In this document: piece after piece, positions 1 to 64,000 of the stretch
Numbering within the stretch: the first letter of the stretch is position 1
How the letters are laid out: each line of letters begins with the position of its first letter
Source of the DNA: Tepidiforma flava
Lineage (GTDB): Bacteria; Chloroflexota; Dehalococcoidia; Tepidiformales; Tepidiformaceae
Direction: 5' to 3'
DNA length: 64,000 bases
Assembly: GCF_027594505.1 (NCBI RefSeq)
Contig: NZ_CP115149.1
Coordinates: 799,914-863,913 of the forward strand
The notes under the pieces: generated by a model
What the model was told of the DNA's origin: nothing
What the model saw: the letters and a program-made list of their open reading frames with translations, nothing else
Databases searched by the model: none
Translations under genes and position numbers: made by a program

Positions 1-32
1 CCGGCCTGCTTCCGGGATTACACGGAATCGTG

Positions 33-38
33 TAGGAT
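33..38 (+). promoter_or_regulatory. -10-like hexamer TAGGAT, leaderless-type
   Basis: TAGGAT lies 7 nt before the GTG at 46. This matches the TANNNT-short gap-start pattern seen repeatedly in the window. It favours GTG 46 over the ATG at 37, which overlaps the hexamer. No -35 box is evident. Confidence 0.45.
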
Positions 39-45
39 GCCGGCC

Positions 46-285
46 GTGGAAGAGCGCGCGGTGGAGAGCCTGCGGGGGCGCGATGCCTGGACGGCCGAGG
101 AGGTGCTGGCGCTCCGGCGGCGGCTCGGGCTGTCGCAGGCCGCGATGGCGCGGCGGCTCGGCGTGCGCCAGCAGACGGTGTCGGACTGGGAGACGGGCCT
201 CCACCGGCCGCGCGGGGCGAGCGCGCGGCTGCTGCGGCTGCTGGCCGAGGAGCGCGCGCCGTACGACGCCGGGGATTCGCCGTGA
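46..285 (+). CDS. XRE-family helix-turn-helix regulator
   Basis: This is a small DNA-binding protein of about 79 residues. Residues 18-65 carry a Cro/CI-type helix-turn-helix, with LGLSQAAMARRLGVRQQTVS as helices 2-3 and the usual SDWETG follow-up. The GTG at 46 is preferred because TAGGAT sits 7 nt upstream; the in-frame ATG at 37 would overlap that hexamer. The stop overlaps the next gene by 4 nt (282-285), so the two are probably translated together. No ligand or sensor domain is present. It may be a transcriptional regulator of its neighbour or an antitoxin-like protein; the target cannot be read from sequence. Confidence 0.8.
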   Translation: MEERAVESLRGRDAWTAEEVLALRRRLGLSQAAMARRLGVRQQTVSDWETGLHRPRGASARLLRLLAEERAPYDAGDSP

Positions 286-1441
286 CGGGCGGACCTGCGG
301 CGGCCCGCGCGCGCCGCCCGGTGATGCCGGCACCCGGCTTCGCGGACGAGGCAGCGCTGGCGTCGGCGTGGGCCGCCGCGCCGGCGGGCATCCTCCGGCT
401 GGCGGACGGGCGCGCGCTGCGCGTCGTCTTCCCCGGGGTGCCCGGCGACGGGAGCGGGCCGGATTTCCGGGATGCGATCCTCGACGTCGAGGGCGACCTC
501 GTGCGGGGCGACGTGGAGGTCCACCTGCGCCACTCGGGCTGGTTCGCGCACGGGCACGACCGGGACCCGGCGTACGCCGGGGTGGCGCTCCACGTCGCCG
601 GGGAGAACGACCTGCCGCTCGCCGCGACGCCGCACGCCGGCGGGCGGCGGGTTCCGCTGCTCGTGCTCGGGCCGCCGCCGGAGCCGGGCGCGGGGTTCGT
701 GCCGCCCTGCGCGTTCGCGCGCGCCGCGGGGCTCGATGTAGCGGGGCGGCTCCGCGGGATGGGACTGCGGCGGCTGCGGATGAAGGCGAACCGGGCGGCG
801 CTGCTCGCTGCCGGGCGCACCCCGGCGACGTGCTGCTGGCGCTGGCGGCCGGCGCGCTGCTCGGGCCAGCGAACCGCGCTGCGGCGGACGCGGCGGCGCA
901 GCTCCGGCTCGCCGCGCTGCTGGAGGAAGCCGGCGGGCTGGCCGGCGAACGGCGGCGGCTGGCGCTCTCGGCGGCGCTGCAGCGCGCGCTGCCGGCGGGC
1001 GGGGCGGGCGCGCGTGGCGGACGCGTTCGGCCGGCGGCGGCCCCGGGAAAGCGGCTGGGGGGCCTGGCACACCTGATCGACCGGTGGTGGCCGCCGGGCT
1101 TCGGGAACGGCTGGCCCGCCGGGCTGGCCCCGGGGACCGGGCGGCGGGCGGCGGAGGCAGAGGGGATCGGGCGGGCAGCGGCGATCGAGGTGCTGGTGAA
1201 CGCGGTCGTGCCGGCCGCACTGGCGACCGGCGCGTGGAGCGAAGCGGAGGCGGAGGCCGCGTGGGCGGCGCTGCCGTCGCCGGGGACGTACGGGAAGCTG
1301 CGGCCGCTCGAGCGGTGGCTCGGCGGGACGGAGGCCGCGCCGTTCGCCTCGGCGGCGCTGCTGCAGGGCGGGCTGCTGCTGCACGCGGACTACTGCGCGA
1401 AGGGCGCCTGCGGCCGCTGCCCGCTTTCGCCGCCCGGCTGA
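282..1441 (+). pseudogene. DUF2851 family protein, interrupted by a frameshift
   Basis: The family has no established biochemical function. The N-terminal part (from 282) carries the family hallmarks DFRDAILD and GDVEVHLRHSGWF with HGHDRDPAY. After about residue 180 the matching sequence continues in another frame (GDVLLALAAGALL), ending with the family's C-terminal cysteine cluster DYCAKGACGRCPL before the stop at 1441. The switch lies between about 790 and 825 in a G/C-rich run. Joined, the two pieces would give a near-normal length of roughly 385 residues. Either the gene is a recent pseudogene or one base is wrong in the sequence. Its 3' end overlaps the opposite-strand acetyltransferase by about 50 nt. 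Confidence 0.75.
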
Positions 1442-2067
1442 GCGGCGGCCAGGTCCATCGGGGCGCCGGGGGCCCGGCGGAAGACGTAGGCGCGGACCTG
1501 CCAGCGGCCGTCGTGGAAGCGGATGTGGCGGGCGAGCGGCGCGCGCTCGGCTTCGGTGACGCGCCAGAGGCGCTCGGCGATTTCGCGGTCGACCTGCCAG
1601 CGGGTCTCGGTGATACGGAACCCGAGCGCCAGGTAGGCGCGGTGGGCGCGGACGGCGAAGGTGTTCGAGGTGAGGACGAAGTCGCGGCCGGGGAACTCGG
1701 CTTCGAGGGCGCGTATGAGGACGGCGAGCATGCGGCGGGCCACGCCGCGGCCCTGGTGTTCGGGCGGCACGTGGACGGCCCAGAGGTACAGGCCGGCCTC
1801 GTCTTCGAGGTTGACGGAGCAGCGGCCGACGGCCTGCCCGGCTTGGACGGCGACGTAGTGGCGGTGGCGGCCGGGGGCGGTCCGCTCGCGCAGCTCGGCG
1901 GCGGCGCGGGCGGGGTCGCGGAGGCAGCCGAGGTCGAAGGCGTGGTAGGGGAAGCCGTATTCGCCCCAGCGGGCCATTTGGGCGACGAGCTCCGCATCCC
2001 ACGGCCGGAGGACGAGGCCTTCGCCTTCGAGAACCGGGGTGTGGCGTGCGGGCGAATCGCGGGTCAC
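1390..2067 (-). CDS. GNAT-family N-acetyltransferase
   Basis: A 225-residue GCN5-related acetyltransferase, expected to move an acetyl group from acetyl-CoA to an unidentified small molecule or protein amine. The acetyl-CoA binding motif A is clear around residues 100-112 (PPEHQGRGVARRML, the Q/RxxGxG/A pattern), after the beta-strand LYLWAVHV, and is followed by NTFAVRAHRAYLALGF typical of motif B. An extra C-terminal stretch of about 70 residues is unusual for a minimal GNAT. The GTG start lies 6 nt after a TACACT hexamer, implying a leaderless transcript. The tail overlaps the end of the DUF2851 gene on the other strand. Confidence 0.85.
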   Translation of the reverse strand: MTRDSPARHTPVLEGEGLVLRPWDAELVAQMARWGEYGFPYHAFDLGCLRDPARAAAELRERTAPGRHRHYVAVQAGQAVGRCSVNLEDEAGLYLWAVHVPPEHQGRGVARRMLAVLIRALEAEFPGRDFVLTSNTFAVRAHRAYLALGFRITETRWQVDREIAERLWRVTEAERAPLARHIRFHDGRWQVRAYVFRRAPGAPMDLAAAQPGGESGQRPQAPFAQ

Positions 2068-2073
2068 GCGGGG

Positions 2074-2079
2074 AGTGTA
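2074..2079 (-). promoter_or_regulatory. -10-like TACACT for the GNAT gene
   Basis: On the minus strand TACACT is followed by 6 nt and then the GTG start at 2067, so transcription would begin at or next to the start codon. Confidence 0.5.
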
Positions 2080-2178
2080 GTGGAAGCGGGGTGGCGCGGC
2101 TGGCGCCGCGGAGGATGGCTGGCCGCCTTCGGCGGCGGCGCCGCGGGATGCCGCCGCTCCGCGGCGGCGGCGGGGGAT

Positions 2179-2216
2179 GGGAGTTGGGAGCTGGGAGTTG
2201 GGAGGAGGGAGGGAGG
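2179..2216 (+). repeat. G-rich heptad array (GGGAGTT/GGGAGCT type)
   Basis: Five consecutive 7-nt units begin with GGGAG (GGGAGTT, GGGAGCT, GGGAGTT, GGGAGGA, GGGAGGG), followed closely by ctaacctct. The same unit and the same AACCTC-type tail recur at 59126-59258. The regular GGG spacing could support G-quadruplex formation. Confidence 0.85.
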
Positions 2217-2227
2217 CTAACCTCTAG

Positions 2228-2353
2228 CCGTAGCCGCGGGGCTCCGTCCCCGCGGAGGGCCGGGAGGCCCACCCCGTTCGCCGAATCCTCCCGCCTCCCG
2301 GAACATCCGTTGGGCGCATGGCGCCCCGCGGGGACGGAGCCCCGCGACTACGG
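2228..2353. repeat. Long inverted repeat with nested hairpins
   Basis: The arms 2228-2255 and 2326-2353 are 28 nt each and complementary with a single mismatch (core GCGGGGCTCCGTCCCCGCGG). Between them lie a second 9-bp stem (CCGGGAGGC at 2260-2268 with GCCTCCCGG at 2293-2301) and a small hairpin around 2313-2325. Folded, this is a three-way-junction shape. It may be a small non-autonomous mobile element or a structured RNA. No transposase or target-site duplication is seen. Confidence 0.8.
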
Positions 2354-2387
2354 AGTTGGAAGTTAAGAGTTGAGAGTTGGGAGGGAG
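2353..2387 (+). repeat. Degenerate heptad array
   Basis: Five 7-nt steps (GAGTTGG, AAGTTAA, GAGTTGA, GAGTTGG, GAGGGAG) abut the right end of the inverted repeat, mirroring the array at 2179-2216 on its left side. Confidence 0.7.
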
Positions 2388-2427
2388 CGTGATGCTGCCG
2401 GGGATGCCGTCAACCTCCCCGGCCAGC

Positions 2428-2515
2428 GCCGGCGCGGAGCGCCGGCATCCCGCGGCGATGCCGCCGGCCGGCGGCGAGCCATCCCGCGCCGGCGCAGGGC
2501 GCCGGCATCCCGCGG
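2428..2515. repeat. Two copies of a 28-nt hairpin repeat plus a central palindrome
   Basis: Copies at 2428-2455 and 2488-2515 each form a perfect 8-bp hairpin (GCCGGCGC, 3-nt loop, GCGCCGGC) followed by atcccgcgg. They differ only in the loop and lie 60 nt apart. Between them, 2460-2475 is a perfect 16-bp palindrome. An inverted partial copy is at 2141-2152. This resembles a small intergenic extragenic-palindrome family. Confidence 0.75.
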
Positions 2516-2572
2516 GAGGCGCGGCTGGGCGGGGCTGGCGCGGCTTCGCCTGCCCGGTGCGGCGGGCTCTGG

Positions 2573-2578
2573 TAGGCT
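2573..2578 (+). promoter_or_regulatory. -10-like TAGGCT for purM
   Basis: TAGGCT is followed by 6 nt and then the GTG start codon of purM at 2585, the same spacing as at other leaderless-type starts here. Confidence 0.5.
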
Positions 2579-2584
2579 GATGGC

Positions 2585-3634
2585 GTGCCCGGGGAACGGA
2601 AGTACGCTGAGGCTGGGGTCGACATCGCGGCGCGGAGCGTGTTCGCGCGGCGGCTGCCGGGCATCCTCGCGCGGGCGCGGCGGCCGGAGGTGCTGAGCGA
2701 CGCCGGGCCGTTCTCCGGGCTGTTCCGGCTGGGGGACCGCTACCGGGACCCGGTGCTCTCGGCGAGCGCGGACGGCATCGGGACGAAGGTGAAGCTGCAG
2801 CTGGCAGCGGGCCGGCTCGACCTCTGCGGGCCGGACATCCTCGGGCACAGCATCAACGACATCCTCGTCTGCGGGGCGGAACCGATCTTCTTCCTCGACT
2901 ACATCGCGGGGAACGGGCTTTCGAACGCGCAGAAGGAGGCGCTGGTGGAGGGGGTGGCGAACGCCTGCGCGGAGGCGGGCTGCGCGCTGCTCGGGGGCGA
3001 GACGGCGGACATGCCGGACGTGTACCCGCCGGGGGAGTTCGACCTCGCCGGGTTCATCGTCGGCGTCGTGGAGCGGGACGCGATCATCGACGGCTCGCGC
3101 ATCCGGCCGGGCGATGCGCTCATCGGGCTGCCGAGTTCGGGCCTGCACACGAACGGCTTTTCGCTGGCGCGGCGGGCGCTGGACGTGGCGAACGGCGAAC
3201 CGCCGGAGGAGACGCGCCGCCGGCTCGAGGAGCGGCCGCCGGAACTGGGCGGCGCGACGCTCGGGGAGGCGCTGCTGGCGACCCACCGGCCGTACGCGAA
3301 GGAGGTGCGCCCGGTCATCGGGATGGTGCGGGGGATGGCGCACATCACGGGCGGCGGCTACCGGGAGAATGTGCCGCGCATCCTGCCCGGCGGGGTGACG
3401 GCGGTCATCGACACGCGCGCGTGGGAGGTGCCGGGCATCTTCCGGCTGATCGCGGCGCGCGGCCGGGTGGCGGCCGAGGAGATGTACGAGGTGTTCAACA
3501 TGGGGATCGGGATGGTGCTCATGGTCGGGCAGGAGGATGCGGAGGCGGTGCTGGCGGCGATCCCCGGCGCGGTGCGGGTCGGGGAGGTGCGCGCGTGGAC
3601 CGGCAGGGCGGTGGAGCTGCTGGGGCTGGAGTAA
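2585..3634 (+). CDS. purM: Phosphoribosylformylglycinamidine cyclo-ligase (AIR synthetase)
   Basis: This enzyme closes the imidazole ring, converting FGAM plus ATP to aminoimidazole ribonucleotide, the fifth step of purine synthesis in the cytosol. The 349-residue length is normal. It starts with the family motif YAEAGVDI and contains SADGIGTKVKLQ, the nucleotide-binding GGETADMPD and the C-terminal GIGMVL segment. The GTG start follows TAGGCT by 6 nt. No other purine gene is adjacent, so purM is transcribed alone, reading away from the repeat block upstream. Identification is firm. Confidence 0.96.
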   Translation: MPGERKYAEAGVDIAARSVFARRLPGILARARRPEVLSDAGPFSGLFRLGDRYRDPVLSASADGIGTKVKLQLAAGRLDLCGPDILGHSINDILVCGAEPIFFLDYIAGNGLSNAQKEALVEGVANACAEAGCALLGGETADMPDVYPPGEFDLAGFIVGVVERDAIIDGSRIRPGDALIGLPSSGLHTNGFSLARRALDVANGEPPEETRRRLEERPPELGGATLGEALLATHRPYAKEVRPVIGMVRGMAHITGGGYRENVPRILPGGVTAVIDTRAWEVPGIFRLIAARGRVAAEEMYEVFNMGIGMVLMVGQEDAEAVLAAIPGAVRVGEVRAWTGRAVELLGLE

Positions 3635-3656
3635 GCGGAACGGCCCGGGCGCGAGC

Positions 3657-4505
3657 TCAGGCGAGCAGGTAGAGGGTCACCGCGGCGGCGGGGATGACGA
3701 GCCAGACGGCGCCGGTGAGGAGGATGGCGACGGCAGCGAAGAGGCGGGCGGCATCTTCGGGCGGGTCGCCGGCGTCGCCGATGGCGGCCCAGAGGGCAGC
3801 GAGCGGCTGGCGCATGACGAGGGCGGCGCGGCGGTGGGCGAAGCGCGCGCCGGTGAGGAGGAGCGAGGAGAGCAGGAGGAAGAGGAGGAAGAGGCTCCCG
3901 AAAAGGGCGGCGATGACCGGCCGGGCGAGGATATCGACGGCGCCGAGGTACTGGCCGAGGGAGGCGAGGAGCGGCACGAGGGCGCCGCCCGCGACGAGGG
4001 CGGGGACGCCGGCCCCGCCGCCGGCGAAGCCGGGCAGCAGGCGGTCCATCTCGGCGCGGGCGCGGGCGAGGCTGGCGCGCTCCGTGGTGCCGGGCAGGCA
4101 TTGCGCCTCGCGGCGGGCGTACAGGACGGCGAGGCGGTGTGCGACGGCGCGCGCGTAGCTGCGGGTGATGTAGCCGGCGACGAACCCGGCGGCGAGGCTG
4201 GCGAGGGGCCGGAACCGCCAGTAGCGGCGGCCGACGGGCACGTCCTGCGCCGCTTCGCGGTCCAGCACCTCGAGGGCGCGGACGGCGAGGCGGTGGGCGG
4301 CGGGGAAGGCGGCGGGGTCCGCCAGCGGCGGCGCGGCGAGGCTGGCGGCGATGCGGGCTTCGGCGCCGGCTTCGGGTTCGAGGGCGGCGAGGGCGCGCTC
4401 GGCGATGTCGTCCGGGCTGGACGTGAGGAGGCGGCGGGTGGTGTCGAGCTGGCGGGTGAGCTCGTCGACCAGGGCGCGCGGGCCTTCGGCCGGGGACTGG
4501 GCCAC
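3657..4505 (-). CDS. Hypothetical membrane protein
   Basis: A 282-residue protein of unknown function. The first 110 residues are acidic, alanine-rich and probably cytoplasmic. They are followed by a hydrophobic stretch near residues 101-115 (LASLAAGFVAGYI), another near 170-195, a strong one near 200-220 (ALFGSLFLLFLLLSSLLL) and a final one at the C-terminus (AVAILLTGAVWLVIPAAAVTLYLL). There are no catalytic motifs I recognise. It is convergent with purM. The GTG start lies 6 nt behind a TACACT hexamer on the minus strand. Reading frame, codon bias and the membrane pattern support a real gene. Confidence 0.75.
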   Translation of the reverse strand: MAQSPAEGPRALVDELTRQLDTTRRLLTSSPDDIAERALAALEPEAGAEARIAASLAAPPLADPAAFPAAHRLAVRALEVLDREAAQDVPVGRRYWRFRPLASLAAGFVAGYITRSYARAVAHRLAVLYARREAQCLPGTTERASLARARAEMDRLLPGFAGGGAGVPALVAGGALVPLLASLGQYLGAVDILARPVIAALFGSLFLLFLLLSSLLLTGARFAHRRAALVMRQPLAALWAAIGDAGDPPEDAARLFAAVAILLTGAVWLVIPAAAVTLYLLA

Positions 4506-4511
4506 GGCGCG

Positions 4512-4517
4512 AGTGTA
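4512..4517 (-). promoter_or_regulatory. -10-like TACACT for the membrane protein at 3657-4505
   Basis: On the minus strand TACACT is followed by 6 nt and the GTG start at 4505, the recurrent leaderless-type arrangement. Confidence 0.5.
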
Positions 4518-4579
4518 GCGGAGCCGGCGTTTGCGGGGAGCGGGCCGAATGTTTTCGGAGCGTTTACGGCCGGGGGGTC

Positions 4580-4601
4580 CTATCGGGGGAACCCCCGATA
4601 G
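4580..4601. repeat. Perfect 10-bp inverted repeat with 2-nt centre
   Basis: CTATCGGGGG, then AA, then CCCCCGATAG. The palindrome lies in the gap between the divergent genes starting at 4505 and 4666. It could be a dimeric regulator operator or an mRNA hairpin in the leader of the small zinc-ribbon gene. No run of T follows, so it is not a standard terminator. Confidence 0.7.
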
Positions 4602-4665
4602 CGGCAGGGCGGGGGACCGGGGGAGGATGGTGGTGCGCCCGGATTTCGGCTGGAGGTCGTGGAAG

Positions 4666-4914
4666 ATGCGTGTGGTGTGTGCGTGGTGCGGCGCGGTGCT
4701 CGCCGATGGCGAGGGGCAGGTGTCGCACGGGATCTGCCCCGGGTGTTCGGAGCTGTTCGAGCGGGCCTACCTGCGGGCGCTGCGCGAGCGGGCGTGGCGG
4801 CAGCGGCGGGCGAGCCGGCCGCGGGCGGGGGCGCCGCTGCCCGGGTTCGAAGCAGCGCTGGCGGGCCGGGGCGCGTGCGCCGGGCGCGGCGTCACCAGCG
4901 CAGCCGTTCGATGA
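4666..4914 (+). CDS. Small zinc-ribbon-like protein
   Basis: An 82-residue hypothetical protein. The N-terminus has CAWCGAVL and HGICPGC, a CxxC...CxxC arrangement that would bind one zinc ion, followed by an arginine-rich basic helix (LRALRERAWRQRRASR) suited to contact nucleic acid. The ATG at 4666 is chosen because GGAGG lies 9 nt upstream; longer in-frame starts add only low-complexity sequence running back through the palindrome. The 3' end overlaps the opposite-strand PAP2 gene by 23 nt. Similar HGICPxC ribbons occur as small soluble proteins in many bacteria, but a function cannot be assigned. Confidence 0.65.
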   Translation: MRVVCAWCGAVLADGEGQVSHGICPGCSELFERAYLRALRERAWRQRRASRPRAGAPLPGFEAALAGRGACAGRGVTSAAVR

Positions 4915-5668
4915 CGGCAGCCGGGAGGCGGCGGAGGCGGACGTCGCCAAGGCTGCGGACGAACCACCACGAGAGGATGACGACGAGGCCGCCCATCACC
5001 ATGTCGAAGAAGTAGTGGTTGCCGGTGACGGTGACGGCCCACCACATGACGGCTGACATGGCGGCGGCGCCGGCGCGCGCGAGGCGGCTGGACGTGTTCA
5101 CCCAGATCGCCATGGAGGAGAGCAGGATCCAGCCGAAGTGGAAGCTGGGCAGGGCAGCGTAGTCGTTGACGAAGGGGCCGGGCTGGAAGTAGTTCACATT
5201 GCTGGCGGCGCCGTGGACGGTATCGACGAAGCCGAAGTCGTAGCCGTGGAGCGCCATGAGGCGCGGCGGCGCGGCGGGGAGAAGCCAGTAGGCGGCGATG
5301 CCGATGAGGGCGGAGACGACGAGGACGTTGCGGACGAAGCGGAAGCGGACGGGGTCCTTCCAGAGGAGCCAGGCGCCGATGAGGAGCATGACGGGGTAGT
5401 GGCCCCAGGCGTAGACCCAGTTCGCGATGGCCATCGCCGGGCCGCTCTGGAGGAAGGCGGCCTGCCAGCGGACTTCGAGGAAGAGGCCGAGCTGCTGTTC
5501 GACGTGGATGAGCTTGAGGCTGCGGGCGACGGCGGCGTCGACGTCATCGGGCCGGACGCCGCGGAGGTAGAAGTAGACGAGCATGAAAGCCGCGGTGAGG
5601 CCGGCCTCGGCGGCGATGGCGCGGAAGCGGCGGGCGGGCGGGAGCGGCGGGGCGGCGGATTCGGCCAT
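4892..5668 (-). CDS. PAP2-superfamily membrane phosphatase / phosphotransferase (AUR1-like)
   Basis: A 258-residue integral membrane protein with about six membrane spans. The PAP2 active-site motifs are near the C-terminus: ALPSFHFGW, in which the histidine is the acid/base residue, and GNHYFFDMVMGG, holding the nucleophilic histidine and its aspartate. The family dephosphorylates or transfers lipid phosphates such as phosphatidic acid, undecaprenyl pyrophosphate or inositol lipids; which substrate applies here is unknown. The ATG at 5668 (MAESAAPP) starts a normal-length protein, whereas the open frame extends 59 codons further upstream with non-coding character. It overlaps the small zinc-ribbon gene at its 3' end. 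Confidence 0.85.
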   Translation of the reverse strand: MAESAAPPLPPARRFRAIAAEAGLTAAFMLVYFYLRGVRPDDVDAAVARSLKLIHVEQQLGLFLEVRWQAAFLQSGPAMAIANWVYAWGHYPVMLLIGAWLLWKDPVRFRFVRNVLVVSALIGIAAYWLLPAAPPRLMALHGYDFGFVDTVHGAASNVNYFQPGPFVNDYAALPSFHFGWILLSSMAIWVNTSSRLARAGAAAMSAVMWWAVTVTGNHYFFDMVMGGLVVILSWWFVRSLGDVRLRRLPAAVIERLRW

Positions 5669-5835
5669 GGCGGGACGCTGTCGCGTTAACGGTGAGATAA
5701 CGCTACGGGGAAGAAGTTCGGACGGCAAGGGCCAGCGCACAGGGCCGGAATGTTGGAGGGCGGAAAGAAGTCGGCATGCGCCGGTGAGCGCGTTGCGGGC
5801 GGGTGCCGCATACTGTAGATGGAAGGGACGATGCG

Positions 5836-6090
5836 ATGAACGCAACGGACGACCGCGAGCAGACGATTCCCCTCGGTCGGGATGCCGAGTTCACCGGGCT
5901 GATCCGGTGCAAGCGGTGCAACCTGTCGTACACGCCGTCGAAGTCGACGAGCGCGCTGCGGCTGACGTACTGCAGCTTCCTGTGCGAGCTGGGCGACCTC
6001 GGCTTCAGCATGCAGGGGCTCGAGCACATGGAGCGGGTGAAGAAGAGCGACGACCGGCCGGCGGAGCCGGTGTCGGCCGGTTCGGAGTAG
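5836..6090 (+). CDS. Small cysteine-rich protein, possible zinc ribbon
   Basis: An 84-residue hypothetical protein. The centre reads IRCKRCNLSYTPS, then LTYCSFLCELGDLGFS, giving a CxxC...CxxxC set that probably coordinates zinc; the ends are polar and probably disordered. The ATG at 5836 follows a purine-rich GGAAGGGA stretch. The gene stands alone between the divergent PAP2 gene and a strong intrinsic terminator just downstream, so it is a monocistronic unit with a defined end. I do not recognise the family, and nothing in the neighbourhood points to a role. Confidence 0.7.
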   Translation: MNATDDREQTIPLGRDAEFTGLIRCKRCNLSYTPSKSTSALRLTYCSFLCELGDLGFSMQGLEHMERVKKSDDRPAEPVSAGSE

Positions 6091-6114
6091 GCAGCCCCAC
6101 GCGGCAGCACGCGC

Positions 6115-6143
6115 AAGACCCCGCTCGGCGAGCGGGGTCTTTT
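6115..6143 (+). terminator. Intrinsic terminator after the small cysteine-rich gene
   Basis: AAGACCCCGCT, loop CGGCG, AGCGGGGTCTTTT: an 11-bp GC-rich stem running directly into a T tract. It is the clearest rho-independent terminator in the window and lies 25 nt after the stop codon at 6090. Confidence 0.9.
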
Positions 6144-6206
6144 GTGTCATGCGAAGGAGTCGGCTAGGCTACGGCTTCCCGGCGCGGCCGGAGATTTCGC
6201 AGGGGC

Positions 6207-7166
6207 GTGATGATGACAGCGATCACCCACCGGACGATTTCGACGAACGGCATCCAGATGCACATCGCGGAGGCGGGGCGCGGCCCGCTGGTGGTGCTCT
6301 GCCACGGGTGGCCGGAGTCGTGGTATTCGTGGCGGCACCAGCTGACGGCGCTGGCGGAGGCGGGCTTCCATGCCGTGGCGCCGGACCAGCGGGGGTACGG
6401 GCAGACGACGGCGCCGCAGGAGATCGAGAAGTACACGCAGCTGCACCTGGTGGGCGACATCGTGGGGCTGCTGGATGCGCTGGGGGAGGAGACGGCGGTC
6501 ATCGTGGGGCACGACTGGGGCGCGCCGGTGGCGTGGAACTCGGCGCTGCTGCGGCCGGACCGGTTCCCGGCGGTGGTGGGGATGAGCGTGCCGTACGGGC
6601 CGCGGGGAGACGTGCGGCCGACGGACGGGATGAAGGCAATCTTCGGGGACAACTTCTTCTATATCCTGTACTTCCAGGAGCCGGGGAAGGCAGAGGCGGA
6701 GCTGGAGGCGGACGTGCGGGTCACGATGCGGAAGCTGCTGTATTCGGCCTCGGGGAACCTGGTGCCGACGCCGGAGATGGGGCAGCCGCGGCCGAAGACG
6801 GCGAAGTTCCTCGACAACATGGTGGACCCGGCGGAGCTGCCGCCGTGGCTGAGCGAGGCGGACCTGGACTTCTTCGTGGGCGAGTTCCAGCGGACGGGCT
6901 TCCGGGGCGGGCTGAACTGGTACCGGAACATCGACCGGAACTGGGAGCTGATGGGCGCGTGGCGGAACGCGAAGGTGACGGTGCCGGCGCTGTTCATCAC
7001 GGGGGAGAAGGACCCGGTGCGGGGCTTCGCGCCGGAGGCAAACATCCGGCAGCACGTGCCGAACCTGAAGGACCTCGTGCTGGTGCCGGGCGCGGGCCAC
7101 TGGGTGCAGCAGGAGGCGCCCGAGGCGGTGAACGAGGCGCTCATCCGGTTCCTGCGGAGCCTGTAG
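6207..7166 (+). CDS. Alpha/beta-hydrolase, epoxide hydrolase type
   Basis: A 319-residue soluble alpha/beta-hydrolase, expected to open epoxides to diols through an aspartyl-ester intermediate. The oxyanion motif HGWPES (residues 33-38) and the nucleophile elbow GHDWGAP with Asp103 are typical of microsomal-type epoxide hydrolases. The acid lies in GEKDPV and the base histidine in GAGHWVQQE near the C-terminus. The lid contains tyrosines (NWYRNIDRNW) as in that family. Start is within GTG-ATG-ATG at 6207-6215 and the exact codon is uncertain. The gene follows a strong terminator and has its own TAGGCT -10-like hexamer at 6165. A haloalkane dehalogenase is a less likely alternative. Confidence 0.88.
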   Translation: MMMTAITHRTISTNGIQMHIAEAGRGPLVVLCHGWPESWYSWRHQLTALAEAGFHAVAPDQRGYGQTTAPQEIEKYTQLHLVGDIVGLLDALGEETAVIVGHDWGAPVAWNSALLRPDRFPAVVGMSVPYGPRGDVRPTDGMKAIFGDNFFYILYFQEPGKAEAELEADVRVTMRKLLYSASGNLVPTPEMGQPRPKTAKFLDNMVDPAELPPWLSEADLDFFVGEFQRTGFRGGLNWYRNIDRNWELMGAWRNAKVTVPALFITGEKDPVRGFAPEANIRQHVPNLKDLVLVPGAGHWVQQEAPEAVNEALIRFLRSL

Positions 7167-7167
7167 C

Positions 7168-7968
7168 TCAGCCGTAGCTGCGGGCGAGGCCGGCGCGGGC
7201 GTCCGCCTGGATGCCGTACTGGGGGATGGGGTAGCGGAGCCCGTTGGCGGCGAGGCGCTCCATCCCCGCGATGGCGCGGGGGAGGTAGGCCGGCGGCAGG
7301 GCCATGAGGAGCTCGTCATCGAGGACGCCGCCGTAGCGGCGCTCGGCGTAGCAGGGGATGGCGAGGCTCGGTTCGCCGGTGGCGAGGGCGCGGCCCCAGC
7401 TGTCGGCGCAGGCGGATTCGCCGACGACGCCCCAGCTGAACTTGCGGTAGCCGCTCCACTGGAGGCCGTTGATGAAGATGATGGCCTGCCCGGGGGTGAG
7501 GTAGAGGAGGACGATGTCGGGCGGGTCCAGCCGGCCAGCGGCGAGGGGCGAGACGGCCATGGCGCGGTAGCGGCCGAAGGGGACGACGTCCATGGCGGCC
7601 TGGTGGGCGGCCGCGTCCTCCGGGGTTTCGAACCAGACGCCGGCCATGCGGCGGCCGGAGCGCCACTCGTCGTCCTGAGGGTGGAGGCCGATGACGGCGC
7701 CGCACTGGGCGCCGACGAGGTCGTCGGCGGTGATGCCGACGGTCCAGCCGAGCCGGGCAGCCTGAGCGACGATTTGGTCGGTGGTGTGGATGGCGGAGGG
7801 GCGGCGAATGCGGGGGACGGCTTCCATCGCCTCGACGGTTTCGAAGAGCTTCATGCCGACGGGCGGGGTGCGGAGGCGGAGGAGGCGCTCGAGGGAGGCG
7901 ACGAGCGCGGGCCAATCGTAGCTGGCGGGTTCTTCGAGCGGGATGGCGTCGGGGTGAATGGTCGACAC
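7168..7968 (-). CDS. DUF169 domain protein
   Basis: A 266-residue protein of the DUF169 family (COG2043-like), whose members often sit near metabolic genes and bind redox cofactors or metals; the function is not settled. Recognisable features are the N-terminal LLRLRTPPVGMKLFET, the glycine- and cysteine-containing GAQCGAVIGL and the conserved core LYLTPGQAIIFINGLQW followed by SACADSW and AIPCYAERRYG. The conserved cysteines could bind a metal or iron-sulfur centre. It is convergent with the epoxide hydrolase, with the two stop codons adjacent. GGAGG lies upstream of the ATG start. No signal peptide is present. Confidence 0.85.
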   Translation of the reverse strand: MSTIHPDAIPLEEPASYDWPALVASLERLLRLRTPPVGMKLFETVEAMEAVPRIRRPSAIHTTDQIVAQAARLGWTVGITADDLVGAQCGAVIGLHPQDDEWRSGRRMAGVWFETPEDAAAHQAAMDVVPFGRYRAMAVSPLAAGRLDPPDIVLLYLTPGQAIIFINGLQWSGYRKFSWGVVGESACADSWGRALATGEPSLAIPCYAERRYGGVLDDELLMALPPAYLPRAIAGMERLAANGLRYPIPQYGIQADARAGLARSYG

Positions 7969-8008
7969 GCGGCACCTCCGGGGCGAGGGTGCCGGTATGG
8001 TAGCGCGC

Positions 8009-8611
8009 TCAGGCAGCGGGCGTTTCGAGGGAGGCGGCGAGGGCGGCGATCAGTTCGCGGAGAACGGTCTCGGCCTCGGGGGTCAGCGGTTCGAAGCGGA
8101 GGTGCCAGGCGTGGCGGCCCCCGGCGGCGGGGCGGCTGCGGACGAGGACGGCGCGGACGGGCGCCGCGAGGCCGGGCCATTCGAGCTCGAGGGCGGCGCC
8201 CGGCGGCGGCCCGGGCGCGTCGACGTCGACCGCGCAGCCGCCGAGCGAGAGGTCGACGATGGTGGCGGGCAGGCGTTCGGGCGGCGCGGCGATGGCGGCG
8301 GCGATGGCGACGGGGTAGCGTTCGAAGGCACGCCGGTCGAACGGGCGCCAGGGGCTCTGGCGGGTGAAGACGGCCTGGCCGGGGCGGGCTTCGCGGAAGC
8401 GGGCGAGGGCAGCGACGGCGGCGCCGCGCTCACCGACGGAGATGATGACCTCGTCGCCGTACTCCCAGGGGGCCTCGGCGACGGCGAGGACGATGGCGAA
8501 GAGGCGGTCGGCGACGAGGGCGCCGCGGCCGCCGGGGGCGGCGCCGCGGGGGATGACGATGGCGGGCGCGCCGATGACTGGCGCGGCGATGGGGCCGAGG
8601 TCCTCATCCAC
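8009..8611 (-). CDS. PilZ-domain protein, probable cyclic-di-GMP receptor
   Basis: A 200-residue protein with a divergent N-terminal 85 residues and a C-terminal PilZ domain. The two c-di-GMP-binding signatures are intact: RxxxR at R94-R98 (RRAFERYP) and DxSxxG at D120-G125 (DLSLGGCAVD). This is the YcgR-like layout, in which an N-terminal partner domain precedes PilZ, usually linked to motility, exopolysaccharide or adhesion control. No diguanylate cyclase lies in the window, so the partner is elsewhere. It is transcribed in the same direction as the ferredoxin reductase upstream (gap of about 45 nt) and may share its operon. Confidence 0.85.
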   Translation of the reverse strand: MDEDLGPIAAPVIGAPAIVIPRGAAPGGRGALVADRLFAIVLAVAEAPWEYGDEVIISVGERGAAVAALARFREARPGQAVFTRQSPWRPFDRRAFERYPVAIAAAIAAPPERLPATIVDLSLGGCAVDVDAPGPPPGAALELEWPGLAAPVRAVLVRSRPAAGGRHAWHLRFEPLTPEAETVLRELIAALAASLETPAA

Positions 8612-8656
8612 CCCGAGATAGACGGCAGGATTGGGGGATTCCTTGAGGGGGACGGC

Positions 8657-10057
8657 TCAGGAAGCGGGAGCAGCGCGGCCGAGCGCCTCGAGGACGGCGG
8701 CGAGGGCGGTGAACTTGATGCGGGGGCGGCCCTCGCGGGCGCCGGCGGCGCGCTCGAGCTCGTCGATGCGCTGCCAGTCGCTGCAATCGAGCCACTGGAC
8801 GCCGCGGGCGCGGAGGAGCGTTTCGACGCTGGCGGGGTCGGGGTCCGGCGGGAGGGGGAGGCGGCCGGCGTCGGCGTCGTCGAGCAGGCAGCGGACCGTC
8901 TCGGCAGCGTCGGGCTTGTTGGTGCCGATGACGCCCGTGGGGCCGCGTTTGAGCCAGCCGGCGACGTAGCGGCCGGGGAGGGGCGCGCCGCTGGCGGGGT
9001 CGATGACGCGGCCGGCGCGGTTGGGAATGACGCCGAGGCGCTCGTCGAAGGGGAGGCCGGGGATGGGGAGGCCGCGGTAGCCGACGCTGCGGAAGACGAG
9101 GCCGGCGGGAATGGTCTCCTCCTCGCCGGCCGGCTCGGCGGCGATGCCGCCGGCGGGGGACGCGACGAGGCGGTTGCGGACGGCGCGGACTGCGGCGACG
9201 GCGCCGTCTGGCCCCGGCAGGAGTTCGACGGGTGAGACGCAGAAGCGGAGATGGATGGTGCGCGGCCGGCAGGGGACCGGGGCGGCGGCGATTTCCTGGA
9301 TGAGCTGGACCTTGCGGGCGAGGGTGCGGTCGGGCGAGCGTTCGACCTCGGCGGCGCTGGCGGGGTCGAGGGCGGCCTCAGCGGGGTCGATGCGGAGCGC
9401 GGCGCCGGCGAGGGTGGTGAGCTCCTTCCATTCGGGGGCGGTGAAGGCGGCCTGGGCCGGGCCGCGGCGGCCGAGGATGTGCACCTCGCGGATGCGGCCC
9501 GCTTCGAGGGCGTCGATGGCGTACCGGGGCATGTCGGTCCGGAGCAGCTCATCGGGGGTGAGGACGAGGATGCGGGCGACGTCGATGGCGACGTTGCCGA
9601 CCCCCACGACGACCGCGGATTCGCGCTGGAGGTCGATGGCGAGGCCGGTGAAGTCCGGGTGGCCGTTGTACCAGGCGACGAACGCGGTGGCGGGGAGGGA
9701 GCCGGGGAGGTCTTCGCCGGGGATCCCCATGCGGCGGTCGGCGCGGGCGCCGGCAGCGGCGACGACGGCGTGGTGGCGGCGCGCGAGGTCGCCGAAGGCG
9801 AGGTCGCGGCCGACATCGACGGCAGCGAAGAGGCGGACGCGGGGGTCGTGGAGCAGCGGCTCGAAGGCGCGGGTGACGCCTTTGATTTTCTGGTGGTCGG
9901 GCGCGACGCCGTAGCGGACGAGGCCGTAGGGGGCGAAGAGCCGTTCGAAGACGTCGACGGAGACGTCCGCGCGGGCGGCGAGGAGGTGTTCGACGGTGTA
10001 CATGGCGGCCGGACCGGAGCCGATGACCGCGACGCGGAGGGGGACGGCGGCGGTCAC
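8657..10057 (-). CDS. NADPH-ferredoxin/adrenodoxin reductase-like flavoprotein
   Basis: A 466-residue FAD enzyme of the FprA/adrenodoxin-reductase family, which passes electrons between NADP(H) and ferredoxin. The FAD site is at the N-terminus (VAVIGSGPAAMYTVEHLL), followed by the family motif PYGLVRYGVAPDHQKIK. The NADP site is VVVGVGNVAIDVARIL near residue 155, and the C-terminal FAD contact is GRYVAGWLKRGPTGVIGTNK. The GTG start at 10057 overlaps the TGA of the CBS-domain gene (GTGA), so the two are translationally coupled. Its electron partner is not in the window. The Rieske or P450 systems such reductases often serve are also absent. Confidence 0.92.
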   Translation of the reverse strand: MTAAVPLRVAVIGSGPAAMYTVEHLLAARADVSVDVFERLFAPYGLVRYGVAPDHQKIKGVTRAFEPLLHDPRVRLFAAVDVGRDLAFGDLARRHHAVVAAAGARADRRMGIPGEDLPGSLPATAFVAWYNGHPDFTGLAIDLQRESAVVVGVGNVAIDVARILVLTPDELLRTDMPRYAIDALEAGRIREVHILGRRGPAQAAFTAPEWKELTTLAGAALRIDPAEAALDPASAAEVERSPDRTLARKVQLIQEIAAAPVPCRPRTIHLRFCVSPVELLPGPDGAVAAVRAVRNRLVASPAGGIAAEPAGEEETIPAGLVFRSVGYRGLPIPGLPFDERLGVIPNRAGRVIDPASGAPLPGRYVAGWLKRGPTGVIGTNKPDAAETVRCLLDDADAGRLPLPPDPDPASVETLLRARGVQWLDCSDWQRIDELERAAGAREGRPRIKFTALAAVLEALGRAAPAS

Positions 10058-10506
10058 CGGCCGACCCCGGATTCGTCGATGTCGGCCTCGAGGCGGAGTT
10101 CGAGCGTGACGAGGCGGCCGGCGAGGCTGCGGAGGAGCGCCTGGGCGAGGTCGGCGGTGGTCACGAGGCCGACGAGCGCGCCGCCGTCGACGACCGGGAG
10201 GTGGCGGAAGTGGCCTTCGGTCATGGCGGCGAGGACCGGTTCGAGGTCGTCGTCGAGGCGGCCGCAGATGACGCCGGGGGTCATGAGGTCGGCGACGGCG
10301 AGGCGGTCGAGCGGGCGGCCGGCAGCGAGGGCGCGGACGATGTCGCGCTCGGAGAGGATGCCGGCGACGGCGCCGGCGGTATCGAGGGCGACGAGGGCGC
10401 CGATGTTGCGGGCTGCGAGCTCGGCGATGGCGGCGGCGAGCGGCGCATCGGCGGCGATGCAGGCGGCGCCGGGGCCTTTGGTGGCGAGGACTTCGGCGAG
10501 CTTCAC
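10054..10506 (-). CDS. Tandem CBS-domain protein
   Basis: A 150-residue soluble protein made of two CBS domains, at residues 10-63 and 75-130, forming one Bateman module that normally binds adenine nucleotides such as AMP, ATP or NAD and acts as an energy sensor. Typical CBS turns are IGALVALDTAGAVAGILSERDIVRA and HLPVVDGGALVGLVTTADL (shown in part). The GTG start has a good GGAGGT ribosome site 6 nt away. The TGA overlaps the GTG of the ferredoxin-NADP reductase downstream, suggesting the CBS protein regulates or assembles with that enzyme. Confidence 0.87.
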   Translation of the reverse strand: MKLAEVLATKGPGAACIAADAPLAAAIAELAARNIGALVALDTAGAVAGILSERDIVRALAAGRPLDRLAVADLMTPGVICGRLDDDLEPVLAAMTEGHFRHLPVVDGGALVGLVTTADLAQALLRSLAGRLVTLELRLEADIDESGVGR

Positions 10507-10701
10507 GGCGGACCTCCGCGGGAGATGGGCCGCATCGAGGGAACCACGGATGGACATGCCCGGCAATCGGGAGAATCCCGGGGCTGACGGTAGGGCGCGC
10601 GGGGGCGGCGGAGGAGGGCCGGGCGGCCCCGAAATGGCGGGCGCGAGGGCTACAATGCGCGGGGCGCGGGCGGCGCGCAGCACGCACGGAGGGACGCACG
10701 G

Positions 10702-12102
10702 ATGGACCGATGGATGCCGGCCTGGGAGATTGCGGAGCGGGTGCGGCGGGGGGAGTGGAAGGCGCGGGACGTGACCGAGCGGGCGCTGGCCCGGATTGCG
10801 GCGCTGAATCCGCCGCTGAACGCCTTCATCCAGGTCGATGCGGAGGGGGCGCTGCGGCAGGCGGCGGCGATCGACGCGCGGGTGGCGGCAGGCGAGGATC
10901 CGGGGCCGCTGGCGGGGGTGCCCATCGGCGTGAAGGACCTCGAGCCGGCGAAGGGGCTGGTGATGACGTACGGTTCGCGGGCGTTCGAAGGGCAAGTGGC
11001 GGAGGCGGATTCGGTGCAGGTGGCGCGGCTGCGGGCGGCGGGAGCGGTGGTCGTGGGGAAGACGAACACGCCGGAGTTCGGCTACAAGGGGTTCACGGAG
11101 AACCGGCTGTGGGGGCCGACGCGGAACCCGTGGAACCCGGCGAAGACGCCCGGGGGTTCGAGCGGCGGTTCGAGCGCGGCGGTGGCGGCCGGGATGGTGC
11201 CGCTGGCGACGGCGGGCGACGGGGGCGGCTCGATCCGGATCCCGGCGGCGATGACGGGCTGCTACGGCATCAAGCCGACGGCGCACCGCATCCCGCGGGC
11301 CGGGGAGCACGCCCCGACGTGGGGGTATTTCTCGACACTGGGGCCAATGGCGCGGACGGTGCGGGACGCTGCGCGCTACCTCGATGCGGCCGCGGGGCCG
11401 CACCCGGATGACCCGGAGGTGCTGGACGGGCCGGCGGGCTTCGAGGCGGCAGTGCTGGGGCCGGCGCCCCGGCTGCGGCGGGTGGCGTGGAGCGCGGACC
11501 TCGGCTACGCGGCGGTCGACCCGGACGTGGCGCGGGTGGCGCGGGCGGCGGCGGAGCGGCTGGCGGCGGCGGTCGGGGCCGAGCTGGAGGAGGCGCACCC
11601 GGGGTTCGGCGACACGATGGAGGCCTGGATGACGATCGCGGCGGCGGGGGACACGCGGCTGGTGGACGAGATGCCCGCGGAGCAGCGGGCGAAGCTGGAG
11701 CCGGGGTTCGTGCGGTTCGCGGAGGTCGGGCGGCGGTTTACGGCGGTCGACGTGGCGCGGGCGCTGGAGCACCGGCACCAGGTCAACCGGCAGATGACGC
11801 GCTTCTTCGCGCGGTACGACCTGCTGCTGACGCCGACGACGGCGGCGACGGCGTTCGCGGCGGAGGGGCCGCCGCCGTCGGTCATCGGGGGGAAAGAGGT
11901 GGGGCCGGCGGGGTTCATCCCGTTCACCTACCCGTTCAACTTCCTCGGGCTGCCGGCGGCCTCGCTGCCGGCCGGGCTGGCGCCGGACGGGCTGCCGGTT
12001 GGGCTGCAGGCGGTCGCGCCGCGGTTCGCGGATGCGTTCCTGCTGCGGGTGAGCGCGGCCTACGAGGCGGCGAGCCCGTGGCGCTACCCGGGGCAGGACT
12101 GA
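10702..12102 (+). CDS. Amidase, amidase-signature family
   Basis: A 466-residue amidase that hydrolyses a carboxamide to acid and ammonia. The Ser-cisSer-Lys triad is complete: Lys78 in GVPIGVKD, the cis-serine near 153 in [12 protein letters not shown] and the nucleophile Ser177 in [11 protein letters not shown]. The C-terminal motif [14 protein letters not shown] is also typical. It is most like the generic amidases related to GatA and 6-aminohexanoate or nicotinamide hydrolases; as no gatB or gatC is adjacent, a role in tRNA amidation is unlikely. Upstream, TACAAT at 10652-10657 and a GGAGGGA stretch give a leader of about 40 nt. It is divergent from the CBS gene. Confidence 0.9.
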
Positions 12103-12208
12103 GCGGCCGAACCGGCCGAAGGGACGCCGGGGACCGGCCGTTCGGACGCGAATCCGTTGATGCGGATCGGGCAGAATGCCCGCGAAGCATGCACTGGAGG
12201 TGACCGGA

Positions 12209-12958
12209 ATGGGACGGCTGGACGGCAAGGTGGCGATCGTGACGGGCGCCGGCTCGGGCATCGGCAAGGCGGCGGCGAAGCTGTTCGCGGCCGAGGGCGC
12301 GAAGGTGGTCTGCGCGGACGTGACGGGCGCCGAGGCGGCGACGGCGATGGAGATCGGGCCGGCACAGGCGGCGGCGATGACGGTCGACGTTTCGAAGGCG
12401 GCCGACGTGAGGGAGATGATGGAGCGGACGAAGGCGCTGTACGGCCGGCTCGACGTGCTCTTCAACAACGCGGGCATCGAAGGGGCGCAGGCGCCGACGG
12501 CGGACTACGAGGAAGCGGAGTTCGACCGGGTGCTCGCGGTGAACGCGAAGGGCGTCTTCCTCGGGATGAAGTATGGCATCCCGCTGATGCTGGAGACGGG
12601 CGGCGGGTCGATCATCAACACGGCGTCGGTGGCGGGGCTGGTGGGGTTCCCGGGCATCGTGGGGTACACGGCTTCGAAGGGGGCCGTGGTGCAGATGACG
12701 AAGACGGCGGCGCTGGAGTACGCGCTGCAGGGCATCCGGGTGAACGCGATCTGCCCCGGCGTCATCCGGACGCCGATGGTGGAGCGGTTCACGAGCGCCT
12801 CGCCGGATGCGGAGGCGCAGCTGGCGGCGACGGAGCCGGTGGGCCGGATGGGCACGCCGGAGGAGGTGGCCGCGCTGGCGCTGTTCCTCGCGAGCGATGA
12901 GTCGTCGTTCGTGACGGGGGCGGCGCTGCCGGTCGACGGCGGGTTCATCGCGCGGTAA
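12209..12958 (+). CDS. Short-chain dehydrogenase/reductase (SDR)
   Basis: A 249-residue classical SDR that oxidises or reduces an alcohol/ketone using NAD(P)(H). It shows the cofactor motif TGAGSGIG near residue 12, ACADVTG-like strand 2 (CADVTG, an acidic residue favouring NAD), NNAG near residue 88, the catalytic serine in NTASVAG, YTASKGA with Tyr/Lys, and the PG motif ICPGVIRTPM. The ATG at 12209 is preferred over upstream starts because a strong GGAGGTGA ribosome site ends 5 nt before it. The substrate is unknown; the nearest families act on hydroxy-acyl, sugar or steroid-like substrates. Downstream lies dnaJ, which has its own promoter. Confidence 0.92.
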   Translation: MGRLDGKVAIVTGAGSGIGKAAAKLFAAEGAKVVCADVTGAEAATAMEIGPAQAAAMTVDVSKAADVREMMERTKALYGRLDVLFNNAGIEGAQAPTADYEEAEFDRVLAVNAKGVFLGMKYGIPLMLETGGGSIINTASVAGLVGFPGIVGYTASKGAVVQMTKTAALEYALQGIRVNAICPGVIRTPMVERFTSASPDAEAQLAATEPVGRMGTPEEVAALALFLASDESSFVTGAALPVDGGFIAR

Positions 12959-13012
12959 GGGGCACGGCAGGAGGCGCTGGCCCGCCGCCGGGGGCGTTGG
13001 CACTCGGTTTGC

Positions 13013-13018
13013 TACACT
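13013..13018 (+). promoter_or_regulatory. -10-like TACACT for dnaJ
   Basis: TACACT is followed by 8 nt and then the dnaJ ATG at 13027. No CIRCE-type inverted repeat (TTAGCACTC-N9-GAGTGCTAA) is present, so HrcA control is not indicated. Confidence 0.5.
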
Positions 13019-13023
13019 GCTAA

Positions 13024-14160
<1,137 letters not shown>

Positions 14161-14169
14161 GGCGGCCGG

Positions 14170-15069
14170 GTGACGCACCTCTGGTTCGAAATCACGGCGA
14201 AGACGCCGCCGGCGCTGGCCGATGCGGTGGCGGATATCGTGCGGGGGGTCTCGCCGGGCGGCATCAGCATCGAAGAGCCGGTCGACATCCTCGGGCCGGA
14301 GCAGGGGTTCCGGGTGCGGGGCGGGGAGCCGGTCCTCATCCGCTGCTACCTGCCGTCATCGGAGCTGGGGGCCGTGCTGGTGGAGGACCTGCGGCGGGCG
14401 ATGGAGGCGTACCCGTCGGTGGAGCTGAGCGCGCGGCCGATTTACGAGCAGGACTGGGCGGTGTCGTGGCGGGAGTTTTTCGGGGTGGTGGAGACGGGCG
14501 GCCGGGTGGTGGTGGTGCCGTCGTGGGTGGAGCACGCGCCGGCAGACGGGCAGATCGTCATCCGGCTGGACCCGGGGCAGGCATTCGGGACCGGCCATCA
14601 TGAGACGACGCGGCTGTGCCTCGCGATGCTGGACGGGCTGGTGCAGCCCGGCGCGCGCGTGCTGGACGTGGGGACGGGGTCGGGCATCCTCGCGATCGCT
14701 GCGGTGAAGCTGGGCGCGGCGGAGGTCGACGCGATCGACATCGACCCGGTGGCGGCGGAGGTGGCGGCAGCGAACTGCGCGGCGAACGGCGTCGAGGCAC
14801 GGGTGCGGGTGCGGGCAGGGCGGCTGGAGCCGGGCGACATCGCGGCGGCGTACGACCTCGTGGTGTCCAACATCAGCCCGGACGCGAACATCGGGCTCGT
14901 GCCGGTGTTCGAGCGGGCCGTCCGGGCGGGCGGCGACCTGCTCCTTTCGGGGGTGCTGGAGCCGGACGTGCCGCGGGTGACCGCGGCCTGCGCGGCGGCC
15001 GGGTTCGCGCCCGCCGAGACGCGGTTGGAGCGGGACTGGGCGGCGATTCACCTCCGGCGGGCGGGGTGA
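14170..15069 (+). CDS. prmA: Ribosomal protein L11 methyltransferase
   Basis: A 299-residue SAM-dependent enzyme that methylates ribosomal protein L11. It has the N-terminal substrate-recognition segment and a C-terminal Rossmann methyltransferase domain with motif I VLDVGTGSGILAIAA near residue 160, the acidic residues of motif II (DAIDIDPVA) and the catalytic-region NISPDANI in place of the more usual NI(L/V)AxxI/L. LDPGQAFGTGHHETT is the family's diagnostic motif. A GTG start 10 nt after dnaJ implies co-transcription. The product should act on the ribosome in the cytosol; loss is usually tolerated in other bacteria. Confidence 0.95.
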   Translation: MTHLWFEITAKTPPALADAVADIVRGVSPGGISIEEPVDILGPEQGFRVRGGEPVLIRCYLPSSELGAVLVEDLRRAMEAYPSVELSARPIYEQDWAVSWREFFGVVETGGRVVVVPSWVEHAPADGQIVIRLDPGQAFGTGHHETTRLCLAMLDGLVQPGARVLDVGTGSGILAIAAVKLGAAEVDAIDIDPVAAEVAAANCAANGVEARVRVRAGRLEPGDIAAAYDLVVSNISPDANIGLVPVFERAVRAGGDLLLSGVLEPDVPRVTAACAAAGFAPAETRLERDWAAIHLRRAG

Positions 15070-15143
15070 GCGGTGGACAGGTCCGCCGGGCGAGCCGAGA
15101 ATCCGCGGGCGATGGGGACCGGACGGGCCGGGAGGATGGCGGG

Positions 15144-15968
15144 ATGAGCGCGGCGGCGGAGTCGCCGGGTGCGCGGCTGCGCGCGCTGATGGCGCGCGGG
15201 CTGGTGCTGGCGCCGTTCGTGTTCGACGGCGTGCAGGCGCGGCTGGCGGAGGCGGCAGGGTTCGCGGCGGTCTACCTGAGCGGCTTCGGGACGGCGGCAT
15301 CGTGGGGGCTCCCGGACCGGGGGCTCATCGGGCTGGGCGAGATGGCGGCGAACGCGGCGCGGGTCGCGGGGGCGGTCCGGGTGCCCGTCATCGCCGACGC
15401 CGATACGGGCTACGGGAACGAGGCGAACGTCGCGCGGACGGTCGAGCTGTACGAGCGGGCGGGCGTGGCCGCCCTGCATCTCGAAGACCAGGAGTGGCCG
15501 AAGCGGTGCGGCTTCCTCGAGGGGAAGCGGGTCATCCCGGCGGAGGAAATGGAGCTGAAGGTGCGGGCCGCCGTGCGGGCCCGGCGGGACCCCGCGACGG
15601 TGATCATCGCGCGGACGGATGCGCTGGCGCCGCTGGGCCGGGAGGCGGCGGCCGAGCGGGCGCGCCGGTATTACGCCGCGGGGGCGGACCTCGTCTTCCT
15701 CGACGGGCTGAAGGACCGGGAGACGATCGCCTGGGCGGCCAGGGAGCTGGCGGACGTGCCGATGGTGCTGAACTCGTGGCTGGTGACGCCGGCGGAGGCG
15801 GAGGCGCTGGGCTTCCGCGTCTACCTGCAGCTGGGGGTGATGCTGCGGCACTTCGAGGAGTTCCGGCGGGCGCTGGAGGAGCTGCGAGCGACGGGGCGGG
15901 TGGCGCTCGGCCCGGGGGCGGGGGTGGAGTGGATCACGCAGCTGCTGGACAGGGAAGCGGGTGAATGA
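15144..15968 (+). CDS. Isocitrate lyase / PEP mutase family enzyme
   Basis: A 274-residue TIM-barrel enzyme that would cleave or form C-C or C-P bonds next to a carboxylate, with Mg2+. The family features are present: YLSGFGTAAS near residue 46, the metal-binding DADTGYGN and the catalytic-loop motif KRCGFLEGK. In methylisocitrate and isocitrate lyases this loop reads K(K/R)CGH; here the catalytic cysteine is kept but the histidine is replaced by phenylalanine. This points to oxaloacetate decarboxylase, carboxyPEP-type or another member of the superfamily rather than a true isocitrate lyase. A GGAGG ribosome site precedes the ATG. It probably extends the dnaJ-prmA transcript. Confidence 0.85.
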   Translation: MSAAAESPGARLRALMARGLVLAPFVFDGVQARLAEAAGFAAVYLSGFGTAASWGLPDRGLIGLGEMAANAARVAGAVRVPVIADADTGYGNEANVARTVELYERAGVAALHLEDQEWPKRCGFLEGKRVIPAEEMELKVRAAVRARRDPATVIIARTDALAPLGREAAAERARRYYAAGADLVFLDGLKDRETIAWAARELADVPMVLNSWLVTPAEAEALGFRVYLQLGVMLRHFEEFRRALEELRATGRVALGPGAGVEWITQLLDREAGE

Positions 15969-16057
15969 CGGGACGGGATAGGGCGGTTTTCGTTCGTCTA
16001 CCGTTTAGGGGTGGAACCTGATACGTTCGCGATACCCCTGCTGGGGCACGACGGCCT

Positions 16058-16973
16058 ATGGGTGAACTTGGGAGCCTGTTGACGCGCGCGCGGGAGGCGC
16101 GCGGGTTGACGCTCGAGGATGCTGAACGCGACACGCGCATTTCGCGCCGGTACCTGGCGGCGCTGGAGGCGGAGCAGTTCGACGTGATCCCTGCGCCGGT
16201 GTATGCGCGCGGGTTTTTGCGGTCGTATTCGCAGTACCTGGGACTGGACCCGCAGGAGATGCTGGCGATGTTCCCGCGGGAGGACGAAGACCCGTACGGG
16301 CGGGAGGCGGAGCCGGCGCGCCCGAGCATGGACCGGCCGATCAGCCCCGTTTCGGCCTCGCGGCCGGCGTGGCGGACGAAGCCGGGCGCGGCGGCTGCGG
16401 GGCCCGCCGGGCCGCGGCCGGCGCCGGGCCGGCCGGCCCCCCGCGAGGAAGAGCCGGTCATCGGGCGGGCGGCGGCGCCGCGGCGGCCGGCAGCCGACGC
16501 CTGCCGGGGGCGGGCGCGAGCCGATCATCGGGGTCGACATCGGGGTGCCGGCGCCGGCGCGGCGGATCAACCCGGACCCGGCGGCGCAGACCCGCTCGGC
16601 GTTCATCGCCATCGTGGCGATTGCGGCGATCCTGGGCGTCGTGTTCGTGGCCTACCTGCTCGCGAACCTCGCGGGGGGGAACGATACGACGCCGCCGGGG
16701 TCGCTGGGGAACACGCCGGCGCCGACGCAGGCGGCGGGCTCGACGCCGACGGGGTCGAGCGGGCTGCCGGTGACGCCGGGGCTGGTGCCGGACGTTCGCG
16801 GGGTGCAGGAGGCGGTCGCGGTGCTGGCGATCCGGGAGGCGGGCTATGAGCCGCTCGTGCAGCGGGTGAAGAGCAACCAGCCGGCGGGGACGGTCATCGA
16901 CCAGTCGCCGGCGCCGGACGTGGAGATGGCGGCCGGGTCGCGGGTGCAGATCGTCGTGAGCGAGGGGCAGTGA
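16058..16973 (+). pseudogene. RodZ-like HTH membrane protein with PASTA domain, frameshifted
   Basis: The N-terminal frame encodes a RodZ-type helix-turn-helix (residues 1-70, LGSLLTRAREARGLTLEDA, ISRRYLAALE, YARGFLRSYSQYLGL) and a proline/alanine-rich linker. The rest lies in another frame: PIIGVDIGVPAPARR, one membrane span (FIAIVAIAAILGVVFVAYLL), a Thr/Pro/Ser-rich stretch and a C-terminal PASTA domain (VPDVRGVQEAVAVL to IVVSEGQ). The frame changes between about 16470 and 16515, near a GGGGG run. Joined, the protein would be about 304 residues, with the HTH inside the cell and PASTA outside. RodZ organises the MreB cytoskeleton and cell shape. The stop overlaps the rimO start (TGATG). Confidence 0.75.
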
Positions 16974-18316
16974 TGGCGGTGCCGCGGACGTACCACCTCG
17001 TGACGCTGGGCTGCCCGAAGAACGACGTGGACAGTTCGCACCTGGCGCGGCTGCTGGAGGGCGGCGAGCTGCTGCCGGTGGCGGACCCGCGGGAAGCCGA
17101 CGCGATCATCGTGAACACCTGCGGCTTCATCGAACAGAGCCAGGCGCAATCGATGGCGGCGGTGAAGGAGCTGGCGGCGGCGAAGCGGGACGGGCAGACG
17201 CTCATCGTGGCCGGGTGCATGACGCAGCTGTACGGGCGGGAGGTGAAGGAGGGGACGCCGGGCATCGACCACGTGTTCGGCGTGGGGCAGTGGCATGAGG
17301 TGGCGAAGCTGCTGCAGGTGGACGTGGATGCGATCTACGACATCCCGGAGAGCAACGTCCGGGTCGCGGGGCCGAGCGCGTACCTGAAGATTTCGGACGG
17401 GTGCGATGCGCCGTGCACGTTTTGCGTGATCCCGAAGATCAAGGGCGGGCTGCGCTCCGCGCCCGCGGGGCTGCTGGTAAAGGAGGCGCAGCGGCTGGCG
17501 GCGGCCGGCGCGAAGGAGCTGGTGCTCGTCGGGCAGGACACGACGGCGTGGGGCGAGGACCTCGGGATGCCGGCGGGGAGCGGGCTGCCGGGCCTGCTGC
17601 GAATGCTGAGCGAGGCGGTGCCGGGGACGTGGCTGCGGCTGATGTATGCCTACCCGAGCCGGGTGACGCCGGAGCTGATCGCCGCGATGGCGGAGCTGCC
17701 GAACGTGGTGCACTACCTCGACGTGCCGCTGCAGCACGGGAGCGAGGCGGTGCTCCGGCGGATGAAGCGGCCGCACAACCTCGAAAAGGTGCACCGGTTC
17801 ATCGAAGAGCTGCGGGCGGCGATGCCGGACATCGTGCTGCGGACGTCGTTCATCGCCGGGTTCCCGGGGGAGACGGAGGCGGAGTTCGAGGAGCTGCTGG
17901 CGTTCGCGCAGGCGGTGGAGTTCGACCATGCGGGCTGCTTCACCTATTCGCGGCAGCAGTGGACGGGGGCATACGGGATGGAGGGGCAGGTGCCGGACGA
18001 GGTGAAGGCGGAGCGGCGGGAGCGGTTCATGGCGATGCAGCAGGAGATCTCGGCGCGGCGTGCGGCGCGGTTCATCGGCCGGGAGCTCGACCTGCTGGTG
18101 GAGGGGACCGGGGAGGACGAGGACGGCCGGCCGGTCGTCGCCGGGCGGACGTACCGGGAGGCGCCGGAGGTGGATGGGCTGGTGTTCGCGCGCGGCCGGG
18201 CCGAACCGGGGGAGCGGGTGCGCGTGCGGATCGAGGATGCCGGGGCGTACGACCTCTTCGGGCGGGTGCTGGGCGGGGGCGGGCCGCGCCGGCGGGGCCG
18301 GGCAATCTCCCCGTAA
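16973..18316 (+). CDS. rimO: Ribosomal protein S12 methylthiotransferase
   Basis: A 447-residue radical-SAM enzyme that adds a methylthio group to an aspartate of ribosomal protein S12. Domain order is normal: an N-terminal UPF0004 domain with LGCPKNDVDS and VNTCGFI (first Fe-S cluster cysteines), the radical-SAM CxxxCxxC motif CDAPCTFC near residue 145, and a C-terminal TRAM domain. The sequence ACPKNxVDS-type start separates RimO from the related tRNA enzyme MiaB. The ATG at 16973 overlaps the RodZ stop (TGATG), so rodZ-rimO are coupled, as in many Gram-positive genomes. It may also read from the same promoter into glnA, although glnA has its own -10-like sequence. Confidence 0.95.
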   Translation: MAVPRTYHLVTLGCPKNDVDSSHLARLLEGGELLPVADPREADAIIVNTCGFIEQSQAQSMAAVKELAAAKRDGQTLIVAGCMTQLYGREVKEGTPGIDHVFGVGQWHEVAKLLQVDVDAIYDIPESNVRVAGPSAYLKISDGCDAPCTFCVIPKIKGGLRSAPAGLLVKEAQRLAAAGAKELVLVGQDTTAWGEDLGMPAGSGLPGLLRMLSEAVPGTWLRLMYAYPSRVTPELIAAMAELPNVVHYLDVPLQHGSEAVLRRMKRPHNLEKVHRFIEELRAAMPDIVLRTSFIAGFPGETEAEFEELLAFAQAVEFDHAGCFTYSRQQWTGAYGMEGQVPDEVKAERRERFMAMQQEISARRAARFIGRELDLLVEGTGEDEDGRPVVAGRTYREAPEVDGLVFARGRAEPGERVRVRIEDAGAYDLFGRVLGGGGPRRRGRAISP

Positions 18317-18371
18317 CACGGGTTCGGTACACTGCCCGGTGGTGCGCGGAGCGCGCCGGGAGCCGCTGCCG

Positions 18372-19694
18372 ATGAACGAATCCGCTGAGTACGTCCTCTC
18401 TGCCTGCCGCGAACACAACGTGAAGTTCATCCGCCTCTGGTTCACGGATATCGTGGGGGCGCTGAAGAGCTTCGCGATTACGGTGGAGGAGCTGGAGAAG
18501 GCGCTCGAGGAGGGGATGGGGTTCGACGGGAGCAGCATCGAGGGGTTCGCCCGCATCGATGAGTCGGACATGGTGGCGAAGCCGGACCCGGCGACCTTCC
18601 AGCTGGTGCCGTGGCGGCCGAAGGAAGCGAGCGTCGCGCGGATGTTCTGCGACATCACCTACCCGGGCGGCGAGCCGTTCGAGGGCGACCCGCGGTACGT
18701 GCTGAAGCGGCAGCTGAAGCGGGCGGCGGACCTCGGCTACACGTTCTACGTCAGCCCGGAGATGGAGTACTTCTACTTCGCCTCGGAGAGCGAGCCGGTG
18801 CCGCTCGACCGGGGCGGCTACTTCGACCAGATGAGCGACGCCGGCAGCGACCTCCGGCGGGAGACGGTGCTGACGCTGGAGGCCATGGGGATCGAGGTGG
18901 AGTACAGCCACCACGAGGTGGCGCCGAGCCAGCACGAGATTACGCTCCGGTATACCGACGCGCTGACGATGGCGGACGCGGCGATGACGTACCGGCTGGT
19001 GGTGAAGGAGATCGCGGCGGCGAACGGGGTGTACGCGACGTTCATGCCGAAGCCGATCGAAGGGGTGAACGGGAGCGGGATGCACGTGCACCAGTCGCTC
19101 TTCAAAGGGGAGCGGAACGCGTTCTTCGACCCGGACGACCCGTACCACCTGAGCGCGGTGGCGAAGGGGTACATCGCGGGGCTGCTGCACCACGCGCGGG
19201 CGATCACGCTGGTGACGAACCAGTGGGTGAACAGCTACAAGCGGCTGCTGCCGGGGTTCGAGGCGCCGGTCTACCTGAGCTGGGCGCGGCGGAACCGGAG
19301 CGACCTCATCCGGATTCCGGAGTACAAGCCGGGGAAGGAGATCCACACGCGGATCGAGTACCGGTCGCCGGATGCGGCCTGCAACCCGTACCTGGCGTTC
19401 GCGGTGATGCTGGCGGCAGGGCTGGACGGGATCGAAAACGAGCGGCCGCTGCCGCCGCCGGTGGAGGAGAACGTGTTCGAGATGACGCCGGCGGAGCGGG
19501 CGGCGCGCGGGATCGAAATGCTGCCGGGGTCGCTCATCGAAGCGATCGAGGTGGCGGAGAAGTCGAGCTTCCTGCGGGAGGCGCTCGGCGACCACGTGTT
19601 CGAAAGCCTGATCGCGAACAAGCGGATCGAGTGGGAGCGGTACCGGCGGCACGTGACGGATTTCGAGCTGCGGGAGTACCTGCCGATCCTGTAG
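18372..19694 (+). CDS. glnA: Glutamine synthetase, type I
   Basis: A 440-residue type I glutamine synthetase that makes glutamine from glutamate, ammonia and ATP in the cytosol. The beta-grasp domain contains MGFDGSSIEGF, and the catalytic domain has the metal-binding motif VSPEMEYF, the glutamate site GSGMHVHQSL and the ATP site KPIEGVNGSGMHVHQ. At the usual adenylylation loop the sequence reads ENVFEMT; the tyrosine modified by GlnE in beta-type enzymes is absent. This fits the shorter alpha type, controlled by feedback or GlnR-like repressors. TACACT lies at 18329-18334, about 37 nt upstream. A small GC hairpin (ggtgcgc-gga-gcgcgcc) occupies the leader. Confidence 0.96.
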   Translation: MNESAEYVLSACREHNVKFIRLWFTDIVGALKSFAITVEELEKALEEGMGFDGSSIEGFARIDESDMVAKPDPATFQLVPWRPKEASVARMFCDITYPGGEPFEGDPRYVLKRQLKRAADLGYTFYVSPEMEYFYFASESEPVPLDRGGYFDQMSDAGSDLRRETVLTLEAMGIEVEYSHHEVAPSQHEITLRYTDALTMADAAMTYRLVVKEIAAANGVYATFMPKPIEGVNGSGMHVHQSLFKGERNAFFDPDDPYHLSAVAKGYIAGLLHHARAITLVTNQWVNSYKRLLPGFEAPVYLSWARRNRSDLIRIPEYKPGKEIHTRIEYRSPDAACNPYLAFAVMLAAGLDGIENERPLPPPVEENVFEMTPAERAARGIEMLPGSLIEAIEVAEKSSFLREALGDHVFESLIANKRIEWERYRRHVTDFELREYLPIL

Positions 19695-19767
19695 GGGGTG
19701 GCAAAAAACTGCTCGCGCTGGTGATCGATTTCGCGTAGACTGGCGCCCAGCGGGGATGGAGGCGCAC

Positions 19768-20313
19768 GTGAGCGAAATCGGGACGTACCGTTCGGAGTTG
19801 ACGGCGCGGCTGCGTTCGGTGACGGACGACCTGGCCTGGGTGGTGCGGGGGCTGGTGGCGGAACAGGCGCACTACCGGCCAGTCCCCGGCGAGTGGTCGA
19901 TACACGAACATCTCTCGCATCTGCGCGATATGGAGCAGGAGGTGTACCTGCCGCTGCTCCGGTGGGCGACGGTGCCGGAGATGCTGGACCCGCGCGATTA
20001 CAGCCGGCGGGAGTGGCGGGAGCGGCGGTACGACCCGGACGAGCCGCTCGGGACGATCATGGCGGACATCCAGCGGATGCGGGATGAGGAGCTGGCCATC
20101 TTCCGGGCGATGGGCGACGCGACCTGGACGCGCTACCGGACGGACACGCGCTGGGGGCCGCTGACCTGCCAGTGGATCGCGGAGGTGATGTACCGGCACG
20201 CGCTGGACCACCTGCAGGGGGTGATGGCGCTCGTGGGCGACCTGCACCTGGCGGCGCTGGAGCCGCCGCCGATCATCGTGGGCGGCTACATCGGCGGCGG
20301 GGCGAACCGGTGA
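19768..20313 (+). CDS. DinB-superfamily protein
   Basis: A DinB/YfiT-like four-helix-bundle protein of about 181 residues. The family uses three histidines to bind a divalent metal; some members are bacillithiol or mycothiol transferases, and most are uncharacterised. Visible landmarks are PGEWSIHEHLSHLRDME with the first histidines and AEVMYRHALDHLQG with the later ones. The GTG at 19768 has GGAGG 5 nt upstream; an ATG at 19756 is possible but would overlap that ribosome site. TAGACT at 19736-19741 is a likely -10. It overlaps the downstream lyase gene by 4 nt (GTGA). A second, unrelated-in-detail DinB protein lies at 31807-32367. Confidence 0.83.
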   Translation: MSEIGTYRSELTARLRSVTDDLAWVVRGLVAEQAHYRPVPGEWSIHEHLSHLRDMEQEVYLPLLRWATVPEMLDPRDYSRREWRERRYDPDEPLGTIMADIQRMRDEELAIFRAMGDATWTRYRTDTRWGPLTCQWIAEVMYRHALDHLQGVMALVGDLHLAALEPPPIIVGGYIGGGANR

Positions 20314-21128
20314 GGCGGCTGCGCAGCATCGTGGCGGTCGGCAGCGGCGGGCTGGACGCCGCGCAGGAGGCGCTCGGCTCGGCGGCGGACGCGATCCTGC
20401 TGAGCGTGGCGGATGCGCGGGTGCCGCTCGATGCGGCGCGGCGGAACGCTGCGGCGGTGCTGGGGGCGGCCGGGCAGGCGGAAAAGGCGGCGCTCGTGAC
20501 GGTGAACCACCCGAAGACGCGGCTGCTGCGGGACGATCTCGATGCGCTGCTGAGCCCGCTGGTGCGCGGGGTGCTGCTGCCGCACGCGGTCGAGGCGCAG
20601 GACGTGCGGGATATGGCGGTCGCGCTGCGGGAGTTCGAGCTCCGGCGGGGGATCGAGCCCGGCGACACGGCCGTCTTCCCGGTGATCGATACGGCGCGGG
20701 GGCTGCTGCATGCGGAGCAGATTGCGATGGCGGCGCCGCGGGTCGGCGGGCTGGTGCTGCACGCCGAGCGGCTGGCGCGCGACCTCGGGGCGCGGCCGGA
20801 GCAGCGGGGCGACCGGCTGGCGTACGCGCGGGGGAAGGTGGTCGCGGTCTGCCGGGGGCTGGGGATCATGCCGCTGGTGACGAGCGACGGGCTGGAGCTG
20901 ACGTACCTCGCACAGTGCGGGTTTGCGGGGGCGGTCCTGCCGGACGTGCGGTACGTGGTGACGGCGAACGCGGCGTTCGCGCCGGCGCCGCTGGTGAAGG
21001 ACCGGGCGAACGCGGCGGTGGAGGCGTACGAGGCGGCGCGCGCCGAGGGCGCCTGGGCGGCGCGGTTCGAGGACGAGGTCATCGACGCAGAGGCGGCGCG
21101 GAAGCTGCGCCACCTCATCGGGGAGTAG
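20310..21128 (+). CDS. HpcH/HpaI aldolase or citrate-lyase-beta-like protein
   Basis: A 272-residue member of the CitE/HpcH superfamily, TIM-barrel enzymes that cleave or form CoA-linked or free 2-oxo/3-hydroxy acids, for example malyl-CoA or citramalyl-CoA lyases. The barrel is visible as alternating strands such as VAVGSGGLDAAQEAL, GVLLPHAVEAQDV and TAVFPVIDTARGLLHAEQI, and LVTSDGLELTYLAQCGFAGAVL closes it. The usual metal-binding glutamate of (I/V)E(T/S) motifs is replaced by an aspartate in VIDTARG. That could mean altered chemistry, so the function is tentative. The GTG start overlaps the TGA of the DinB gene, so the two are coupled. Confidence 0.75.
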   Translation: MRRLRSIVAVGSGGLDAAQEALGSAADAILLSVADARVPLDAARRNAAAVLGAAGQAEKAALVTVNHPKTRLLRDDLDALLSPLVRGVLLPHAVEAQDVRDMAVALREFELRRGIEPGDTAVFPVIDTARGLLHAEQIAMAAPRVGGLVLHAERLARDLGARPEQRGDRLAYARGKVVAVCRGLGIMPLVTSDGLELTYLAQCGFAGAVLPDVRYVVTANAAFAPAPLVKDRANAAVEAYEAARAEGAWAARFEDEVIDAEAARKLRHLIGE

Positions 21129-21141
21129 GCGCGGCGGGCGC

Positions 21142-21441
21142 TCAGTCCGGCTCGGGCGGCAGGTCTTTCGCGAGCTTTTCGTAGCGGCGGGCGTACTTGC
21201 CGACGTCGGGCGCGGGGCCCATGGCGGCATCGACTTCCTTGCCGTATTTCGCTTCGGCCTCGGCGATCTTGTCCTTCAAGGTCTGGTGGCGGACGAAGGC
21301 GCTGACGACGCGGCGCATTTCGTGGCCGCGCTGGCGGCCGGCCGCGGGGCAGGGGGGCGGGTCGACCTGGGCAAGGACGGTGCGGGTGAAGACCTCGGCC
21401 ATGGCCCCGCATTTCGCGCACTTGAACTCGTAGAGCGGCAT
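21142..21441 (-). CDS. FmdB-like zinc-ribbon protein
   Basis: A 99-residue protein. The first 45 residues match the FmdB regulatory family (MPLYEFKCAKCGAMAEVF). The first CxxC is intact, but the second, normally CPxCG, reads PPPCPAAGRQRGH with a single cysteine, so zinc binding may be lost or completed by the histidine. The C-terminal half (about residues 50-99) is a lysine/glutamate-rich, probably helical tail absent from short FmdB proteins. The start follows TAGGAT by 6 nt on the minus strand. The family is often labelled a putative regulator of formamidase genes, but its real role is unknown. Confidence 0.8.
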   Translation of the reverse strand: MPLYEFKCAKCGAMAEVFTRTVLAQVDPPPCPAAGRQRGHEMRRVVSAFVRHQTLKDKIAEAEAKYGKEVDAAMGPAPDVGKYARRYEKLAKDLPPEPD

Positions 21442-21447
21442 GCGCGG

Positions 21448-21453
21448 ATCCTA
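21448..21453 (-). promoter_or_regulatory. -10-like TAGGAT for the FmdB gene
   Basis: On the minus strand TAGGAT is followed by 6 nt and the ATG at 21441, a clean leaderless-type arrangement. Confidence 0.5.
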
Positions 21454-21511
21454 GCGGTTCGGGCCGGGCTTGCGAAGGCGGGCCGGCGGGTTTCGCCGGC
21501 GGGGGCGTGCG

Positions 21512-22456
21512 TTACCCGTGGCGCTCGGGGCGGGCGTCGAGTTCGGCGAGGTAGTGCTCGGCGCTGATGGCGGCGGTGGCGCCGTCGCCGGCGGCGCTGA
21601 TGAGCTGGCGGGCGGCCTTCGTGCGGAGGTCGCCGGCGACGAAGAGGCCGGGGAGGGCGGTCGTCATGTCGAGGTCGACGATGGCGTGGCCGCCGGGGTC
21701 GAGCGGGACGAGGCCCTCGAGGAGGTGCGAGTTGGGGGTCTGGCCGATGAAGATGAAGACGCCGTCGATGGGGACGGTCTCGGTTTCGCCGGTGAGGACG
21801 TTGCGGAGGCGGACGCGCTCGACGCTTTCGGCGCCTTCGATGGCATCGACGACGGTGTTCCAGCGGAAGCGCATCTTCGGTTCGGCGAAGGCGCGCTCCT
21901 GGAGGATGGCGCTGGCGCGGAGGGTGTCGCGGCGGTGGACGACCGTGACGGTGCTGGCGTAGCGGGTGATGAAGAGGCCTTCATCGATGGCGGAATCGCC
22001 GCCGCCGACGACGATGACGTCTTTCCCGGCGAAGAAGGCGGCGTCGCAGGTGCCGCAGTAGGAGACGCCGCGGCCGGTGAATTCAGCTTCGCCGGGGACG
22101 CCGAGTTTGTTGTAGTCGGCGCCGGCGGTGACGATCACAGCGCGGGCGGTGATGGTGCGCTCGGAGGTGGCGAGTTCGAAGCCGCCGCCGGGGCGCGGGG
22201 TGAGGCGGTCGACGGGCTCGTAGGCGAACTCGGCGCCGAATTTTTCGGCCTGGCGGAACATGAGCTGGGCGAGGTCGAAGCCATTGACGCCGTCGGGGAA
22301 GCCGGGGAAGTTTTCGACGATGTCGGTGGTGGCGATCTGGCCGCCGATGACTTTGCCCTCGAAGATGATGGTCTTGCGGCGGGCGCGGGCGGCGTAGATG
22401 GCGGCGGTGAGGCCGGCGCCGCCGGCGCCGATGATGGCGATGTCGTAGTCGCTCAT
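21512..22456 (-). CDS. trxB: Thioredoxin reductase
   Basis: A 314-residue FAD/NADPH disulfide reductase that keeps thioredoxin reduced. The N-terminal FAD motif is IIGAGGAGLTAAIYAARA, the redox-active pair is CGTC in VSYCGTCDAAFF near residue 135, and the NADPH motif VVGGGDSAIDEGLF follows directly, ending with GLFVAGDLRTK for FAD. All are as in low-molecular-weight bacterial TrxB. It lies about 75 nt downstream of trxA on the same strand and is presumably co-transcribed from the promoter region shared with the divergent CsoR-type repressor. Confidence 0.95.
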   Translation of the reverse strand: MSDYDIAIIGAGGAGLTAAIYAARARRKTIIFEGKVIGGQIATTDIVENFPGFPDGVNGFDLAQLMFRQAEKFGAEFAYEPVDRLTPRPGGGFELATSERTITARAVIVTAGADYNKLGVPGEAEFTGRGVSYCGTCDAAFFAGKDVIVVGGGDSAIDEGLFITRYASTVTVVHRRDTLRASAILQERAFAEPKMRFRWNTVVDAIEGAESVERVRLRNVLTGETETVPIDGVFIFIGQTPNSHLLEGLVPLDPGGHAIVDLDMTTALPGLFVAGDLRTKAARQLISAAGDGATAAISAEHYLAELDARPERHG

Positions 22457-22532
22457 AGGGTGCTCCGGGGAGTGGAAGCGGCCGCCGGTTGCCCGGGCGG
22501 CCGCTGGGGGTGGCGCCGGTGGGGTGCCGGGC

Positions 22533-22859
22533 TCAGGCGAGGGCTTCGTCGAGCCGCTTCTTGAGGTCGCTCTTGGGGCGGAAGCCGACGATGGTGCCTT
22601 TGAGTTCGCCGCCCTTGAAGATGAGGAGCGACGGGATGGAGCGGATGCCGAACTTCGCAGGGACCATCGGGTTCTCGTCGGTGTTGATCTTGAGGAAGTT
22701 GACCTTGCCGGCGTACTCCTGGGCGAGCTCTTCGACGATGGGGGCGACCATGCGGCAGGGGCCGCACCAGGGGGCCCAGAAATCGACGAGGACGGGCAGG
22801 TCGGACTTGACGACGTCGTGTTCCCAGGTGGCGTCGGTGACTTCGCGGACTTCGGACAT
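22533..22859 (-). CDS. trxA: Thioredoxin
   Basis: A 108-residue classical thioredoxin that reduces protein disulfides in the cytosol. The active site WCGPC sits in VDFWAPWCGPCRMVAPI at about residue 30, and the cis-proline is in IRSIPSLLIFKGGE; the whole fold is present with no extension. A GGAAAGGA ribosome site precedes the ATG. trxB follows in the same direction, forming a complete thioredoxin system. Upstream, 60-80 nt before the start, is a perfect palindrome shared with the divergent CsoR-family gene. This suggests that copper, sulfide or another thiophilic stress controls the operon. Confidence 0.96.
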   Translation of the reverse strand: MSEVREVTDATWEHDVVKSDLPVLVDFWAPWCGPCRMVAPIVEELAQEYAGKVNFLKINTDENPMVPAKFGIRSIPSLLIFKGGELKGTIVGFRPKSDLKKRLDEALA

Positions 22860-22922
22860 GGGGGTGGTTCCTTTCCCGGCGTGGCTGCCTCGGGGATTGC
22901 GGTGTTGGACCGGTAGTGCGAC

Positions 22923-22941
22923 TATACCCCCGAGGGGTATA
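22923..22941. promoter_or_regulatory. Palindromic operator, probable CsoR-family site
   Basis: TATACCCC-CGA-GGGGTATA is a perfect 8-bp inverted repeat with a 3-nt centre. GC-tract palindromes of the ATACCC...GGGTAT type are the known binding sites of CsoR/CstR/RcnR (DUF156) repressors. It lies 31 nt before the CsoR-like GTG at 22972 and 64 nt before the trxA ATG, so one repressor could control both directions. Confidence 0.8.
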
Positions 22942-22971
22942 CCGAGTCAAGCCCCGGGATGGAGGCGGCGC

Positions 22972-23250
22972 GTGAACGATGAGGAGATGAAGCGGCTGCT
23001 GGACCGGCTGGCGCGGGTGGAGGGGCAGGTGCGCGGGCTGCGGAAGATGCTGGAGGAGCAGCGCTGCTGCGAGGATGTGCTGACGCAGCTGCTGGCGGCC
23101 CGGTCGGGGCTGGAGAGCGCGGGGCAGCTGGTGCTGGAGCGGCACTTGAACGATTGCGTGCTGGGCGAGGGGGCGGTGGACGAGCGGACGGCGGAGCGGC
23201 TGCGGGAGACGCTCCGGCTGTGGAGCCGGCACAGCGGGCGGGCCGGCTGA
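22972..23250 (+). CDS. CsoR-family metal- or sulfur-sensing repressor
   Basis: A 92-residue all-helical DUF156 repressor. The three Cu(I) ligands of CsoR are present with the right spacing: Cys33 (in RCCEDV), His58 and Cys62 (HLNDC), where CsoR from Mycobacterium has Cys36, His61 and Cys65. A second cysteine, Cys32, adjoins the first. CstR-type persulfide sensors lack the histidine, so copper sensing is favoured, but the partner genes are thioredoxin and its reductase rather than a copper ATPase. The GTG start is used. A perfect TATACCCC/GGGGTATA palindrome just upstream suggests autoregulation and control of trxA-trxB. Confidence 0.88.
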   Translation: MNDEEMKRLLDRLARVEGQVRGLRKMLEEQRCCEDVLTQLLAARSGLESAGQLVLERHLNDCVLGEGAVDERTAERLRETLRLWSRHSGRAG

Positions 23251-23251
23251 T

Positions 23252-24346
23252 TCAGGCCGGCTGTTCGGCGGCCCAGTCGGCGGCGAGCTGGCGGAGGAGG
23301 TCGGCGGCGCGCTCCATGGCGCGGGCGGGGTCGGGTTCGAGCGCGGCGAGGGTGCGGGCGCCGGGCAGGCTGGCGCGGCCGGCGAAGACCACCGCGGGCT
23401 TGCCGGCGGCGCGGGCGGCTTCGAGGACGCGGCCCGTCACTTTCCCGGCGAGCGACTGCTCGTCGTAGCTGCCCTCGCCGGTGATGACGAGGTCGGCCGC
23501 AGCGAGCCGCCCGGCGAAGCGGGTGACGCCGGCGACGATATCGAAGCCGCTTTCGATGGCCGCGCCGAGGAAGGCGCGGAGGCCCCCGGCGAGGCCGCCA
23601 GCGGCGCCGGCACCGGGCAGGTCGCGGAGGTCGACCCCGGTAACGCGGCGAACGACGGCGGCGAACCGTTCGAGCGCTTCCTCGAGGAGGTCGACCTCGG
23701 CGGGGGAGGCGCCTTTCTGGGGCGCGAAGACGCGCGCGGCGCCGGCCGGGCCGCAGAGGGGCGAGCGGACATCGGCGGCGACGACGACGGAGAAGCGGCC
23801 GAGCCACGCGGGCGGATTCCATTCGATCCGCTCGAGGCGGGCGAGCGGGCCGCCGCCGGGCGGGATGTCGGCGCCGGCGCCATCGAGGAAGCGGGCGCCG
23901 AGGGCGCGGAGCGCGCCGGCGCCGCCGTCGGTGGTGGCGCTGCCGCCGACGCCGATGAGCATGCGCGGGGGTTCATCGGCGGCGGCCGCGGCGATGAGTT
24001 CGCCGACGCCGAAGGTATCGGCGCGGAGGGCATCGCGCTCTTCGGGCTTCAGGTGGAAGAGGCCGTTGGCCTGCGCGGCTTCGATGACGGCGTCGCCGGT
24101 TTCGCGGAGGCGGAGGTAGCGGCCGAGGACCGGGCGGCCGAGGGGGTCATGGACGACGGCGGCGGCGGTATCGGCGCGGACGGCGCGGCGGAGCGCATCG
24201 AGGAGGCCGGGGCCGCCGTCGGAGAGCGGGAGGAGGTCGAGCTGCCAGCCGGGGCGGGCCGCGCGGATGCCGGCGGCGATGGCGGCGGCGGCTTCGTCGG
24301 CCGCGAGGCTGCCTTTGAACTCCTGGGGAGCGATGAGGACGCGCAC
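23252..24346 (-). CDS. Glycerate kinase (type 1, GlxK/GarK family)
   Basis: A 364-residue kinase that phosphorylates D-glycerate, usually to 2-phosphoglycerate, linking glyoxylate or serine breakdown to glycolysis. The family start IAPQEFKGSLAADEAA, the LPLSDGGPGLLDAL motif and the C-terminal VITGEGSYDEQSLAGKVTG (shown in part) are clear. The usual FKG(S/T)L and SDGG residues are intact, so it should be active. The GTG start follows the stop of a 57-residue membrane protein by one nucleotide, so the two are coupled. With the SnoaL gene upstream it forms a three-gene minus-strand unit. It is convergent with the CsoR gene. Confidence 0.93.
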   Translation of the reverse strand: MRVLIAPQEFKGSLAADEAAAAIAAGIRAARPGWQLDLLPLSDGGPGLLDALRRAVRADTAAAVVHDPLGRPVLGRYLRLRETGDAVIEAAQANGLFHLKPEERDALRADTFGVGELIAAAAADEPPRMLIGVGGSATTDGGAGALRALGARFLDGAGADIPPGGGPLARLERIEWNPPAWLGRFSVVVAADVRSPLCGPAGAARVFAPQKGASPAEVDLLEEALERFAAVVRRVTGVDLRDLPGAGAAGGLAGGLRAFLGAAIESGFDIVAGVTRFAGRLAAADLVITGEGSYDEQSLAGKVTGRVLEAARAAGKPAVVFAGRASLPGARTLAALEPDPARAMERAADLLRQLAADWAAEQPA

Positions 24347-24347
24347 G

Positions 24348-24521
24348 TCAGCTGAGCCAGAGCCGCCAGGCGGCGATGAGGACGATGGCGATGATGTAGC
24401 CGTAGGCGACGTTGCGGAGGAAGCGGAGGGTATCGCGGGCGCGCCGGTCGCGGAAGACGACCGCCATCACGATGGTCACCGCGAAGAAGGTGACGATGGC
24501 GAAGGCGAGGAGCGACTTCAT
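24348..24521 (-). CDS. 57-residue two-span membrane protein
   Basis: A small open frame reads MKSLLAFAIVTFFAVTIVMA, then VVFRDRRARD, then a second hydrophobic segment GYIIAIVLIAAW ending RLWLS. Two membrane helices with an arginine-rich cytoplasmic loop are predicted. It starts 28 nt after the SnoaL gene stop, and its own TGA is one base before the glycerate kinase GTG, which argues for a real translated gene. The function is unknown. Short paired-helix proteins like this may stabilise or locate larger membrane partners, but the adjacent kinase is soluble. Confidence 0.65.
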   Translation of the reverse strand: MKSLLAFAIVTFFAVTIVMAVVFRDRRARDTLRFLRNVAYGYIIAIVLIAAWRLWLS

Positions 24522-24548
24522 GCGTGGGCCGGCGCGCCGGGCGTTGGC

Positions 24549-24944
24549 TCAGCTGTCGCCGACGACGGTGCGGCTGGCGAACTTCCAGCCGTCGGCGGTG
24601 CGGCGGAGTTCGTCGCGGTAGATGGCGGTGACGAGGATGGAGGCCGGGGGCTGCTCGCCGGGGGTGAGGCGGAGGAGCATCAGGTAGCAGGAGCCGGTTG
24701 CGGCGTCGCCGTCGCCTTCGAGGACGAGATTGTTGGTCCAGTGGCGGGCCTTCATGCGGGTGGCGAAGGCCGTGCCGAAGCCCTGCAGCTGGTCGCGGCC
24801 GGTGAAGGTGCCGGTGGCGGAGGAGAAGGTGCCGTCGGGGGTGAAGCAGGCGGCCCAGGCGGCGCCGTCGCCGGCATCGATGGCGTGGTTGTAGCGGGCG
24901 TAGAGCTGCTGGATGGCGAGCTGGTCGTCGACGCTGAGGGGCAC
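24549..24944 (-). CDS. SnoaL-like / NTF2-fold protein
   Basis: A 131-residue cone-shaped alpha+beta barrel protein of the SnoaL_4/nuclear transport factor 2 superfamily. Typical start: DDQLAIQQLYARYNHAIDAGDGAAWAACF (in part), then PDGTFS and GRDQLQGFG, then RHWTNNLVLEGDGDAATG. Members include polyketide cyclases, dehydratases, ring-hydroxylating dioxygenase beta-like proteins and ketosteroid isomerases, so the reaction cannot be fixed. The GTG at 24944 is chosen because a GGAGG ribosome site lies upstream at suitable distance; the open frame runs on to 25022 without sense. It heads the unit that includes the mini-membrane protein and glycerate kinase. Confidence 0.82.
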   Translation of the reverse strand: MPLSVDDQLAIQQLYARYNHAIDAGDGAAWAACFTPDGTFSSATGTFTGRDQLQGFGTAFATRMKARHWTNNLVLEGDGDAATGSCYLMLLRLTPGEQPPASILVTAIYRDELRRTADGWKFASRTVVGDS

Positions 24945-25026
24945 GGGAGCGGAAACCTCCGGAAATGGTGCGCCGCGGGGCGGCTGCTGGCGTACGATAG
25001 GGCAATCGCTGGAGAAGGGCACGCTG

Positions 25027-25677
25027 ATGCGCGGATTCGGGATTGGTGCACTGGTCGCCGGGGCGGTGCTGCTGGCTGCCGGCTGCGGGGACGGGGCCGC
25101 GAGATACCCGGCCGGGCTGGCAGATGACGCGTACGACCTGGAGGCGATGGCGCTGCAGCCGGCGGACCTGCCGCCGGGGTTCGAACAGCAGAGCCCGGGG
25201 GAGTTCGAAAACGAGGCGTGGGCCTCGGTGTTCCAGACGGATGACGTGGAGGCGAAGCTGCGGCAGCTGGAGGCGCAGGGCCGGCAGCGGAACTTCGTGA
25301 CGCTGTTCGGGCCGCAGGGGCTCGGTCCAGTGCTGGCGGTGACGGCGATTTCGACGCTCTACACGGACGCGGCGGCGGCGGAGCGGTCGCTGCGGGAGTT
25401 CGCCTGCGGGCTGCCGATCGAGGCGAACGTGCAGCTGGAGCCGCTGCTCGTGCCGAAGCTGGGCGACGGTTCGAACGGCTTCCTCGAGCGGCAGTTCTCG
25501 GAAGGGGCGCCGACCTTCGTGGACGCGACGGTCTGCTTCCGGACGGGGCGGGTCGTGCACGCGATCCAGGCGACGAGCGTTGCCGGGGTGGAGGATGTCG
25601 CGTTCCTCATCCGGCTGGCGGAGCGCCAGCTGGCGCGGGTGGATGCGGCGTTCGCGGCGGCGGAGCGCGGCGGCTAA
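25027..25677 (+). CDS. Putative secreted lipoprotein
   Basis: A 216-residue protein with a lipoprotein signal: MRGFGIGALVAGAVLLAAGC, where LAAGC is the lipobox and Cys20 would be lipidated after signal peptidase II cleavage. The mature part has no repeats or known motif; it contains LQPADLPPGFE near residue 50, a pattern found in other small actinobacterial and Chloroflexota lipoproteins, and two cysteines (residues near 129 and 172) that could form a disulfide. It is divergent from the SnoaL gene, with TACGAT in the shared region. The function is unknown; it is probably anchored outside the cell membrane. Confidence 0.75.
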   Translation: MRGFGIGALVAGAVLLAAGCGDGAARYPAGLADDAYDLEAMALQPADLPPGFEQQSPGEFENEAWASVFQTDDVEAKLRQLEAQGRQRNFVTLFGPQGLGPVLAVTAISTLYTDAAAAERSLREFACGLPIEANVQLEPLLVPKLGDGSNGFLERQFSEGAPTFVDATVCFRTGRVVHAIQATSVAGVEDVAFLIRLAERQLARVDAAFAAAERGG

Positions 25678-26099
25678 CCCGGCGGCGGCGCCTGGCGGAG
25701 GGCGTAGAGGGTGCGCCCGCGGGCGCAGAGGCTGCCCTGGGCATCCGTGATGGCGACTTCGGCGTAGGCGAGGCTGCGGCCTTTGCGGATGATGTGGGCT
25801 TCGGCTTCGGCGCGGGGGCCGTGGACGGGGCGGAGGTAGGTGATGCCGAGGTCGGCGGTGCCGTTGGGGACGTCGCCGGGCTGGAGGCTGGCCTGGAGGG
25901 CGAAGAGCATGGCGATATCGACCATGGCGGCGAGGACGCCGCCGTGGACGGCCCCGCCGACGCCGGAGAGGGTGGCGGGGCCGGTGCGGAGGGCGATGCG
26001 GGCGTAGCCGGGGCGCGCCTCGAGGAGTTCGAGGCCGAGCAGGCGGTGGAGTTCGGTGGCGGCGAACCGCTCGGCCAGGTGGGGCGGGACGGCGCCCAT
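25674..26099 (-). CDS. PaaI-family hotdog thioesterase
   Basis: A 141-residue hotdog-fold acyl-CoA thioesterase of the PaaI/YbgC-like group, which hydrolyses short or aromatic acyl-CoAs to free acid and CoA. The typical active-site loop is VGGAVHGGVLAAMVDIAM, with the HGG motif at about residue 52 and the catalytic aspartate in the helix behind it; LGITYLRPV and the C-terminal strand AYAEVAI complete the fold. It starts 5 nt downstream of the enoyl-CoA hydratase stop on the same strand, so the two act in one acyl-CoA pathway. It overlaps the lipoprotein gene's end by 4 nt. Confidence 0.88.
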   Translation of the reverse strand: MGAVPPHLAERFAATELHRLLGLELLEARPGYARIALRTGPATLSGVGGAVHGGVLAAMVDIAMLFALQASLQPGDVPNGTADLGITYLRPVHGPRAEAEAHIIRKGRSLAYAEVAITDAQGSLCARGRTLYALRQAPPPG

Positions 26100-26104
26100 G
26101 GCGG

Positions 26105-27004
26105 CTACCAGGCCGCGGCAGCGGGTTTGGGGGCGTCAGCGGGGGCGCAGCCGTAATCGCCGAAGGGGCCGTCGCGCCAGTCGAGGGCGGCTTTGAGGCC
26201 TTTTTCGCGGGCGATGCGGCCGAAGGTTTCGCCGCCGGGGCGGACGCGGCCGAGCTCCTGGATATCGCCGCCGACCTGGAGCGAGGTGCGGAAGCCCATG
26301 ATTTCGTAGACGCGGTTGATTTGCCGCTTGGTCATCTGGAGCATCGGGCCGTCGATGTTGGCGATGCGCTCGGCGAGGGCTTCGGCGGTTTCGCAGAGGC
26401 GGTCGATGGGGACGGCGCGGTTGGCCCAGCCGAGTTCGACGGCTTCGCGACCGGTGACGCTGTCGCCGGTGTAGAGGAGTTCGCGGACTTTGCGCATGGG
26501 CAGGTGCCAGGGGTGGTAGATGATGTCGACCGGGGTCATGGCGCGGACGGGCGGGTAGCCGATGATGGCGTCCTCGGCGACGACCATGAGGTCGCACATG
26601 GTGGCGAGTTCGGTGCCGCCGGCGAGGCAGTAGCCGTGGACCTGGGCGATGATGGGCTTGGTGCACTCCCAGAGGATCCAGTAGCCGGAGAGAAGGTGCT
26701 GGGGCCACTGGCCCTGGCCGGGGTGGATGGGGCCGACATTGGGGAGGCCGGAGCGCTTTTCGACGTAGTCGCGGTCGTCGGCGGTTTTGGAGATGCCGGA
26801 GAGGTCGTAGCCGGCGGAGAAGGCGCGGCCGGATCCGCGGATGATGATGACGCGGACATCGGGGTCCATTTCGAAGTCTTTGACGGCGTCGAAGAGCTCA
26901 GCGCGGAGGTTGTGGCTGAGCGCGTTCATTTTTTCGGGGCGGTTGAGCTGGATGATGCCGTGGCGCTGCTGCTTGATGGTGAGGATGTCGCGGTAGTCCT
27001 TCAT
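26105..27004 (-). CDS. Enoyl-CoA hydratase/isomerase (crotonase) family protein
   Basis: A 299-residue crotonase-fold protein that would hydrate, isomerise or hydrolyse an acyl-CoA. The CoA and oxyanion motifs are present: GSGRAFSAGYDLSG near residue 57 and the CLAGGTELATMCDLMVVAE block near residue 130 (partly shown). The glutamate pair of true enoyl-CoA hydratases is not both evident: the second oxyanion region has TELATMCDLMV, so another crotonase activity is possible. Like several long crotonases it has about 30 extra C-terminal residues. The thioesterase gene follows after 5 nt. The start is ATG at 27004. Confidence 0.87.
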   Translation of the reverse strand: MKDYRDILTIKQQRHGIIQLNRPEKMNALSHNLRAELFDAVKDFEMDPDVRVIIIRGSGRAFSAGYDLSGISKTADDRDYVEKRSGLPNVGPIHPGQGQWPQHLLSGYWILWECTKPIIAQVHGYCLAGGTELATMCDLMVVAEDAIIGYPPVRAMTPVDIIYHPWHLPMRKVRELLYTGDSVTGREAVELGWANRAVPIDRLCETAEALAERIANIDGPMLQMTKRQINRVYEIMGFRTSLQVGGDIQELGRVRPGGETFGRIAREKGLKAALDWRDGPFGDYGCAPADAPKPAAAAW

Positions 27005-27048
27005 GGCAGCGGGGATTGTGGCGCGGCGGGCGGGGGATGTCGACGGGG

Positions 27049-27297
27049 CTACCCCGAGCTGCGCAGGGCATGTGCGATGGCGTCCCTGACCACATCGCCG
27101 TCGAGGTCACACTGCACGACCAGGAACTCCCGGAGCTCGGCCGGTGTGATAGATTCGCCGTCCTCGAGGCGGCCGACCCAGGTAGCCTTCGGACCTGTGA
27201 CTTTGCCAGAAGAGAGCCAGTGAATCCCGTCGCCGCCGTCGAAGTAGCCGAGCTGCTCGAGGACGGCGGCGACTTCGGACTGCCCGAAGTCAGGCAC
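27049..27297 (-). CDS. HicA-like small toxin candidate
   Basis: An 82-residue protein whose layout, LEQLGYFDGGDGIHW... then LEDGESITPAELREFL, resembles HicA mRNA interferases (short helix, glycine-histidine loop, C-terminal helix). The classical GSH catalytic triplet is replaced by GDGIHW, so activity is doubtful. The GTG at 27297 overlaps the stop of the HicB-like gene by 8 nt, so the two are coupled. A longer in-frame start exists at 27384 but lies deep inside the partner gene. Base use is more mixed than in neighbouring genes. It might instead be an unrelated partner of the HicB-like protein. Confidence 0.5.
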   Translation of the reverse strand: MPDFGQSEVAAVLEQLGYFDGGDGIHWLSSGKVTGPKATWVGRLEDGESITPAELREFLVVQCDLDGDVVRDAIAHALRSSG

Positions 27298-27556
27298 CGA
27301 TAGGCACCCGGACCTGCCACGTCTCGGCGTCATCCGCTGGCCTCGGGCTGAGCGACTCGAGGAACGCGGCCCGGGCGGGCTCATCGAGGCTGGCGGCGTA
27401 CCGCTCGACGCTTTCGATGAGGTCTGCGAGCTTGCGGAGGAGCGACGGTTCGTCGGCGGCGACGATGAGCGCAGGGAGCTCGCGGCACGTCGCCATGAGC
27501 CTGCCGTCTTCGCGCCGGCGGATATCGAGGGTCAGGCGGCGGGTCGGTACGGGCAC
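27290..27556 (-). CDS. HicB-like antitoxin candidate
   Basis: An 88-residue protein with the partial RNase-H-like HicB fold: LTLDIRRREDGRLMATCRELPALIVAADEP (in part) matches the D...DG...A.C.ELPG pattern, although the G of LPG is replaced. There is a helical C-terminal tail rather than a clear ribbon-helix-helix or Xre DNA-binding domain, so autoregulation is uncertain. The GTG start at 27556 has GGAGGA upstream. The order antitoxin then toxin-like gene (HicB before HicA) is the less common arrangement. HicB-type proteins sequester the toxin; here that role is inferred from fold and coupling only. Confidence 0.55.
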   Translation of the reverse strand: MPVPTRRLTLDIRRREDGRLMATCRELPALIVAADEPSLLRKLADLIESVERYAASLDEPARAAFLESLSPRPADDAETWQVRVPIGA

Positions 27557-27648
27557 GGCGAGTCCTCCGGGTCGTTCATGGTCGTTCCTGCACCGCGCGG
27601 CCGTCAAATGGCAAGAGGCCTTCAAAACGTTCTTCGGCATCGGCCTCC

Positions 27649-29337
27649 TCAGGTCCAGACGGCGTCGACCAGGGCGTCGGGGATGTCGAAGACGGCGGGG
27701 CCGTCGGGGAGGTGGAGCGGTTCTTCGCGCAGCCAGCGGGGGAGGCGGTCGTCGGCGCGGGTGAAGCCGGCGCGGCGGTTGAATTCGCGCTCGGCGTCGA
27801 TCGCTTCGCGGGCCATGCGGAGGACGGCTTCGTCGTCGCAGGGGATATCGAAGCGGGCGCTGGCGAAGGCGGCGATATCGGCCGGGAGGGCGTTGGTGAA
27901 CTGGCAGACGCCGGCGGAGTCGATGGCCATCATGACGAGCTGCTCGTGGCGGCTCTGTTTGACGAGGGTCTCGGCGTTGACGCCGCGGGCGGTGACCATG
28001 CCGGCGGTGTGGTCGGCGCCCTGGGGGCTGGTGGCGTAGGTGATGCCCATGCCTTTGAGGGTGCGGGGCTCCCAGGCGGGCAGGCCCTGGCCTTTGACGG
28101 CCGGGACGCGGTCGATGCCGTAGGTGCGGGCGGTGTGGACGGTGCCGTTGCCGATAATGCGGCCGAGCGGGGTGCCGGCGCGGACCTCTTCGAGGAGGCG
28201 CTTGGTCCCGTCCCAGTCGCCCCAGGGGAGGACGCCGGCTTCCATGGCGACGCCGATGGCGTTGCCGATTTCGATGGTGTCGAGGCCGATGTCGTCGCAG
28301 AGGCGGTCGAGCTCGGCGACGGCGTCGGCGGGGCCGATTTCGAGGTTGGAGCCGAGGAGGGCGATGGTTTCGAATTCGAGCGCGGTGGTGACGTGGTTGC
28401 CGTGTTCGTCGTTGAAGAGGATGGCGCATTTGATGATGCACCCGGCCATGCAGGGGAGCATCTTGCCGCCGCGGCTGGCCCCGAGCTCTTCGATGTGCTG
28501 GCCGGAGATGGTGTGGGCGTGCTCCCACGTGCCGAAGCGGTGGTTGCGGGTGGGCATCGACTGGATGGTGTCGCGGTTGACGAAGCGGACGACGCCGGCG
28601 GTGCCGACGGTGGAGAGGTTGCGGGTGCGGGGGTCTTCGAGGACAAGTTTGGAGAAGCTGGTGACCTGCTGGCGGAAGTCGTCCTTGCGGAGGCCGGGGA
28701 TGGTGCGGGGCGCGCCGGTGTCATCGACGACGATGGCCTTGAGGCCTTTCGCGCCCATGACGGCGCCCGGGCCGCCGCGGGCGGCGTGGCGGGTGGGCCG
28801 GCCTTCGGGGTCGGTGACGGCGACGGAGGCGGCGGCCATGCGGTGCTCGCCGGCGGGGCCGATGGTGGCGGCGGCGCGGAAGCCGGCGGCTTCGCCGACG
28901 AGTTCGCGGTGGAGGTCGTAGTTCGAGCGGCCGGCGAGGTCCGGCGCCGGGCGGAGGCGGATGCCGGCGCTGTCGATGTCGAGGCGCTGCCAGCCGGAGG
29001 GCGAGGCGCCGGTGATGAGGAGGGCTTTGATGCCGAGGCGGGCGAGGCGGTGGCCGAGCTGGCCGCCGACGTTGGCCTCTTTGATGCCGCCGGTGAGCGG
29101 GCTCTTGAAGACGAACGAGGTGCGGCCGCTGGTGGTGACGGCGGTGCCGCCGAGGAAGCCGGGGCAGATGGCGAGGGTGGCCGCTGGATGGAGGGGGTGG
29201 ATGGCCGGGTCGGTCTCTTCGAGCAGGATGCGGGCGCCGAGCGCGCGGCCGCCGAGGTAGCGCCAGCGCTCCGGGGCGCGCTCTTCACGAATCTCGCCCG
29301 CGGTCATATCGACCCGGACGATGCGGTCGATCTCCAT
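27649..29337 (-). CDS. Aldehyde ferredoxin oxidoreductase (tungsten/molybdopterin)
   Basis: A 562-residue AOR-family enzyme that oxidises aldehydes to acids with ferredoxin, using a tungsto- or molybdo-bispterin and one [4Fe-4S] cluster. N-terminal pterin-binding motifs FKSPLTGGIKEANVGG and AARGGPGAVMGAKGLKAIV (in part) are clear. The cluster cysteines are LPCMAGCIIKC near residue 298 and the distal cysteine in SAGVCQF near residue 490. Length is slightly below the 600-620 of many homologues, mainly at the C-terminus. It reads leftwards and is the last large gene before the HicBA-like pair. On the minus strand TAGGAT lies about 45 nt before the ATG. The partner ferredoxin subunit is not adjacent. 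Confidence 0.93.
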   Translation of the reverse strand: MEIDRIVRVDMTAGEIREERAPERWRYLGGRALGARILLEETDPAIHPLHPAATLAICPGFLGGTAVTTSGRTSFVFKSPLTGGIKEANVGGQLGHRLARLGIKALLITGASPSGWQRLDIDSAGIRLRPAPDLAGRSNYDLHRELVGEAAGFRAAATIGPAGEHRMAAASVAVTDPEGRPTRHAARGGPGAVMGAKGLKAIVVDDTGAPRTIPGLRKDDFRQQVTSFSKLVLEDPRTRNLSTVGTAGVVRFVNRDTIQSMPTRNHRFGTWEHAHTISGQHIEELGASRGGKMLPCMAGCIIKCAILFNDEHGNHVTTALEFETIALLGSNLEIGPADAVAELDRLCDDIGLDTIEIGNAIGVAMEAGVLPWGDWDGTKRLLEEVRAGTPLGRIIGNGTVHTARTYGIDRVPAVKGQGLPAWEPRTLKGMGITYATSPQGADHTAGMVTARGVNAETLVKQSRHEQLVMMAIDSAGVCQFTNALPADIAAFASARFDIPCDDEAVLRMAREAIDAEREFNRRAGFTRADDRLPRWLREEPLHLPDGPAVFDIPDALVDAVWT

Positions 29338-29431
29338 GGAGGCTCCGGGGGTTCGGGTTTATGTAGCGGGCATCCTACACAATCAGCGGTGGAGGGTCAG
29401 CGCGCGGGGCGGGGAAGCGCGGGGAGAGCGG

Positions 29432-29437
29432 TATACT
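29432..29437 (+). promoter_or_regulatory. -10-like TATACT for the acyl-CoA dehydrogenase-like gene
   Basis: TATACT, then 6 nt, then ATG at 29444. This is the consensus-like version of the leaderless-type promoter seen across the window. Confidence 0.6.
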
Positions 29438-29443
29438 CGGGGC

Positions 29444-30580
29444 ATGCGCTGGTGGGAGCCGGAAGCGGTCATCGGCCGGGATGTCGCGGAGCTGGCGCGC
29501 GCCGAGGCGGCGGAGGCGGAGGCGCGGAGCGCGCTGACGCCGGCGCAGGTCGCGGCCATCGTGGAGCGGGGCTGGTTCAAGGCGTGGGTGCCCCGGGAGT
29601 TCGGCGGGCTGGAGCTGGACCTCGAAGCCGGGCTGCGGCTGTTCGAGGCGGCGGGCTGGGCCGACGGGTCGTTCGGCTGGAGCGTGATGATCGGCGCCGG
29701 GGGCGGCGTCTTCGCCGGGCTGATGCAGGAGGCGACGGCGCACGCGGTGTTCGACCCGAAGGAGGCGGTCATCGCCGGCTCGGGGAACCCGCGCGGGACG
29801 GCGGAGCGGGTGCCCGGCGGCTTCCGGGTGCGCGGGCGGTGGCAGTGGGCGAGCGGTGCGCCATGGGCGACGACGTTCACGGCGAACTGCGTGGTGACCG
29901 ACGGCGGACAGCCGGTGCAGGGGGCGAACGGCGCGCCGCTCATCCGGGCGATGGCGTTCGAGCCGGGGCAGGTGCGGATCCTTTCGACGTGGGACGCGAA
30001 CGGCATGCGGGGCACGGCGAGCCACGACATCGAGGTCGATGACGCGTTCGTGCCGCTGGAGCGGATGTTCTCGGTCTTCGAGGGCGAGCCGTGGCACGCG
30101 GGGACGGTGTTCCGGGTGCCGTTCGTGGAGTTCGCGGAGGCGACGACGGCTGCGGTGCTGCCGGGCATCGCGCTGCGGCTGTTCGAGCTGGTGGCCGCCT
30201 CGGCGAAGGAGCGGGGCGAATACGGCGGGCCGCGGCTGCTGGCGGAGCGGCACGACGTGCGGGCGCGGCTCGCGGACGCGCTCGTCGGCATCGAGGCCGG
30301 CCGGACCTTGCTGTTCGACGCGGCGCGGCAGACGTGGGCGGAGGCGGAGCGGGGGCGGCCTGCGGCGGCGACGCTGGCGCGGCTCTCGCTGGGGGCGAAC
30401 TTCGCGGCCTCGAGCGCGCTGCGGGCGGCGGGGCTGCTCGCGCCCATCGGCGGGATGGGGCTGAACCAGCGCGCGAGCGAGGCCGGGCGGGCGTGGCGCG
30501 ACCTCATGACGGCGGGGCAGCACGGGGCGATTCGGCCGACGGTGCTGGCGCCGCGGGGCGCTGAGCTGCTGACGGACTGA
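29444..30580 (+). CDS. Acyl-CoA dehydrogenase-like flavoprotein (group D / hydroxylase type)
   Basis: A 378-residue protein with the acyl-CoA dehydrogenase fold. The N-terminal helical part has a typical WVPREFGGLELDL stretch, the middle beta-domain includes GRWQWASGAPWATTF and MRGTASHDIEVDDAFVP, and the C-terminal helices follow. The catalytic glutamate segment of true acyl-CoA dehydrogenases (EGT...) is absent and the C-terminus reads AGQHGAIRPTVL. This places it closer to the flavin-dependent monooxygenases of the HsaA/DszC type or to nitroalkane oxidases, which use FMNH2 or FAD and O2. No flavin reductase is adjacent. The ATG at 29444 lies 6 nt after TATACT. Confidence 0.8.
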   Translation: MRWWEPEAVIGRDVAELARAEAAEAEARSALTPAQVAAIVERGWFKAWVPREFGGLELDLEAGLRLFEAAGWADGSFGWSVMIGAGGGVFAGLMQEATAHAVFDPKEAVIAGSGNPRGTAERVPGGFRVRGRWQWASGAPWATTFTANCVVTDGGQPVQGANGAPLIRAMAFEPGQVRILSTWDANGMRGTASHDIEVDDAFVPLERMFSVFEGEPWHAGTVFRVPFVEFAEATTAAVLPGIALRLFELVAASAKERGEYGGPRLLAERHDVRARLADALVGIEAGRTLLFDAARQTWAEAERGRPAAATLARLSLGANFAASSALRAAGLLAPIGGMGLNQRASEAGRAWRDLMTAGQHGAIRPTVLAPRGAELLTD

Positions 30581-30608
30581 CCGGGCGCGGCACGGAGGCC
30601 GCGGCGCC

Positions 30609-30614
30609 TATACT
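30609..30614 (+). promoter_or_regulatory. -10-like TATACT for pdxA
   Basis: TATACT, then 6 nt, then the pdxA ATG at 30621; identical spacing to the promoter of the gene immediately upstream. Confidence 0.6.
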
Positions 30615-30620
30615 CGCCGC

Positions 30621-31586
30621 ATGGCGCGGCCGCGGCTCCTGATCACGCTGGGCGACCCGAACGGCATCGGGCCGGAGGTGACGGCGAAGGCGCTCGCGCG
30701 GGCGGACGTGCGCGCCGCCGCGGACCTCGCCGTGGTGGGGCTGCGCGCGGTGCTCGCGCCGTGGCTGGAGCGGTTCGGCGGGGGCGAAGTCGAGGTCATC
30801 GAGCCGATGCCCGGGGACGGCTTCACGGTGCGGCACGGGGCGGTGGATGCGGCGGCCGGGCGGCTGGCGCACGGGTGGGTCGAGTTCGCGGCGCGCGCGT
30901 GCCTTGCCGGCCGGGCGGACGGGATGGTGACGGCGCCGGTGAACAAGGCGGCGTTCGCCGCCGCGGGCATCCGGGACACGGGCCACCAGGAGGTGCTGCA
31001 GCGGGTGAGCGGCGCGGAGCAGGTGCTGACGATGCTGCAGACGGGCGGGCTGCGCTGTGTCCACCTGAGCACGCACAAGCCGCTGCGGGAGGCCTGCGCT
31101 CATGTCACGCGCGCGAACGTGCTCCAGGCGCTGCGGCTGACCGACCGGGAGTTCCGGCGGTGGGGATTCGCTGCGCCGAGGGTCGCCGTAGCGGCGCTGA
31201 ACCCGCACGCAGGGGAGGGCGGGCTCATCGGCCGGGAAGAGCTGGACGAGATTGGGCCGGCAGTCGGCGATGCGCGGGCGGAGGGCATCGACGCGCGGGG
31301 GCCGTTCCCGGCGGATTCGGTCTTCACCCGGGCGATCGCGGGGGAGTTCGACGCCGTGCTGGTGATGTACCACGACCAGGGCCACATCGCGGTGAAGGTG
31401 CACGGCTTCGAGCGGAGCGTGAGCGTGAACCTCGGGCTGCCGTTCACCCGGGCGAGCGTGGACCACGGGACGGCGTTCGACATCGCGGGGCGGGGCATCG
31501 CGAGCGGGGAGAGCATGGCGGAGGCGGTGCTCCTCGCGGCACGGCTGGCGGCCGGGCGCGGGATGGCGGCGGAGGGGCCCGCGTGA
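30621..31586 (+). CDS. pdxA: 4-hydroxythreonine-4-phosphate dehydrogenase
   Basis: A 321-residue NAD-dependent enzyme of the DXP-dependent vitamin B6 pathway, converting 4-phosphohydroxy-L-threonine to an aminoketone. Family landmarks: LGDPNGIGPE at the N-terminus, TAPVNKAAF, GHQEVL, the metal-site histidine region HLSTHKPL, MYHDQGHIAVK and FTRASVDHGTAFDIAG (with metal-binding histidines in the last two). All are conserved, so it should be active; related enzymes of phthalate or galactarate pathways cannot be wholly excluded without a pdxJ neighbour. A 76-residue membrane protein gene overlaps its stop by 4 nt. Confidence 0.94.
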   Translation: MARPRLLITLGDPNGIGPEVTAKALARADVRAAADLAVVGLRAVLAPWLERFGGGEVEVIEPMPGDGFTVRHGAVDAAAGRLAHGWVEFAARACLAGRADGMVTAPVNKAAFAAAGIRDTGHQEVLQRVSGAEQVLTMLQTGGLRCVHLSTHKPLREACAHVTRANVLQALRLTDREFRRWGFAAPRVAVAALNPHAGEGGLIGREELDEIGPAVGDARAEGIDARGPFPADSVFTRAIAGEFDAVLVMYHDQGHIAVKVHGFERSVSVNLGLPFTRASVDHGTAFDIAGRGIASGESMAEAVLLAARLAAGRGMAAEGPA

Positions 31587-31813
31587 GCCGGGCGGGCGAC
31601 ATCCCGCTCGAGCCGCCGGTGGTGCGGGGTGCGGGCGCGGCGCCGGCGAAGGAGGACCGGACCTACCTCGGTTACGTGGCGGCAGCCCTGGCGGGCGCGC
31701 TGCTCGGGGGGTTCGCGCTCGCGGCCGACGTGCTGCGGGCGGCGCGGAATGAGGGGCGGAACCTCGCGGCGATCGAGGCGGCGGCGCTGGGGCCGAACCG
31801 CCAGCCTCAGTAG
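31583..31813 (+). CDS. Small single-span membrane protein
   Basis: A 76-residue protein. A polar, proline-rich N-terminal 33 residues is followed by one hydrophobic helix (LGYVAAALAGALLGGFALAA) and a short basic/acidic tail, so it is probably a bitopic membrane protein. The GTG start overlaps the pdxA stop (GTGA), which supports translation by coupling. Its 3' end overlaps the stop of the opposite-strand DinB-like gene by 7 nt. No family is recognised and no link with B6 synthesis is evident. Confidence 0.6.
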   Translation: MSRAGDIPLEPPVVRGAGAAPAKEDRTYLGYVAAALAGALLGGFALAADVLRAARNEGRNLAAIEAAALGPNRQPQ

Positions 31814-32367
31814 GGAAGCCCGGGCAGGCCGAAGAGGGTGCGGGCGTAGCTCGCGCGGCCGAGGTGGCCGTTCCCGTGGCCGATGAGGCCATGGAGGATG
31901 GCTTCGATGCGGGGGACCGGCCCCCACGGCCGGATGACCTGGACTTCGCGGAGGTAGGCCTCGCTCATCGCGGCGATGCGCGGCACGACGGCGGCCTCGA
32001 CGGCGCGGGTGTACTCGTCGAACTCAGCCGGGGGCGGGAAGCGCATGCTGTAGGCGTCGCGGGGGTCCTGGCCGGTGCCCTGGTCGACGCGGGGGAGGTT
32101 CCAGCGTTCGTGGAAGGCGTGCTGGAGCCAGACGGGCTGCTCGCGTTCGAAGACGAAGTGGATGATGTTGTCGATGGTGCGGACGACGTGCCAGACGTCC
32201 CAGCCGATGGAGTTGGTGAGTCCGCCGCGGGTATCACAGAGCTGGTCGACGGTGAGGCCGTCGGTGGCGCGGAGGGCGTACTGGAGGACGCGGCCGACGA
32301 CCACGGCGAGCTGGGTAGGGGTATCGGGCGGGTTGCCCATCCCGGGGAGGTTGGGGACCTGGGACAT
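31807..32367 (-). CDS. DinB-superfamily protein
   Basis: A 186-residue DinB/YfiT-like four-helix protein. The metal-site histidines probably lie in GWDVWHVVRTIDNIIHF and in the C-terminal GLIGHGNGHLGRASYARTL (shown in part), which match the His-x3-His pattern of the family. The tryptophan-rich first helix pair is typical. The ATG at 32367 is used; upstream residues in the same frame lie in the intergenic zone and the next gene's promoter. It is convergent with pdxA and its small partner. It shows no close resemblance to the DinB protein at 19768-20313. The function (thiol transferase, metal-dependent hydrolase or other) is unknown. Confidence 0.8.
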   Translation of the reverse strand: MSQVPNLPGMGNPPDTPTQLAVVVGRVLQYALRATDGLTVDQLCDTRGGLTNSIGWDVWHVVRTIDNIIHFVFEREQPVWLQHAFHERWNLPRVDQGTGQDPRDAYSMRFPPPAEFDEYTRAVEAAVVPRIAAMSEAYLREVQVIRPWGPVPRIEAILHGLIGHGNGHLGRASYARTLFGLPGLPY

Positions 32368-32440
32368 CGAACGGACCTCGCGTGCAGGGGTGGCCGGATT
32401 CTGCCAGACGGCGGAGGAACGCGCGGCCCGGAGGGGCGCG

Positions 32441-32446
32441 TATACT
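32441..32446 (+). promoter_or_regulatory. -10-like TATACT for the CoA-transferase gene
   Basis: TATACT is followed by 8 nt and then GTG at 32455, another leaderless-type start. Confidence 0.5.
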
Positions 32447-32454
32447 CCGCCGCC

Positions 32455-33775
32455 GTGGAACGGTCGCGCTACCTCGACTGGCCGGAGGAGTACGCGGCGA
32501 AGCTGATGACGCCGGCCGAGGCGGCGCAGCTGGTGCGGCCGGGCGACACGGTGGTCATCCCGATCGGGGCGATCACGCCGAACCTGTGCGCGGCGCTGTG
32601 GGAGCGGCGGGAGGAGCTGCACGACGTGGATGTGCTGGCCTGCGCGCCGTTCGTGGACCCGGGCTGGTACGAGCCGGGGCACCCGGCGTTTCGGACGCAC
32701 GTGGAGCTGTTCAACACGGCGGTAGCGCGGGCCTCGATGGTGCGCGGGTCGACGGACTTCGTCTCGATCCCGTTCAGCCGGCGCTTCAAGGGGGAGGACG
32801 AGCGGGGCGGCGGGCGGTTCGCCATCGATGTCGTGTTCATCGGGGTGTCGCCCCCGGACCGGTTCGGCTACTGCAGCTTCGGGACGAGCGTGTGGAACAA
32901 GGGGAGCTACAGCGCGCCGGGCGCGGACGGTGCTGGCGGAGGTGTTCGCGGGGTATCCGCGGACGGGCGGCGACAACCGGATCCACGTGAGCGAGATCGC
33001 GGCGTTCGTTGAAGGCGGCGAGCTGCCGCCGGTGCGCGCGGCGCGGGAATCGAACCCGTTCCACCCGGCGATGGCCGGGTTCGTGAACGAGCTGCTGCGG
33101 CACGGGGACACGCTGCAGATCGGCACGGGGCTTTCGACGCTGCCGCTGGCGCGGGCGGGGGCGTTCGACGGGCTCGTGGACCTCGGGGTGCACAGCGAGG
33201 TGAGCATCCCGGGGTTGAACGAGCTGGTGGCGAAGGGCGTGATCACCGGGGCCCGGAAAACGGTGAACCCGGGGAAGTTCGTGGCCACGGCGCTCTCGGC
33301 GACGACGGAGTGGGACCTCGAGTTCATCCACGAGAACCCGGTGTACGAGCTGCGGGACGTGGCCTACACGAACGACATCCAGGTCATCGCGGCGCACGAG
33401 AACATGGTGGCGATCAACAACGCGATGACGATCGACCTGACGGGGCAGGTGGCAGCCGAGTCGATCGGGCCGGCGATGTGGAGCGGGCCGGGCGGGCAGC
33501 TGGAGTTCGTCATCGGGGCGATGTACGCGAAGGGCGGGCGGAGCATCACGCTCTTGCCGGCGGCGGCGAAGGACGGCGCGGTGAGCCGCATCGTGGCGGA
33601 GCACCCGCCCGGGACGGTGGTGACGGTGCCGCGGCAGTTCGTCGATTACGTCGTCACGGAGTACGGGGTGGCGCGGCTGTTCGGGAAGAGCGACCGGGAG
33701 CGGGCCGAGGAGCTGATCGCGATTGCCCACCCGGACCACCGGGCAGACCTCCGGCGGGCGCTGCGGCGGGCCTGA
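32455..33775 (+). pseudogene. Acetyl-CoA hydrolase/4-hydroxybutyrate CoA-transferase, frameshifted
   Basis: A CoA-transferase of the Cat1/AbfT family, which moves CoA between acyl groups. The N-terminal half (from GTG 32455) carries RPGDTVVIPIGA, LFNTAVARASM and GVSPPDRFGYCSFGTS. After about residue 150 the match continues in another frame with RTVLAEVFAGYPRTGG, the FVNELLRHGDTLQIGTG block and LHSE-like DLGVHSEVS, where the family's catalytic glutamate lies, to the stop at 33775. The switch is between about 32895 and 32925, in a GGGG-containing stretch. Joined, it would be about 439 residues, the normal family length. The rest is undamaged, so a single-base sequence error is a real possibility. 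Confidence 0.82.
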
Positions 33776-33850
33776 GCGGGTGCGAAGTTCGGGAGTTCCC
33801 CGATGCCGGGCCGGGAGCGGATTGCTGACGATCCGGGCGGGGGAGGGCGC

Positions 33851-35743
33851 GTGAACGTGCAGGATACGGGCGTCGAATTGCTGCGGGGCGCTTTCGAGGC
33901 AGCGCCGGACGGCATGATCGTGGTCGATGCCGAGGGGCGGGCGGTGCTCTGGAACCAGGCGTTTCTCGCGATGTGGGGGCTGAGCGAGGAGGTGATGCGG
34001 CTGCCGCGGCCCGAGCTGCGCAGGCAGTTCGCGGCGCGGCTGGTGCGCGACCCGGAGGCGTTCCTCGCGGAGGCCGAGGAAGTGGCGTCGGCGCCGGGCG
34101 CGGTGCTCCACCGGCTGGTGGAGCTGGCCGACGGGCGGACGCTGGAGATGCATTCGCGGCCGATCGCGCTGGGGGAGCGCCGCCCCGGCCGAATCTGGTA
34201 CTACCGGGACGTGACGGAGCTGGTGCAGGCGCGCCGGGAGCTGGAGGAGGCGAGCCGGCTGCTGGAAGCGCAGTTCGAAGGGTCGCCGTTCGGGATCATC
34301 GTGGTGGGGATGGACGGCCGGTTCCTCCGGGCGAGCCGGCGGTTCTTCGAGATGTCGGGGCTGGACGAGGCGTGGACCCGGCTGCCGGTGCTCGAGCGGA
34401 TGGCGAAGCTCGAGGGGCTGGCGAGGGACGTTTCGGCGGCGCGGGCGTTCAACCTGCGCTGGAGGAGCGCCCCGGACCAGAGCTACGCGGCGACGTTCGA
34501 GACGTGGGACGGGCGGTTCATCCGGGTGACGACGCAGCCGCTCCGGGATGCGGCGGGCGCGGTGCTGGGGCAGGTGTTTTTCTACCTCGATGTGACCGCC
34601 GAACAGCGCGCGCGGATGGAGGTCGAGGCGCAGGAGGAGCGGCTGCGGCGGCTGGTGGAGGGGCTGGACGCCGGGGTGATCGTGGTGGACCGCGAACGGC
34701 GGTTTCCGGTGGCGAATGCGGCGGCGCTGGAGGTCCTCGGCATCACGCGGGAGCAGCTGGGGGAGCTGAGGCTGGACGCGGAGACGTGGCAGGCGACCCG
34801 GGAGGACGGCAGCCCGATGCCGTTCGAAGAGTTCCCGGCCGAGCAGGCGCTGCAGACGGGGCGGGCGGTGCACGGGGTGGTGATGGGGGTGCGGCGGGGT
34901 GACGGGAGCCGCCGCTGGCTGCTGGTGAGCGCGAGCCCGCTCGAGCGGGCGCCGGGTGGTGAAGTGGAGACCGTGGTCACGACGTTCTACGACATCACGG
35001 AGCGGCGGGCGCTGGAGCAGGCGATGGCGCGAGCGCGGCACCTCGAGAGCCTGGCGGCCCTCTCCGGCGGCGTCGCCCACCGGCTGAACAACCAGCTGAC
35101 GGCGGTCATCGGGAACGCGTGGCTGCTGAGCAGGGGGGAGAACCTGACGCCGGAGCAGCAGGAATCGGTCGCGGAGATCCAGGCAGTGGCGCGGGCGGCC
35201 GCGCAGCTGGTGCAGGACTTGCGGGCGTATTCGGCGCCGGCGGGCGGGACCGGTGCGACCGCGGACATCAACCGCTGCGTGGCGGACGCGCTGGCGCGGT
35301 TTGGCCCCGGCGAGCGGCAGCGGCTTTCGGTGACGCTGGCAGCCAGCCTGCCGGCCGTCGCGGGGCAGGCGGATGGGCTGGCGCAGGCGATCGCCCACCT
35401 GATCGAGAACGGGCTCGAGGCATCACCGGGCGCGGTGGAGGTGCGGACCGCGCTCATCGATGCCGGGGCGCTGCAGCCGCGGCGGCCGCACCGGTGGGAG
35501 CCTTCGGAGCCGCCAGCCGGGCAGTACGTGGCGGTGCTCATCGAAGACGGCGGCGAAGGGATGGATGCGGATGCGCTGGCGCGGGCGTTCGACCCGTTTT
35601 TCTCGACGCGGTTCGAGGGGCGCGGGCTGGGGCTGCCGGCGACGCTCGGGATCGCGCGGCGGCACGGCGGGTTCGTGGGGCTCGAATCCGCGCCGGGCCG
35701 GGGGACGCTGGGAATCTTGCTTCTGCCGGCCGCGGAGGCGTAA
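33851..35743 (+). CDS. Soluble PAS-domain sensor histidine kinase
   Basis: A 630-residue kinase with no membrane span, so it senses something in the cytosol. Three PAS domains occupy roughly residues 10-120, 135-250 and 265-385 (for example FEAAPDGMIVVDAEGRAVLWN, partly shown). A HisKA domain follows with the phosphoacceptor His410 in GGVAHRLNNQLTAVIGN, then a HATPase domain with the N-box Asn520 in HLIENGLEA, G1 EDGGEGMDADALARAFDPFF and G2 GRGLGLPATLGI. The GTG start is placed by GGGGGAGGG upstream. No response regulator is next to it, so it is an orphan kinase. It is most like PAS kinases of the NtrB/hybrid-type without receiver. Confidence 0.88.
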   Translation: MNVQDTGVELLRGAFEAAPDGMIVVDAEGRAVLWNQAFLAMWGLSEEVMRLPRPELRRQFAARLVRDPEAFLAEAEEVASAPGAVLHRLVELADGRTLEMHSRPIALGERRPGRIWYYRDVTELVQARRELEEASRLLEAQFEGSPFGIIVVGMDGRFLRASRRFFEMSGLDEAWTRLPVLERMAKLEGLARDVSAARAFNLRWRSAPDQSYAATFETWDGRFIRVTTQPLRDAAGAVLGQVFFYLDVTAEQRARMEVEAQEERLRRLVEGLDAGVIVVDRERRFPVANAAALEVLGITREQLGELRLDAETWQATREDGSPMPFEEFPAEQALQTGRAVHGVVMGVRRGDGSRRWLLVSASPLERAPGGEVETVVTTFYDITERRALEQAMARARHLESLAALSGGVAHRLNNQLTAVIGNAWLLSRGENLTPEQQESVAEIQAVARAAAQLVQDLRAYSAPAGGTGATADINRCVADALARFGPGERQRLSVTLAASLPAVAGQADGLAQAIAHLIENGLEASPGAVEVRTALIDAGALQPRRPHRWEPSEPPAGQYVAVLIEDGGEGMDADALARAFDPFFSTRFEGRGLGLPATLGIARRHGGFVGLESAPGRGTLGILLLPAAEA

Positions 35744-35820
35744 GAGCAGGGCGCGGCTGCCATGCCTTTTCGGGCGGGGCGTGCTTCAATAGCCGGCAAG
35801 GCTGCAGGAGGCACGACCCG

Positions 35821-36984
35821 ATGGACTTCGAACTCAGCGAAGAGCACCGGCTGATCAAGGAAACGGCGCGGCGGATTGCGCGCGAGGTCATCGCGCCGCG
35901 GGCGAAGGAAGTGGACGAGACGGGGGAGTACCCGCACGACTTCTTCGAGGCGTTCAAGAAGGCCGGGCTGCTCGGGATGGCGATCCCGGAATCGATGGGC
36001 GGGACGGGGAACGGCATCCTGCCGCTCTGCCTCGCCATCGAAGAGGTGGCGAAGTACGAGTGCGGCGCGGGGCTGATGCTGGTGCTGAGCGGGCTGCCGA
36101 CGCGCCCCATCGTCTTCGGCGGGACGCCGGAGCAGCAGCAGCGGTGGCTGCCGGCGCTGGCGAGCGGCGAAGCGAAGGCCGCCTTCTGCCTGACGGAGCC
36201 GGACCACGGGTCCGATGCGGCGAACCTCGAGACGCGCGCGGTGCGGGATGGGGATGACTACATCCTCAACGGGAACAAGGTCTACATCTCCGGCGGGACG
36301 GTGGCGGACTACCTGACGGTGTTCGCGCGGACCGGCGGCCCCGGGGCGAAGGGCATCAGCGCATTCGTGGTGGACGCGCATGCGCCGGGAGTGCGGATCG
36401 ACCGGACGGACGACAAGATGGGCGTCCGGAGCGTGCCGACCGCGCACTTCAGCTTCCAGGACGTGCGGGTGCCGGCGGAGAACCTGCTGGGCGGCGTTGA
36501 AGGACAGGGCTTCAACGTGGCGATGCTGACGCTGAGCTCGATGCGGCCGACGGTGGGGGCGCGCGGCGTGGGGCTGGCGGAGGGGGCCGCGGCCTACGCG
36601 CTGGAGTGGGCGCGGGAGCGGAAGGCGTTCGGCAGCTCGGTCATCGATTTCGAAGCAATCCAGTTCATGTTCGCGGACATGGCGATCCAGATCGAGGCGG
36701 CGCGGAACCTCGTCTACAAGGCGGCATGGCTGGTGGACCAGGGCAAGTACACGCGGGAGTACGCGCACCACCTTTCGATTGCGAAGGCCTACGCGACGGA
36801 GGTGGCGAACCGGGTGGCGTTCGATGCGCTGCAGGTGCTGGGGGCGCAGGGGTACATGAAGGACCACCCGCTGGAGCGGCACTACCGGGATGCGCGCCAG
36901 CTGATGATCGTGGAAGGGACGAGCCAGATTCAGCGGGTGGTGATCAGCCGGGCGCTCATCGACCGGAACCTGGTGTACGGCTGA
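35821..36984 (+). CDS. Acyl-CoA dehydrogenase
   Basis: A 387-residue FAD enzyme that introduces the alpha-beta double bond in acyl-CoAs during beta-oxidation. The N-terminal helical domain begins FELSEEHRLIKETARR; the central beta-domain has AFCLTEPDHGSDAAN and NGNKVYISGG; the C-terminal domain has LALARARKAFG-like WARERKAFGSSV and the catalytic glutamate in MIVEGTSQIQRVVISR. It is a normal acyl-CoA dehydrogenase, close to the short/branched-chain and glutaryl-type group, so substrate length is not fixed by sequence alone. An AGGAGG ribosome site lies 8-10 nt before the ATG. The gene ends 3 nt before the opposite-strand PIN gene. Confidence 0.94.
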   Translation: MDFELSEEHRLIKETARRIAREVIAPRAKEVDETGEYPHDFFEAFKKAGLLGMAIPESMGGTGNGILPLCLAIEEVAKYECGAGLMLVLSGLPTRPIVFGGTPEQQQRWLPALASGEAKAAFCLTEPDHGSDAANLETRAVRDGDDYILNGNKVYISGGTVADYLTVFARTGGPGAKGISAFVVDAHAPGVRIDRTDDKMGVRSVPTAHFSFQDVRVPAENLLGGVEGQGFNVAMLTLSSMRPTVGARGVGLAEGAAAYALEWARERKAFGSSVIDFEAIQFMFADMAIQIEAARNLVYKAAWLVDQGKYTREYAHHLSIAKAYATEVANRVAFDALQVLGAQGYMKDHPLERHYRDARQLMIVEGTSQIQRVVISRALIDRNLVYG

Positions 36985-36987
36985 CGG

Positions 36988-37371
36988 TCACCAGGCGCGG
37001 GGCGCGCCGAGAGCGTCGAAGGCGGCATCGGGGGAGACGATGACCAGCCCTTCGGCGATGGCCTGCGCAGCGAGGATGCGGTCGAAGGGGTCGCGGTGCA
37101 CCACGGGCAGCCGCGGCAGCGCGGCTGCGTGTTCGACCGAGATGGGAAGAATCGTCGCAGACAGCATCTCGGTCAGCTCATCGATGAACTCGTCCACGGG
37201 CCGGTGCGTGCGGGCCTTGCCGATCGTGACCTTGATCGCGATCTCGAGCGCTGACGCCACCGAAATCTGGAGGGGAGCCGGGCCGGCAAGCAGCTCAGCC
37301 GCCTTCGGCGAGATCCGCTCGGGCGCCGTCACGTAGTAGAACAGCACGCTGGTATCGACCAGGTAACTCAC
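36988..37371 (-). CDS. PIN-domain ribonuclease toxin (VapC-like)
   Basis: A 127-residue PIN-domain protein, a Mg2+-dependent RNase typical of VapC toxins. The four acidic residues are recognisable: Asp in YLVDTSVLFYYV, Glu in ASALEIAIK, Asp in RDPFDRILAAQA and Asp in VSPDAAF. The sequence HRDPFDRILAAQA is the characteristic PIN signature. The GTG at 37371 overlaps the antitoxin stop (GTGA), and upstream in-frame residues lie inside the antitoxin gene. It probably cleaves tRNA or rRNA when free; whether it is toxic here is untested. The pair reads towards the acyl-CoA dehydrogenase. Confidence 0.87.
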   Translation of the reverse strand: MSYLVDTSVLFYYVTAPERISPKAAELLAGPAPLQISVASALEIAIKVTIGKARTHRPVDEFIDELTEMLSATILPISVEHAAALPRLPVVHRDPFDRILAAQAIAEGLVIVSPDAAFDALGAPRAW

Positions 37372-37664
37372 GGCTCTCGAGGCGATGGCGATTCGGGGCT
37401 CTCGGGAAGGCTGCCGCCTTCCCAATCTTCCAGGTCCTGTCCGGTGAGGGGGTCGAAGCAATCTTCACTGAACCAGACCTTGCCGCGAAGGGCGCCGAAG
37501 CCGCGGGCGCGGCGGGCAGCGATCTCCTCGGGCGAGGGGGCGGGGCGCAGCGCGGCGACCGGCCGGCCGCGGCGGGCGATGACGACTTCTTCGCCGCGGG
37601 CGACGGCGTCGATCAGTTCGGACAGGTGGGTCTTCGCCTCGGTGATGCTGACGATGCGGGGCAT
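37368..37664 (-). CDS. Phd/YefM-type antitoxin
   Basis: A 98-residue antitoxin. The N-terminal Phd/YefM DNA-binding region reads MPRIVSITEAKTHLSELI, then AVARGEEVVIARRGRPVAAL, the standard pattern for antitoxins paired with PIN or RelE toxins. The C-terminal half, rich in acidic and proline residues, should wrap the toxin. The ATG at 37664 is 6 nt behind TACGAT on the minus strand, and the stop overlaps the VapC-like GTG, giving a two-gene, probably self-regulated operon. Codon use is slightly less G-rich than in the adjoining genes, consistent with a mobile module. Confidence 0.87.
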   Translation of the reverse strand: MPRIVSITEAKTHLSELIDAVARGEEVVIARRGRPVAALRPAPSPEEIAARRARGFGALRGKVWFSEDCFDPLTGQDLEDWEGGSLPESPESPSPREP

Positions 37665-37670
37665 GGCACC

Positions 37671-37676
37671 ATCGTA
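37671..37676 (-). promoter_or_regulatory. -10-like TACGAT for the toxin-antitoxin operon
   Basis: On the minus strand TACGAT precedes the antitoxin ATG at 37664 by 6 nt. A leaderless transcript would make antitoxin synthesis independent of a ribosome-binding site. Confidence 0.5.
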
Positions 37677-37716
37677 ACAGGGCAGCGGGAGGGCTTGCGG
37701 GGGGCACCGCCCGGCG

Positions 37717-37722
37717 TATGAT
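37717..37722 (+). promoter_or_regulatory. -10-like TATGAT for the alpha/beta-hydrolase gene
   Basis: TATGAT is followed by 7 nt and the ATG at 37730. It argues against the in-frame ATG at 37718, which overlaps the hexamer. Confidence 0.5.
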
Positions 37723-37729
37723 CCCGCGC

Positions 37730-38608
37730 ATGCCATACGCGCCTTCGAATGGAATCGAGCTGTATTACGAGACGCACGGCGACCCGGGCGGCCGGCCGCT
37801 GCTGCTGGTGATGGGCCTCGGCGCCCAGCTGACGCTCTGGGAGCCGGGACTCTGCGACCTGCTCGTGCGGCAGGGGTTCTACGTCATCCGGTTCGACAAC
37901 CGGGATGTCGGGCTGTCGTCGAAGATCGAGGGCGGGCCGCAGCCGGATATCGCGAAGGCGATGGCGGGCGACCATTCGACAGCGTCGTACACGCTCTGGG
38001 ACATGGCCGACGATGCGGCGGGGCTGCTCGACCACCTGGGCATCGCGCGGGCGCACATCGCCGGCGCCTCGATGGGCGGGATGATCGTCCAGTGCATGGC
38101 CATCCGGCACGGCAGCCGGGTGCGGTCGATGACGTCGATCATGTCGACGACGGGAAACCCGGCAGTGGGGCAGCCGCAGCCGGAGGCGATGGCCGCGCTG
38201 CTGGCGCCGCCGCCGGAAAGCCGGGAAGCGGCCATCGAGCAGGGGCTGAAGACATGGAAGATCATCGGCTCGCCGGGGTACCCGCCCGATGAGGCAGAGC
38301 TGCGGGCGCGCCTCGCCGCCGACTACGACCGCTGCTTCTACCCGGAGGGAACGGCGCGGCAGCTCGTGGCGATCCTCGCGACGGGCGACCGCACGGAGGG
38401 GCTCCGCGGGGTCCGGGTGCCGACCCTCGTGATCCACGGGGAGGCGGACCCGCTCGTGACGCTGAGCGGAGGGCAGGCGACGGCGGAGGCGGTGCCCGGC
38501 GCGCGCTTGCTGACGTTCCCGGGGATGGGGCACGACCTGCCGAAGCAGCTCTGGCCGCAGTTTGCGGAGGCGCTCGCCGAGCTGGCGCGGGAGGCGGATG
38601 GCGGCTGA
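37730..38608 (+). CDS. Alpha/beta-hydrolase
   Basis: A 292-residue serine hydrolase of the alpha/beta fold, resembling 3-oxoadipate enol-lactonase and aclacinomycin methylesterase (RdmC) types. The strand-loop LLLVMGLGAQLTLW replaces the usual HG oxyanion motif, as in RdmC. The nucleophile elbow is GASMGGMIVQ with the catalytic serine. The acid is in HGEADPLV, and the base histidine in GMGHDLP. The substrate is an unknown ester or lactone. The start at 37730 is 7 nt after TATGAT. The 3' end overlaps a P-loop kinase gene by 11 nt, so they form an operon. Confidence 0.88.
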   Translation: MPYAPSNGIELYYETHGDPGGRPLLLVMGLGAQLTLWEPGLCDLLVRQGFYVIRFDNRDVGLSSKIEGGPQPDIAKAMAGDHSTASYTLWDMADDAAGLLDHLGIARAHIAGASMGGMIVQCMAIRHGSRVRSMTSIMSTTGNPAVGQPQPEAMAALLAPPPESREAAIEQGLKTWKIIGSPGYPPDEAELRARLAADYDRCFYPEGTARQLVAILATGDRTEGLRGVRVPTLVIHGEADPLVTLSGGQATAEAVPGARLLTFPGMGHDLPKQLWPQFAEALAELAREADGG

Positions 38609-39194
38609 GCGGGCCGAGCGGCCGGTGCCGTTCGGGCGGCGGGTCGCCGTCTACGGGCCGTCGGGCAGCGGGAAATCGACCCTGGCGCGGGCGCTCGGGG
38701 ATCGCCTCGGCCTGCCGGTCGTGGAGCTGGATGCGGTGTACCACGCGCGGCCCGGCTGGGAGGACCTTTCGCGCGAGGAGTTCCGCGCGGCGGTGGAGGG
38801 GCTGCTGGAGCGGCACGGGGACGGGTGGATTTTCGAGGGGAACTACGCGGCCGTGCGGGACCTGATCCTCCCCCGGGCGGACACAGTGGCCTGGCTCGAC
38901 CTGCCGTTTCCGGTGGTGTACCGCCGGCTGGCCTGGCGGACCGTTTCGCGGTCGCTGCGCGGCGCGGAGCTGTGGAACGGGAACCGTGAGACGCTGCGGC
39001 AGACGTTCCTGTCGCGGGATTCGATGCTGCTGTGGGGACTGACGGCGTTCCGGCGGAGCCGCCGCAGCGTGGCCGAATCGCTCGCGACGCTGCGGCGGCC
39101 CGGCACACGGGTGTACCGGCTGCGGACGCCGGGGCAGGCGGCGTACCTCGTGCGGAACGCTCAGCCCGCAGGGGCGCCGGGGTCCCCGGGCTGA
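38598..39194 (+). CDS. P-loop kinase, adenylate-kinase-like (FlaR-type)
   Basis: A 198-residue small-molecule kinase of the P-loop superfamily. Walker A is YGPSGSGKSTLA near residue 19, followed by LPVVELDAVYHARPGW, a motif found in the FlaR/topology-modulation group (COG0563). EGNYAAVRDLILPRAD and a lid region rich in arginine (FRRSRRSVAESL) follow. The cellular substrate of the group is not known. The ATG at 38598 overlaps the hydrolase gene by 11 nt, so the two are coupled. The C-terminus overlaps, tail to tail, the short opposite-strand frame at 39161. Confidence 0.85.
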   Translation: MAAERAERPVPFGRRVAVYGPSGSGKSTLARALGDRLGLPVVELDAVYHARPGWEDLSREEFRAAVEGLLERHGDGWIFEGNYAAVRDLILPRADTVAWLDLPFPVVYRRLAWRTVSRSLRGAELWNGNRETLRQTFLSRDSMLLWGLTAFRRSRRSVAESLATLRRPGTRVYRLRTPGQAAYLVRNAQPAGAPGSPG

Positions 39195-39367
39195 GCGCCG
39201 GCCAGGCCGTCAGCTTCGCCGTCGTGCGCGGCGGGCCCCGGCGGGACGGGGCGGCTGATGGGACGGCTGGAGAACCAGATCACGGCGGTCTTCGCGGGGT
39301 CCAGCGGCTGCTCCTCCGCGGAGTCCGGGGCCGGCGGCCGGGCGGGCTGGCCGGGTTCAGCTGGCAT
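39161..39367 (-). CDS. Small proline-rich hypothetical protein
   Basis: A 68-residue frame whose ATG has one of the best ribosome-binding sites in the window (AAGGAGGTTGCC before ATG). That is the main reason for calling it, as the composition is low-complexity. It has a short hydrophobic core KTAVIWFSSRPISRPVP and proline/acid-rich ends, and no known family. It overlaps the kinase gene by 34 nt at its end. If translated, it would be a soluble, largely disordered protein. Confidence 0.5.
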   Translation of the reverse strand: MPAEPGQPARPPAPDSAEEQPLDPAKTAVIWFSSRPISRPVPPGPAAHDGEADGLAGAQPGDPGAPAG

Positions 39368-39489
39368 GGCAACCTCCTTTGCGGCGGGATAGCGCGCCGA
39401 GGATACCCACAGTGCGCGACAGGTAGCGTCGCGGCGCCGGTGCCGCAGCGGACAGGGTAGGATGGGGGCACCACGCGCGGGAGGGTCCG

Positions 39490-40134
39490 ATGGAACGGAT
39501 TCGCGACGGCGACCTCGAGATCGTCATCGGGGGGCCGACGGGCTACGGAAACAACGTCTACGTGGTGGTGGACCGGGCGACAGGCGAGGCGGCCTTCATC
39601 GATGCGCCGGGCGAGCCGGAAGCGAACATGGCGGCCGCGGAAGCTGCCGGGGTCCGGCCGACGCGGATTTTCCTGACCCACGGGCACTTCGACCATACGC
39701 CGGCGATCGATGCGCTGAAGGCAGCCTACGGGGCGAAGCTGTACGCCGACCCGGCGGAGCCGGGCCTGAAGGAAGGGCAGCTGGACGTGCCGGTGCGCCA
39801 CGGGGAGGAGATCCCGGTGGGGAACCTGCGGTTCCGGGTGCTGAGCGTGCCGGGACATACGCCGGCGAGCACGGCCTACCTGTGCGGGAAGAGTGTCTTC
39901 GTGGGCGATACGCTGTTCCCGGGCGGGCCGGGCCGTTCGAAGGACAACGCGGCGCTGCAGCAGGAGATCGCCTCCATCGTGGGGGAGCTGTACCGCCTGC
40001 CGGAGGACACGGTCGTGTATCCCGGCCACGGGCCGACGACGACCATCGGGGCGAGCAAGGCGGAGTACGCGGTGTTCGCGAGCCGGGAGCACGCGCCGGA
40101 CCTCTGCGGGGATGTCACGTGGCTGAACTCGTAG
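39490..40134 (+). CDS. MBL-fold hydrolase, glyoxalase II-like
   Basis: A 214-residue metallo-beta-lactamase-fold hydrolase. The zinc motif THGHFDHT (HxHxDH) lies near residue 60, with VPGHTPAS, VGDTLFPGG and YPGHGPTT supplying the other histidines and the bridging aspartate. The pattern is that of glyoxalase II-type enzymes and related thioesterases, but the protein is shorter than GloB and lacks its C-terminal substrate domain. A GGGAGGG ribosome site sits just before the ATG. The downstream PPOX gene begins inside its last 16 nt. Confidence 0.9.
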   Translation: MERIRDGDLEIVIGGPTGYGNNVYVVVDRATGEAAFIDAPGEPEANMAAAEAAGVRPTRIFLTHGHFDHTPAIDALKAAYGAKLYADPAEPGLKEGQLDVPVRHGEEIPVGNLRFRVLSVPGHTPASTAYLCGKSVFVGDTLFPGGPGRSKDNAALQQEIASIVGELYRLPEDTVVYPGHGPTTTIGASKAEYAVFASREHAPDLCGDVTWLNS

Positions 40135-40520
40135 CGCCGCCGGCGGGCTGGTGGGCCGGGCGGCTGGGAGAGCCGCGGACGGCCGTGCTCGGGAGCGTCG
40201 ACGGGCGGGGGCGGCCCCACGCGGCGGCAGTCTGGTACCTGTGGCGGGACGGCGAGGCGCACATCGTGACGGGGCGCGGCTCGCAGAAGCACCGGAACCT
40301 CGCGCGGAACGGCCGGGCAACGCTGACGTGGCTCGATGACTGGCGCTACCTGACCGCCGAGGGGCAGGTGGCCATCGAACCGCTGCGCTTCGAGGACCGG
40401 TTCGCGCTCTGGGCGCACTACCGGGGCGAGGCCGTCGCGCGGGAGGAGACGGCGAAGGGCGGCCACGAGGGGATGGTGCTCGTGCGGCTCCGCCCGGCGC
40501 GCTGGTGGGGCCAGTGGTGA
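40119..40520 (+). CDS. Pyridoxamine-5'-phosphate-oxidase-fold flavin/F420 protein
   Basis: A 133-residue split-barrel protein. The FMN- or F420-binding pattern is visible as AVLGSVDGRGRPHAAAVWYLW, then GSQKHRNLARNGRATLTW, which matches small F420-dependent reductases and PPOX-class proteins. The C-terminal WARWW-type aromatic end is typical. Cofactor choice (FMN, heme or F420) cannot be decided from the sequence, although an LLM-class F420-type enzyme is found at 42081-43013. The GTG start at 40119 overlaps the MBL gene by 16 nt, so the two are coupled. Confidence 0.8.
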   Translation: MAELVAPPAGWWAGRLGEPRTAVLGSVDGRGRPHAAAVWYLWRDGEAHIVTGRGSQKHRNLARNGRATLTWLDDWRYLTAEGQVAIEPLRFEDRFALWAHYRGEAVAREETAKGGHEGMVLVRLRPARWWGQW

Positions 40521-40550
40521 GCGCGCCTTCCCCGTCGGAGAGGCAGGCCG

Positions 40551-40556
40551 TACCCT
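40551..40556 (+). promoter_or_regulatory. -10-like TACCCT for fabI
   Basis: TACCCT is followed by 8 nt and the fabI ATG at 40565. It fits the leaderless-type pattern with one less typical hexamer. Confidence 0.4.
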
Positions 40557-40564
40557 AGCGAGCC

Positions 40565-41350
40565 ATGGGAAAGCTCGACGGCAAGACCGCGCTGATTTTC
40601 GGCGTCGCGAACGATAAGTCCATTGCGTGGGGCATCGCGCAGGCGTTCCACCGCGAGGGGGCGAAGCTGGCGTTTTCGTACGCGGCGGAGAACCTCGAGA
40701 AACGCGTGCGGCCGCTCGCGGAGAGCGTGGGCGCGGACTTCATCGAGCTGTGCGATGTGACGAAGGACGAGGACATCGAGCGGGTGTTCGCGGCGGCGCA
40801 GGAGCGGCTGGGGACGATCGACGTGCTGGTGCACGCGATCGCGTTCGCGAACCGGGAGGACCTCGCGGGGCGGTTCATCGACACCTCGCGCGAGGGGTTC
40901 CTGCTGGCGCACAACGTGTCGGTGTACTCGCTCGTGGCGCTGGCGCGGGCAGCGCGGCCGCTGATGCCGAACGGGGGGAGCATCATCACGCTGACGTACT
41001 ACGGGTCGCAGAAGGTGGCGCCGAAGTACAACGTCATGGGCGTGGCGAAGGCGGCGCTGGAGGCGACGGTGCGCTACCTCGCGTGGGACCTCGGGCCGGA
41101 GGGCATCCGGGTGAACGCCATCAGCGCGGGGCCGATCCGGACGCTGGCCGCGAGCGGGATTTCTGGCTTCCGCGACTACCTGAAGGCGTTCGCGGATATC
41201 GCGCCACTGCACCGGAACGTGACGATCGAGCAGGTCGGCGAGGCGGCGGTCTTCCTCGGGAGCGAGATGTCGAGCGGGACGACGGGAGACATCCTGTACG
41301 TCGACAGCGGCTACAACATCATGGGGCTGGTGGCGGAGGAGCGGGGGTAA
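40565..41350 (+). CDS. fabI: Enoyl-[acyl-carrier-protein] reductase (NADH)
   Basis: A 261-residue SDR-type reductase that completes each cycle of type II fatty-acid synthesis. The FabI features are all present: [19 protein letters not shown] at the N-terminus, [10 protein letters not shown], the catalytic Tyr and Lys in YYGSQKV...[12 protein letters not shown] (Y-x6-K in the second part) and [14 protein letters not shown]. The product sits in the cytosol and is the target of triclosan and isoniazid-like inhibitors in other bacteria. No other fab gene is near. The next gene starts 4 nt after its stop, so at least three genes (fabI, GNAT, zinc mini-protein) are transcribed together. Confidence 0.96.
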
Positions 41351-41354
41351 TCCC

Positions 41355-41858
41355 GTGGAGGCGGACGGCTACCGGGTCGTGCCGTACGACCGGGCGCGGC
41401 ACGGGGACGGGCCGTGGCGGGTAGTGGCGGCGGTGTTCGCGGAGTACGGCTTCCCGTTCGCGGAGGCGGACTACGACGCCGACGTGCTCCGGCCGGAGGC
41501 GCACTACCCGCCGGGGTGGTTCCTCGTGGCGGAATCGCCGGCGGGCGAGGTGGTCGGCTGCGTCGGGCTGACGGACGAGGGCGGCGGGGAGTTCGAACTG
41601 CACCGGCTGTACCTGCTGCCGGCGGCCCGCGGGAAGGGGCTGGGGGAGCGGCTGACGCGGGAGGTGGTGCGGATGGCGCGGGAGGCGGGCGCGCGGCGGC
41701 TGGTGCTGTTCAGCGATGTGGCGTTCGAGCATGCGCACCGGCTGTACGAGCGGTGCGGCTTCCGGCGGAACCGCTTCCGGTATGCGCCGGACCCGTGGCA
41801 GAGCCGGGAATGGGGATTCGTGATGGAATTCGAGGAGACCGGGAAGGAGGCGCGCTGA
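41355..41858 (+). CDS. GNAT-family N-acetyltransferase
   Basis: A 167-residue acetyltransferase. Motif A is LYLLPAARGKGLGERLTREVV near residue 90-110 (RGKGLG is the pyrophosphate-binding loop) and motif B includes LFSDVAFEHAHRLYERCGF. A two-residue break in the usual pattern suggests nothing unusual. The acetyl acceptor cannot be deduced. The GTG start lies 4 nt after fabI. The stop and next start share TGATG. Nothing links it to fatty-acid synthesis except position. Confidence 0.86.
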   Translation: MEADGYRVVPYDRARHGDGPWRVVAAVFAEYGFPFAEADYDADVLRPEAHYPPGWFLVAESPAGEVVGCVGLTDEGGGEFELHRLYLLPAARGKGLGERLTREVVRMAREAGARRLVLFSDVAFEHAHRLYERCGFRRNRFRYAPDPWQSREWGFVMEFEETGKEAR

Positions 41859-42046
41859 TGGCGCGGATGCGGTGCCTGTGGTGTATCGAACCGCCGTACC
41901 AGGAGGTGGCGGTGCTGAAGTGGCGGGGCGAGGAGCGCGAGCGGCTGACCGTCCACCTCTGCCGGAAGCACCTGGCGCGGCTGAAGGAGGCGGGCCAGGC
42001 GGGCCGGGAGCACAAGGGCTGGTGGTACAAGGAGGGGTGGTGGTAG
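41858..42046 (+). CDS. Small cysteine/histidine protein, possible zinc finger
   Basis: A 62-residue protein. CLWC near the N-terminus and LCRKH in the middle give a Cys2-Cys-His set that could hold one zinc ion; the C-terminus is basic and aromatic (HKGWWYKEGWW). The ATG overlaps the TGA of the GNAT gene, so translation is coupled, making it a credible gene despite its size. A GC-rich hairpin follows the stop. I do not know the family. Confidence 0.6.
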   Translation: MARMRCLWCIEPPYQEVAVLKWRGEERERLTVHLCRKHLARLKEAGQAGREHKGWWYKEGWW

Positions 42047-42073
42047 GCCGGGGCGGCTGAGGCGCGCCCCGGC
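42047..42073. terminator. Bidirectional hairpin between convergent genes
   Basis: GCCGGGGCG (42047-42055) pairs with CGCCCCGGC (42065-42073), a 9-bp stem with a 9-nt loop, directly after the stop of the mini-protein and 8 nt before the end of the opposite-strand LLM gene. No T tract follows, so termination may be weak. Confidence 0.55.
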
Positions 42074-42080
42074 GGCGCAG

Positions 42081-43013
42081 TTACTTGAAGTGGGGCAGGA
42101 CGGTCTCGGCGAAGAGGCGGGCGGGCTCGCGGGTGTCGCGGCCGAAGAACTCGATGACGAACATCGTGCAGCCGAGGTCGATGTGCCGCTGGATCTGGTC
42201 GCGGACGCGGGCGGGGCTGCCGGCGATGGCGAGCGGGCCGGTCGGGTCGCCCATGTGGCCGCCGAAGATCTTCTTCGCGGTCTCGATCATCGGCCGGGCG
42301 GCGTCGTCATCGGGCGCGATGACGACGAGGCACTGCTGGCTGATGGTGATGGAGGCCGGGTCGCGGCCGACGGCCTGGCAGTGCTCGCGGAGGACGTCGA
42401 TTTTGCGGGGGAGGGCGTGGTGGTGCGCGGCGAGGTTGTTCCAGATATCGGCGCGGCGGGCGGCGATGCGGAGGAGGACTTTTTCGCCGGCGCCGCCGAC
42501 GAGGATGGGCGGCTTGCGGACCGGCTTCGGCTCGCAGACGAGGTGCTGGACCTTCACGAATTCGCCCTCCATGGTGACGTCGGGCTCGGTCCACATGGCG
42601 GTGAGGAGGTCGAGGGTTTCGCGGAGCTGGCGCATGCGGGCGCCGATGGGGAGGAAGGGGACGCCGAAGTCGGTGAACTCCCGGGGCATCCAGCCGGCGC
42701 CGAGGCCGGGGATGATGCGGCCGCCGGCGATGTTGTCGATGGTGGCGATGACTTTGCCGAGGTGGGCCGGATTGCGCATGCCGGCGGGGGTGACGAGGGT
42801 GCCGATTTCGACGCGCTCGGTAATGGCGGCGACGGCGCTGACGAGCGACCAGGCTTCGAGGATGGGGATCTGGGGCGACTGCGGCCCGTAGAGGTGGTCG
42901 CAGACCCAGAGGGAATCGAAGCCCATGGCTTCGAACTCGCGCGCGTTGGTCTTTGCCTCCTCCCAGGTGCGCTTGATCTGGGGGATGGTGACGCCGAAAT
43001 GGATGGGGGGCAT
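42081..43013 (-). CDS. LLM-class (luciferase-like) F420/FMN-dependent oxidoreductase
   Basis: A 310-residue TIM-barrel protein of the luciferase-like monooxygenase family. Its N-terminal FGVTIPQIKRTW, then AREFEAMGFDSLWVCDHLYG and the later GRIIPGLGAGWMPREFTDFG match F420-dependent oxidoreductases such as glucose-6-phosphate dehydrogenase and MSMEG-type enzymes. The ILVGGAGEKVLLRIAARRAD segment is also typical. F420 is likelier than FMN because of the similarity pattern, but genes for F420 synthesis are not in the window. Start is ATG with a GGAGG ribosome site. The substrate is unknown. Confidence 0.88.
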   Translation of the reverse strand: MPPIHFGVTIPQIKRTWEEAKTNAREFEAMGFDSLWVCDHLYGPQSPQIPILEAWSLVSAVAAITERVEIGTLVTPAGMRNPAHLGKVIATIDNIAGGRIIPGLGAGWMPREFTDFGVPFLPIGARMRQLRETLDLLTAMWTEPDVTMEGEFVKVQHLVCEPKPVRKPPILVGGAGEKVLLRIAARRADIWNNLAAHHHALPRKIDVLREHCQAVGRDPASITISQQCLVVIAPDDDAARPMIETAKKIFGGHMGDPTGPLAIAGSPARVRDQIQRHIDLGCTMFVIEFFGRDTREPARLFAETVLPHFK

Positions 43014-43079
43014 GGGCGGCCTCCGCGGGATGTGCTGGCGGAGACAGCCTAGCGGGGCGGGGCGCGCTGCGCGAGGGAC

Positions 43080-46000
43080 TCAGCGGATGACGAAGTAGCG
43101 GGCGCCGGGGTGGTGGACGATGACGGCGGCGGTGGTCTGCTCCGGGTGCCACTGGAAGGTCTCGGAGAGCTCGACGCCGATGCGCTCGGGCCGGAGGAGG
43201 GCGGCGATCTTCGTTTGCTCTTCGAGGTCGGGACAGGCGGGATAGCCGAAGCTGTAGCGGCAGCCCTGGTAGCCGAGGGCGAAGAGCTTGCGGATGTCGG
43301 CGGCGTCCTTGCCGGCGATGCCGAGCTCTTCGCGGATGCGCTTGTGCCAGAATTCGGCGAGGGCCTCGGCGGCTTCGACGGAGAAGCCGTGCCAGTGGAG
43401 GTAGTCGCGGTATTCGTTGGCTTCGAAGAGCTGGCGGGCGAACTCGCTGGCGCGGGGGCCCATGGTGACGAGGGAGATGGCGACGACGTCGAAGCGGGGC
43501 CCGGCCGGGTCGGCGGCGACCTCCTCGACGGAGCGGAAGAAGTCGGCGATGCAGAGGCGGCGGCCGGAGGGCTGGCGGGGGAAGTGGAAGCGGACGGGCT
43601 CGCCGGCGGGTTCGCCGCCTTCGAGGGCGGGCCAGACGATGAGGTCGTTCTTCTCGGCGAGGGCGGGGAAGTAGCCGTAGACGACGGCGGGGAGGAGGAG
43701 CTGGTCGGCGATGGCGCGCTCCTGCCAGCGCCGGTAGATGGGGCGGACCTCTTCTTCGATGAAGCGGGCGTACTCCTCTTCGCTGCGTTCGCCGCGCTGG
43801 TACTGCCACTGGCCGCGGAACAGGGCGACTTCGTTGATGTAGGGGTAGATGTCGCGCAGGGGGATGCCGCGGACGACGCGGGAGCCCCAGAACGGGGGCG
43901 CCGGGATGGGGACGCCGCGTTCGACATCCGAGGGGGCGTAGTCGCGGTCGGAGGGGGCGGAGGCGGCGTTCGGGTCGCCGACGGGGTCGTAGCCGGTGTC
44001 CTGCGGGGTGACTTCGCGGCCGCCGCGCGTCAGCTCGGGCAGGGGTTTGCCTTCGCGGAGGGCGGGGATGATGCGGTCGAGGGTCGAGAGGCCTTCGAAG
44101 GCGTCCTGCGCGTAGTAGACGCGGCCTTTGTAGACCTGCCGGAGCTCTTCTTCGACGTATTTCCGGGTGAGGGCGGCGCCGCCGAGGATGACGGGGTAGT
44201 GGAAGAGCTCGCGGGCGTTGAGCTCTTCGAGGTCTTCGCGCATGACGACGGTGCTCTTGACGAGGAGGCCGGAGAGGCCGATGACGTCGGCCTGCACTTC
44301 CTGCGCCTTTTCGATGATGTTGGCGATCGGCTGTTTGATGCCGAGGTTGTAGGTGGTGTAGCCGTTATTCGTGAGGATGATGTCGACGAGGTTTTTGCCG
44401 ATGTCGTGGACGTCGCCGCGGACGGTGGCGAGGACGACTTTGCCCTTGGACTGGCCCTCGACGCGGGGCATGTGGGGCTCGAGGTAGGCGACGGCGGCCT
44501 TCATCGTCTCGGCGGACTGGAGGACGAACGGGAGCTGCATCTTGCCGGCGCCGAAGAGGTCGCCGACTTCGCGCATGCCGGCGAGGAGGTGTTCGTTGAT
44601 GATGGTGAGGGGGTCGAAGCGGGCGAGGGCTTCGTCGAGGTCGTCGTGGAGACCGCGGCGGTCGCCGTCGATGATGCGGCGGCGGAGGCGCTCTTCGACG
44701 GGGAGGCGGGCCGCGGAGGCGGAGGCGGCGGGCTTTGCTTGCTCCGCGGTTTCGAAGAGGGAGATGAAATGGGTGAGCGGGTCGTACCCCTCGCGGCGGC
44801 GGTCGTAGATGAGGTCGAGCGCGGTGTCGAGCTGCTCCTGGGGGATGCGGCTGAGCGGGAGGATCTGTTTCGCGTTGACGATGGCGGCATCGAGGCCGTG
44901 CTGGATGGCTTCGTGGAGGAAGACGGAGTTGAGGACGCGGCGGGCGGCCGGCTTGAGGCCGAAGGAGCAGTTGGAGACGCCGAGGATGGTGTGGACCCCG
45001 GGGAGCTCTTCTTTGACGCGGCGGATGGCTTCGAGGGTTTCGATGGCGTCGCGGCGGAGCTCTTCCTGGCCGCTCGTCATCGGGAAGGTGAGGCAGTCGA
45101 AGAGGAGGTCGCCGGGCTCCATGCCGTAGCGTTCGACGGCGATGTCGTAGATGCGGCGGGCGACGCGGAGCTTCCAGTCGGCAGTGCGGGCCTGGCCTTC
45201 TTCGTCGATGGTGAGGGCGACGGCGGCGGCACCGTGCTGCTTGATGAGGGGGAGCAGCTTCGTGATCTTCCGTTCGCCGTCTTCGAGGTTGATGGAATTG
45301 ACGATGGCGCGGCCGCCGTAGAGTTCGAGGGCGGTTTCGATGACGGCGACTTCGGTGCTGTCGAAGACGAGCGGGACGGCGACCTGCGTGCGGAAGGCGG
45401 AGACGACCCGGGCCATGTCGGCGGCGCCGTCGCGGCCGACGTAGTCGACCATCACGTCGATGACGTGGGCGCCCTCGGCGGCCTGTTCGCGGGCGAGGGC
45501 GACCATGCCGTCGACATCCTCAGCGAGGAGGAGGTCGCGGAAGGCGCGGGAGCCGGTGGCGTTAGTGCGTTCGCCGACGACGAGGAAGGAGGTCTCCTGT
45601 TCGATCGGGACGGCGGTGTAGAGGGAGGCTGCGGCGGGCACGTAGCGGGTGGGCCGAGCTTTGGGGCGGGGACGGCCGATGCGGCGGATCGCCTCGGCGA
45701 ACATGGGCGGGGTGGTGCCGCAGCAGCCGGCGACGATCGAGGTGCCGAATTCGTTGACGAAGATGTCGTGGTAGCGGGCGAACTCTTCGGGGGAGAGGGT
45801 GTAGCAGGCGCGGCCGTCGATGACCTCGGGCAGGCCCGCGTTTGGGCCGATGAAGACGGGCCGGCGGGAGTTCCTGGCGAGGTAGCGGACGTGCTCGACC
45901 ATTTGCTCGGGGCCGGTGGCGCAGTTGATGCCGATGATGTCGACGACGTCGAGCGGTTCGAGCACGGCGAGGGCGGCGGCGATATCGGAGCCGAGCAGCA

Positions 46001-46619
46001 TGGTGCCGGTGCTCTCGATGGTGACGGAGGCGATGACGGGCACGCGGCGGCCGGTGATCGCCATGGCGTCCTCGGCGGCGGCGAGGGCCGCCTTCGTCTG
46101 GAGGAGGTCCTGGCAGGTTTCGATTTTGAGGACGTCGATCCCGCCTTCGAGGAGGCCGATGCACTGCTCGCGCCAGCCTTCGCGAATTTCGCGGTAGGTG
46201 ATGTGGCCGAGGGAGGGGAGGCGGGTGCCGGGGCCGATGGTGCCGAAGGCGTAGCGGGGCCATTCGGGGGTGGAGTAGCGGTCGCGGACGCGGCCGATGA
46301 CCTGCGCGGCGATGCGGTTGAGTTCGCGGGTGCGGTCGGCGAGGCCGAATTCGGCGAGGACGACGGGGTTGGCGCCGAAGGAGCAGCTATCGACGGCGTC
46401 GACGCCGACCTCGTAGAAGGAGGCGTAAATGCCTTCGAGGATGCCGGGGTTGGCGACGTTGAGCCATTCGGGGCAGCCGTCGTGCGCTTCGCCGTCGGGC
46501 GCGACGTAGGCTTCGGGGCCGAGGTTGAGGGCGAGCAGGCTGGAGCCGATGGGACCGGCGGCGTAAAGCACCTGGTCCCGCAGGCGGTTGAGCAGCGGGA
46601 GGTCGCGCGGCCTGTACAT
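43080..46619 (-). CDS. metH: Cobalamin-dependent methionine synthase
   Basis: A full-length 1179-residue MetH that methylates homocysteine from methyltetrahydrofolate through cobalamin. Order: homocysteine domain (about 1-310) with zinc cysteines in GINCATG and AGCCGTTP; folate domain (about 340-620, VVGERTNATGSRAF); cap and B12 domain with RGDVHDIGKN at 734-743 (His738 is the cobalt ligand) and GLSGLLVKS; and reactivation domain (about 900-1179) with CRYSFGYPAC. The N-terminal DGAMGT motif of most MetH is replaced by AAGPIGSS. Other residues look intact. It is divergent from the DUF983 gene, and no cobalamin riboswitch is evident in the very short upstream region. Confidence 0.95.
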   Translation of the reverse strand: MYRPRDLPLLNRLRDQVLYAAGPIGSSLLALNLGPEAYVAPDGEAHDGCPEWLNVANPGILEGIYASFYEVGVDAVDSCSFGANPVVLAEFGLADRTRELNRIAAQVIGRVRDRYSTPEWPRYAFGTIGPGTRLPSLGHITYREIREGWREQCIGLLEGGIDVLKIETCQDLLQTKAALAAAEDAMAITGRRVPVIASVTIESTGTMLLGSDIAAALAVLEPLDVVDIIGINCATGPEQMVEHVRYLARNSRRPVFIGPNAGLPEVIDGRACYTLSPEEFARYHDIFVNEFGTSIVAGCCGTTPPMFAEAIRRIGRPRPKARPTRYVPAAASLYTAVPIEQETSFLVVGERTNATGSRAFRDLLLAEDVDGMVALAREQAAEGAHVIDVMVDYVGRDGAADMARVVSAFRTQVAVPLVFDSTEVAVIETALELYGGRAIVNSINLEDGERKITKLLPLIKQHGAAAVALTIDEEGQARTADWKLRVARRIYDIAVERYGMEPGDLLFDCLTFPMTSGQEELRRDAIETLEAIRRVKEELPGVHTILGVSNCSFGLKPAARRVLNSVFLHEAIQHGLDAAIVNAKQILPLSRIPQEQLDTALDLIYDRRREGYDPLTHFISLFETAEQAKPAASASAARLPVEERLRRRIIDGDRRGLHDDLDEALARFDPLTIINEHLLAGMREVGDLFGAGKMQLPFVLQSAETMKAAVAYLEPHMPRVEGQSKGKVVLATVRGDVHDIGKNLVDIILTNNGYTTYNLGIKQPIANIIEKAQEVQADVIGLSGLLVKSTVVMREDLEELNARELFHYPVILGGAALTRKYVEEELRQVYKGRVYYAQDAFEGLSTLDRIIPALREGKPLPELTRGGREVTPQDTGYDPVGDPNAASAPSDRDYAPSDVERGVPIPAPPFWGSRVVRGIPLRDIYPYINEVALFRGQWQYQRGERSEEEYARFIEEEVRPIYRRWQERAIADQLLLPAVVYGYFPALAEKNDLIVWPALEGGEPAGEPVRFHFPRQPSGRRLCIADFFRSVEEVAADPAGPRFDVVAISLVTMGPRASEFARQLFEANEYRDYLHWHGFSVEAAEALAEFWHKRIREELGIAGKDAADIRKLFALGYQGCRYSFGYPACPDLEEQTKIAALLRPERIGVELSETFQWHPEQTTAAVIVHHPGARYFVIR

Positions 46620-46651
46620 CGGTGGGATTCAAGCGTACACCATGGAAGACA

Positions 46652-47074
46652 GTGGAGAACCGTGCTGCAGCGGGAGGCGCACCGGCGGGCGGTGCGGCGT
46701 GGCCGCGGTTCGGCGTGCTGCGGCGGGTGGGCGCGGCGCTGGCGATGCGCTGCCCGCGCTGCTGCCGCGGGGCGGTGTGGGCCGGGCCGTTCCGGATGCG
46801 GGAGCGGTGCGCGGTCTGCGGGCTGGCGTTCGAACGGGAGCCGGGGTATTTCACGGGCGCGATGTACGCGAGCTACTTCATCGGGCTGTTCGCGACGCTG
46901 CCGGTTTGGCTGTGGCTGCTGCTGGCGGGGGCGCCGTTCGGGGCGATCGCCGCGGCGGCGTTCGTGCTGGTGGGACTGGTGACGCCGGCGGCATTCCACT
47001 ACTCGCGGGTGGCGTGGATGCAGATCGACGCGTACTTCAACCCCTCGACGTTCGTGCGCGACGACCCGGGATGA
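46652..47074 (+). CDS. DUF983 family membrane protein
   Basis: A protein of about 140 residues with a zinc ribbon (MRCPRCCRGAVW, then RCAVCGLAFE) followed by the DUF983 signature YFTGAMYASYFIGLF and two to three membrane helices (TLPVWLWLLLAGAPFGAIAAAAFVLVG). The family is found beside cytochrome and other membrane genes, but its function is unknown. The start is uncertain: a GTG at 46622 is possible, although it lies 2 nt from the divergent metH start; GTG 46652 is used here. It ends with the TGA shared with the next gene's ATG. Confidence 0.78.
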   Translation: MENRAAAGGAPAGGAAWPRFGVLRRVGAALAMRCPRCCRGAVWAGPFRMRERCAVCGLAFEREPGYFTGAMYASYFIGLFATLPVWLWLLLAGAPFGAIAAAAFVLVGLVTPAAFHYSRVAWMQIDAYFNPSTFVRDDPG

Positions 47075-47901
47075 TGGAGCGGTTCCGGATTCGGCCGGCG
47101 GGCGCGGAGGATGCGGAGGCGCTGGCGGAGCTGTACGCCGGGAGCGGGCTGGCCGGCGCGCCCGGGGACGCGGGGGAGGCGGCGCGGCTGCTGCAGACCG
47201 GGGCGGCGTTCCTGCTGGCGGAAGATGACGCCGGCATCGCCGGGGCGGTGCGCTGGCGGGAGGAGGAGGGGGTGGCGTGGTTCGACCTGCTGCGGTCGCT
47301 GGAGCCGTGGGCGGGGGCGGAGCTGGTGCGGGCGGTCGGGCGGGCGGCGCAGGACCGCGGGTTGCGCACGGCGCGCTGCGCGGCGCCGGATACTGCTGCG
47401 ATGGCGGCGTACTTCGCGCGGCTCGGCTACCTGCCGGTGGGCCACACGCGGGACGAGGCCGGTCAGCGGCTGGCGGTGTTCGAGCGGCGGCTGCCGCTAC
47501 TGACGGTGCGGGAGCAGCGGCGGGCGGACGCGGCGGCGATCGGGCGGCTGACCGGCACCGACCCGTGGGTGTTCGATCAGGGCGCGCGGCCGGGCTGGTT
47601 CGTGGCGGCGGACGGCGAACGGGTCGTCGGGGTCATCAGCGCGGCCGATGCCGGCGGCGGGCTGGCGCGGCTTTCGGAGCCGGTGCTGGAGCCGGCCTAC
47701 GAAGGGCGGGGGCTGGAGGTGTGGATGGTCGAGCGCGCGCGGGAGTGGGCCGAGACGAACGGGTTCCACACGTGCGAACTGGCGGCGGGGCCGCGGACGC
47801 TGCCGCACCGGAGGGCGCTCGAGGACCGGCTGTGGCAGCTGGAGGACAGGGTGTTCCGGCGGGTGGTGCGGCGGCAGCCGGGAGACGGCGAAGAAGATTA
47901 G
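47071..47901 (+). CDS. Two-domain GNAT-like protein
   Basis: A 276-residue protein with two GNAT-related halves. The N-terminal half (1-135) has RIRPAGAEDAEALAELYAGS (partly shown) and a compact acetyl-CoA-like region. The C-terminal half (145-276) repeats the pattern with REQRRADAAAIGRLTG and PAYEGRGLEVWMVERAREWAE, where RGLE replaces the usual RGxGxG loop. That loop looks degenerate, so one or both halves may not bind acetyl-CoA. The ATG at 47071 overlaps the DUF983 stop (ATGA). Target unknown. Confidence 0.72.
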   Translation: MMERFRIRPAGAEDAEALAELYAGSGLAGAPGDAGEAARLLQTGAAFLLAEDDAGIAGAVRWREEEGVAWFDLLRSLEPWAGAELVRAVGRAAQDRGLRTARCAAPDTAAMAAYFARLGYLPVGHTRDEAGQRLAVFERRLPLLTVREQRRADAAAIGRLTGTDPWVFDQGARPGWFVAADGERVVGVISAADAGGGLARLSEPVLEPAYEGRGLEVWMVERAREWAETNGFHTCELAAGPRTLPHRRALEDRLWQLEDRVFRRVVRRQPGDGEED

Positions 47902-48128
47902 CGCTGGGGCTGCAGGCCCCGGTGGAGCCAGCGCGCCTCCTGGAGCAGGCGCTCGCGGCGAAGGCGGGCGAGTTCGGCGCGGAGCTGGTCGCGCTCGGCC
48001 TGGAGGTCGCGGATGTGGTCGCGGAGCGCCGCGACAAGGAGGTCCATCTCGGTGACGCGCGCGAGGGCGTCGCGGCGGACGGCCTCGATGTCGGCGCGGA
48101 GGTCGGCCGGGCGGACCAGGGCGCTCAC
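47898..48128 (-). CDS. Short coiled-coil protein
   Basis: A 76-residue, almost wholly helical protein. Residues 8-66 form a continuous amphipathic heptad pattern with leucines at regular places (VTEMDLLVAALRDHIRDLQAERDQLRAELARLRRER in overlapping form). It should form a parallel dimer or bind its neighbour. Its ATG overlaps the stop of the upstream 206-residue coiled-coil gene (ATGA), suggesting that the two proteins interact. No family is recognised. Confidence 0.6.
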   Translation of the reverse strand: MSALVRPADLRADIEAVRRDALARVTEMDLLVAALRDHIRDLQAERDQLRAELARLRRERLLQEARWLHRGLQPQR

Positions 48129-48745
48129 CGCGGCCCGCCCGGGGGCGGCAGCGAACCGGGGCCGGGTTCGCGGAGGGCCGCGGGTTCGCGCTGGAGGAGG
48201 AGGTCGCGGTGCTGGCGGAGGTCCTGGAGGTTGCCGTGGAGCGCGGCGATGACCTCTTCGAGGGCGGCAAGCCGGGCGTCGCGGCCGGCGGCGGTGAGTT
48301 CGAGCGAGCGGGCCAGCTGGAGGGCGCGGTCGCGCTGCTTGCGGGCCTTGCGCAGCTGCTTGCGGAGGGCGCGGTTTTCTTCGTAGAGGGCGACGAGGGC
48401 CCGGACGAGGGCGGCGGGCGGGAGGGCGGCGGCGGCCTCGGGCGCAGCGGCCGCGGCAGCCGGGTCGACGGCGAGGAGGTCGCCCTGCTCGGCGGCGAGG
48501 CGGTCGAGGCTGGCCTGGAGCCGGTCGAGGTCCTTGCGGACCTGGCGGACGAGGCGCTCGGCGCGGGCGTCGGCGGCGGATGCCTGGCTCTTCAGGGGCG
48601 CGGCGGCGGGGCGGGGCGGCTGGAGCAGCTCATCCCACGTGCCGGGCGTCTCGTGGCCGGCGGGGAAGGGGATGGGCGGCGGGGCTGCCGGCGCCTCCGG
48701 GGGCGGCGGTTCCTGCGGCGGGGACTTGCGGAGTGGGAAGCGCAT
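48125..48745 (-). CDS. Coiled-coil protein with proline-rich N-terminus
   Basis: A 206-residue protein with a proline-rich, probably disordered first 50 residues followed by two coiled-coil blocks (about 60-95, with VRQVRKDLDRLQASLDRLAAEQG, and 110-190, with ENRALRKQLRKARKQRDRALQL, both in part). Residues 99-112 are alanine-rich and may form a hinge. There is no enzymatic motif, signal peptide or membrane span. It lies upstream of, and is coupled to, the 76-residue coiled-coil protein. Its -10 is probably TATATT at about 48780 on the minus strand. Confidence 0.62.
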   Translation of the reverse strand: MRFPLRKSPPQEPPPPEAPAAPPPIPFPAGHETPGTWDELLQPPRPAAAPLKSQASAADARAERLVRQVRKDLDRLQASLDRLAAEQGDLLAVDPAAAAAAPEAAAALPPAALVRALVALYEENRALRKQLRKARKQRDRALQLARSLELTAAGRDARLAALEEVIAALHGNLQDLRQHRDLLLQREPAALREPGPGSLPPPGGPR

Positions 48746-48862
48746 GGGGCGGGCCCGGATTCACCTGTTTCTCCCGAAATATACGCCCGCTTTTCGCCGT
48801 TCCGCAGGGCGCGGCGGCGCGGCCGGGGGCGCCCGCGCGACCTCTCAACCTTCGATGAAGCT

Positions 48863-49423
48863 TTATGTCGCGCGGCTGGCCGGCATGCCCCAGGCGGGCG
48901 CCCCGGGCGGCGGTTCGCCGAGGTCGAGCTGGTAGTAGCAGGTATCGAGCCACTGGCCGAACTTGTAGCCGGCGTTGCGCAGCGTGCCGACCCGTTCGAA
49001 GCCGAGCCGTTCGTGGAGGCGGATGCTGGGCGTGTTGGAGGAGGTGATGGAGGCGAGGACGGTGCGGACGCCGATGCGGCGCGCCTCATCGAGGAGGGCG
49101 GCGAGGAGCTGGCGGCCGAGGCCGAGGCCGCGGGCGGCGGGGTCGAGGTAGATGGTGTCCTCGCGGGTGAAGCGCCAGCCGGGCTTATCGCTGACGAACG
49201 TGAGGCAGGCGAAGCCGAGGAGTTCACCGGTTGCGGACTCGGCGGCGAGGACGGGCTGGAGGCCGTCGGCGTGGGCGGCCCACCAGGCGGCGCGCCGGGC
49301 TTCGGACCAGGGTTCGGTGTCCCAGGTGGCGATGCCGCGGAGGATTTCGTCGTTGTAGATGCGGTTGATGGCCGGGAGGTCGGCCTCGCGGGCGGGACGG
49401 ATGCGGGCGGAGGCGGCGTCCAC
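48863..49423 (-). CDS. GNAT acetyltransferase (phosphinothricin-type)
   Basis: A 186-residue acetyltransferase close to the Pat/Bar group, which acetylates phosphinothricin, methionine sulfone and related amines. The typical LPAINRIYNDEI, TWDTEPWSEA, LDPAARGLGLGRQLLAALLDEA (part) and LHERLGFERVGTL motifs are present; RGLGLG is the acetyl-CoA loop. It could serve detoxification, but its natural substrate is unknown. The GTG at 49423 is chosen because TACCAT lies 6 nt upstream on the minus strand; an ATG further up (49474) is also in frame. It ends about 60 nt after the coiled-coil gene start region. Confidence 0.82.
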   Translation of the reverse strand: MDAASARIRPAREADLPAINRIYNDEILRGIATWDTEPWSEARRAAWWAAHADGLQPVLAAESATGELLGFACLTFVSDKPGWRFTREDTIYLDPAARGLGLGRQLLAALLDEARRIGVRTVLASITSSNTPSIRLHERLGFERVGTLRNAGYKFGQWLDTCYYQLDLGEPPPGAPAWGMPASRAT

Positions 49424-49429
49424 GGGCGG

Positions 49430-49435
49430 ATGGTA
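49430..49435 (-). promoter_or_regulatory. -10-like TACCAT for the GNAT gene
   Basis: On the minus strand TACCAT is followed by 6 nt and GTG at 49423. This decides the start against the upstream ATG at 49474. Confidence 0.45.
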
Positions 49436-49495
49436 CTGCGGAAAGGTTTGGGACGGGTGTCGCGGGGCGTTCATTGTGCGATGTCGGCGATGCCG

Positions 49496-49501
49496 TAGGA
49501 T
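49496..49501 (+). promoter_or_regulatory. -10-like TAGGAT for the VTT-domain gene
   Basis: TAGGAT is followed by 9 nt and the ATG at 49511; the spacing is slightly longer than at most leaderless-type starts. Confidence 0.4.
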
Positions 49502-49510
49502 TTTGGGCGG

Positions 49511-50416
49511 ATGCGCGACGGACTGATCGGGGTGTTTGCGCTGGCGCTGGGGGCGGCCGTCACGCTGCTGGGGCTGCGGTATTTGCACTCGACGACGGTC
49601 GCGGTGGGGCTCGGGGTGGTCGTGGCGTACGTCGTGTGGGGTGAGCTGACGGACCTCATCGGTTCCGGGCGGCGGGAGGAGCCGCTGCCGCCGGGGACGC
49701 CGCTGCTGATGAATCCGAAGTTCCGGCGGCGGGTGCTGGGAGTGCTGGCGCTGGGCGGTGCGAGCGGCGTCATCCTGCTCGGCCTGCTGACCGGCGACAT
49801 CGATGTGGAGAAGGTTCGGAGCTGGATTCGCGACCTCGGGCCGTGGGGACCGGCGCTGCTCATTCTCGTGCTGGCGCTGGCGATGATCGTGGCGCCGATC
49901 CCCAATCCGCCTTTCATGATCGCGGCCGGGATTGCGTGGGGGACGTTCTGGGGCGTGGTGTACGCGGTCATCGGGCAGCTGCTGGGGTCGGTGGTGATTT
50001 TCGCGATTTCGCGGAAGTTCGGCCGGCGGTTCATCCCGCGGCTCATCGGGCAGGAGGGCGCGGAAAAGGTCGACCAGCTGGCGAAGGAGATGGGGCCGCA
50101 CCTCGTGTTCTGGTGGCGGATGATGCCGGTGTCGTTCGATTTCGCGGCCTATGCGGCCGGGCTGACTGGGATGTCGTTCCGGCTGTACACGGCGCTGGTG
50201 TTCCTCGGGTCGATCGTGCCGACGACGGTGGTGGTGGCGTTCGGCGACTCGTTCGGGAAGTCGTGGCAGGCGCAGGCGGTTTCGGCGGCGCTCATCGCGG
50301 TGGCGCTGGCGGTGCCGGCGACGGTGTTCTACATGCGCTACCGGAAGCAGCTGCCGCCGCCGCGGGAGTGGGTGGGGCGGATGCTGAGCGCGGGCGACCC
50401 CACGCCGGGTGCGTAG
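49511..50416 (+). CDS. VTT/DedA-like membrane protein (TVP38/TMEM64 family)
   Basis: A 301-residue membrane protein. Two hydrophobic segments precede the core (VFALALGAAVTLLGL and VLGVLALGGASGVILLGLL). The VTT domain from about residue 110 includes APIPNPPFMIAAGIAWGTFWG, the re-entrant proline-rich loop, GQLLGSVVIFAISRKFGRRFIPRLIG and RMMPVSFDFAAYAAGLTGMSF. Homologues act in lipid scrambling or envelope maintenance, but bacterial function is unsettled. The ATG follows TAGGAT. It is convergent with coaBC, 18 nt apart. Confidence 0.87.
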   Translation: MRDGLIGVFALALGAAVTLLGLRYLHSTTVAVGLGVVVAYVVWGELTDLIGSGRREEPLPPGTPLLMNPKFRRRVLGVLALGGASGVILLGLLTGDIDVEKVRSWIRDLGPWGPALLILVLALAMIVAPIPNPPFMIAAGIAWGTFWGVVYAVIGQLLGSVVIFAISRKFGRRFIPRLIGQEGAEKVDQLAKEMGPHLVFWWRMMPVSFDFAAYAAGLTGMSFRLYTALVFLGSIVPTTVVVAFGDSFGKSWQAQAVSAALIAVALAVPATVFYMRYRKQLPPPREWVGRMLSAGDPTPGA

Positions 50417-50434
50417 CGGGGCCCGGGGGCCCGG

Positions 50435-51658
50435 TCAGTCCGCCGGCTGGAGGCGCTCGAGGACGCGGTCGAGGATGAGGTGGGCGACGGCGTACTTGGA
50501 GAGGAGCGGGAACTCCTCGACGCGGCCGTCGTCGTGGAAGATGACGACTTCGTTGGTTTCGGTGCCGAAGCCGGAGCCGGGGGCGGAGACGTCGTTGGCG
50601 ACGATGAAGTGAAGCCGCTTGGCGGGGAGCTTCTGGCGGGCGTAGTCGGCGAGGTTGCGGGTTTCGGCGGCGAACCCGACGCGGACGCCGCCGCCGGGGA
50701 GGCTGGCGATGATGTCGGGGTTCTGGGTGAGCTCGATGGCGAGGGTTTCCTGCCCGGGGGCCTTTTTGATCTTGTGGTCGGCCGGGCTGACCGGCCGGAA
50801 GTCGGCCGGGGCAGCGGACATGATGACGGCGTCGGCATCGGCGGTGGCCTGTTCGAGGGCGACGAGCATCTCGGCGACCGTCTGGACATCGACGCGGTGG
50901 ACGCCCCACGGGGTTTCGAGCGCGACCGGGCCGGCGACGAGGGTGACGAACGCGCCGCGGTCGCGGGCGGCTTCGGCGATGGCGAAGCCCATCTTGCCGG
51001 TGGAGCGGTTGCCGACGAAGCGGACGGGGTCGATCGGTTCGTAGGTGGGGCCGGCGGAGACGACGATGTGGCGGCCGCGGAGGTCGCCGGTGCGCTGGCC
51101 GAGGAGCTGGCGGAGCGCGCCGAGGATTTCGGGGACTTCGGCGAGGCGCCCGGGGCCGCTGCGGCCGCTGGCGAGCCGGCCGATCATCGGGCCGACGACC
51201 TCGACGCCGCGGTCGCGGAGGGTGGCGACGTTCTCCTGCGTGGCGGGGTGCTCCCACATCTGGCTGTCCATCGCAGGGGCGACGAGGATGGGCGCGGCGG
51301 TGGCGAGGGCGGTGAGGGCGACCATGTCGCCGGCGAACCCGTGGGCGAGGCTGGCGAGGCAATCGGCCGTGGCGGGGGCGATGACCATCGCATCGGCGCG
51401 GCGGGCGACTTCGACGTGCGCCTCGGTCTCGGCTGCCGCGAACATGTCGATGACGACATCGCGCCCGGTGAGCGACTTGAAGGTGAGGGGAGCGATGAAT
51501 TGCGCGGCGGCCGGCGTCATGACGACTTCGACGGCGGCGCCGGCCTGGCGGAGCTTGCTGGCGAGGTCGGCTGCCTTGTAACAGGAGATGGAGCCGGTGA
51601 CGCCGAGGACGATGTGGCGGCCCTGGAGCGGGAGATCGCGGGGGGTGGAATCGGCCAT
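50435..51658 (-). CDS. coaBC: Bifunctional phosphopantothenoylcysteine decarboxylase/synthetase
   Basis: A 407-residue CoaBC that makes 4'-phosphopantetheine from phosphopantothenate and cysteine in two steps of coenzyme A synthesis. The N-terminal CoaC flavoprotein (about 1-190) has VTGSISCYKAADLASKL, NVATLR and the catalytic APAMDSQMWEHP motif. CoaB (about 195-407) starts VVSAGPTYEPIDPVRFVGN, with the KMGFAIAEAA and AAPADFRPV motifs. The type III pantothenate kinase gene coaX lies directly upstream on the same strand (16 nt gap), giving a two-gene CoA operon. The start is ATG 51658. Confidence 0.96.
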   Translation of the reverse strand: MADSTPRDLPLQGRHIVLGVTGSISCYKAADLASKLRQAGAAVEVVMTPAAAQFIAPLTFKSLTGRDVVIDMFAAAETEAHVEVARRADAMVIAPATADCLASLAHGFAGDMVALTALATAAPILVAPAMDSQMWEHPATQENVATLRDRGVEVVGPMIGRLASGRSGPGRLAEVPEILGALRQLLGQRTGDLRGRHIVVSAGPTYEPIDPVRFVGNRSTGKMGFAIAEAARDRGAFVTLVAGPVALETPWGVHRVDVQTVAEMLVALEQATADADAVIMSAAPADFRPVSPADHKIKKAPGQETLAIELTQNPDIIASLPGGGVRVGFAAETRNLADYARQKLPAKRLHFIVANDVSAPGSGFGTETNEVVIFHDDGRVEEFPLLSKYAVAHLILDRVLERLQPAD

Positions 51659-51674
51659 GCAGTTCCCCGGCAGG

Positions 51675-52448
51675 TCAGTCGCGGTCGGTGTTGAGTTCGT
51701 AGATGAGGCGGAGGCCGATGAGGGTGAGGTCGCCGTTGACGATATCGATGCAGTCCGTTTCGGAGGCGACGAGGGAGGCGAGGCCGCCGGTGGCGACGAC
51801 GGGCGGGTTGCCGCCGAGCTCCTGTTTGAATCGGGCGACGAGGCCTTCGACGAGGCCGACGTAGCCGAACAGGATGCCGGACTGCATGGCGTGGATGGTG
51901 TTCTTGCCGATGGCGGCCGGCGGGCGTTCGAGCTGGACGCGGTAGAGCATGGCGGCGCGGGAGAAGAGGGCCTCGCTGGCGATGCCGATGCCGGGGGCGA
52001 TGGCCCCGCCGAGGTAGTCGCCGTGTTCGTTGACGGCATCGAAGACGGTGGCGGTGCCGAAGTCGACGACGATGACGGGGGTGCCGTAGAGGCGGCTGGC
52101 GGCGACGGCATCGATGATCCGGTCGGCCCCGAGCTGGCGGGGGTTGTCGTACAGGATGCGGACGCCGGTGCGGAGGCCGTGGCCGACGAGGAGCGGTTCG
52201 ACGCGGAAGTACTTGCGGCAGACCTGCTCGAAGGTGGGGATGAGCGGGGGGACATCGCAGCCGATGATGCAGGCGGTGACGGCGCCGGAATCGATGCCGC
52301 TGTAGTCGAGGAGGGAGAGGATGAGGACGCCGTACTCATCGGGGAGTTTTTCGCGCTCGACGCCGATGCGCCAGGTATCGACGAGGCGGTCGCCGTCCCA
52401 GAGGCCGATGTGGATGGAGGTGTTGCCGATATCGAAGGCGAGGAGCAT
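51675..52448 (-). CDS. coaX: Type III pantothenate kinase
   Basis: A 257-residue ASKHA-fold kinase that phosphorylates pantothenate, the first step of CoA synthesis; type III enzymes are not inhibited by CoA. The motifs FDIGNTSIHIGLWDG (phosphate 1 region), LGADRIIDAVAA, VVDFGTATVFDAV and LGGAIAPGIGIASEALFSRAA (in part) are all present. It leads the operon with coaBC. The start region of about 100 nt before it contains a heptad repeat array and the promoter of the divergent ferritin gene. Confidence 0.95.
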   Translation of the reverse strand: MLLAFDIGNTSIHIGLWDGDRLVDTWRIGVEREKLPDEYGVLILSLLDYSGIDSGAVTACIIGCDVPPLIPTFEQVCRKYFRVEPLLVGHGLRTGVRILYDNPRQLGADRIIDAVAASRLYGTPVIVVDFGTATVFDAVNEHGDYLGGAIAPGIGIASEALFSRAAMLYRVQLERPPAAIGKNTIHAMQSGILFGYVGLVEGLVARFKQELGGNPPVVATGGLASLVASETDCIDIVNGDLTLIGLRLIYELNTDRD

Positions 52449-52522
52449 GAGGCGGGTGAACCATCCTGGCTTCGGGCCGTGTGGGGTGGTCCCGGTGCCG
52501 GGGGCAGGATAGCGGATCGGGC

Positions 52523-52580
52523 GGGAAGCGGGAACCGGGAGGCGGGAAGCGGGAGACGGGAAGCGGGAGACGGGGGGAGG
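52523..52580 (+). repeat. Degenerate GGGANNN heptad array upstream of the ferritin gene
   Basis: Eight consecutive 7-nt units beginning GGGA (GGGAAGC, GGGAACC, GGGAGGC, GGGAAGC, GGGAGAC, GGGAAGC, GGGAGAC, GGGGGGA). The unit differs from the GGGAGYT of the arrays at 2179 and 59126 but keeps their 7-nt period and G3 tracts. It lies between coaX and the ferritin promoter TAGACT at 52586-52591. Confidence 0.85.
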
Positions 52581-52585
52581 TAGGG

Positions 52586-52591
52586 TAGACT
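52586..52591 (+). promoter_or_regulatory. -10-like TAGACT for the ferritin gene
   Basis: TAGACT comes right after the heptad array. A 6-nt gap leads to an in-frame GTG at 52598, but the GGAGG-led GTG at 52625 gives the conserved ferritin N-terminus. The transcript would then have a leader of about 27 nt. Confidence 0.5.
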
Positions 52592-52624
52592 GGGCTTGTG
52601 CTCGATTGGAGCTGGAGGTGCATC

Positions 52625-53167
52625 GTGCAGCTATCGGAATCGCTGACGCGCGCGTACAACGCGCAGATCAAGCTGGAGTTCGAATCGTCGTTCGTGTACC
52701 TGCAGATGGGCGGCGACTTCGAGCTGCGGAGCCTGCCGGGGTTCAGCCACTGGATGCGGCTGCAATCGTCGGAGGAGTACACGCACGCGATGAAGTTCAT
52801 CAACTTCGTGCTGGAGCGGGGCGGGCGGCTGGAGCTGCTGGCGCTGGACAAGCCGGCGCCGACGCCGCCGACGGTGGTGGAGGCGTTCGAAGCCGCGCTG
52901 CGGCACGAGCAGCGGGTGACGAAGGCGATCCACGACCTCTACGCGCAGGCGCTGGAGGAGCGGGATTACGCCTCGCTGCCGCTGCTGCAGTGGTTCGTGA
53001 ACGAGCAGACGGAGGAGGAGGCCACGGTCTCGCAGATCCTCGACCGGCTGCGGATGGTGGGAGACGACCGGACGGGCATCCTGTTCCTCGACCGGGAGCT
53101 TGGTCAGCGGGCAGGGGCAGCGCACGCCGGCGCGGCGGCGGAGCAGGAGGACGGCGGGGGCGCCTGA
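52625..53167 (+). CDS. Non-heme bacterial ferritin
   Basis: A 180-residue ferritin subunit; 24 such subunits form a shell that oxidises and stores iron. The N-terminus (QLSESLTRAYNAQIKLEFESS) and helices with ferroxidase residues Glu in FESSFVYLQM, EEYTHAMKF (ExxH) and QTEEEATVSQIL are in place, so it should oxidise Fe2+. The last 20 residues are alanine-rich and variable. The GTG at 52625 follows GGAGGTG, and the first nine in-frame codons from 52598 do not match the family. No iron box for Fur can be recognised, but a G-rich heptad array sits directly upstream. Confidence 0.92.
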   Translation: MQLSESLTRAYNAQIKLEFESSFVYLQMGGDFELRSLPGFSHWMRLQSSEEYTHAMKFINFVLERGGRLELLALDKPAPTPPTVVEAFEAALRHEQRVTKAIHDLYAQALEERDYASLPLLQWFVNEQTEEEATVSQILDRLRMVGDDRTGILFLDRELGQRAGAAHAGAAAEQEDGGGA

Positions 53168-53191
53168 GCGCGCGCGCTGGCATCTGCGACT

Positions 53192-53218
53192 GCCCGGCGG
53201 GATGCATGCCCGCCGGGC
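53192..53218. terminator. Hairpin between convergent ferritin and DUF4328 genes
   Basis: GCCCGGCGGG (53192-53201) and CCCGCCGGGC (53209-53218) form a perfect 10-bp stem with a 7-nt loop, 24 nt after the ferritin stop and 21 nt before the end of the opposite gene. No T run follows on the plus strand. Confidence 0.6.
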
Positions 53219-53239
53219 CGTTGCGTTGCAGCGGAGGGC

Positions 53240-54154
53240 TCAGCCGCGGGAGATGGGGCCCTGGGGGACGGCGCCGGGCGCGCCGAGCCCGGGCAGGTAG
53301 CGGCGGGCGTACTCGTCCTGCCGGGCGGTGAGGTTCCGGACGAGGACGATGAGGAAGACCATGCTCATGGCGACGAGGGTGCCGCCGGCGAAGCCGGCGT
53401 AGCCGATGGCGGTACTGGTATCGTCTTCGGTGGGGATGCCGACCAGGGCGACCCAGGTGCCGACGTGGTAGGCGACCCAGCAGAGCACGTGGATGGCCGG
53501 GACGGGGCGGCCCTTCCACTGCCAGCCGATGGGCGGGGCGATCGCGGGGTCGGTAGCGCGCCAGGCCTGGTTCCAGATGCGGAGGGGGAACCAGTAGTTG
53601 ATGACCGGGACGAACCAGCTGCCGACGGCCCAGCCGGTGCCGAGTTCGAGCGCGGGCTGGAAGGGGAGGAGGTTCCCGGTGATGCGGCGGGTCCAGATGA
53701 TGAGGAGGATGCCGACGGCGATGGCGGCGAGGGAGCCGAAGCCGATGAACGCGCCGGAGATGTCGAGCGCGTCCCAGTCATCGGTGGCGGCGCCGGCGAG
53801 GCCGAGCCCGGCGGCGATGCCGTAGAGGGCGGCGGCGATGGCGGCGGTGATCGAGATGCCGAGCGCGAGCCCGGAGGCGGAGAGGTAGAACCACTGCGGC
53901 CCGTAAACCGGCGCGGCCGGCGGCGGGTAGGTAGCGTAGGGCGCTTGGGGCCAGGCCGGGGGCTGCGCCGCCGGCTGGCCGTAGCTGCCCGGCTGCGGCG
54001 GGGGCGGGGCCGCCCCGGCCGGGGATGCAGGCGGGGCGGCGGGAGGTGCCGGCGCGGGCTGCGAAGACGGCGCAGCGGGGGCGAGGCTGGCGCCGCACTT
54101 CCAGCAGAAGGCGGCTCCCTGCGCATTCCAGGCGCCGCAGCGGGTGCAGTACAT
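53240..54154 (-). CDS. Zinc-ribbon membrane protein, DUF4328 family (paralogue 1)
   Basis: A 304-residue protein. The N-terminus is a zinc ribbon (YCTRCGAWNAQGAAFCWKCGAS) followed by about 60 residues of proline/alanine-rich linker. The membrane part (about 100-290) has at least four helices and the DUF4328 landmarks WTRRITGNLLPF, NYWFPLRIWNQAWRATDP and a VRNLTARQDEYA tail. The family's function is unknown. It lies downstream of a related gene at 54207-55097 in the same direction; the two share residues such as WNQAWRAT and LTARQD, so they arose by duplication. GGAGG precedes the ATG. Confidence 0.8.
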   Translation of the reverse strand: MYCTRCGAWNAQGAAFCWKCGASLAPAAPSSQPAPAPPAAPPASPAGAAPPPPQPGSYGQPAAQPPAWPQAPYATYPPPAAPVYGPQWFYLSASGLALGISITAAIAAALYGIAAGLGLAGAATDDWDALDISGAFIGFGSLAAIAVGILLIIWTRRITGNLLPFQPALELGTGWAVGSWFVPVINYWFPLRIWNQAWRATDPAIAPPIGWQWKGRPVPAIHVLCWVAYHVGTWVALVGIPTEDDTSTAIGYAGFAGGTLVAMSMVFLIVLVRNLTARQDEYARRYLPGLGAPGAVPQGPISRG

Positions 54155-54206
54155 GGGGCGCTCCTCCGTGGGATGGGGGAATTGTGAGGTGCCGGGAATG
54201 TCGCCG

Positions 54207-55097
54207 TCACCCGCCGGGCGGCGCGGGCCACGCGGCGGGCACCGCACCGGCCCAGATGCGGGCATAGGTATCCTGCCGGGCCGTCAGGCCGCGGACGAGG
54301 AGGATAAGGAGGAGCAGGGCGACGGCAGCCCCTCCGCCGAGCACGGCAAGGTAACCCCCGGCATCGAACGCGGTCCACTCCGTGGTGTCGACTGGGACTC
54401 TGGAGCCCACCGCAACGGTCAGCCACAGCGTGTTGGCGACCCAGTGCAGGTGTCGGCCCTGCATCCACTTGTAGTTCCAACCGATCGGCGGCGGGAGATT
54501 GGGGGAGGTCGCGCGCCACGCCTGATTCCAGAGACGGACAGGGAACCAGAACATGAGAATCGGGGTGAAGAAGGCCCCGACCGCCCACGCCGTGCCGAGC
54601 TCGAGATCAGCGCCGAACGGCTTCAGGTTCCCGGTGACCCGGCGCGTCCATGCAATGATCAGCCCCATGGTCGGGATGACGGTGATCGCTCCAAGACCGA
54701 TCCAGATGAGCGCGGCATCGATCGTGTCCCACTCGTCTTCGTACTCCACGGAAAGCCCGAGAAATGCCCCCAGCCCAAAGCACCCCATGGCGATGGACCC
54801 GGCGATGGTCGCAGCGAGCGCGAGACCGGATGCAGAGCGGTAGACCCAGCCGTCGTATGAGATGAGGAGGGGGTCGGTGGGAACCCACCCGAGTCTTGGG
54901 GCCATGGCCGGTCCAGCCGGAGGCGGGGATGCAGGGGCGAGCGGGGCGCCGACCGGGAGGGCGCCGGGAGGTTCAACCTGCGGCGCGGTGGACTCAGCGC
55001 CGGACGGTGAGCCATCGAGGCTCACGGCGCGGGAGCCACACTTGTGGCAGTACCGGGCCCCGGCAGGGAGCCCTTCACCACAGGACGAGCAGTACAC
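54207..55097 (-). CDS. Zinc-ribbon membrane protein, DUF4328 family (paralogue 2)
   Basis: A 296-residue relative of the preceding gene, with the same layout: zinc ribbon (YCSSCGEGLPAGARYCHKCGS), linker, and a four-helix membrane part with WTRRVTGNLKPF, FPVRLWNQAWRATSP and VRGLTARQDTYARIW. It lacks the long proline-rich stretch. The start is GTG (55097). Its wobble positions and word use look more balanced and less G-rich than the adjoining genes, which may reflect a separate origin or weaker expression. Function unknown; membrane location is predicted. Confidence 0.78.
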   Translation of the reverse strand: MYCSSCGEGLPAGARYCHKCGSRAVSLDGSPSGAESTAPQVEPPGALPVGAPLAPASPPPAGPAMAPRLGWVPTDPLLISYDGWVYRSASGLALAATIAGSIAMGCFGLGAFLGLSVEYEDEWDTIDAALIWIGLGAITVIPTMGLIIAWTRRVTGNLKPFGADLELGTAWAVGAFFTPILMFWFPVRLWNQAWRATSPNLPPPIGWNYKWMQGRHLHWVANTLWLTVAVGSRVPVDTTEWTAFDAGGYLAVLGGGAAVALLLLILLVRGLTARQDTYARIWAGAVPAAWPAPPGG

Positions 55098-55187
55098 GAT
55101 AGGGCAAACCTCGCGACAGCAGGATGACGGCGCGGAAGTTTACGGCGCGGTCGCGTCAGGTGCTGTCGCGGAGGGCGGCCGGCGGGG

Positions 55188-56132
55188 CTACCACCAGATC
55201 TTGCTTTCGATGTCCCCGGGCAGGTCTTCCCAGTCGGTGGTCCAGAGGTTGGAAGAGAGGTACTTCCAGCCGCCGTCGGCGAGGAGGCAGACGATGTGCT
55301 GTTCGCCTTCGAGCCGCTCGGCGGCTTTGAGGGCGGCCCTGACGACGGCGCCGCAGCTGATGCCGACGAAGAGGCCTTCTTTCTGGGTCAGCTCCTTGGC
55401 CATGGCGAAGCTGGAGCGGCTATCGACGACGATCTTGCCGTCGAGCACGGTTTCATCGAAGACGGGCGGGATGAAGCCTTCTTCGAGCGCGCGGAGGCCC
55501 TGGACGAGGTCGCCGGGATGGGGCGCGGCGGCGATGACTTTGACGCCGGGCTTCTTCTCCTTGAGGTAGCGGCCGGTGCCGGTGAGGGTGCCGCCGGTGC
55601 CGAGGCCGGCGACGAAGACGGTGACCTCGGGGAGGTCGCGGAGGATTTCCGGCCCGGTGGTTTCGTAGTGGGCGCGGGGGTTGGCTTCGTTGCCGTACTG
55701 GTAGGGGAAGTAGTACTTGCCGGGGTTGGCTTCGACGATCTCCCTGGCTTTTGCGATGGCGCCGTTGGAGCCGAGTTCGCCGGGGGTGTAGATGATTTCG
55801 GCGCCGTAGGCGCGGAGGAGGAAGGTGCGCTCTTCGCTGACGGATTCGGGCATGACGCAGACGACGCGGTAGCCCTTGACGCGGCCGATCATGGCGAGGC
55901 CGATGCCGGTGTTGCCGGAGGTGGGCTCGAGGATGGTGTCGCCGGGTTTGAGCTCGCCGCGGGCCTCGGCGGCTTCGATCATGTACTTGGCGATGCGGTC
56001 TTTGACGGAGCCGGTGGGGTTCTGGCCCTCGAGCTTGGCATAGAGGTGGATGCCCGGCCGCGGGGAGAGCCGGCGCATCTCGACGAGCGGGGTGTTGCCG
56101 ATGAGTTCGAGGACGGAGCGGTAGAGCGCCAT
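55188..56132 (-). CDS. cysM: CysM-type cysteine synthase, probably sulfur-carrier-dependent
   Basis: A 314-residue PLP enzyme that makes cysteine from an activated serine. The PLP lysine is in [27 protein letters not shown] binds the substrate carboxylate, and GTGGTLTGTGRY binds the phosphate of PLP. The C-terminus (EEGFIPPVFDE, FVGISCGAVVRAAL and LLADGGWKYLSS) resembles mycobacterial CysM, which uses O-phosphoserine and the thiocarboxylate of the carrier CysO rather than sulfide. The gene lies 10 nt downstream of a free MoaD-like carrier gene and belongs to a five-gene set with rrf2, cysK and a MoaD-MoeB fusion. Sulfur-carrier use is inferred from context and similarity. Confidence 0.88.
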   Translation of the reverse strand: MALYRSVLELIGNTPLVEMRRLSPRPGIHLYAKLEGQNPTGSVKDRIAKYMIEAAEARGELKPGDTILEPTSGNTGIGLAMIGRVKGYRVVCVMPESVSEERTFLLRAYGAEIIYTPGELGSNGAIAKAREIVEANPGKYYFPYQYGNEANPRAHYETTGPEILRDLPEVTVFVAGLGTGGTLTGTGRYLKEKKPGVKVIAAAPHPGDLVQGLRALEEGFIPPVFDETVLDGKIVVDSRSSFAMAKELTQKEGLFVGISCGAVVRAALKAAERLEGEQHIVCLLADGGWKYLSSNLWTTDWEDLPGDIESKIWW

Positions 56133-56142
56133 GGCGCGGGGG

Positions 56143-56439
56143 CTACTGGCCGCCGGCCAGCGCGGGGAGGATATCGAGGACGTCGCCGGCCTTGAGGGCG
56201 GTCTCGATGCCGCCGGTGTACCGGATGTCTTCGTCGTTGAGGTAGATGTTGACGAAGCGGTGCGGCTTGCCGTCGGGGCCGTACACCTGCGCTTTGAAGC
56301 CGGGGTAGCGGGCTTCGATGTCGTCGAAGACCTCGGCGACGGTGCGGCCGGCGGCTTCGATGGTTTTCTGGCCGCCGGTGAGCTTCTGGAGGACGGCAGT
56401 GACGCGGACGCTGACAGTGGGGGTGGAGGTGCTGGTCAT
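56143..56439 (-). CDS. Free MoaD/ThiS-like sulfur-carrier protein ending GGQ
   Basis: A 98-residue ubiquitin-fold protein. It has the beta-grasp pattern (VSVRVTAVLQKLTGGQK, VAEVFDDIEARYPGFKAQVY, NIYLNDEDIRYTGG, ALKAGDVLDILPALAGGQ). Carriers of this group need a C-terminal GG to be adenylated and turned into a thiocarboxylate. Here one extra residue, glutamine, follows the GG, so a protease must trim it or the carrier is inactive. It lies between the MoaD-MoeB fusion and cysM, matching the CysO position of actinobacteria, and is probably the sulfur donor for cysM. A moaD role in molybdopterin is the alternative. Confidence 0.88.
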   Translation of the reverse strand: MTSTSTPTVSVRVTAVLQKLTGGQKTIEAAGRTVAEVFDDIEARYPGFKAQVYGPDGKPHRFVNIYLNDEDIRYTGGIETALKAGDVLDILPALAGGQ

Positions 56440-56481
56440 GGCTGGTCGGGTCGTCTCCGGTGATGGGATGCGGTCGCGGGC

Positions 56482-57588
56482 TCAGCCGCCGAAGGGCGCG
56501 GCGGCGTGGGGGATGGGTGCGCCGCAGAAGGCTTCATAGTCGATGAGTTCATGGATGGTGGGGTTATCGCCGCAGAGCGGGCAGTTCGGGTCGCGGCGGA
56601 CCTTGACGATGCGGAATTCGAGGGTGAGGGCATCGTAGAGGAGGAGGCGGTTCACGAGGGGTTCGCCGATTTCGAGGATCAGCTTGAGCACTTCGGTGGC
56701 CTGGATGCTGCCGATGGTGGCGCACATGGCGCCGAGGACGCCGGCTTCGGCGCAGGAGGGAACCATGCCGGGCGGCGGCGGCGCGGGGTAGAGGCAGCGG
56801 TAGCAGCCTTTGCCGGGGAGGTAGGTGGTGGCCTGCCCGTCAAACATGAGGATGGAGCCGTCGACGAGCGGTTTCTTCAGCAGGTAGCAGGCGTCGTTGA
56901 CGAGGTACCGGGTGGCGAAGTTGTCCGCGCCGTTCACGACGATGTCGTACTGGCTGATGATTTCGAAGGCGTTGTCGCTCGTGATCGGGGTCTCGTGGGT
57001 GACGACCTCGATGTTGGGGTTGTGGGCGAGGAGGGTTTCGCGGGCGGACTGGACCTTGGGCTTCCCGATGTCGTCGGTCTGGTGAAGGATCTGGCGCTGG
57101 AGGTTGGAGCGGTCGACGACGTCGAAATCGACGATGCCGATGGTGCCGACGCCGGCGAGGGCGAGGTAGAGCGCGACGGGAGAGCCGAGGCCGCCGGCGC
57201 CGATGATGAGGACCTTCGCTTCGATGATTTTGCGCTGCCCGGCGCTGCCGACCTGGGGCATGATGATGTGGCGGCTGTAGCGCTCGACCATTTCGGGGGT
57301 GAGGGCGGTGGGGGCGCCGCCGGCGAGGGCGGGGATGACGGCGACTTCGTCGCCTTCGTTCAGCTCGGTGGCTTCGCCGGCGAGGTTTTCGATTTCGACC
57401 TGGTTCACGTAGATGTTGATGTGGCGGGCGCGTTCGCCGGTGGAATCGACGAGCTGGGCGCGGAAGCCGGGGAACTGGCGGTCGAGGTCTTCGATGATGT
57501 CGCGGACGGTGACGCCGGTGGCGCGCACGCTGGCCCGGTTGCCGACGAGGTGGCGGAACGGGGTGGGGATGTAGACGTTGACTGACAC
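56482..57588 (-). CDS. MoaD/ThiS-MoeB/ThiF fusion (sulfur-carrier plus activating enzyme)
   Basis: A 368-residue fusion. Residues 1-88 are a ubiquitin-like carrier ending VIPALAGG, followed without a stop by APTALTP and an E1-like ThiF/MoeB domain (about 95-345): RYSRHIIMPQVG, nucleotide loop IIGAGGLGSPVALYLALAG, DFDVVDRSNLQRQILH, the zinc pairs GCYRC and CPLCG, and the SCAEAGVLG region. No rhodanese domain is attached, unlike mycobacterial MoeZ. The GTG at 57588 has AAGGAGGA 5-6 nt away. The E1 part should adenylate a carrier C-terminus; whether it acts on its own embedded domain, on the free carrier just downstream, or on both is open. Confidence 0.9.
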   Translation of the reverse strand: MSVNVYIPTPFRHLVGNRASVRATGVTVRDIIEDLDRQFPGFRAQLVDSTGERARHINIYVNQVEIENLAGEATELNEGDEVAVIPALAGGAPTALTPEMVERYSRHIIMPQVGSAGQRKIIEAKVLIIGAGGLGSPVALYLALAGVGTIGIVDFDVVDRSNLQRQILHQTDDIGKPKVQSARETLLAHNPNIEVVTHETPITSDNAFEIISQYDIVVNGADNFATRYLVNDACYLLKKPLVDGSILMFDGQATTYLPGKGCYRCLYPAPPPPGMVPSCAEAGVLGAMCATIGSIQATEVLKLILEIGEPLVNRLLLYDALTLEFRIVKVRRDPNCPLCGDNPTIHELIDYEAFCGAPIPHAAAPFGG

Positions 57589-57677
57589 GGGGGTCCTCCT
57601 TCGGCTCTGGTCAGCTGGAATATGGTTGCACATTGCAACGCTCCCTGCGCGCGGCGCGGGCACGGCTCTGGCGGGGG

Positions 57678-58609
<932 letters not shown>

Positions 58610-58613
<4 letters not shown>

Positions 58614-59047
58614 ATGACCCATCTCCCGGCGGTGGCGGTGGGCTCGCGTTCGAGCAGGTCGGCGAGGGTGTAGGACGCGAGGATCTCTTCGGTGGCTTTG
58701 CGGATGCGCTCCCAGATTTCGCGCTGGCCGCTCTGGTGGGGGTGGTCGGTCATCTCCGGGGGTTCATCGAGCCAGGCCACGGGGGAGAGGGAGCCTTCGA
58801 GCACTTCGATGACGTCTTTCACGCTGACCTGGTCGGGCGGGCGGACGAGTTCGTGGCCGCCGGACGGGCCGCGGACGCTGCGGATGAAACCGGCTTTGCG
58901 AAGGGTGGAGAGCAGCTGGTCGAGGTACTGCTCGGGGATGTGGCGGCGGAGGGCGATTTCGGAGGACTGGAGCGGGCCGCCGCCGTAGTTGGCGGCGAGC
59001 TCGATGAGGGCGCGGAGGCCGTAATCGCCGCGGGTGGAGACGCGCAT
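58610..59047 (-). CDS. Rrf2-family transcriptional regulator
   Basis: A 145-residue winged-helix regulator. The characteristic start [18 protein letters not shown], followed by the recognition region [31 protein letters not shown] (in part), is standard for the family. It contains no cysteine, so it cannot hold the Fe-S cluster of IscR or NsrR. This matches CymR, which senses O-acetylserine/CysK rather than iron-sulfur status. It heads the cysteine operon and overlaps cysK (ATGA). Upstream is a small perfect palindrome and TACCAT as a possible -10. Confidence 0.9.
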
Positions 59048-59078
59048 GGTGGCCGGGGTGCCCTCCTTCGCGGAAAGT

Positions 59079-59089
59079 CGAGTAACTCG
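59079..59089. promoter_or_regulatory. Palindromic candidate operator CGAGT-A-ACTCG
   Basis: A perfect 5-bp inverted repeat with a single central base, about 32 nt before the rrf2 start and next to its likely -10. Known Rrf2 operators have a short dyad of this kind, so self-regulation by the Rrf2 protein is plausible but unproven. Confidence 0.45.
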
Positions 59090-59125
59090 CTCAACAATGG
59101 TAGGGGGTGGGCGGCGGGGATGCAA

Positions 59126-59258
59126 GGGAGGGGAGGGAGTTGGGAGTTGGGAGTTGGGAGTTGGGAGCTGGGAGTTGGGAGGAGGGAGCTGGGAGCTGGG
59201 AGCTGGGAGCTGGGAGCTGGGAGGGAAGATAACCTCCAACCTCCAACCTCCAACCTCC
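59126..59258 (+). repeat. Large G-rich heptad array with adjacent C-rich heptads
   Basis: About fourteen 7-nt units, mostly GGGAGTT or GGGAGCT, run from 59126 to 59225, then four exact AACCTCC units from 59231 to 59258. GGGAGTT and AACCTCC strands are largely complementary, so the two parts could fold against each other as a long imperfect hairpin; alternatively the G tracts may form quadruplexes. It lies between the rrf2 gene and the DnaJ-fusion promoter. The pattern matches the array at 2179-2220. Confidence 0.9.
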
Positions 59259-59264
59259 GGGTGG

Positions 59265-59270
59265 GATACT
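59265..59270 (+). promoter_or_regulatory. -10-like GATACT for the DnaJ-fusion gene
   Basis: GATACT (one mismatch to TATACT) is followed by 6 nt and GTG at 59277. This supports a short, leaderless-type start rather than a start further upstream within the repeats. Confidence 0.4.
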
Positions 59271-59276
59271 GGGAGG

Positions 59277-60437
59277 GTGGCGCAGCGACGGGATTACTAC
59301 GCGGAGCTTGAGGTGGCGGCAACGGCCTCGTTCGAAGAGGTCCGGGCGGCGTACCGGCGGCTGGCGCGTGCGCACCACCCGGATGTGAACCCGTCGGAAG
59401 AGGCGGCAGAGCGGATGCGGCGCATCAACGAGGCGTGGGAGGTGCTGCGCGACCCGGCGCGGCGGGCGGAGTACGACCGCTCGCGGCCGGCGGGGGCGGC
59501 GCGGGCATTCGCGGGGGCGCGGGGCACCCGTCCCGGGCCGGCCGGCGCTGCGGGCCAGGGGACTGCGCGGCCCCGGGCGCGGCCTTCCGGGGCGGCGCGG
59601 CAGGCGCCGCGGCCGCGGCCGGCGGAGCCGCCGCCGCAGGACGGGCCGCCCGGCGGCGCCGGCGGGCCGCGCATCGACGGCGCGGTGGACTGGTACGGCT
59701 TCCTCGGCGTCCCGGCCGGGGCCTCGCGGGAGGCGGTGCGGCAGGCGATCGCGGACCTCGCTGAGGAGCTGCTGGGAAGCGGCGTCTCGGGCGAGCGGGT
59801 GACGAAGCAGCGGCAGCGGCTCCGGGAGGCGTGGGCGATCCTCGGCGATGAGCGGCTGCGCGCAGCCTACGACCGGGCGCGGGAAGAACACCTGCGGATG
59901 ACCGGCGCGGCCGGGCCCGGGACGGGGGCATCGCCGGCGCGGGAGAACGGGCGCGTGCCGGCGGGCTGGCGGCAGGGCCCGGTCGCCGTCGGCGGGCTGA
60001 CGGTCGAGGCCGGCGCCGACCTCCGTGGGGCGGACTTGCGCGGGGCTGACCTGCGGGGACTCGACCTCGCAGGCTGCGACCTCCGCGGCGCTGCGCTGAC
60101 CGGGGCGAACCTCGAGGCGTGCTCGCTCCGCCGGGCGAACCTCGGAGGAGCGCGGCTGGATGGGGCGCTGCTGCGCTGGGCCGACCTCTCGCATGCGCGG
60201 TGCGAAGGCGCGAGCCTGCGGCAGGCGGACCTGGGCCAGGCGGCGCTGGCGGGGACGCTCTTCGCGCGGGCCGACCTTTCCGGGGCGACGATCGCGGGCG
60301 CGGTCGGCCCGGGGGTGAATTTCGAGTTCGCGAACCTGGCGCGGGCGGATTTCTCGGGGGCGCTGGTGACGCCGTCGCTCATCGCGCGGGGGCGGCTGGA
60401 ATCGACGGTGTTCCCGGACGGGAGTGTGCGGGGCTAG
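59277..60437 (+). CDS. DnaJ-domain / pentapeptide-repeat fusion protein
   Basis: A 386-residue protein of unusual order. Residues 5-68 are a J domain with HPD at 34-36 (HHPDVNP), so it should stimulate a DnaK. A proline/alanine/arginine-rich linker spans 69-130. Residues 137-208 form a second J-like region ([30 protein letters not shown]) without HPD, likely inactive. Residues 244-364 are pentapeptide repeats of the A(D/N)LxG type ([16 protein letters not shown]), forming a right-handed quadrilateral beta-helix. No membrane span. GTG at 59277 is used because upstream in-frame codons translate the heptad repeats. It ends overlapping the VWA gene tail to tail by 4 nt. Confidence 0.85.
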
Positions 60438-61813
60438 CGGCGGGGACGGAACGTGATGCTCCCGGCCGCAAGGGGCGGGGCAGCGGCGCCGGCCGGCCGG
60501 GCGGGACGGAGGGCGCGCCAGAGGCGGGCGAGGGCGCGGGCCCAGCGGCGGAGGAGGCGGCCGAGGGAGAGGTCGAGGCCGAGCCCGGGGGAGCGCATGG
60601 CGGGGGCTTCAGCGCGCTCCCGCGGCGCGCCGGGCGGGGCGGCCATCCGCTCGTAGGCGCGGAGGAGGGCGTTGCGCCGCTGGAGCCGGTCGGCGGGGGC
60701 GGCGCCGGCATCGGTCGCCGTCTCGGGGCCGGCGTGGAGGCGGCCGTCCTGCTGGAGGAGCCACCGTTCCCGGACGGAGACGGGCAGGACGAAGCGAGTG
60801 GTATCGATTTCGGTGAAGGTAGCGCTCGCTTCGCGGATTTGTTCGAAGCTGGGAACGTAGTTCTTCGCCATCGGACCGCCCTTGAGGTGGATCGTGTGGA
60901 GGCGGATCCAGCGCGGGATGGACGGGATGGCGTAGGACTCGACGTCGGAGATGAGGAGGAGTTCGGTGGGCGAGGGTTCGAAGCCGGAACGGTCGCGGCC
61001 GACGGCGTCGAGCTCGCCGATATCGCCGATAGCGGTGGCGAGGGTGACGCGCATGTCGGTGGAGCCGTCGGGCGTGACGGCCAGGACGCGCCGGGCGAGG
61101 GCAGGGAAGTCGGCGGGCGCGAGACAGTCGGTCCGCGGGTGGACGCGGTTGGCGAAGGTGCGGAAGTAGATGCGCGCGCGCTCTTCGCAGGCGGTGATGA
61201 GGTAGGCGAGGACGAGGCCCTTGGCGAACTCGAGCTTGTTCGCGTCGCGCATGGAGTTGGAGACATCGAGGAGGACGTAGACGCGCTGCCGGCGGCGGAG
61301 CTGGGGCGGGGTCTTGAGGACGCGCTCTTCGGTGACCTCGTCGTAGTCCTCTTCGGCGGGGCCGGGGTCGACGTGGTAGAGGGCGTTGACGTCGCCGGAG
61401 AGGAGGCGGAACTCGAAGATGGCCGGGTCCAGGTCGCGCATGAGGAGGTCGGGCATGGTGACCCGGGGGAGGTCGTCGAGGTGGCGGAGGGGCTGGATGC
61501 GGGTGTCGGGCTGGACCGGGTAGACGATGCGGCGCTTCCGCTCGCGGCGCTCGATGGTTTCGTACTCGGGACGCTGGGGGCGGACGAGGCGCTGGACGTC
61601 GTCCGGGAGGTCGATGCCGGGGAGAGGGAGGCCTTCGCGCAGGGTGCGGGCGATGTTGAGGATGCGGAGCCACTCGGGCGGCAGGGCATCCACGGTTTCG
61701 CCGACGAGGTCGAGGATGCCCCACGAGCGGTAGAGGGCTTCGAGGTCGGCCTGGAGGGCGGCTGCGCGGGCGGCGGGGGATGCGCCGGCGAGGTCGGCTG
61801 CGGGCTCAGGCAT
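60434..61813 (-). CDS. VWA-domain protein, partner of the MoxR-type ATPase
   Basis: A 459-residue protein. The N-terminal 175 residues are helical and family-specific. The von Willebrand A domain follows, with the MIDAS metal site D183-V-S-N-S (DVSNSM), [17 protein letters not shown] and a second MIDAS aspartate in SDVESY-like LLISDVESY. The C-terminal 70 residues are alanine/arginine-rich. The gene starts within the last codons of the MoxR ATPase gene, overlapping it by 8 nt, the arrangement of RavA-ViaA and similar pairs in which the AAA+ enzyme and VWA protein assemble metal- or chaperone-dependent complexes. The specific client is unknown. Confidence 0.86.
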
Positions 61814-63122
61814 CGGCGTGCTCCTCGACTTCTTCGAGGATCTCTTCCCGGAGGGCATTGACCCGTGGGTTGGAGATGTCGCGCCCGCGGAGAGCGTGGA
61901 GGAAGGTGTCGATGGTGACGTCGTGCCAGCTGGACTTGCCGATGAGGCTGAGGACGAAGCGGATGAGGCCGCGGTGGGCGGGCTGCGCTTCGAGCGGGAT
62001 GCCGTGGAGGAAGAGGTGGAAGGACTGGGCGATGGCGGTGAGTTCGCGGACGGTTTCGAGGTCCGATTCGGTGTAGCCGGCGAGGGTGGACTGGAGGGCC
62101 TCGGCGAAGATGTCCTGGCCGGGGTCGTGGAGGGCGCGGTCGTTGCCGGGGATGATGGTGAGGACGAAGCGGAGGGCGGCGAGGTCCGATTTGTCGACGC
62201 GATCGCGGTGGTGGAGGAGGGCGGAGGCGTTGAGGACGTCGCGGCAGGCAGCCTTGGTGCGGGGCGAGACGTAGCCGTCGGTCGGGGGGCGGGCGCCGCC
62301 GGCGGCCCCGGCGCGGGCGGCATGGCGCGCGAGGTAGGCTTCGATGAGTTCGTTCTTGAGGAAGAGGATGTCGTGGGGGGCGTCGATGTGGCGGTCGGGG
62401 TGGTCGCCGAGGGCGATGCTGGAGAGTTCGCGCAGGGCGTCGAGGGGGATGCGGTGCTCGGGCGGCAAGGCGCGGCCGTGGTGGCGGGCGTAGGCCAGGT
62501 CGATGAGGATGTCGTTGAGGGCATCGCCGGCCGGGTCGATCGAGGCTTTGAACATGAAGCGGTCGAGGATCGGCTCGGAGATGGCGGAGAACTTGAGGTG
62601 GTTGGTCATGGCGAGGGCGGTGTGGAGGCGGGCGTCCTCCTGCTGCTCGCCCTGCTGGAAGCGGCGCTCGTTGAGGATGCCGAGGATCGCCTCGAGGACG
62701 ACGTCGTTGGCGTTCATGAATTCGTCGAGGTAGGCGAAATCGGCGCTGACGAGGGAGTGGGCGGTGTTGTGCCAGAGGCGGCCTTCGTGGAACTGCTTGA
62801 GGTCGAGGCCGCCGAGGATGGTTTCGAGGCGGGTGCCCTGGGAGAACTGGGCTTTGAAGACGTCGCCTTCGAAGTGGCTGAAGACGCTGTCGCCGTAGAG
62901 GGATTTGCCGGTGCCGGCGCGGGAGATGAGGAGCTGGTGGCGGCGGGTGAGGAGAGCGAGGGCGGTTTGCTGGAGGAGCTGGGAGCGGCCGGGGAGGGCC
63001 TCGGAGACGCGGAGGAGGGCGCCCTTGAGCGCTTCGACCGCGCGGGGCACATCGAGAGGTTCGCCGCGGTAGTGGTAGGGGCGGCCGTCGGCGGGGATGA
63101 GGAGGCTCGAGGGGTCGCGCAT
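61806..63122 (-). CDS. MoxR/RavA-family AAA+ ATPase
   Basis: A 438-residue AAA+ ATPase of the MoxR clade. Walker A GTGKS is at residues 70-74 (ISRAGTGKSLYG), Walker B is YLDEFMNAND at about 131-140, and sensor regions such as MTNHLKFSAISEPILDRF follow. The C-terminal 200 residues form the helical lid with RFVLTIIPGNDRAL. MoxR proteins act as chaperones with VWA partners to insert metals or remodel complexes. Here the VWA gene overlaps its 3' end by 8 nt, so the two form an operon. The start at 63122 is the only good ATG. It is divergent from the acyl-CoA dehydrogenase at the right end. Confidence 0.9.
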   Translation of the reverse strand: MRDPSSLLIPADGRPYHYRGEPLDVPRAVEALKGALLRVSEALPGRSQLLQQTALALLTRRHQLLISRAGTGKSLYGDSVFSHFEGDVFKAQFSQGTRLETILGGLDLKQFHEGRLWHNTAHSLVSADFAYLDEFMNANDVVLEAILGILNERRFQQGEQQEDARLHTALAMTNHLKFSAISEPILDRFMFKASIDPAGDALNDILIDLAYARHHGRALPPEHRIPLDALRELSSIALGDHPDRHIDAPHDILFLKNELIEAYLARHAARAGAAGGARPPTDGYVSPRTKAACRDVLNASALLHHRDRVDKSDLAALRFVLTIIPGNDRALHDPGQDIFAEALQSTLAGYTESDLETVRELTAIAQSFHLFLHGIPLEAQPAHRGLIRFVLSLIGKSSWHDVTIDTFLHALRGRDISNPRVNALREEILEEVEEHADA

Positions 63123-63257
63123 GCGTGCCTCGCTGGCCGGGACGGCGCGCGGCCGTCAGCTTCTGCGCATACGATACACCAGATAGGCGGCTTCTATCGT
63201 TTCGAGGCTGTGTCGCGGGTGTCGCTTACGGCACGATTCGCTATGCTTCTGACAGTC

Positions 63258-63274
63258 TTTCGCCGAAAGCGAAA
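63258..63274. promoter_or_regulatory. Inverted repeat TTTCGC-N5-GCGAAA before the last gene
   Basis: A perfect 6-bp dyad with a 5-nt centre lies 16 nt before the ATG at 63290 in an unusually AT-containing stretch (63170-63280). It could be the operator of a TetR- or GntR-like regulator controlling fatty-acid oxidation; no such regulator is in the window. Confidence 0.45.
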
Positions 63275-63289
63275 TATCGGGGGCGACGG

Positions 63290-64000
63290 ATGGAACCGTG
63301 GGAAGAAGACCTGGTCGCGAAGGTGCGGGAGCTGGCGCGCGGGCGGTGGCAGGAGCGCGCGGCGGTGTACGACCGGGAGGGGCGCTTCCCGCGGGAGAAC
63401 ATCGATGAGCTGCTGGCGCTGAAGGTGCCATCGATGGCGCTGGGGCCGGAGCTGGGCGGGCTCGGCATCAGCGCGGAGGGCCAGATGCGGGTGATGGAGG
63501 AGGTCGCCTACGGGGACGGCTCGACGGCGGTGGCTTTGAACATGCACGTGCTGGTGGCGAGCTTCCTCGAATCGACTCCGCCGTTCGAGCGGCGGAACCG
63601 GGTGCTGGCCGATATCGGGAAGAACGGCGCGCTCATCTGCGGCCCGGGGTCGATCCCGACGGGACAGCTCGACAACCGGCAGGCGGGCTTCCGCTTCCGG
63701 GACGAGGGCGACACGGTGGTGCTGAACGGGCGCGCGGGCTTCGCGAGCATGAGCGACGGGGCGAAGTATGCGCTCATCGGGGGGCAGCTGGAGAAGCCGG
63801 AGGGGCAGGAGCCGGACGTGGTGATCGCGATCCCGGAGCTGGCGACGCCGGGCATCCGGGTGCTGGGGAACTGGGATGCGATGGGGCTCCGGGGGACGGC
63901 GAGCCACGACATCGTCGCGGAGGAGGCGCGGCTGCCCAAGTCGGAGGTGCTGATCATCCCGGCGGCGATGCTGCGCATGGTGCTGGAGGCGCAGGCGAAG
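63290..64000 (+). CDS. Acyl-CoA dehydrogenase family protein, truncated by the window end
   Basis: At least 237 residues are present. The first domain (about 1-110) is helical, with LKVPSMALGPELGGLGISAEG and VLVASFLES, and the central beta-domain includes AGFASMSDGAKYALIGG and NWDAMGLRGTASHDIVAEEARLP (in part), which matches acyl-CoA dehydrogenases and flavin monooxygenases of the same fold. The C-terminal helical domain with the catalytic glutamate lies beyond the window, so the reaction cannot be decided. The ATG at 63290 follows an inverted repeat. Its order of motifs resembles the gene at 29444-30580. Confidence 0.82.
   Translation, partial: MEPWEEDLVAKVRELARGRWQERAAVYDREGRFPRENIDELLALKVPSMALGPELGGLGISAEGQMRVMEEVAYGDGSTAVALNMHVLVASFLESTPPFERRNRVLADIGKNGALICGPGSIPTGQLDNRQAGFRFRDEGDTVVLNGRAGFASMSDGAKYALIGGQLEKPEGQEPDVVIAIPELATPGIRVLGNWDAMGLRGTASHDIVAEEARLPKSEVLIIPAAMLRMVLEAQAK

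Follow-up and report, generated by a model that had tools for sequence, protein, structure and literature searches.

REPIN-like repeat cassettes with G-rich heptad arrays, confined to the replication terminus region and oriented by replichore in Tepidiforma

Among the GTAG REPs, REPINs, and BIMEs, GTAG repeats have been reported in Chloroflexi (PMC3733652, PMC3116915, PMC8266576), and G-rich heptameric intergenic repeats are known from Xanthomonas (GGGAATC) and Nostoc (PMC4692102). The orientation of IS200/IS605 elements matches the direction of the fork; Tn7-TnsE prefers termination sites and shows an orientation bias (PMC5371812). In P. fluorescens SBW25, REP arrays are oppositely oriented on opposite sides of the genome (PMC3116915). 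We analyzed a 64,000-nt stretch (the window; positions 799914 to 863913) of the single-contig, 2.77-Mb genome of Tepidiforma, here G000. A 126-nt inverted repeat in the window is a head-to-head REP pair, made of an A half and an inverted B half, and is REPIN-like. It forms the center of a composite cassette whose order is outer palindrome K, heptad module J, REP pair, J, K (Table 1).

The large inverted repeat described in the initial annotation is real, with arms of exactly 28 nt that differ by one mismatch, and the three-way junction is its predicted structure. The predicted RNA fold of 2228-2353 reached -95 kcal/mol (MFE), and none of 200 dinucleotide shuffles was as good (z = -8.1); the DNA fold of 2179-2400 had a z of -4.5. 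The G-rich heptad arrays said to flank the element were also recovered, as GGGAGTT/GGGAGCT units on the left and a more degenerate run on the right, and a 14-nt heptad dimer was enriched in the window (25 matches versus 8.3 expected). Three features had been overlooked. Each arm folds alone as a hairpin (-16.7 kcal/mol). The structure reaches further out on both sides, through heptads of a second type (AACCTCC) to a 40-nt inverted repeat, I2, that pairs 2130-2169 with 2427-2466 at 90%. The element is also highly repeated. The arm layout is CC-GTAG-N-CGCGGGG-CTCCGT-CCCCGCG, a GTAG-tagged hairpin as in REP sequences. A second, half-specific hairpin follows the arm hairpin, of the AGGGCCGGCGAGGCCCACC type in A and GGGCGCCATGCGCCC in B. 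Elsewhere in the window, a gene at 282-1441 (+) is seemingly split into overlapping ORFs (282-1076 and 830-1441), which suggests a possible frameshift or sequencing error.

Table 1. Coordinates of cassette features in the window
Feature	Position	Strand	Remarks
Outer module K, itself palindromic	2095-2172	+	Inverted partner 2427-2500
H1 heptad array (GGGAGNN)n of left junction module	2179-2213	+	
Short junction and partial H2 heptad (AACCTC), closing left H1-junction-H2 module J	2214-2226	+	
REP arm, A half, CC-GTAG-C-CGCGGGG-CTCCGT-CCCCGCG-G	2228-2255	+	
Second hairpin specific to A half, AGGGCCGGGAGGCCCACC type	2256-2272	+	
Second hairpin specific to B half, GGGCGCCATGCGCCC on minus strand	2311-2325	-	
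REP arm, B half, CC-GTAG-T-hairpin, inverted relative to A arm	2326-2353	-	
Degenerate H1 heptad array adjoining B arm	2354-2383	+	
Right J module: junction GAGGGAGCGTGATGCTGCCGGGGATGCCGTC and one AACCTCC unit	2384-2418	+	Junction shared with 1480-1482 kb and 1597 kb
Inverted partner of outer module K	2427-2500	-	I2 repeat, K matches
J module without REP core, (GGGAGNN)n - GGGAGGGAAGATA - (ACCTCCA)n	59136-59260	+	G000 859104-859150

The element is not single-copy. A total of 96 arm matches with two or fewer mismatches were found in G000, all between 736 and 1734 kb and none in the other 1.77 Mb; the arm pattern read backwards had 0 matches in this genome. Classification gave 101 arms, of which 57 were A and 44 were B, at 41 loci; every locus is intergenic and within 736-1734 kb. 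Three low-scoring matches (797050, 1046657, and 1404731) were left out as chance. The lack of coding potential noted earlier was borne out, as none of the 41 related loci had a gene call inside it. In the GTDB collection, exact arms occurred only in Tepidiforma sp. KatS3mg064 (G002), in a scan that may omit records of the window genome. Among 215 arms from the two genomes, the GTAG tag was intact in most, the remainder being mostly one- or two-base variants, and the loop CTCCGT was present in 207. The stem was conserved, with each pair at least 94% paired, and stem pair 7-14 showed a compensatory swap (GC in 84 and CG in 37 of 124 A arms). The family thus has the features of GTAG REPs, namely, a tag at the palindrome end, compensatory stem variants, high copy number, and extragenic position; like REPINs and BIMEs, it has pairs of inverted REPs separated by a short spacer, which also form tandem clusters. 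Tandem runs of five to six A arms in the same orientation were seen at 896703-897280 (~110 nt apart) and 1399868-1400652 (120 to 200 nt apart) in G000. Another genus of the same family has single hairpins of a related kind, tagged GGAG (GGAGTCGCGGGGCTCCGTCCCCGCT), at G012 C32:166855 and G024 C38:69874; G012 carries Y1 transposase genes.

In module J, a junction separates an H2 array, (GGAGGTT)n, from an H1 array, (CTCCCAA)n; the module occurs with and without a REP core. In G000, H1 is the neighbor of the A half in every case (45:0) and H2 that of the B half in all but two (37:2), from which the window copy and its twin depart. Module K has 40 matches in the genome; the strong copies all lie at 773-1734 kb, on the plus strand left of the terminus and on the minus strand right of it. 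Intergenic regions with cassettes are 0.3 to 1.6 kb long.

The REP zone, a third of the chromosome, is centered on the GC-skew terminus. Sampled GC skew was positive up to 1.11 Mb, near zero from ~1.11 to 1.23 Mb, and negative thereafter; it crosses back at ~2.3 to 2.44 Mb. The best dnaA match (C1:766135-766602, minus strand; locus L098) lay inside the repeat zone, far from the skew origin, and GC skew therefore replaced dnaA as the origin marker. Outside the REP zone, 13 stretches of 20 kb were sampled, and none held a heptad array as strictly defined. Genomes were sampled in stretches. The outer bounds given for the heptad zone are minimum values, arrays having also turned up at 641 and 700 kb. 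Cassettes read B(+)...A(-) left of ~1.11 Mb and A(+)...B(-) right of 1.13 Mb. Orientation fit the replichore at 38 of 41 loci (P = 5e-9; one-sided binomial), although this figure and those for clustering overstate independence, because loci are related by duplication, inversions, and shared ancestry. The orientation switch fell between 1107 and 1134 kb and hence, given near-zero skew from ~1.11 Mb, at the edge of the skew-defined terminus zone. A simple consensus found no dif-like site in 1.106-1.246 Mb.

Polarity extended to the arrays at the zone loci fetched, with H1 on the leading-sense strand (86:8) and H2 on the other (92:2). In coding sequence, GGAGGTT follows skew (68:13), and H2 arrays run against base-composition skew, so base composition fails to explain the arrays. 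A KOPS-like motif test in coding sequence is uninformative alone, because all G-rich words follow the very strong skew. Genes flanking the 41 loci, called with a simple self-trained caller, were convergent at 15, divergent at 12, and co-directional at 14, unrelated to cassette orientation, and an explanation of polarity by gene strand was rejected. The three polarity exceptions were the window copy, its twin at 1597 kb (the core alone being flipped in both), and a locus at 1083 kb. The last is the sole wholly wrong orientation; with a counterpart in G002 at C3:191296, this exception is old and tolerated.

The polarity rule for heptad arrays holds in four Tepidiforma genomes, two of which (G003 and G004) are without the REP core: no REP arms were found in either, and heptad arrays were present in both. 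In G002, 16 of 17 loci on contig C3 (positive skew) were of the left type and most on C2 and C5 (negative skew) of the right type; several orientation exceptions were flipped cores with heptads in the expected place. In G003, orientation switched at 467-576 kb and skew crossed zero at 550-600 kb; in G004, the switch lay at 1204-1304 kb and the skew crossing at 1250-1350 kb, with one exception. Long heptad arrays were not found in G001 or G005, and other genera had at most 14 matches. The region upstream of purM in G001 (L189) had a short, degenerate G-rich heptad run without long arrays. G001 PurM is slightly closer to G000 PurM than are those of G003 and G004.

Many of the sites are shared. 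At 34 of 41 G000 loci a flanking gene adjoins a G002 cassette, and many heptad loci of G003 and G004 map to G000 cassettes, indicating that heptad sites are old. Judging from this distribution, REP cores were added in, or retained only by, G000 and G002. At several G000 loci, the two flanks land at separate positions. The loci at 799/1597 kb and at 1102/1313 kb make up clean reciprocal pairs, those at 896/1548 kb and at 1044/1403 kb yield one junction each, and inversion midpoints fall at 1198-1224 kb. These displaced flanks, and junctions that pair cassettes, mark cassettes as endpoints of terminus-spanning inversions. Junctions from G002, a metagenome assembly, carry some assembly risk, which is reduced by the single-contig genomes G003 and G004, since they also show junctions joining two G000 cassettes. 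At the purM locus, the A half adjoins H1 in G002 and the core is reversed in the window copy, pointing to a flip of the core between its own 28-bp arms. That the B half, which normally adjoins H2, here adjoins degenerate H1 leads to the same reading. By this comparison of neighboring repeats, the REP core evidently flips between its own arms on occasion, and the window copy is a flipped one.

We tentatively favor a fork-directed origin of the REPIN-like cassettes, followed by recombination across replichores. Cassettes would have been copied or inserted into single-stranded DNA at the fork (the lagging-strand template) in a late-replicating zone, which would give them polarity. The REP pair was probably spread into older heptad sites by a RAYT-type Y1 enzyme, since lost. 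Cassettes would afterwards have been substrates for homologous recombination between the two replichores, and because such exchange yields terminus-symmetric inversions that keep polarity, the pattern would persist. The precedents of IS200/IS605, Tn7-TnsE, and P. fluorescens favor fork-directed copying as the origin of polarity. A search for Y1 transposases (PF01797) found none in six genomes of the genus, with E. coli and other controls positive, so the proposed mobilizer is hypothetical, and a Y1 transposase as current mobilizer was rejected. The cognate Y1 (RAYT) gene flanked by REPs that marks RAYT-mobilized REPINs was likewise not found. Moreover, heptad sites are older than REP cores and already polarized, and a REP transposase thus fails to explain the primary polarity. 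Conserved sites show little sign of recent movement, which counts against the favored account. No target-site duplication or empty-site footprint was resolved at flanks that are themselves repeat arrays, the G001 site being too diverged. Finally, symmetry about the terminus is only partial among the best cassette-cassette pairs, and strict fork-to-fork copying is therefore not established.

The strongest rival to fork-directed copying is a polar terminus signal under selection. On this view the cassettes, and the polar G-rich heptad arrays in particular, would be functional sites of the terminus domain for a putative translocase or organizer protein, FtsK/KOPS-like or MatP/matS-like, that locates the terminus by their orientation. 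Polarity and terminus confinement in four species, positions conserved across the genus, and retention of the GGGAG core while the other two heptad positions vary all agree with selection, as does the activity of E. coli FtsK in a terminal region of ~400 kb, with a KOPS switch at dif (PMC3140498). The cassettes share with KOPS an orientation switch at the terminus and do not share their whole-chromosome distribution; KOPS are short and chromosome-wide, and they are about as dense within the FtsK zone as beyond it (PMC3140498). Furthermore, the H1 and H2 arrays within a cassette have opposite directions, G002 retains the 1083-kb exception, G001 does without long arrays altogether, and no binding protein is known, which together make us regard selected sites as unlikely, if a serious contender. 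A further reading, in our judgment rather unlikely, is that the heptad arrays are genus-wide polar markers of the terminus domain, putatively read by a segregation or replication-termination protein in Chloroflexota, and that REP pairs colonized them later. If true, polar heptad arrays would be a new kind of chromosome-organizing sequence, as opposed to single 8-mers or 13-mers.

Polarity might instead be a survivor effect, in which cassettes were inserted in either orientation, recombination between wrongly oriented pairs deleted or scrambled the terminus region and was lost, and the pairs that remain give only tolerated cross-replichore inversions. Such selection seems too weak for 38 of 41 loci, and it leaves terminus confinement and the strict A-H1/B-H2 adjacency unexplained. 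Cassettes are indeed recombination endpoints, pairs in opposite replichores align inverted (369:46) and pairs in the same replichore direct (353:44), and in other bacteria inversions within a replichore are under strong constraint (PMC2483231). However, direct repeats in one replichore would delete essential genes too, yet dozens persist, and we consider this effect improbable as the source of polarity.

The initial annotation had offered a MITE-like, nonautonomous element, which stands in outline, as a dispersed repeat (101 arms at 41 intergenic loci), and lacks support as a classical TIR transposon. Mobilization as a conventional MITE, by a DDE transposase recognizing the 28-bp TIRs, would account for near-perfect terminal inverted repeats, which the element does have, and for its high copy number and noncoding nature. 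We nevertheless hold it to be very improbable: each TIR is a GTAG-tagged hairpin, arms often occur in tandem or singly, the two halves adjoin different heptads, no autonomous copy was found between arms, and no target-site duplication could be defined at the repeat-array flanks. Among the larger genes scanned between neighboring arms, there was no transposase and no autonomous relative with identical ends; these genes were ordinary metabolic or housekeeping ones. The initial annotation also raised a structured RNA or a regulatory module for purM. Control of purM in cis, by a regulatory RNA, a terminator, or a riboswitch-like module, draws on the very stable fold and the position upstream of purM and can be given almost no credence, because the same cassette adjoins dozens of unrelated genes at the 41 loci in convergent, divergent, and co-directional settings without a preferred gene orientation, the element is absent upstream of purM in G001, G003, and G004, and an Rfam search of the window gave no match.

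Repeats, replication direction, and chromosome inversions are linked here in an unusual combination. Terminus-limited repeats, fork-oriented with few exceptions, in several species offer a natural record of fork-based spread or of terminus marking in Chloroflexota, a poorly studied phylum. With conserved sites and matching inversion endpoints, it becomes directly testable whether terminus-symmetric inversions result from repeat polarity or give rise to it. The case also cautions that a stable intergenic hairpin need not be a local regulator of the neighboring gene.

Among described systems, the Tepidiforma arrays resemble the Xanthomonas and Nostoc heptads in being intergenic and G-rich, with G-quadruplex potential and often in convergent inverted pairs (PMC4692102). 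They differ in being confined to the terminus and strand-polarized, whereas Xanthomonas arrays have no origin/terminus or leading/lagging preference (PMC4692102). As in KOPS, orientation inverts at the terminus and the leading-sense strand is G-rich; unlike KOPS, which are single 8-mers found over the whole chromosome (PMC3140498), the cassettes are 0.3 to 1.6 kb long and lie near the terminus only. Orientation follows fork direction as for Tn7-TnsE, which favors termination sites, and IS200/IS605 (PMC5371812), but the likeness is one of pattern only, the cassettes having no transposase gene or defined insertion product. The arms match GTAG REPs, REPINs, and BIMEs in having GTAG followed by a hairpin with a 7-bp stem and subfamilies with alternative complementary stem bases, and REPINs and BIMEs in forming head-to-head pairs ~90 nt apart, intergenic, in ~100 copies, and with tandem clusters. 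Unlike those of REPINs, the arms bear differing second hairpins and differing heptad neighbors, no RAYT was found in the genus, and the family is restricted to the terminus zone with near-complete replichore polarity. REP/REPIN repeats and heptad arrays are thus known kinds of sequence, and it is their terminus confinement and replichore polarity that look new.
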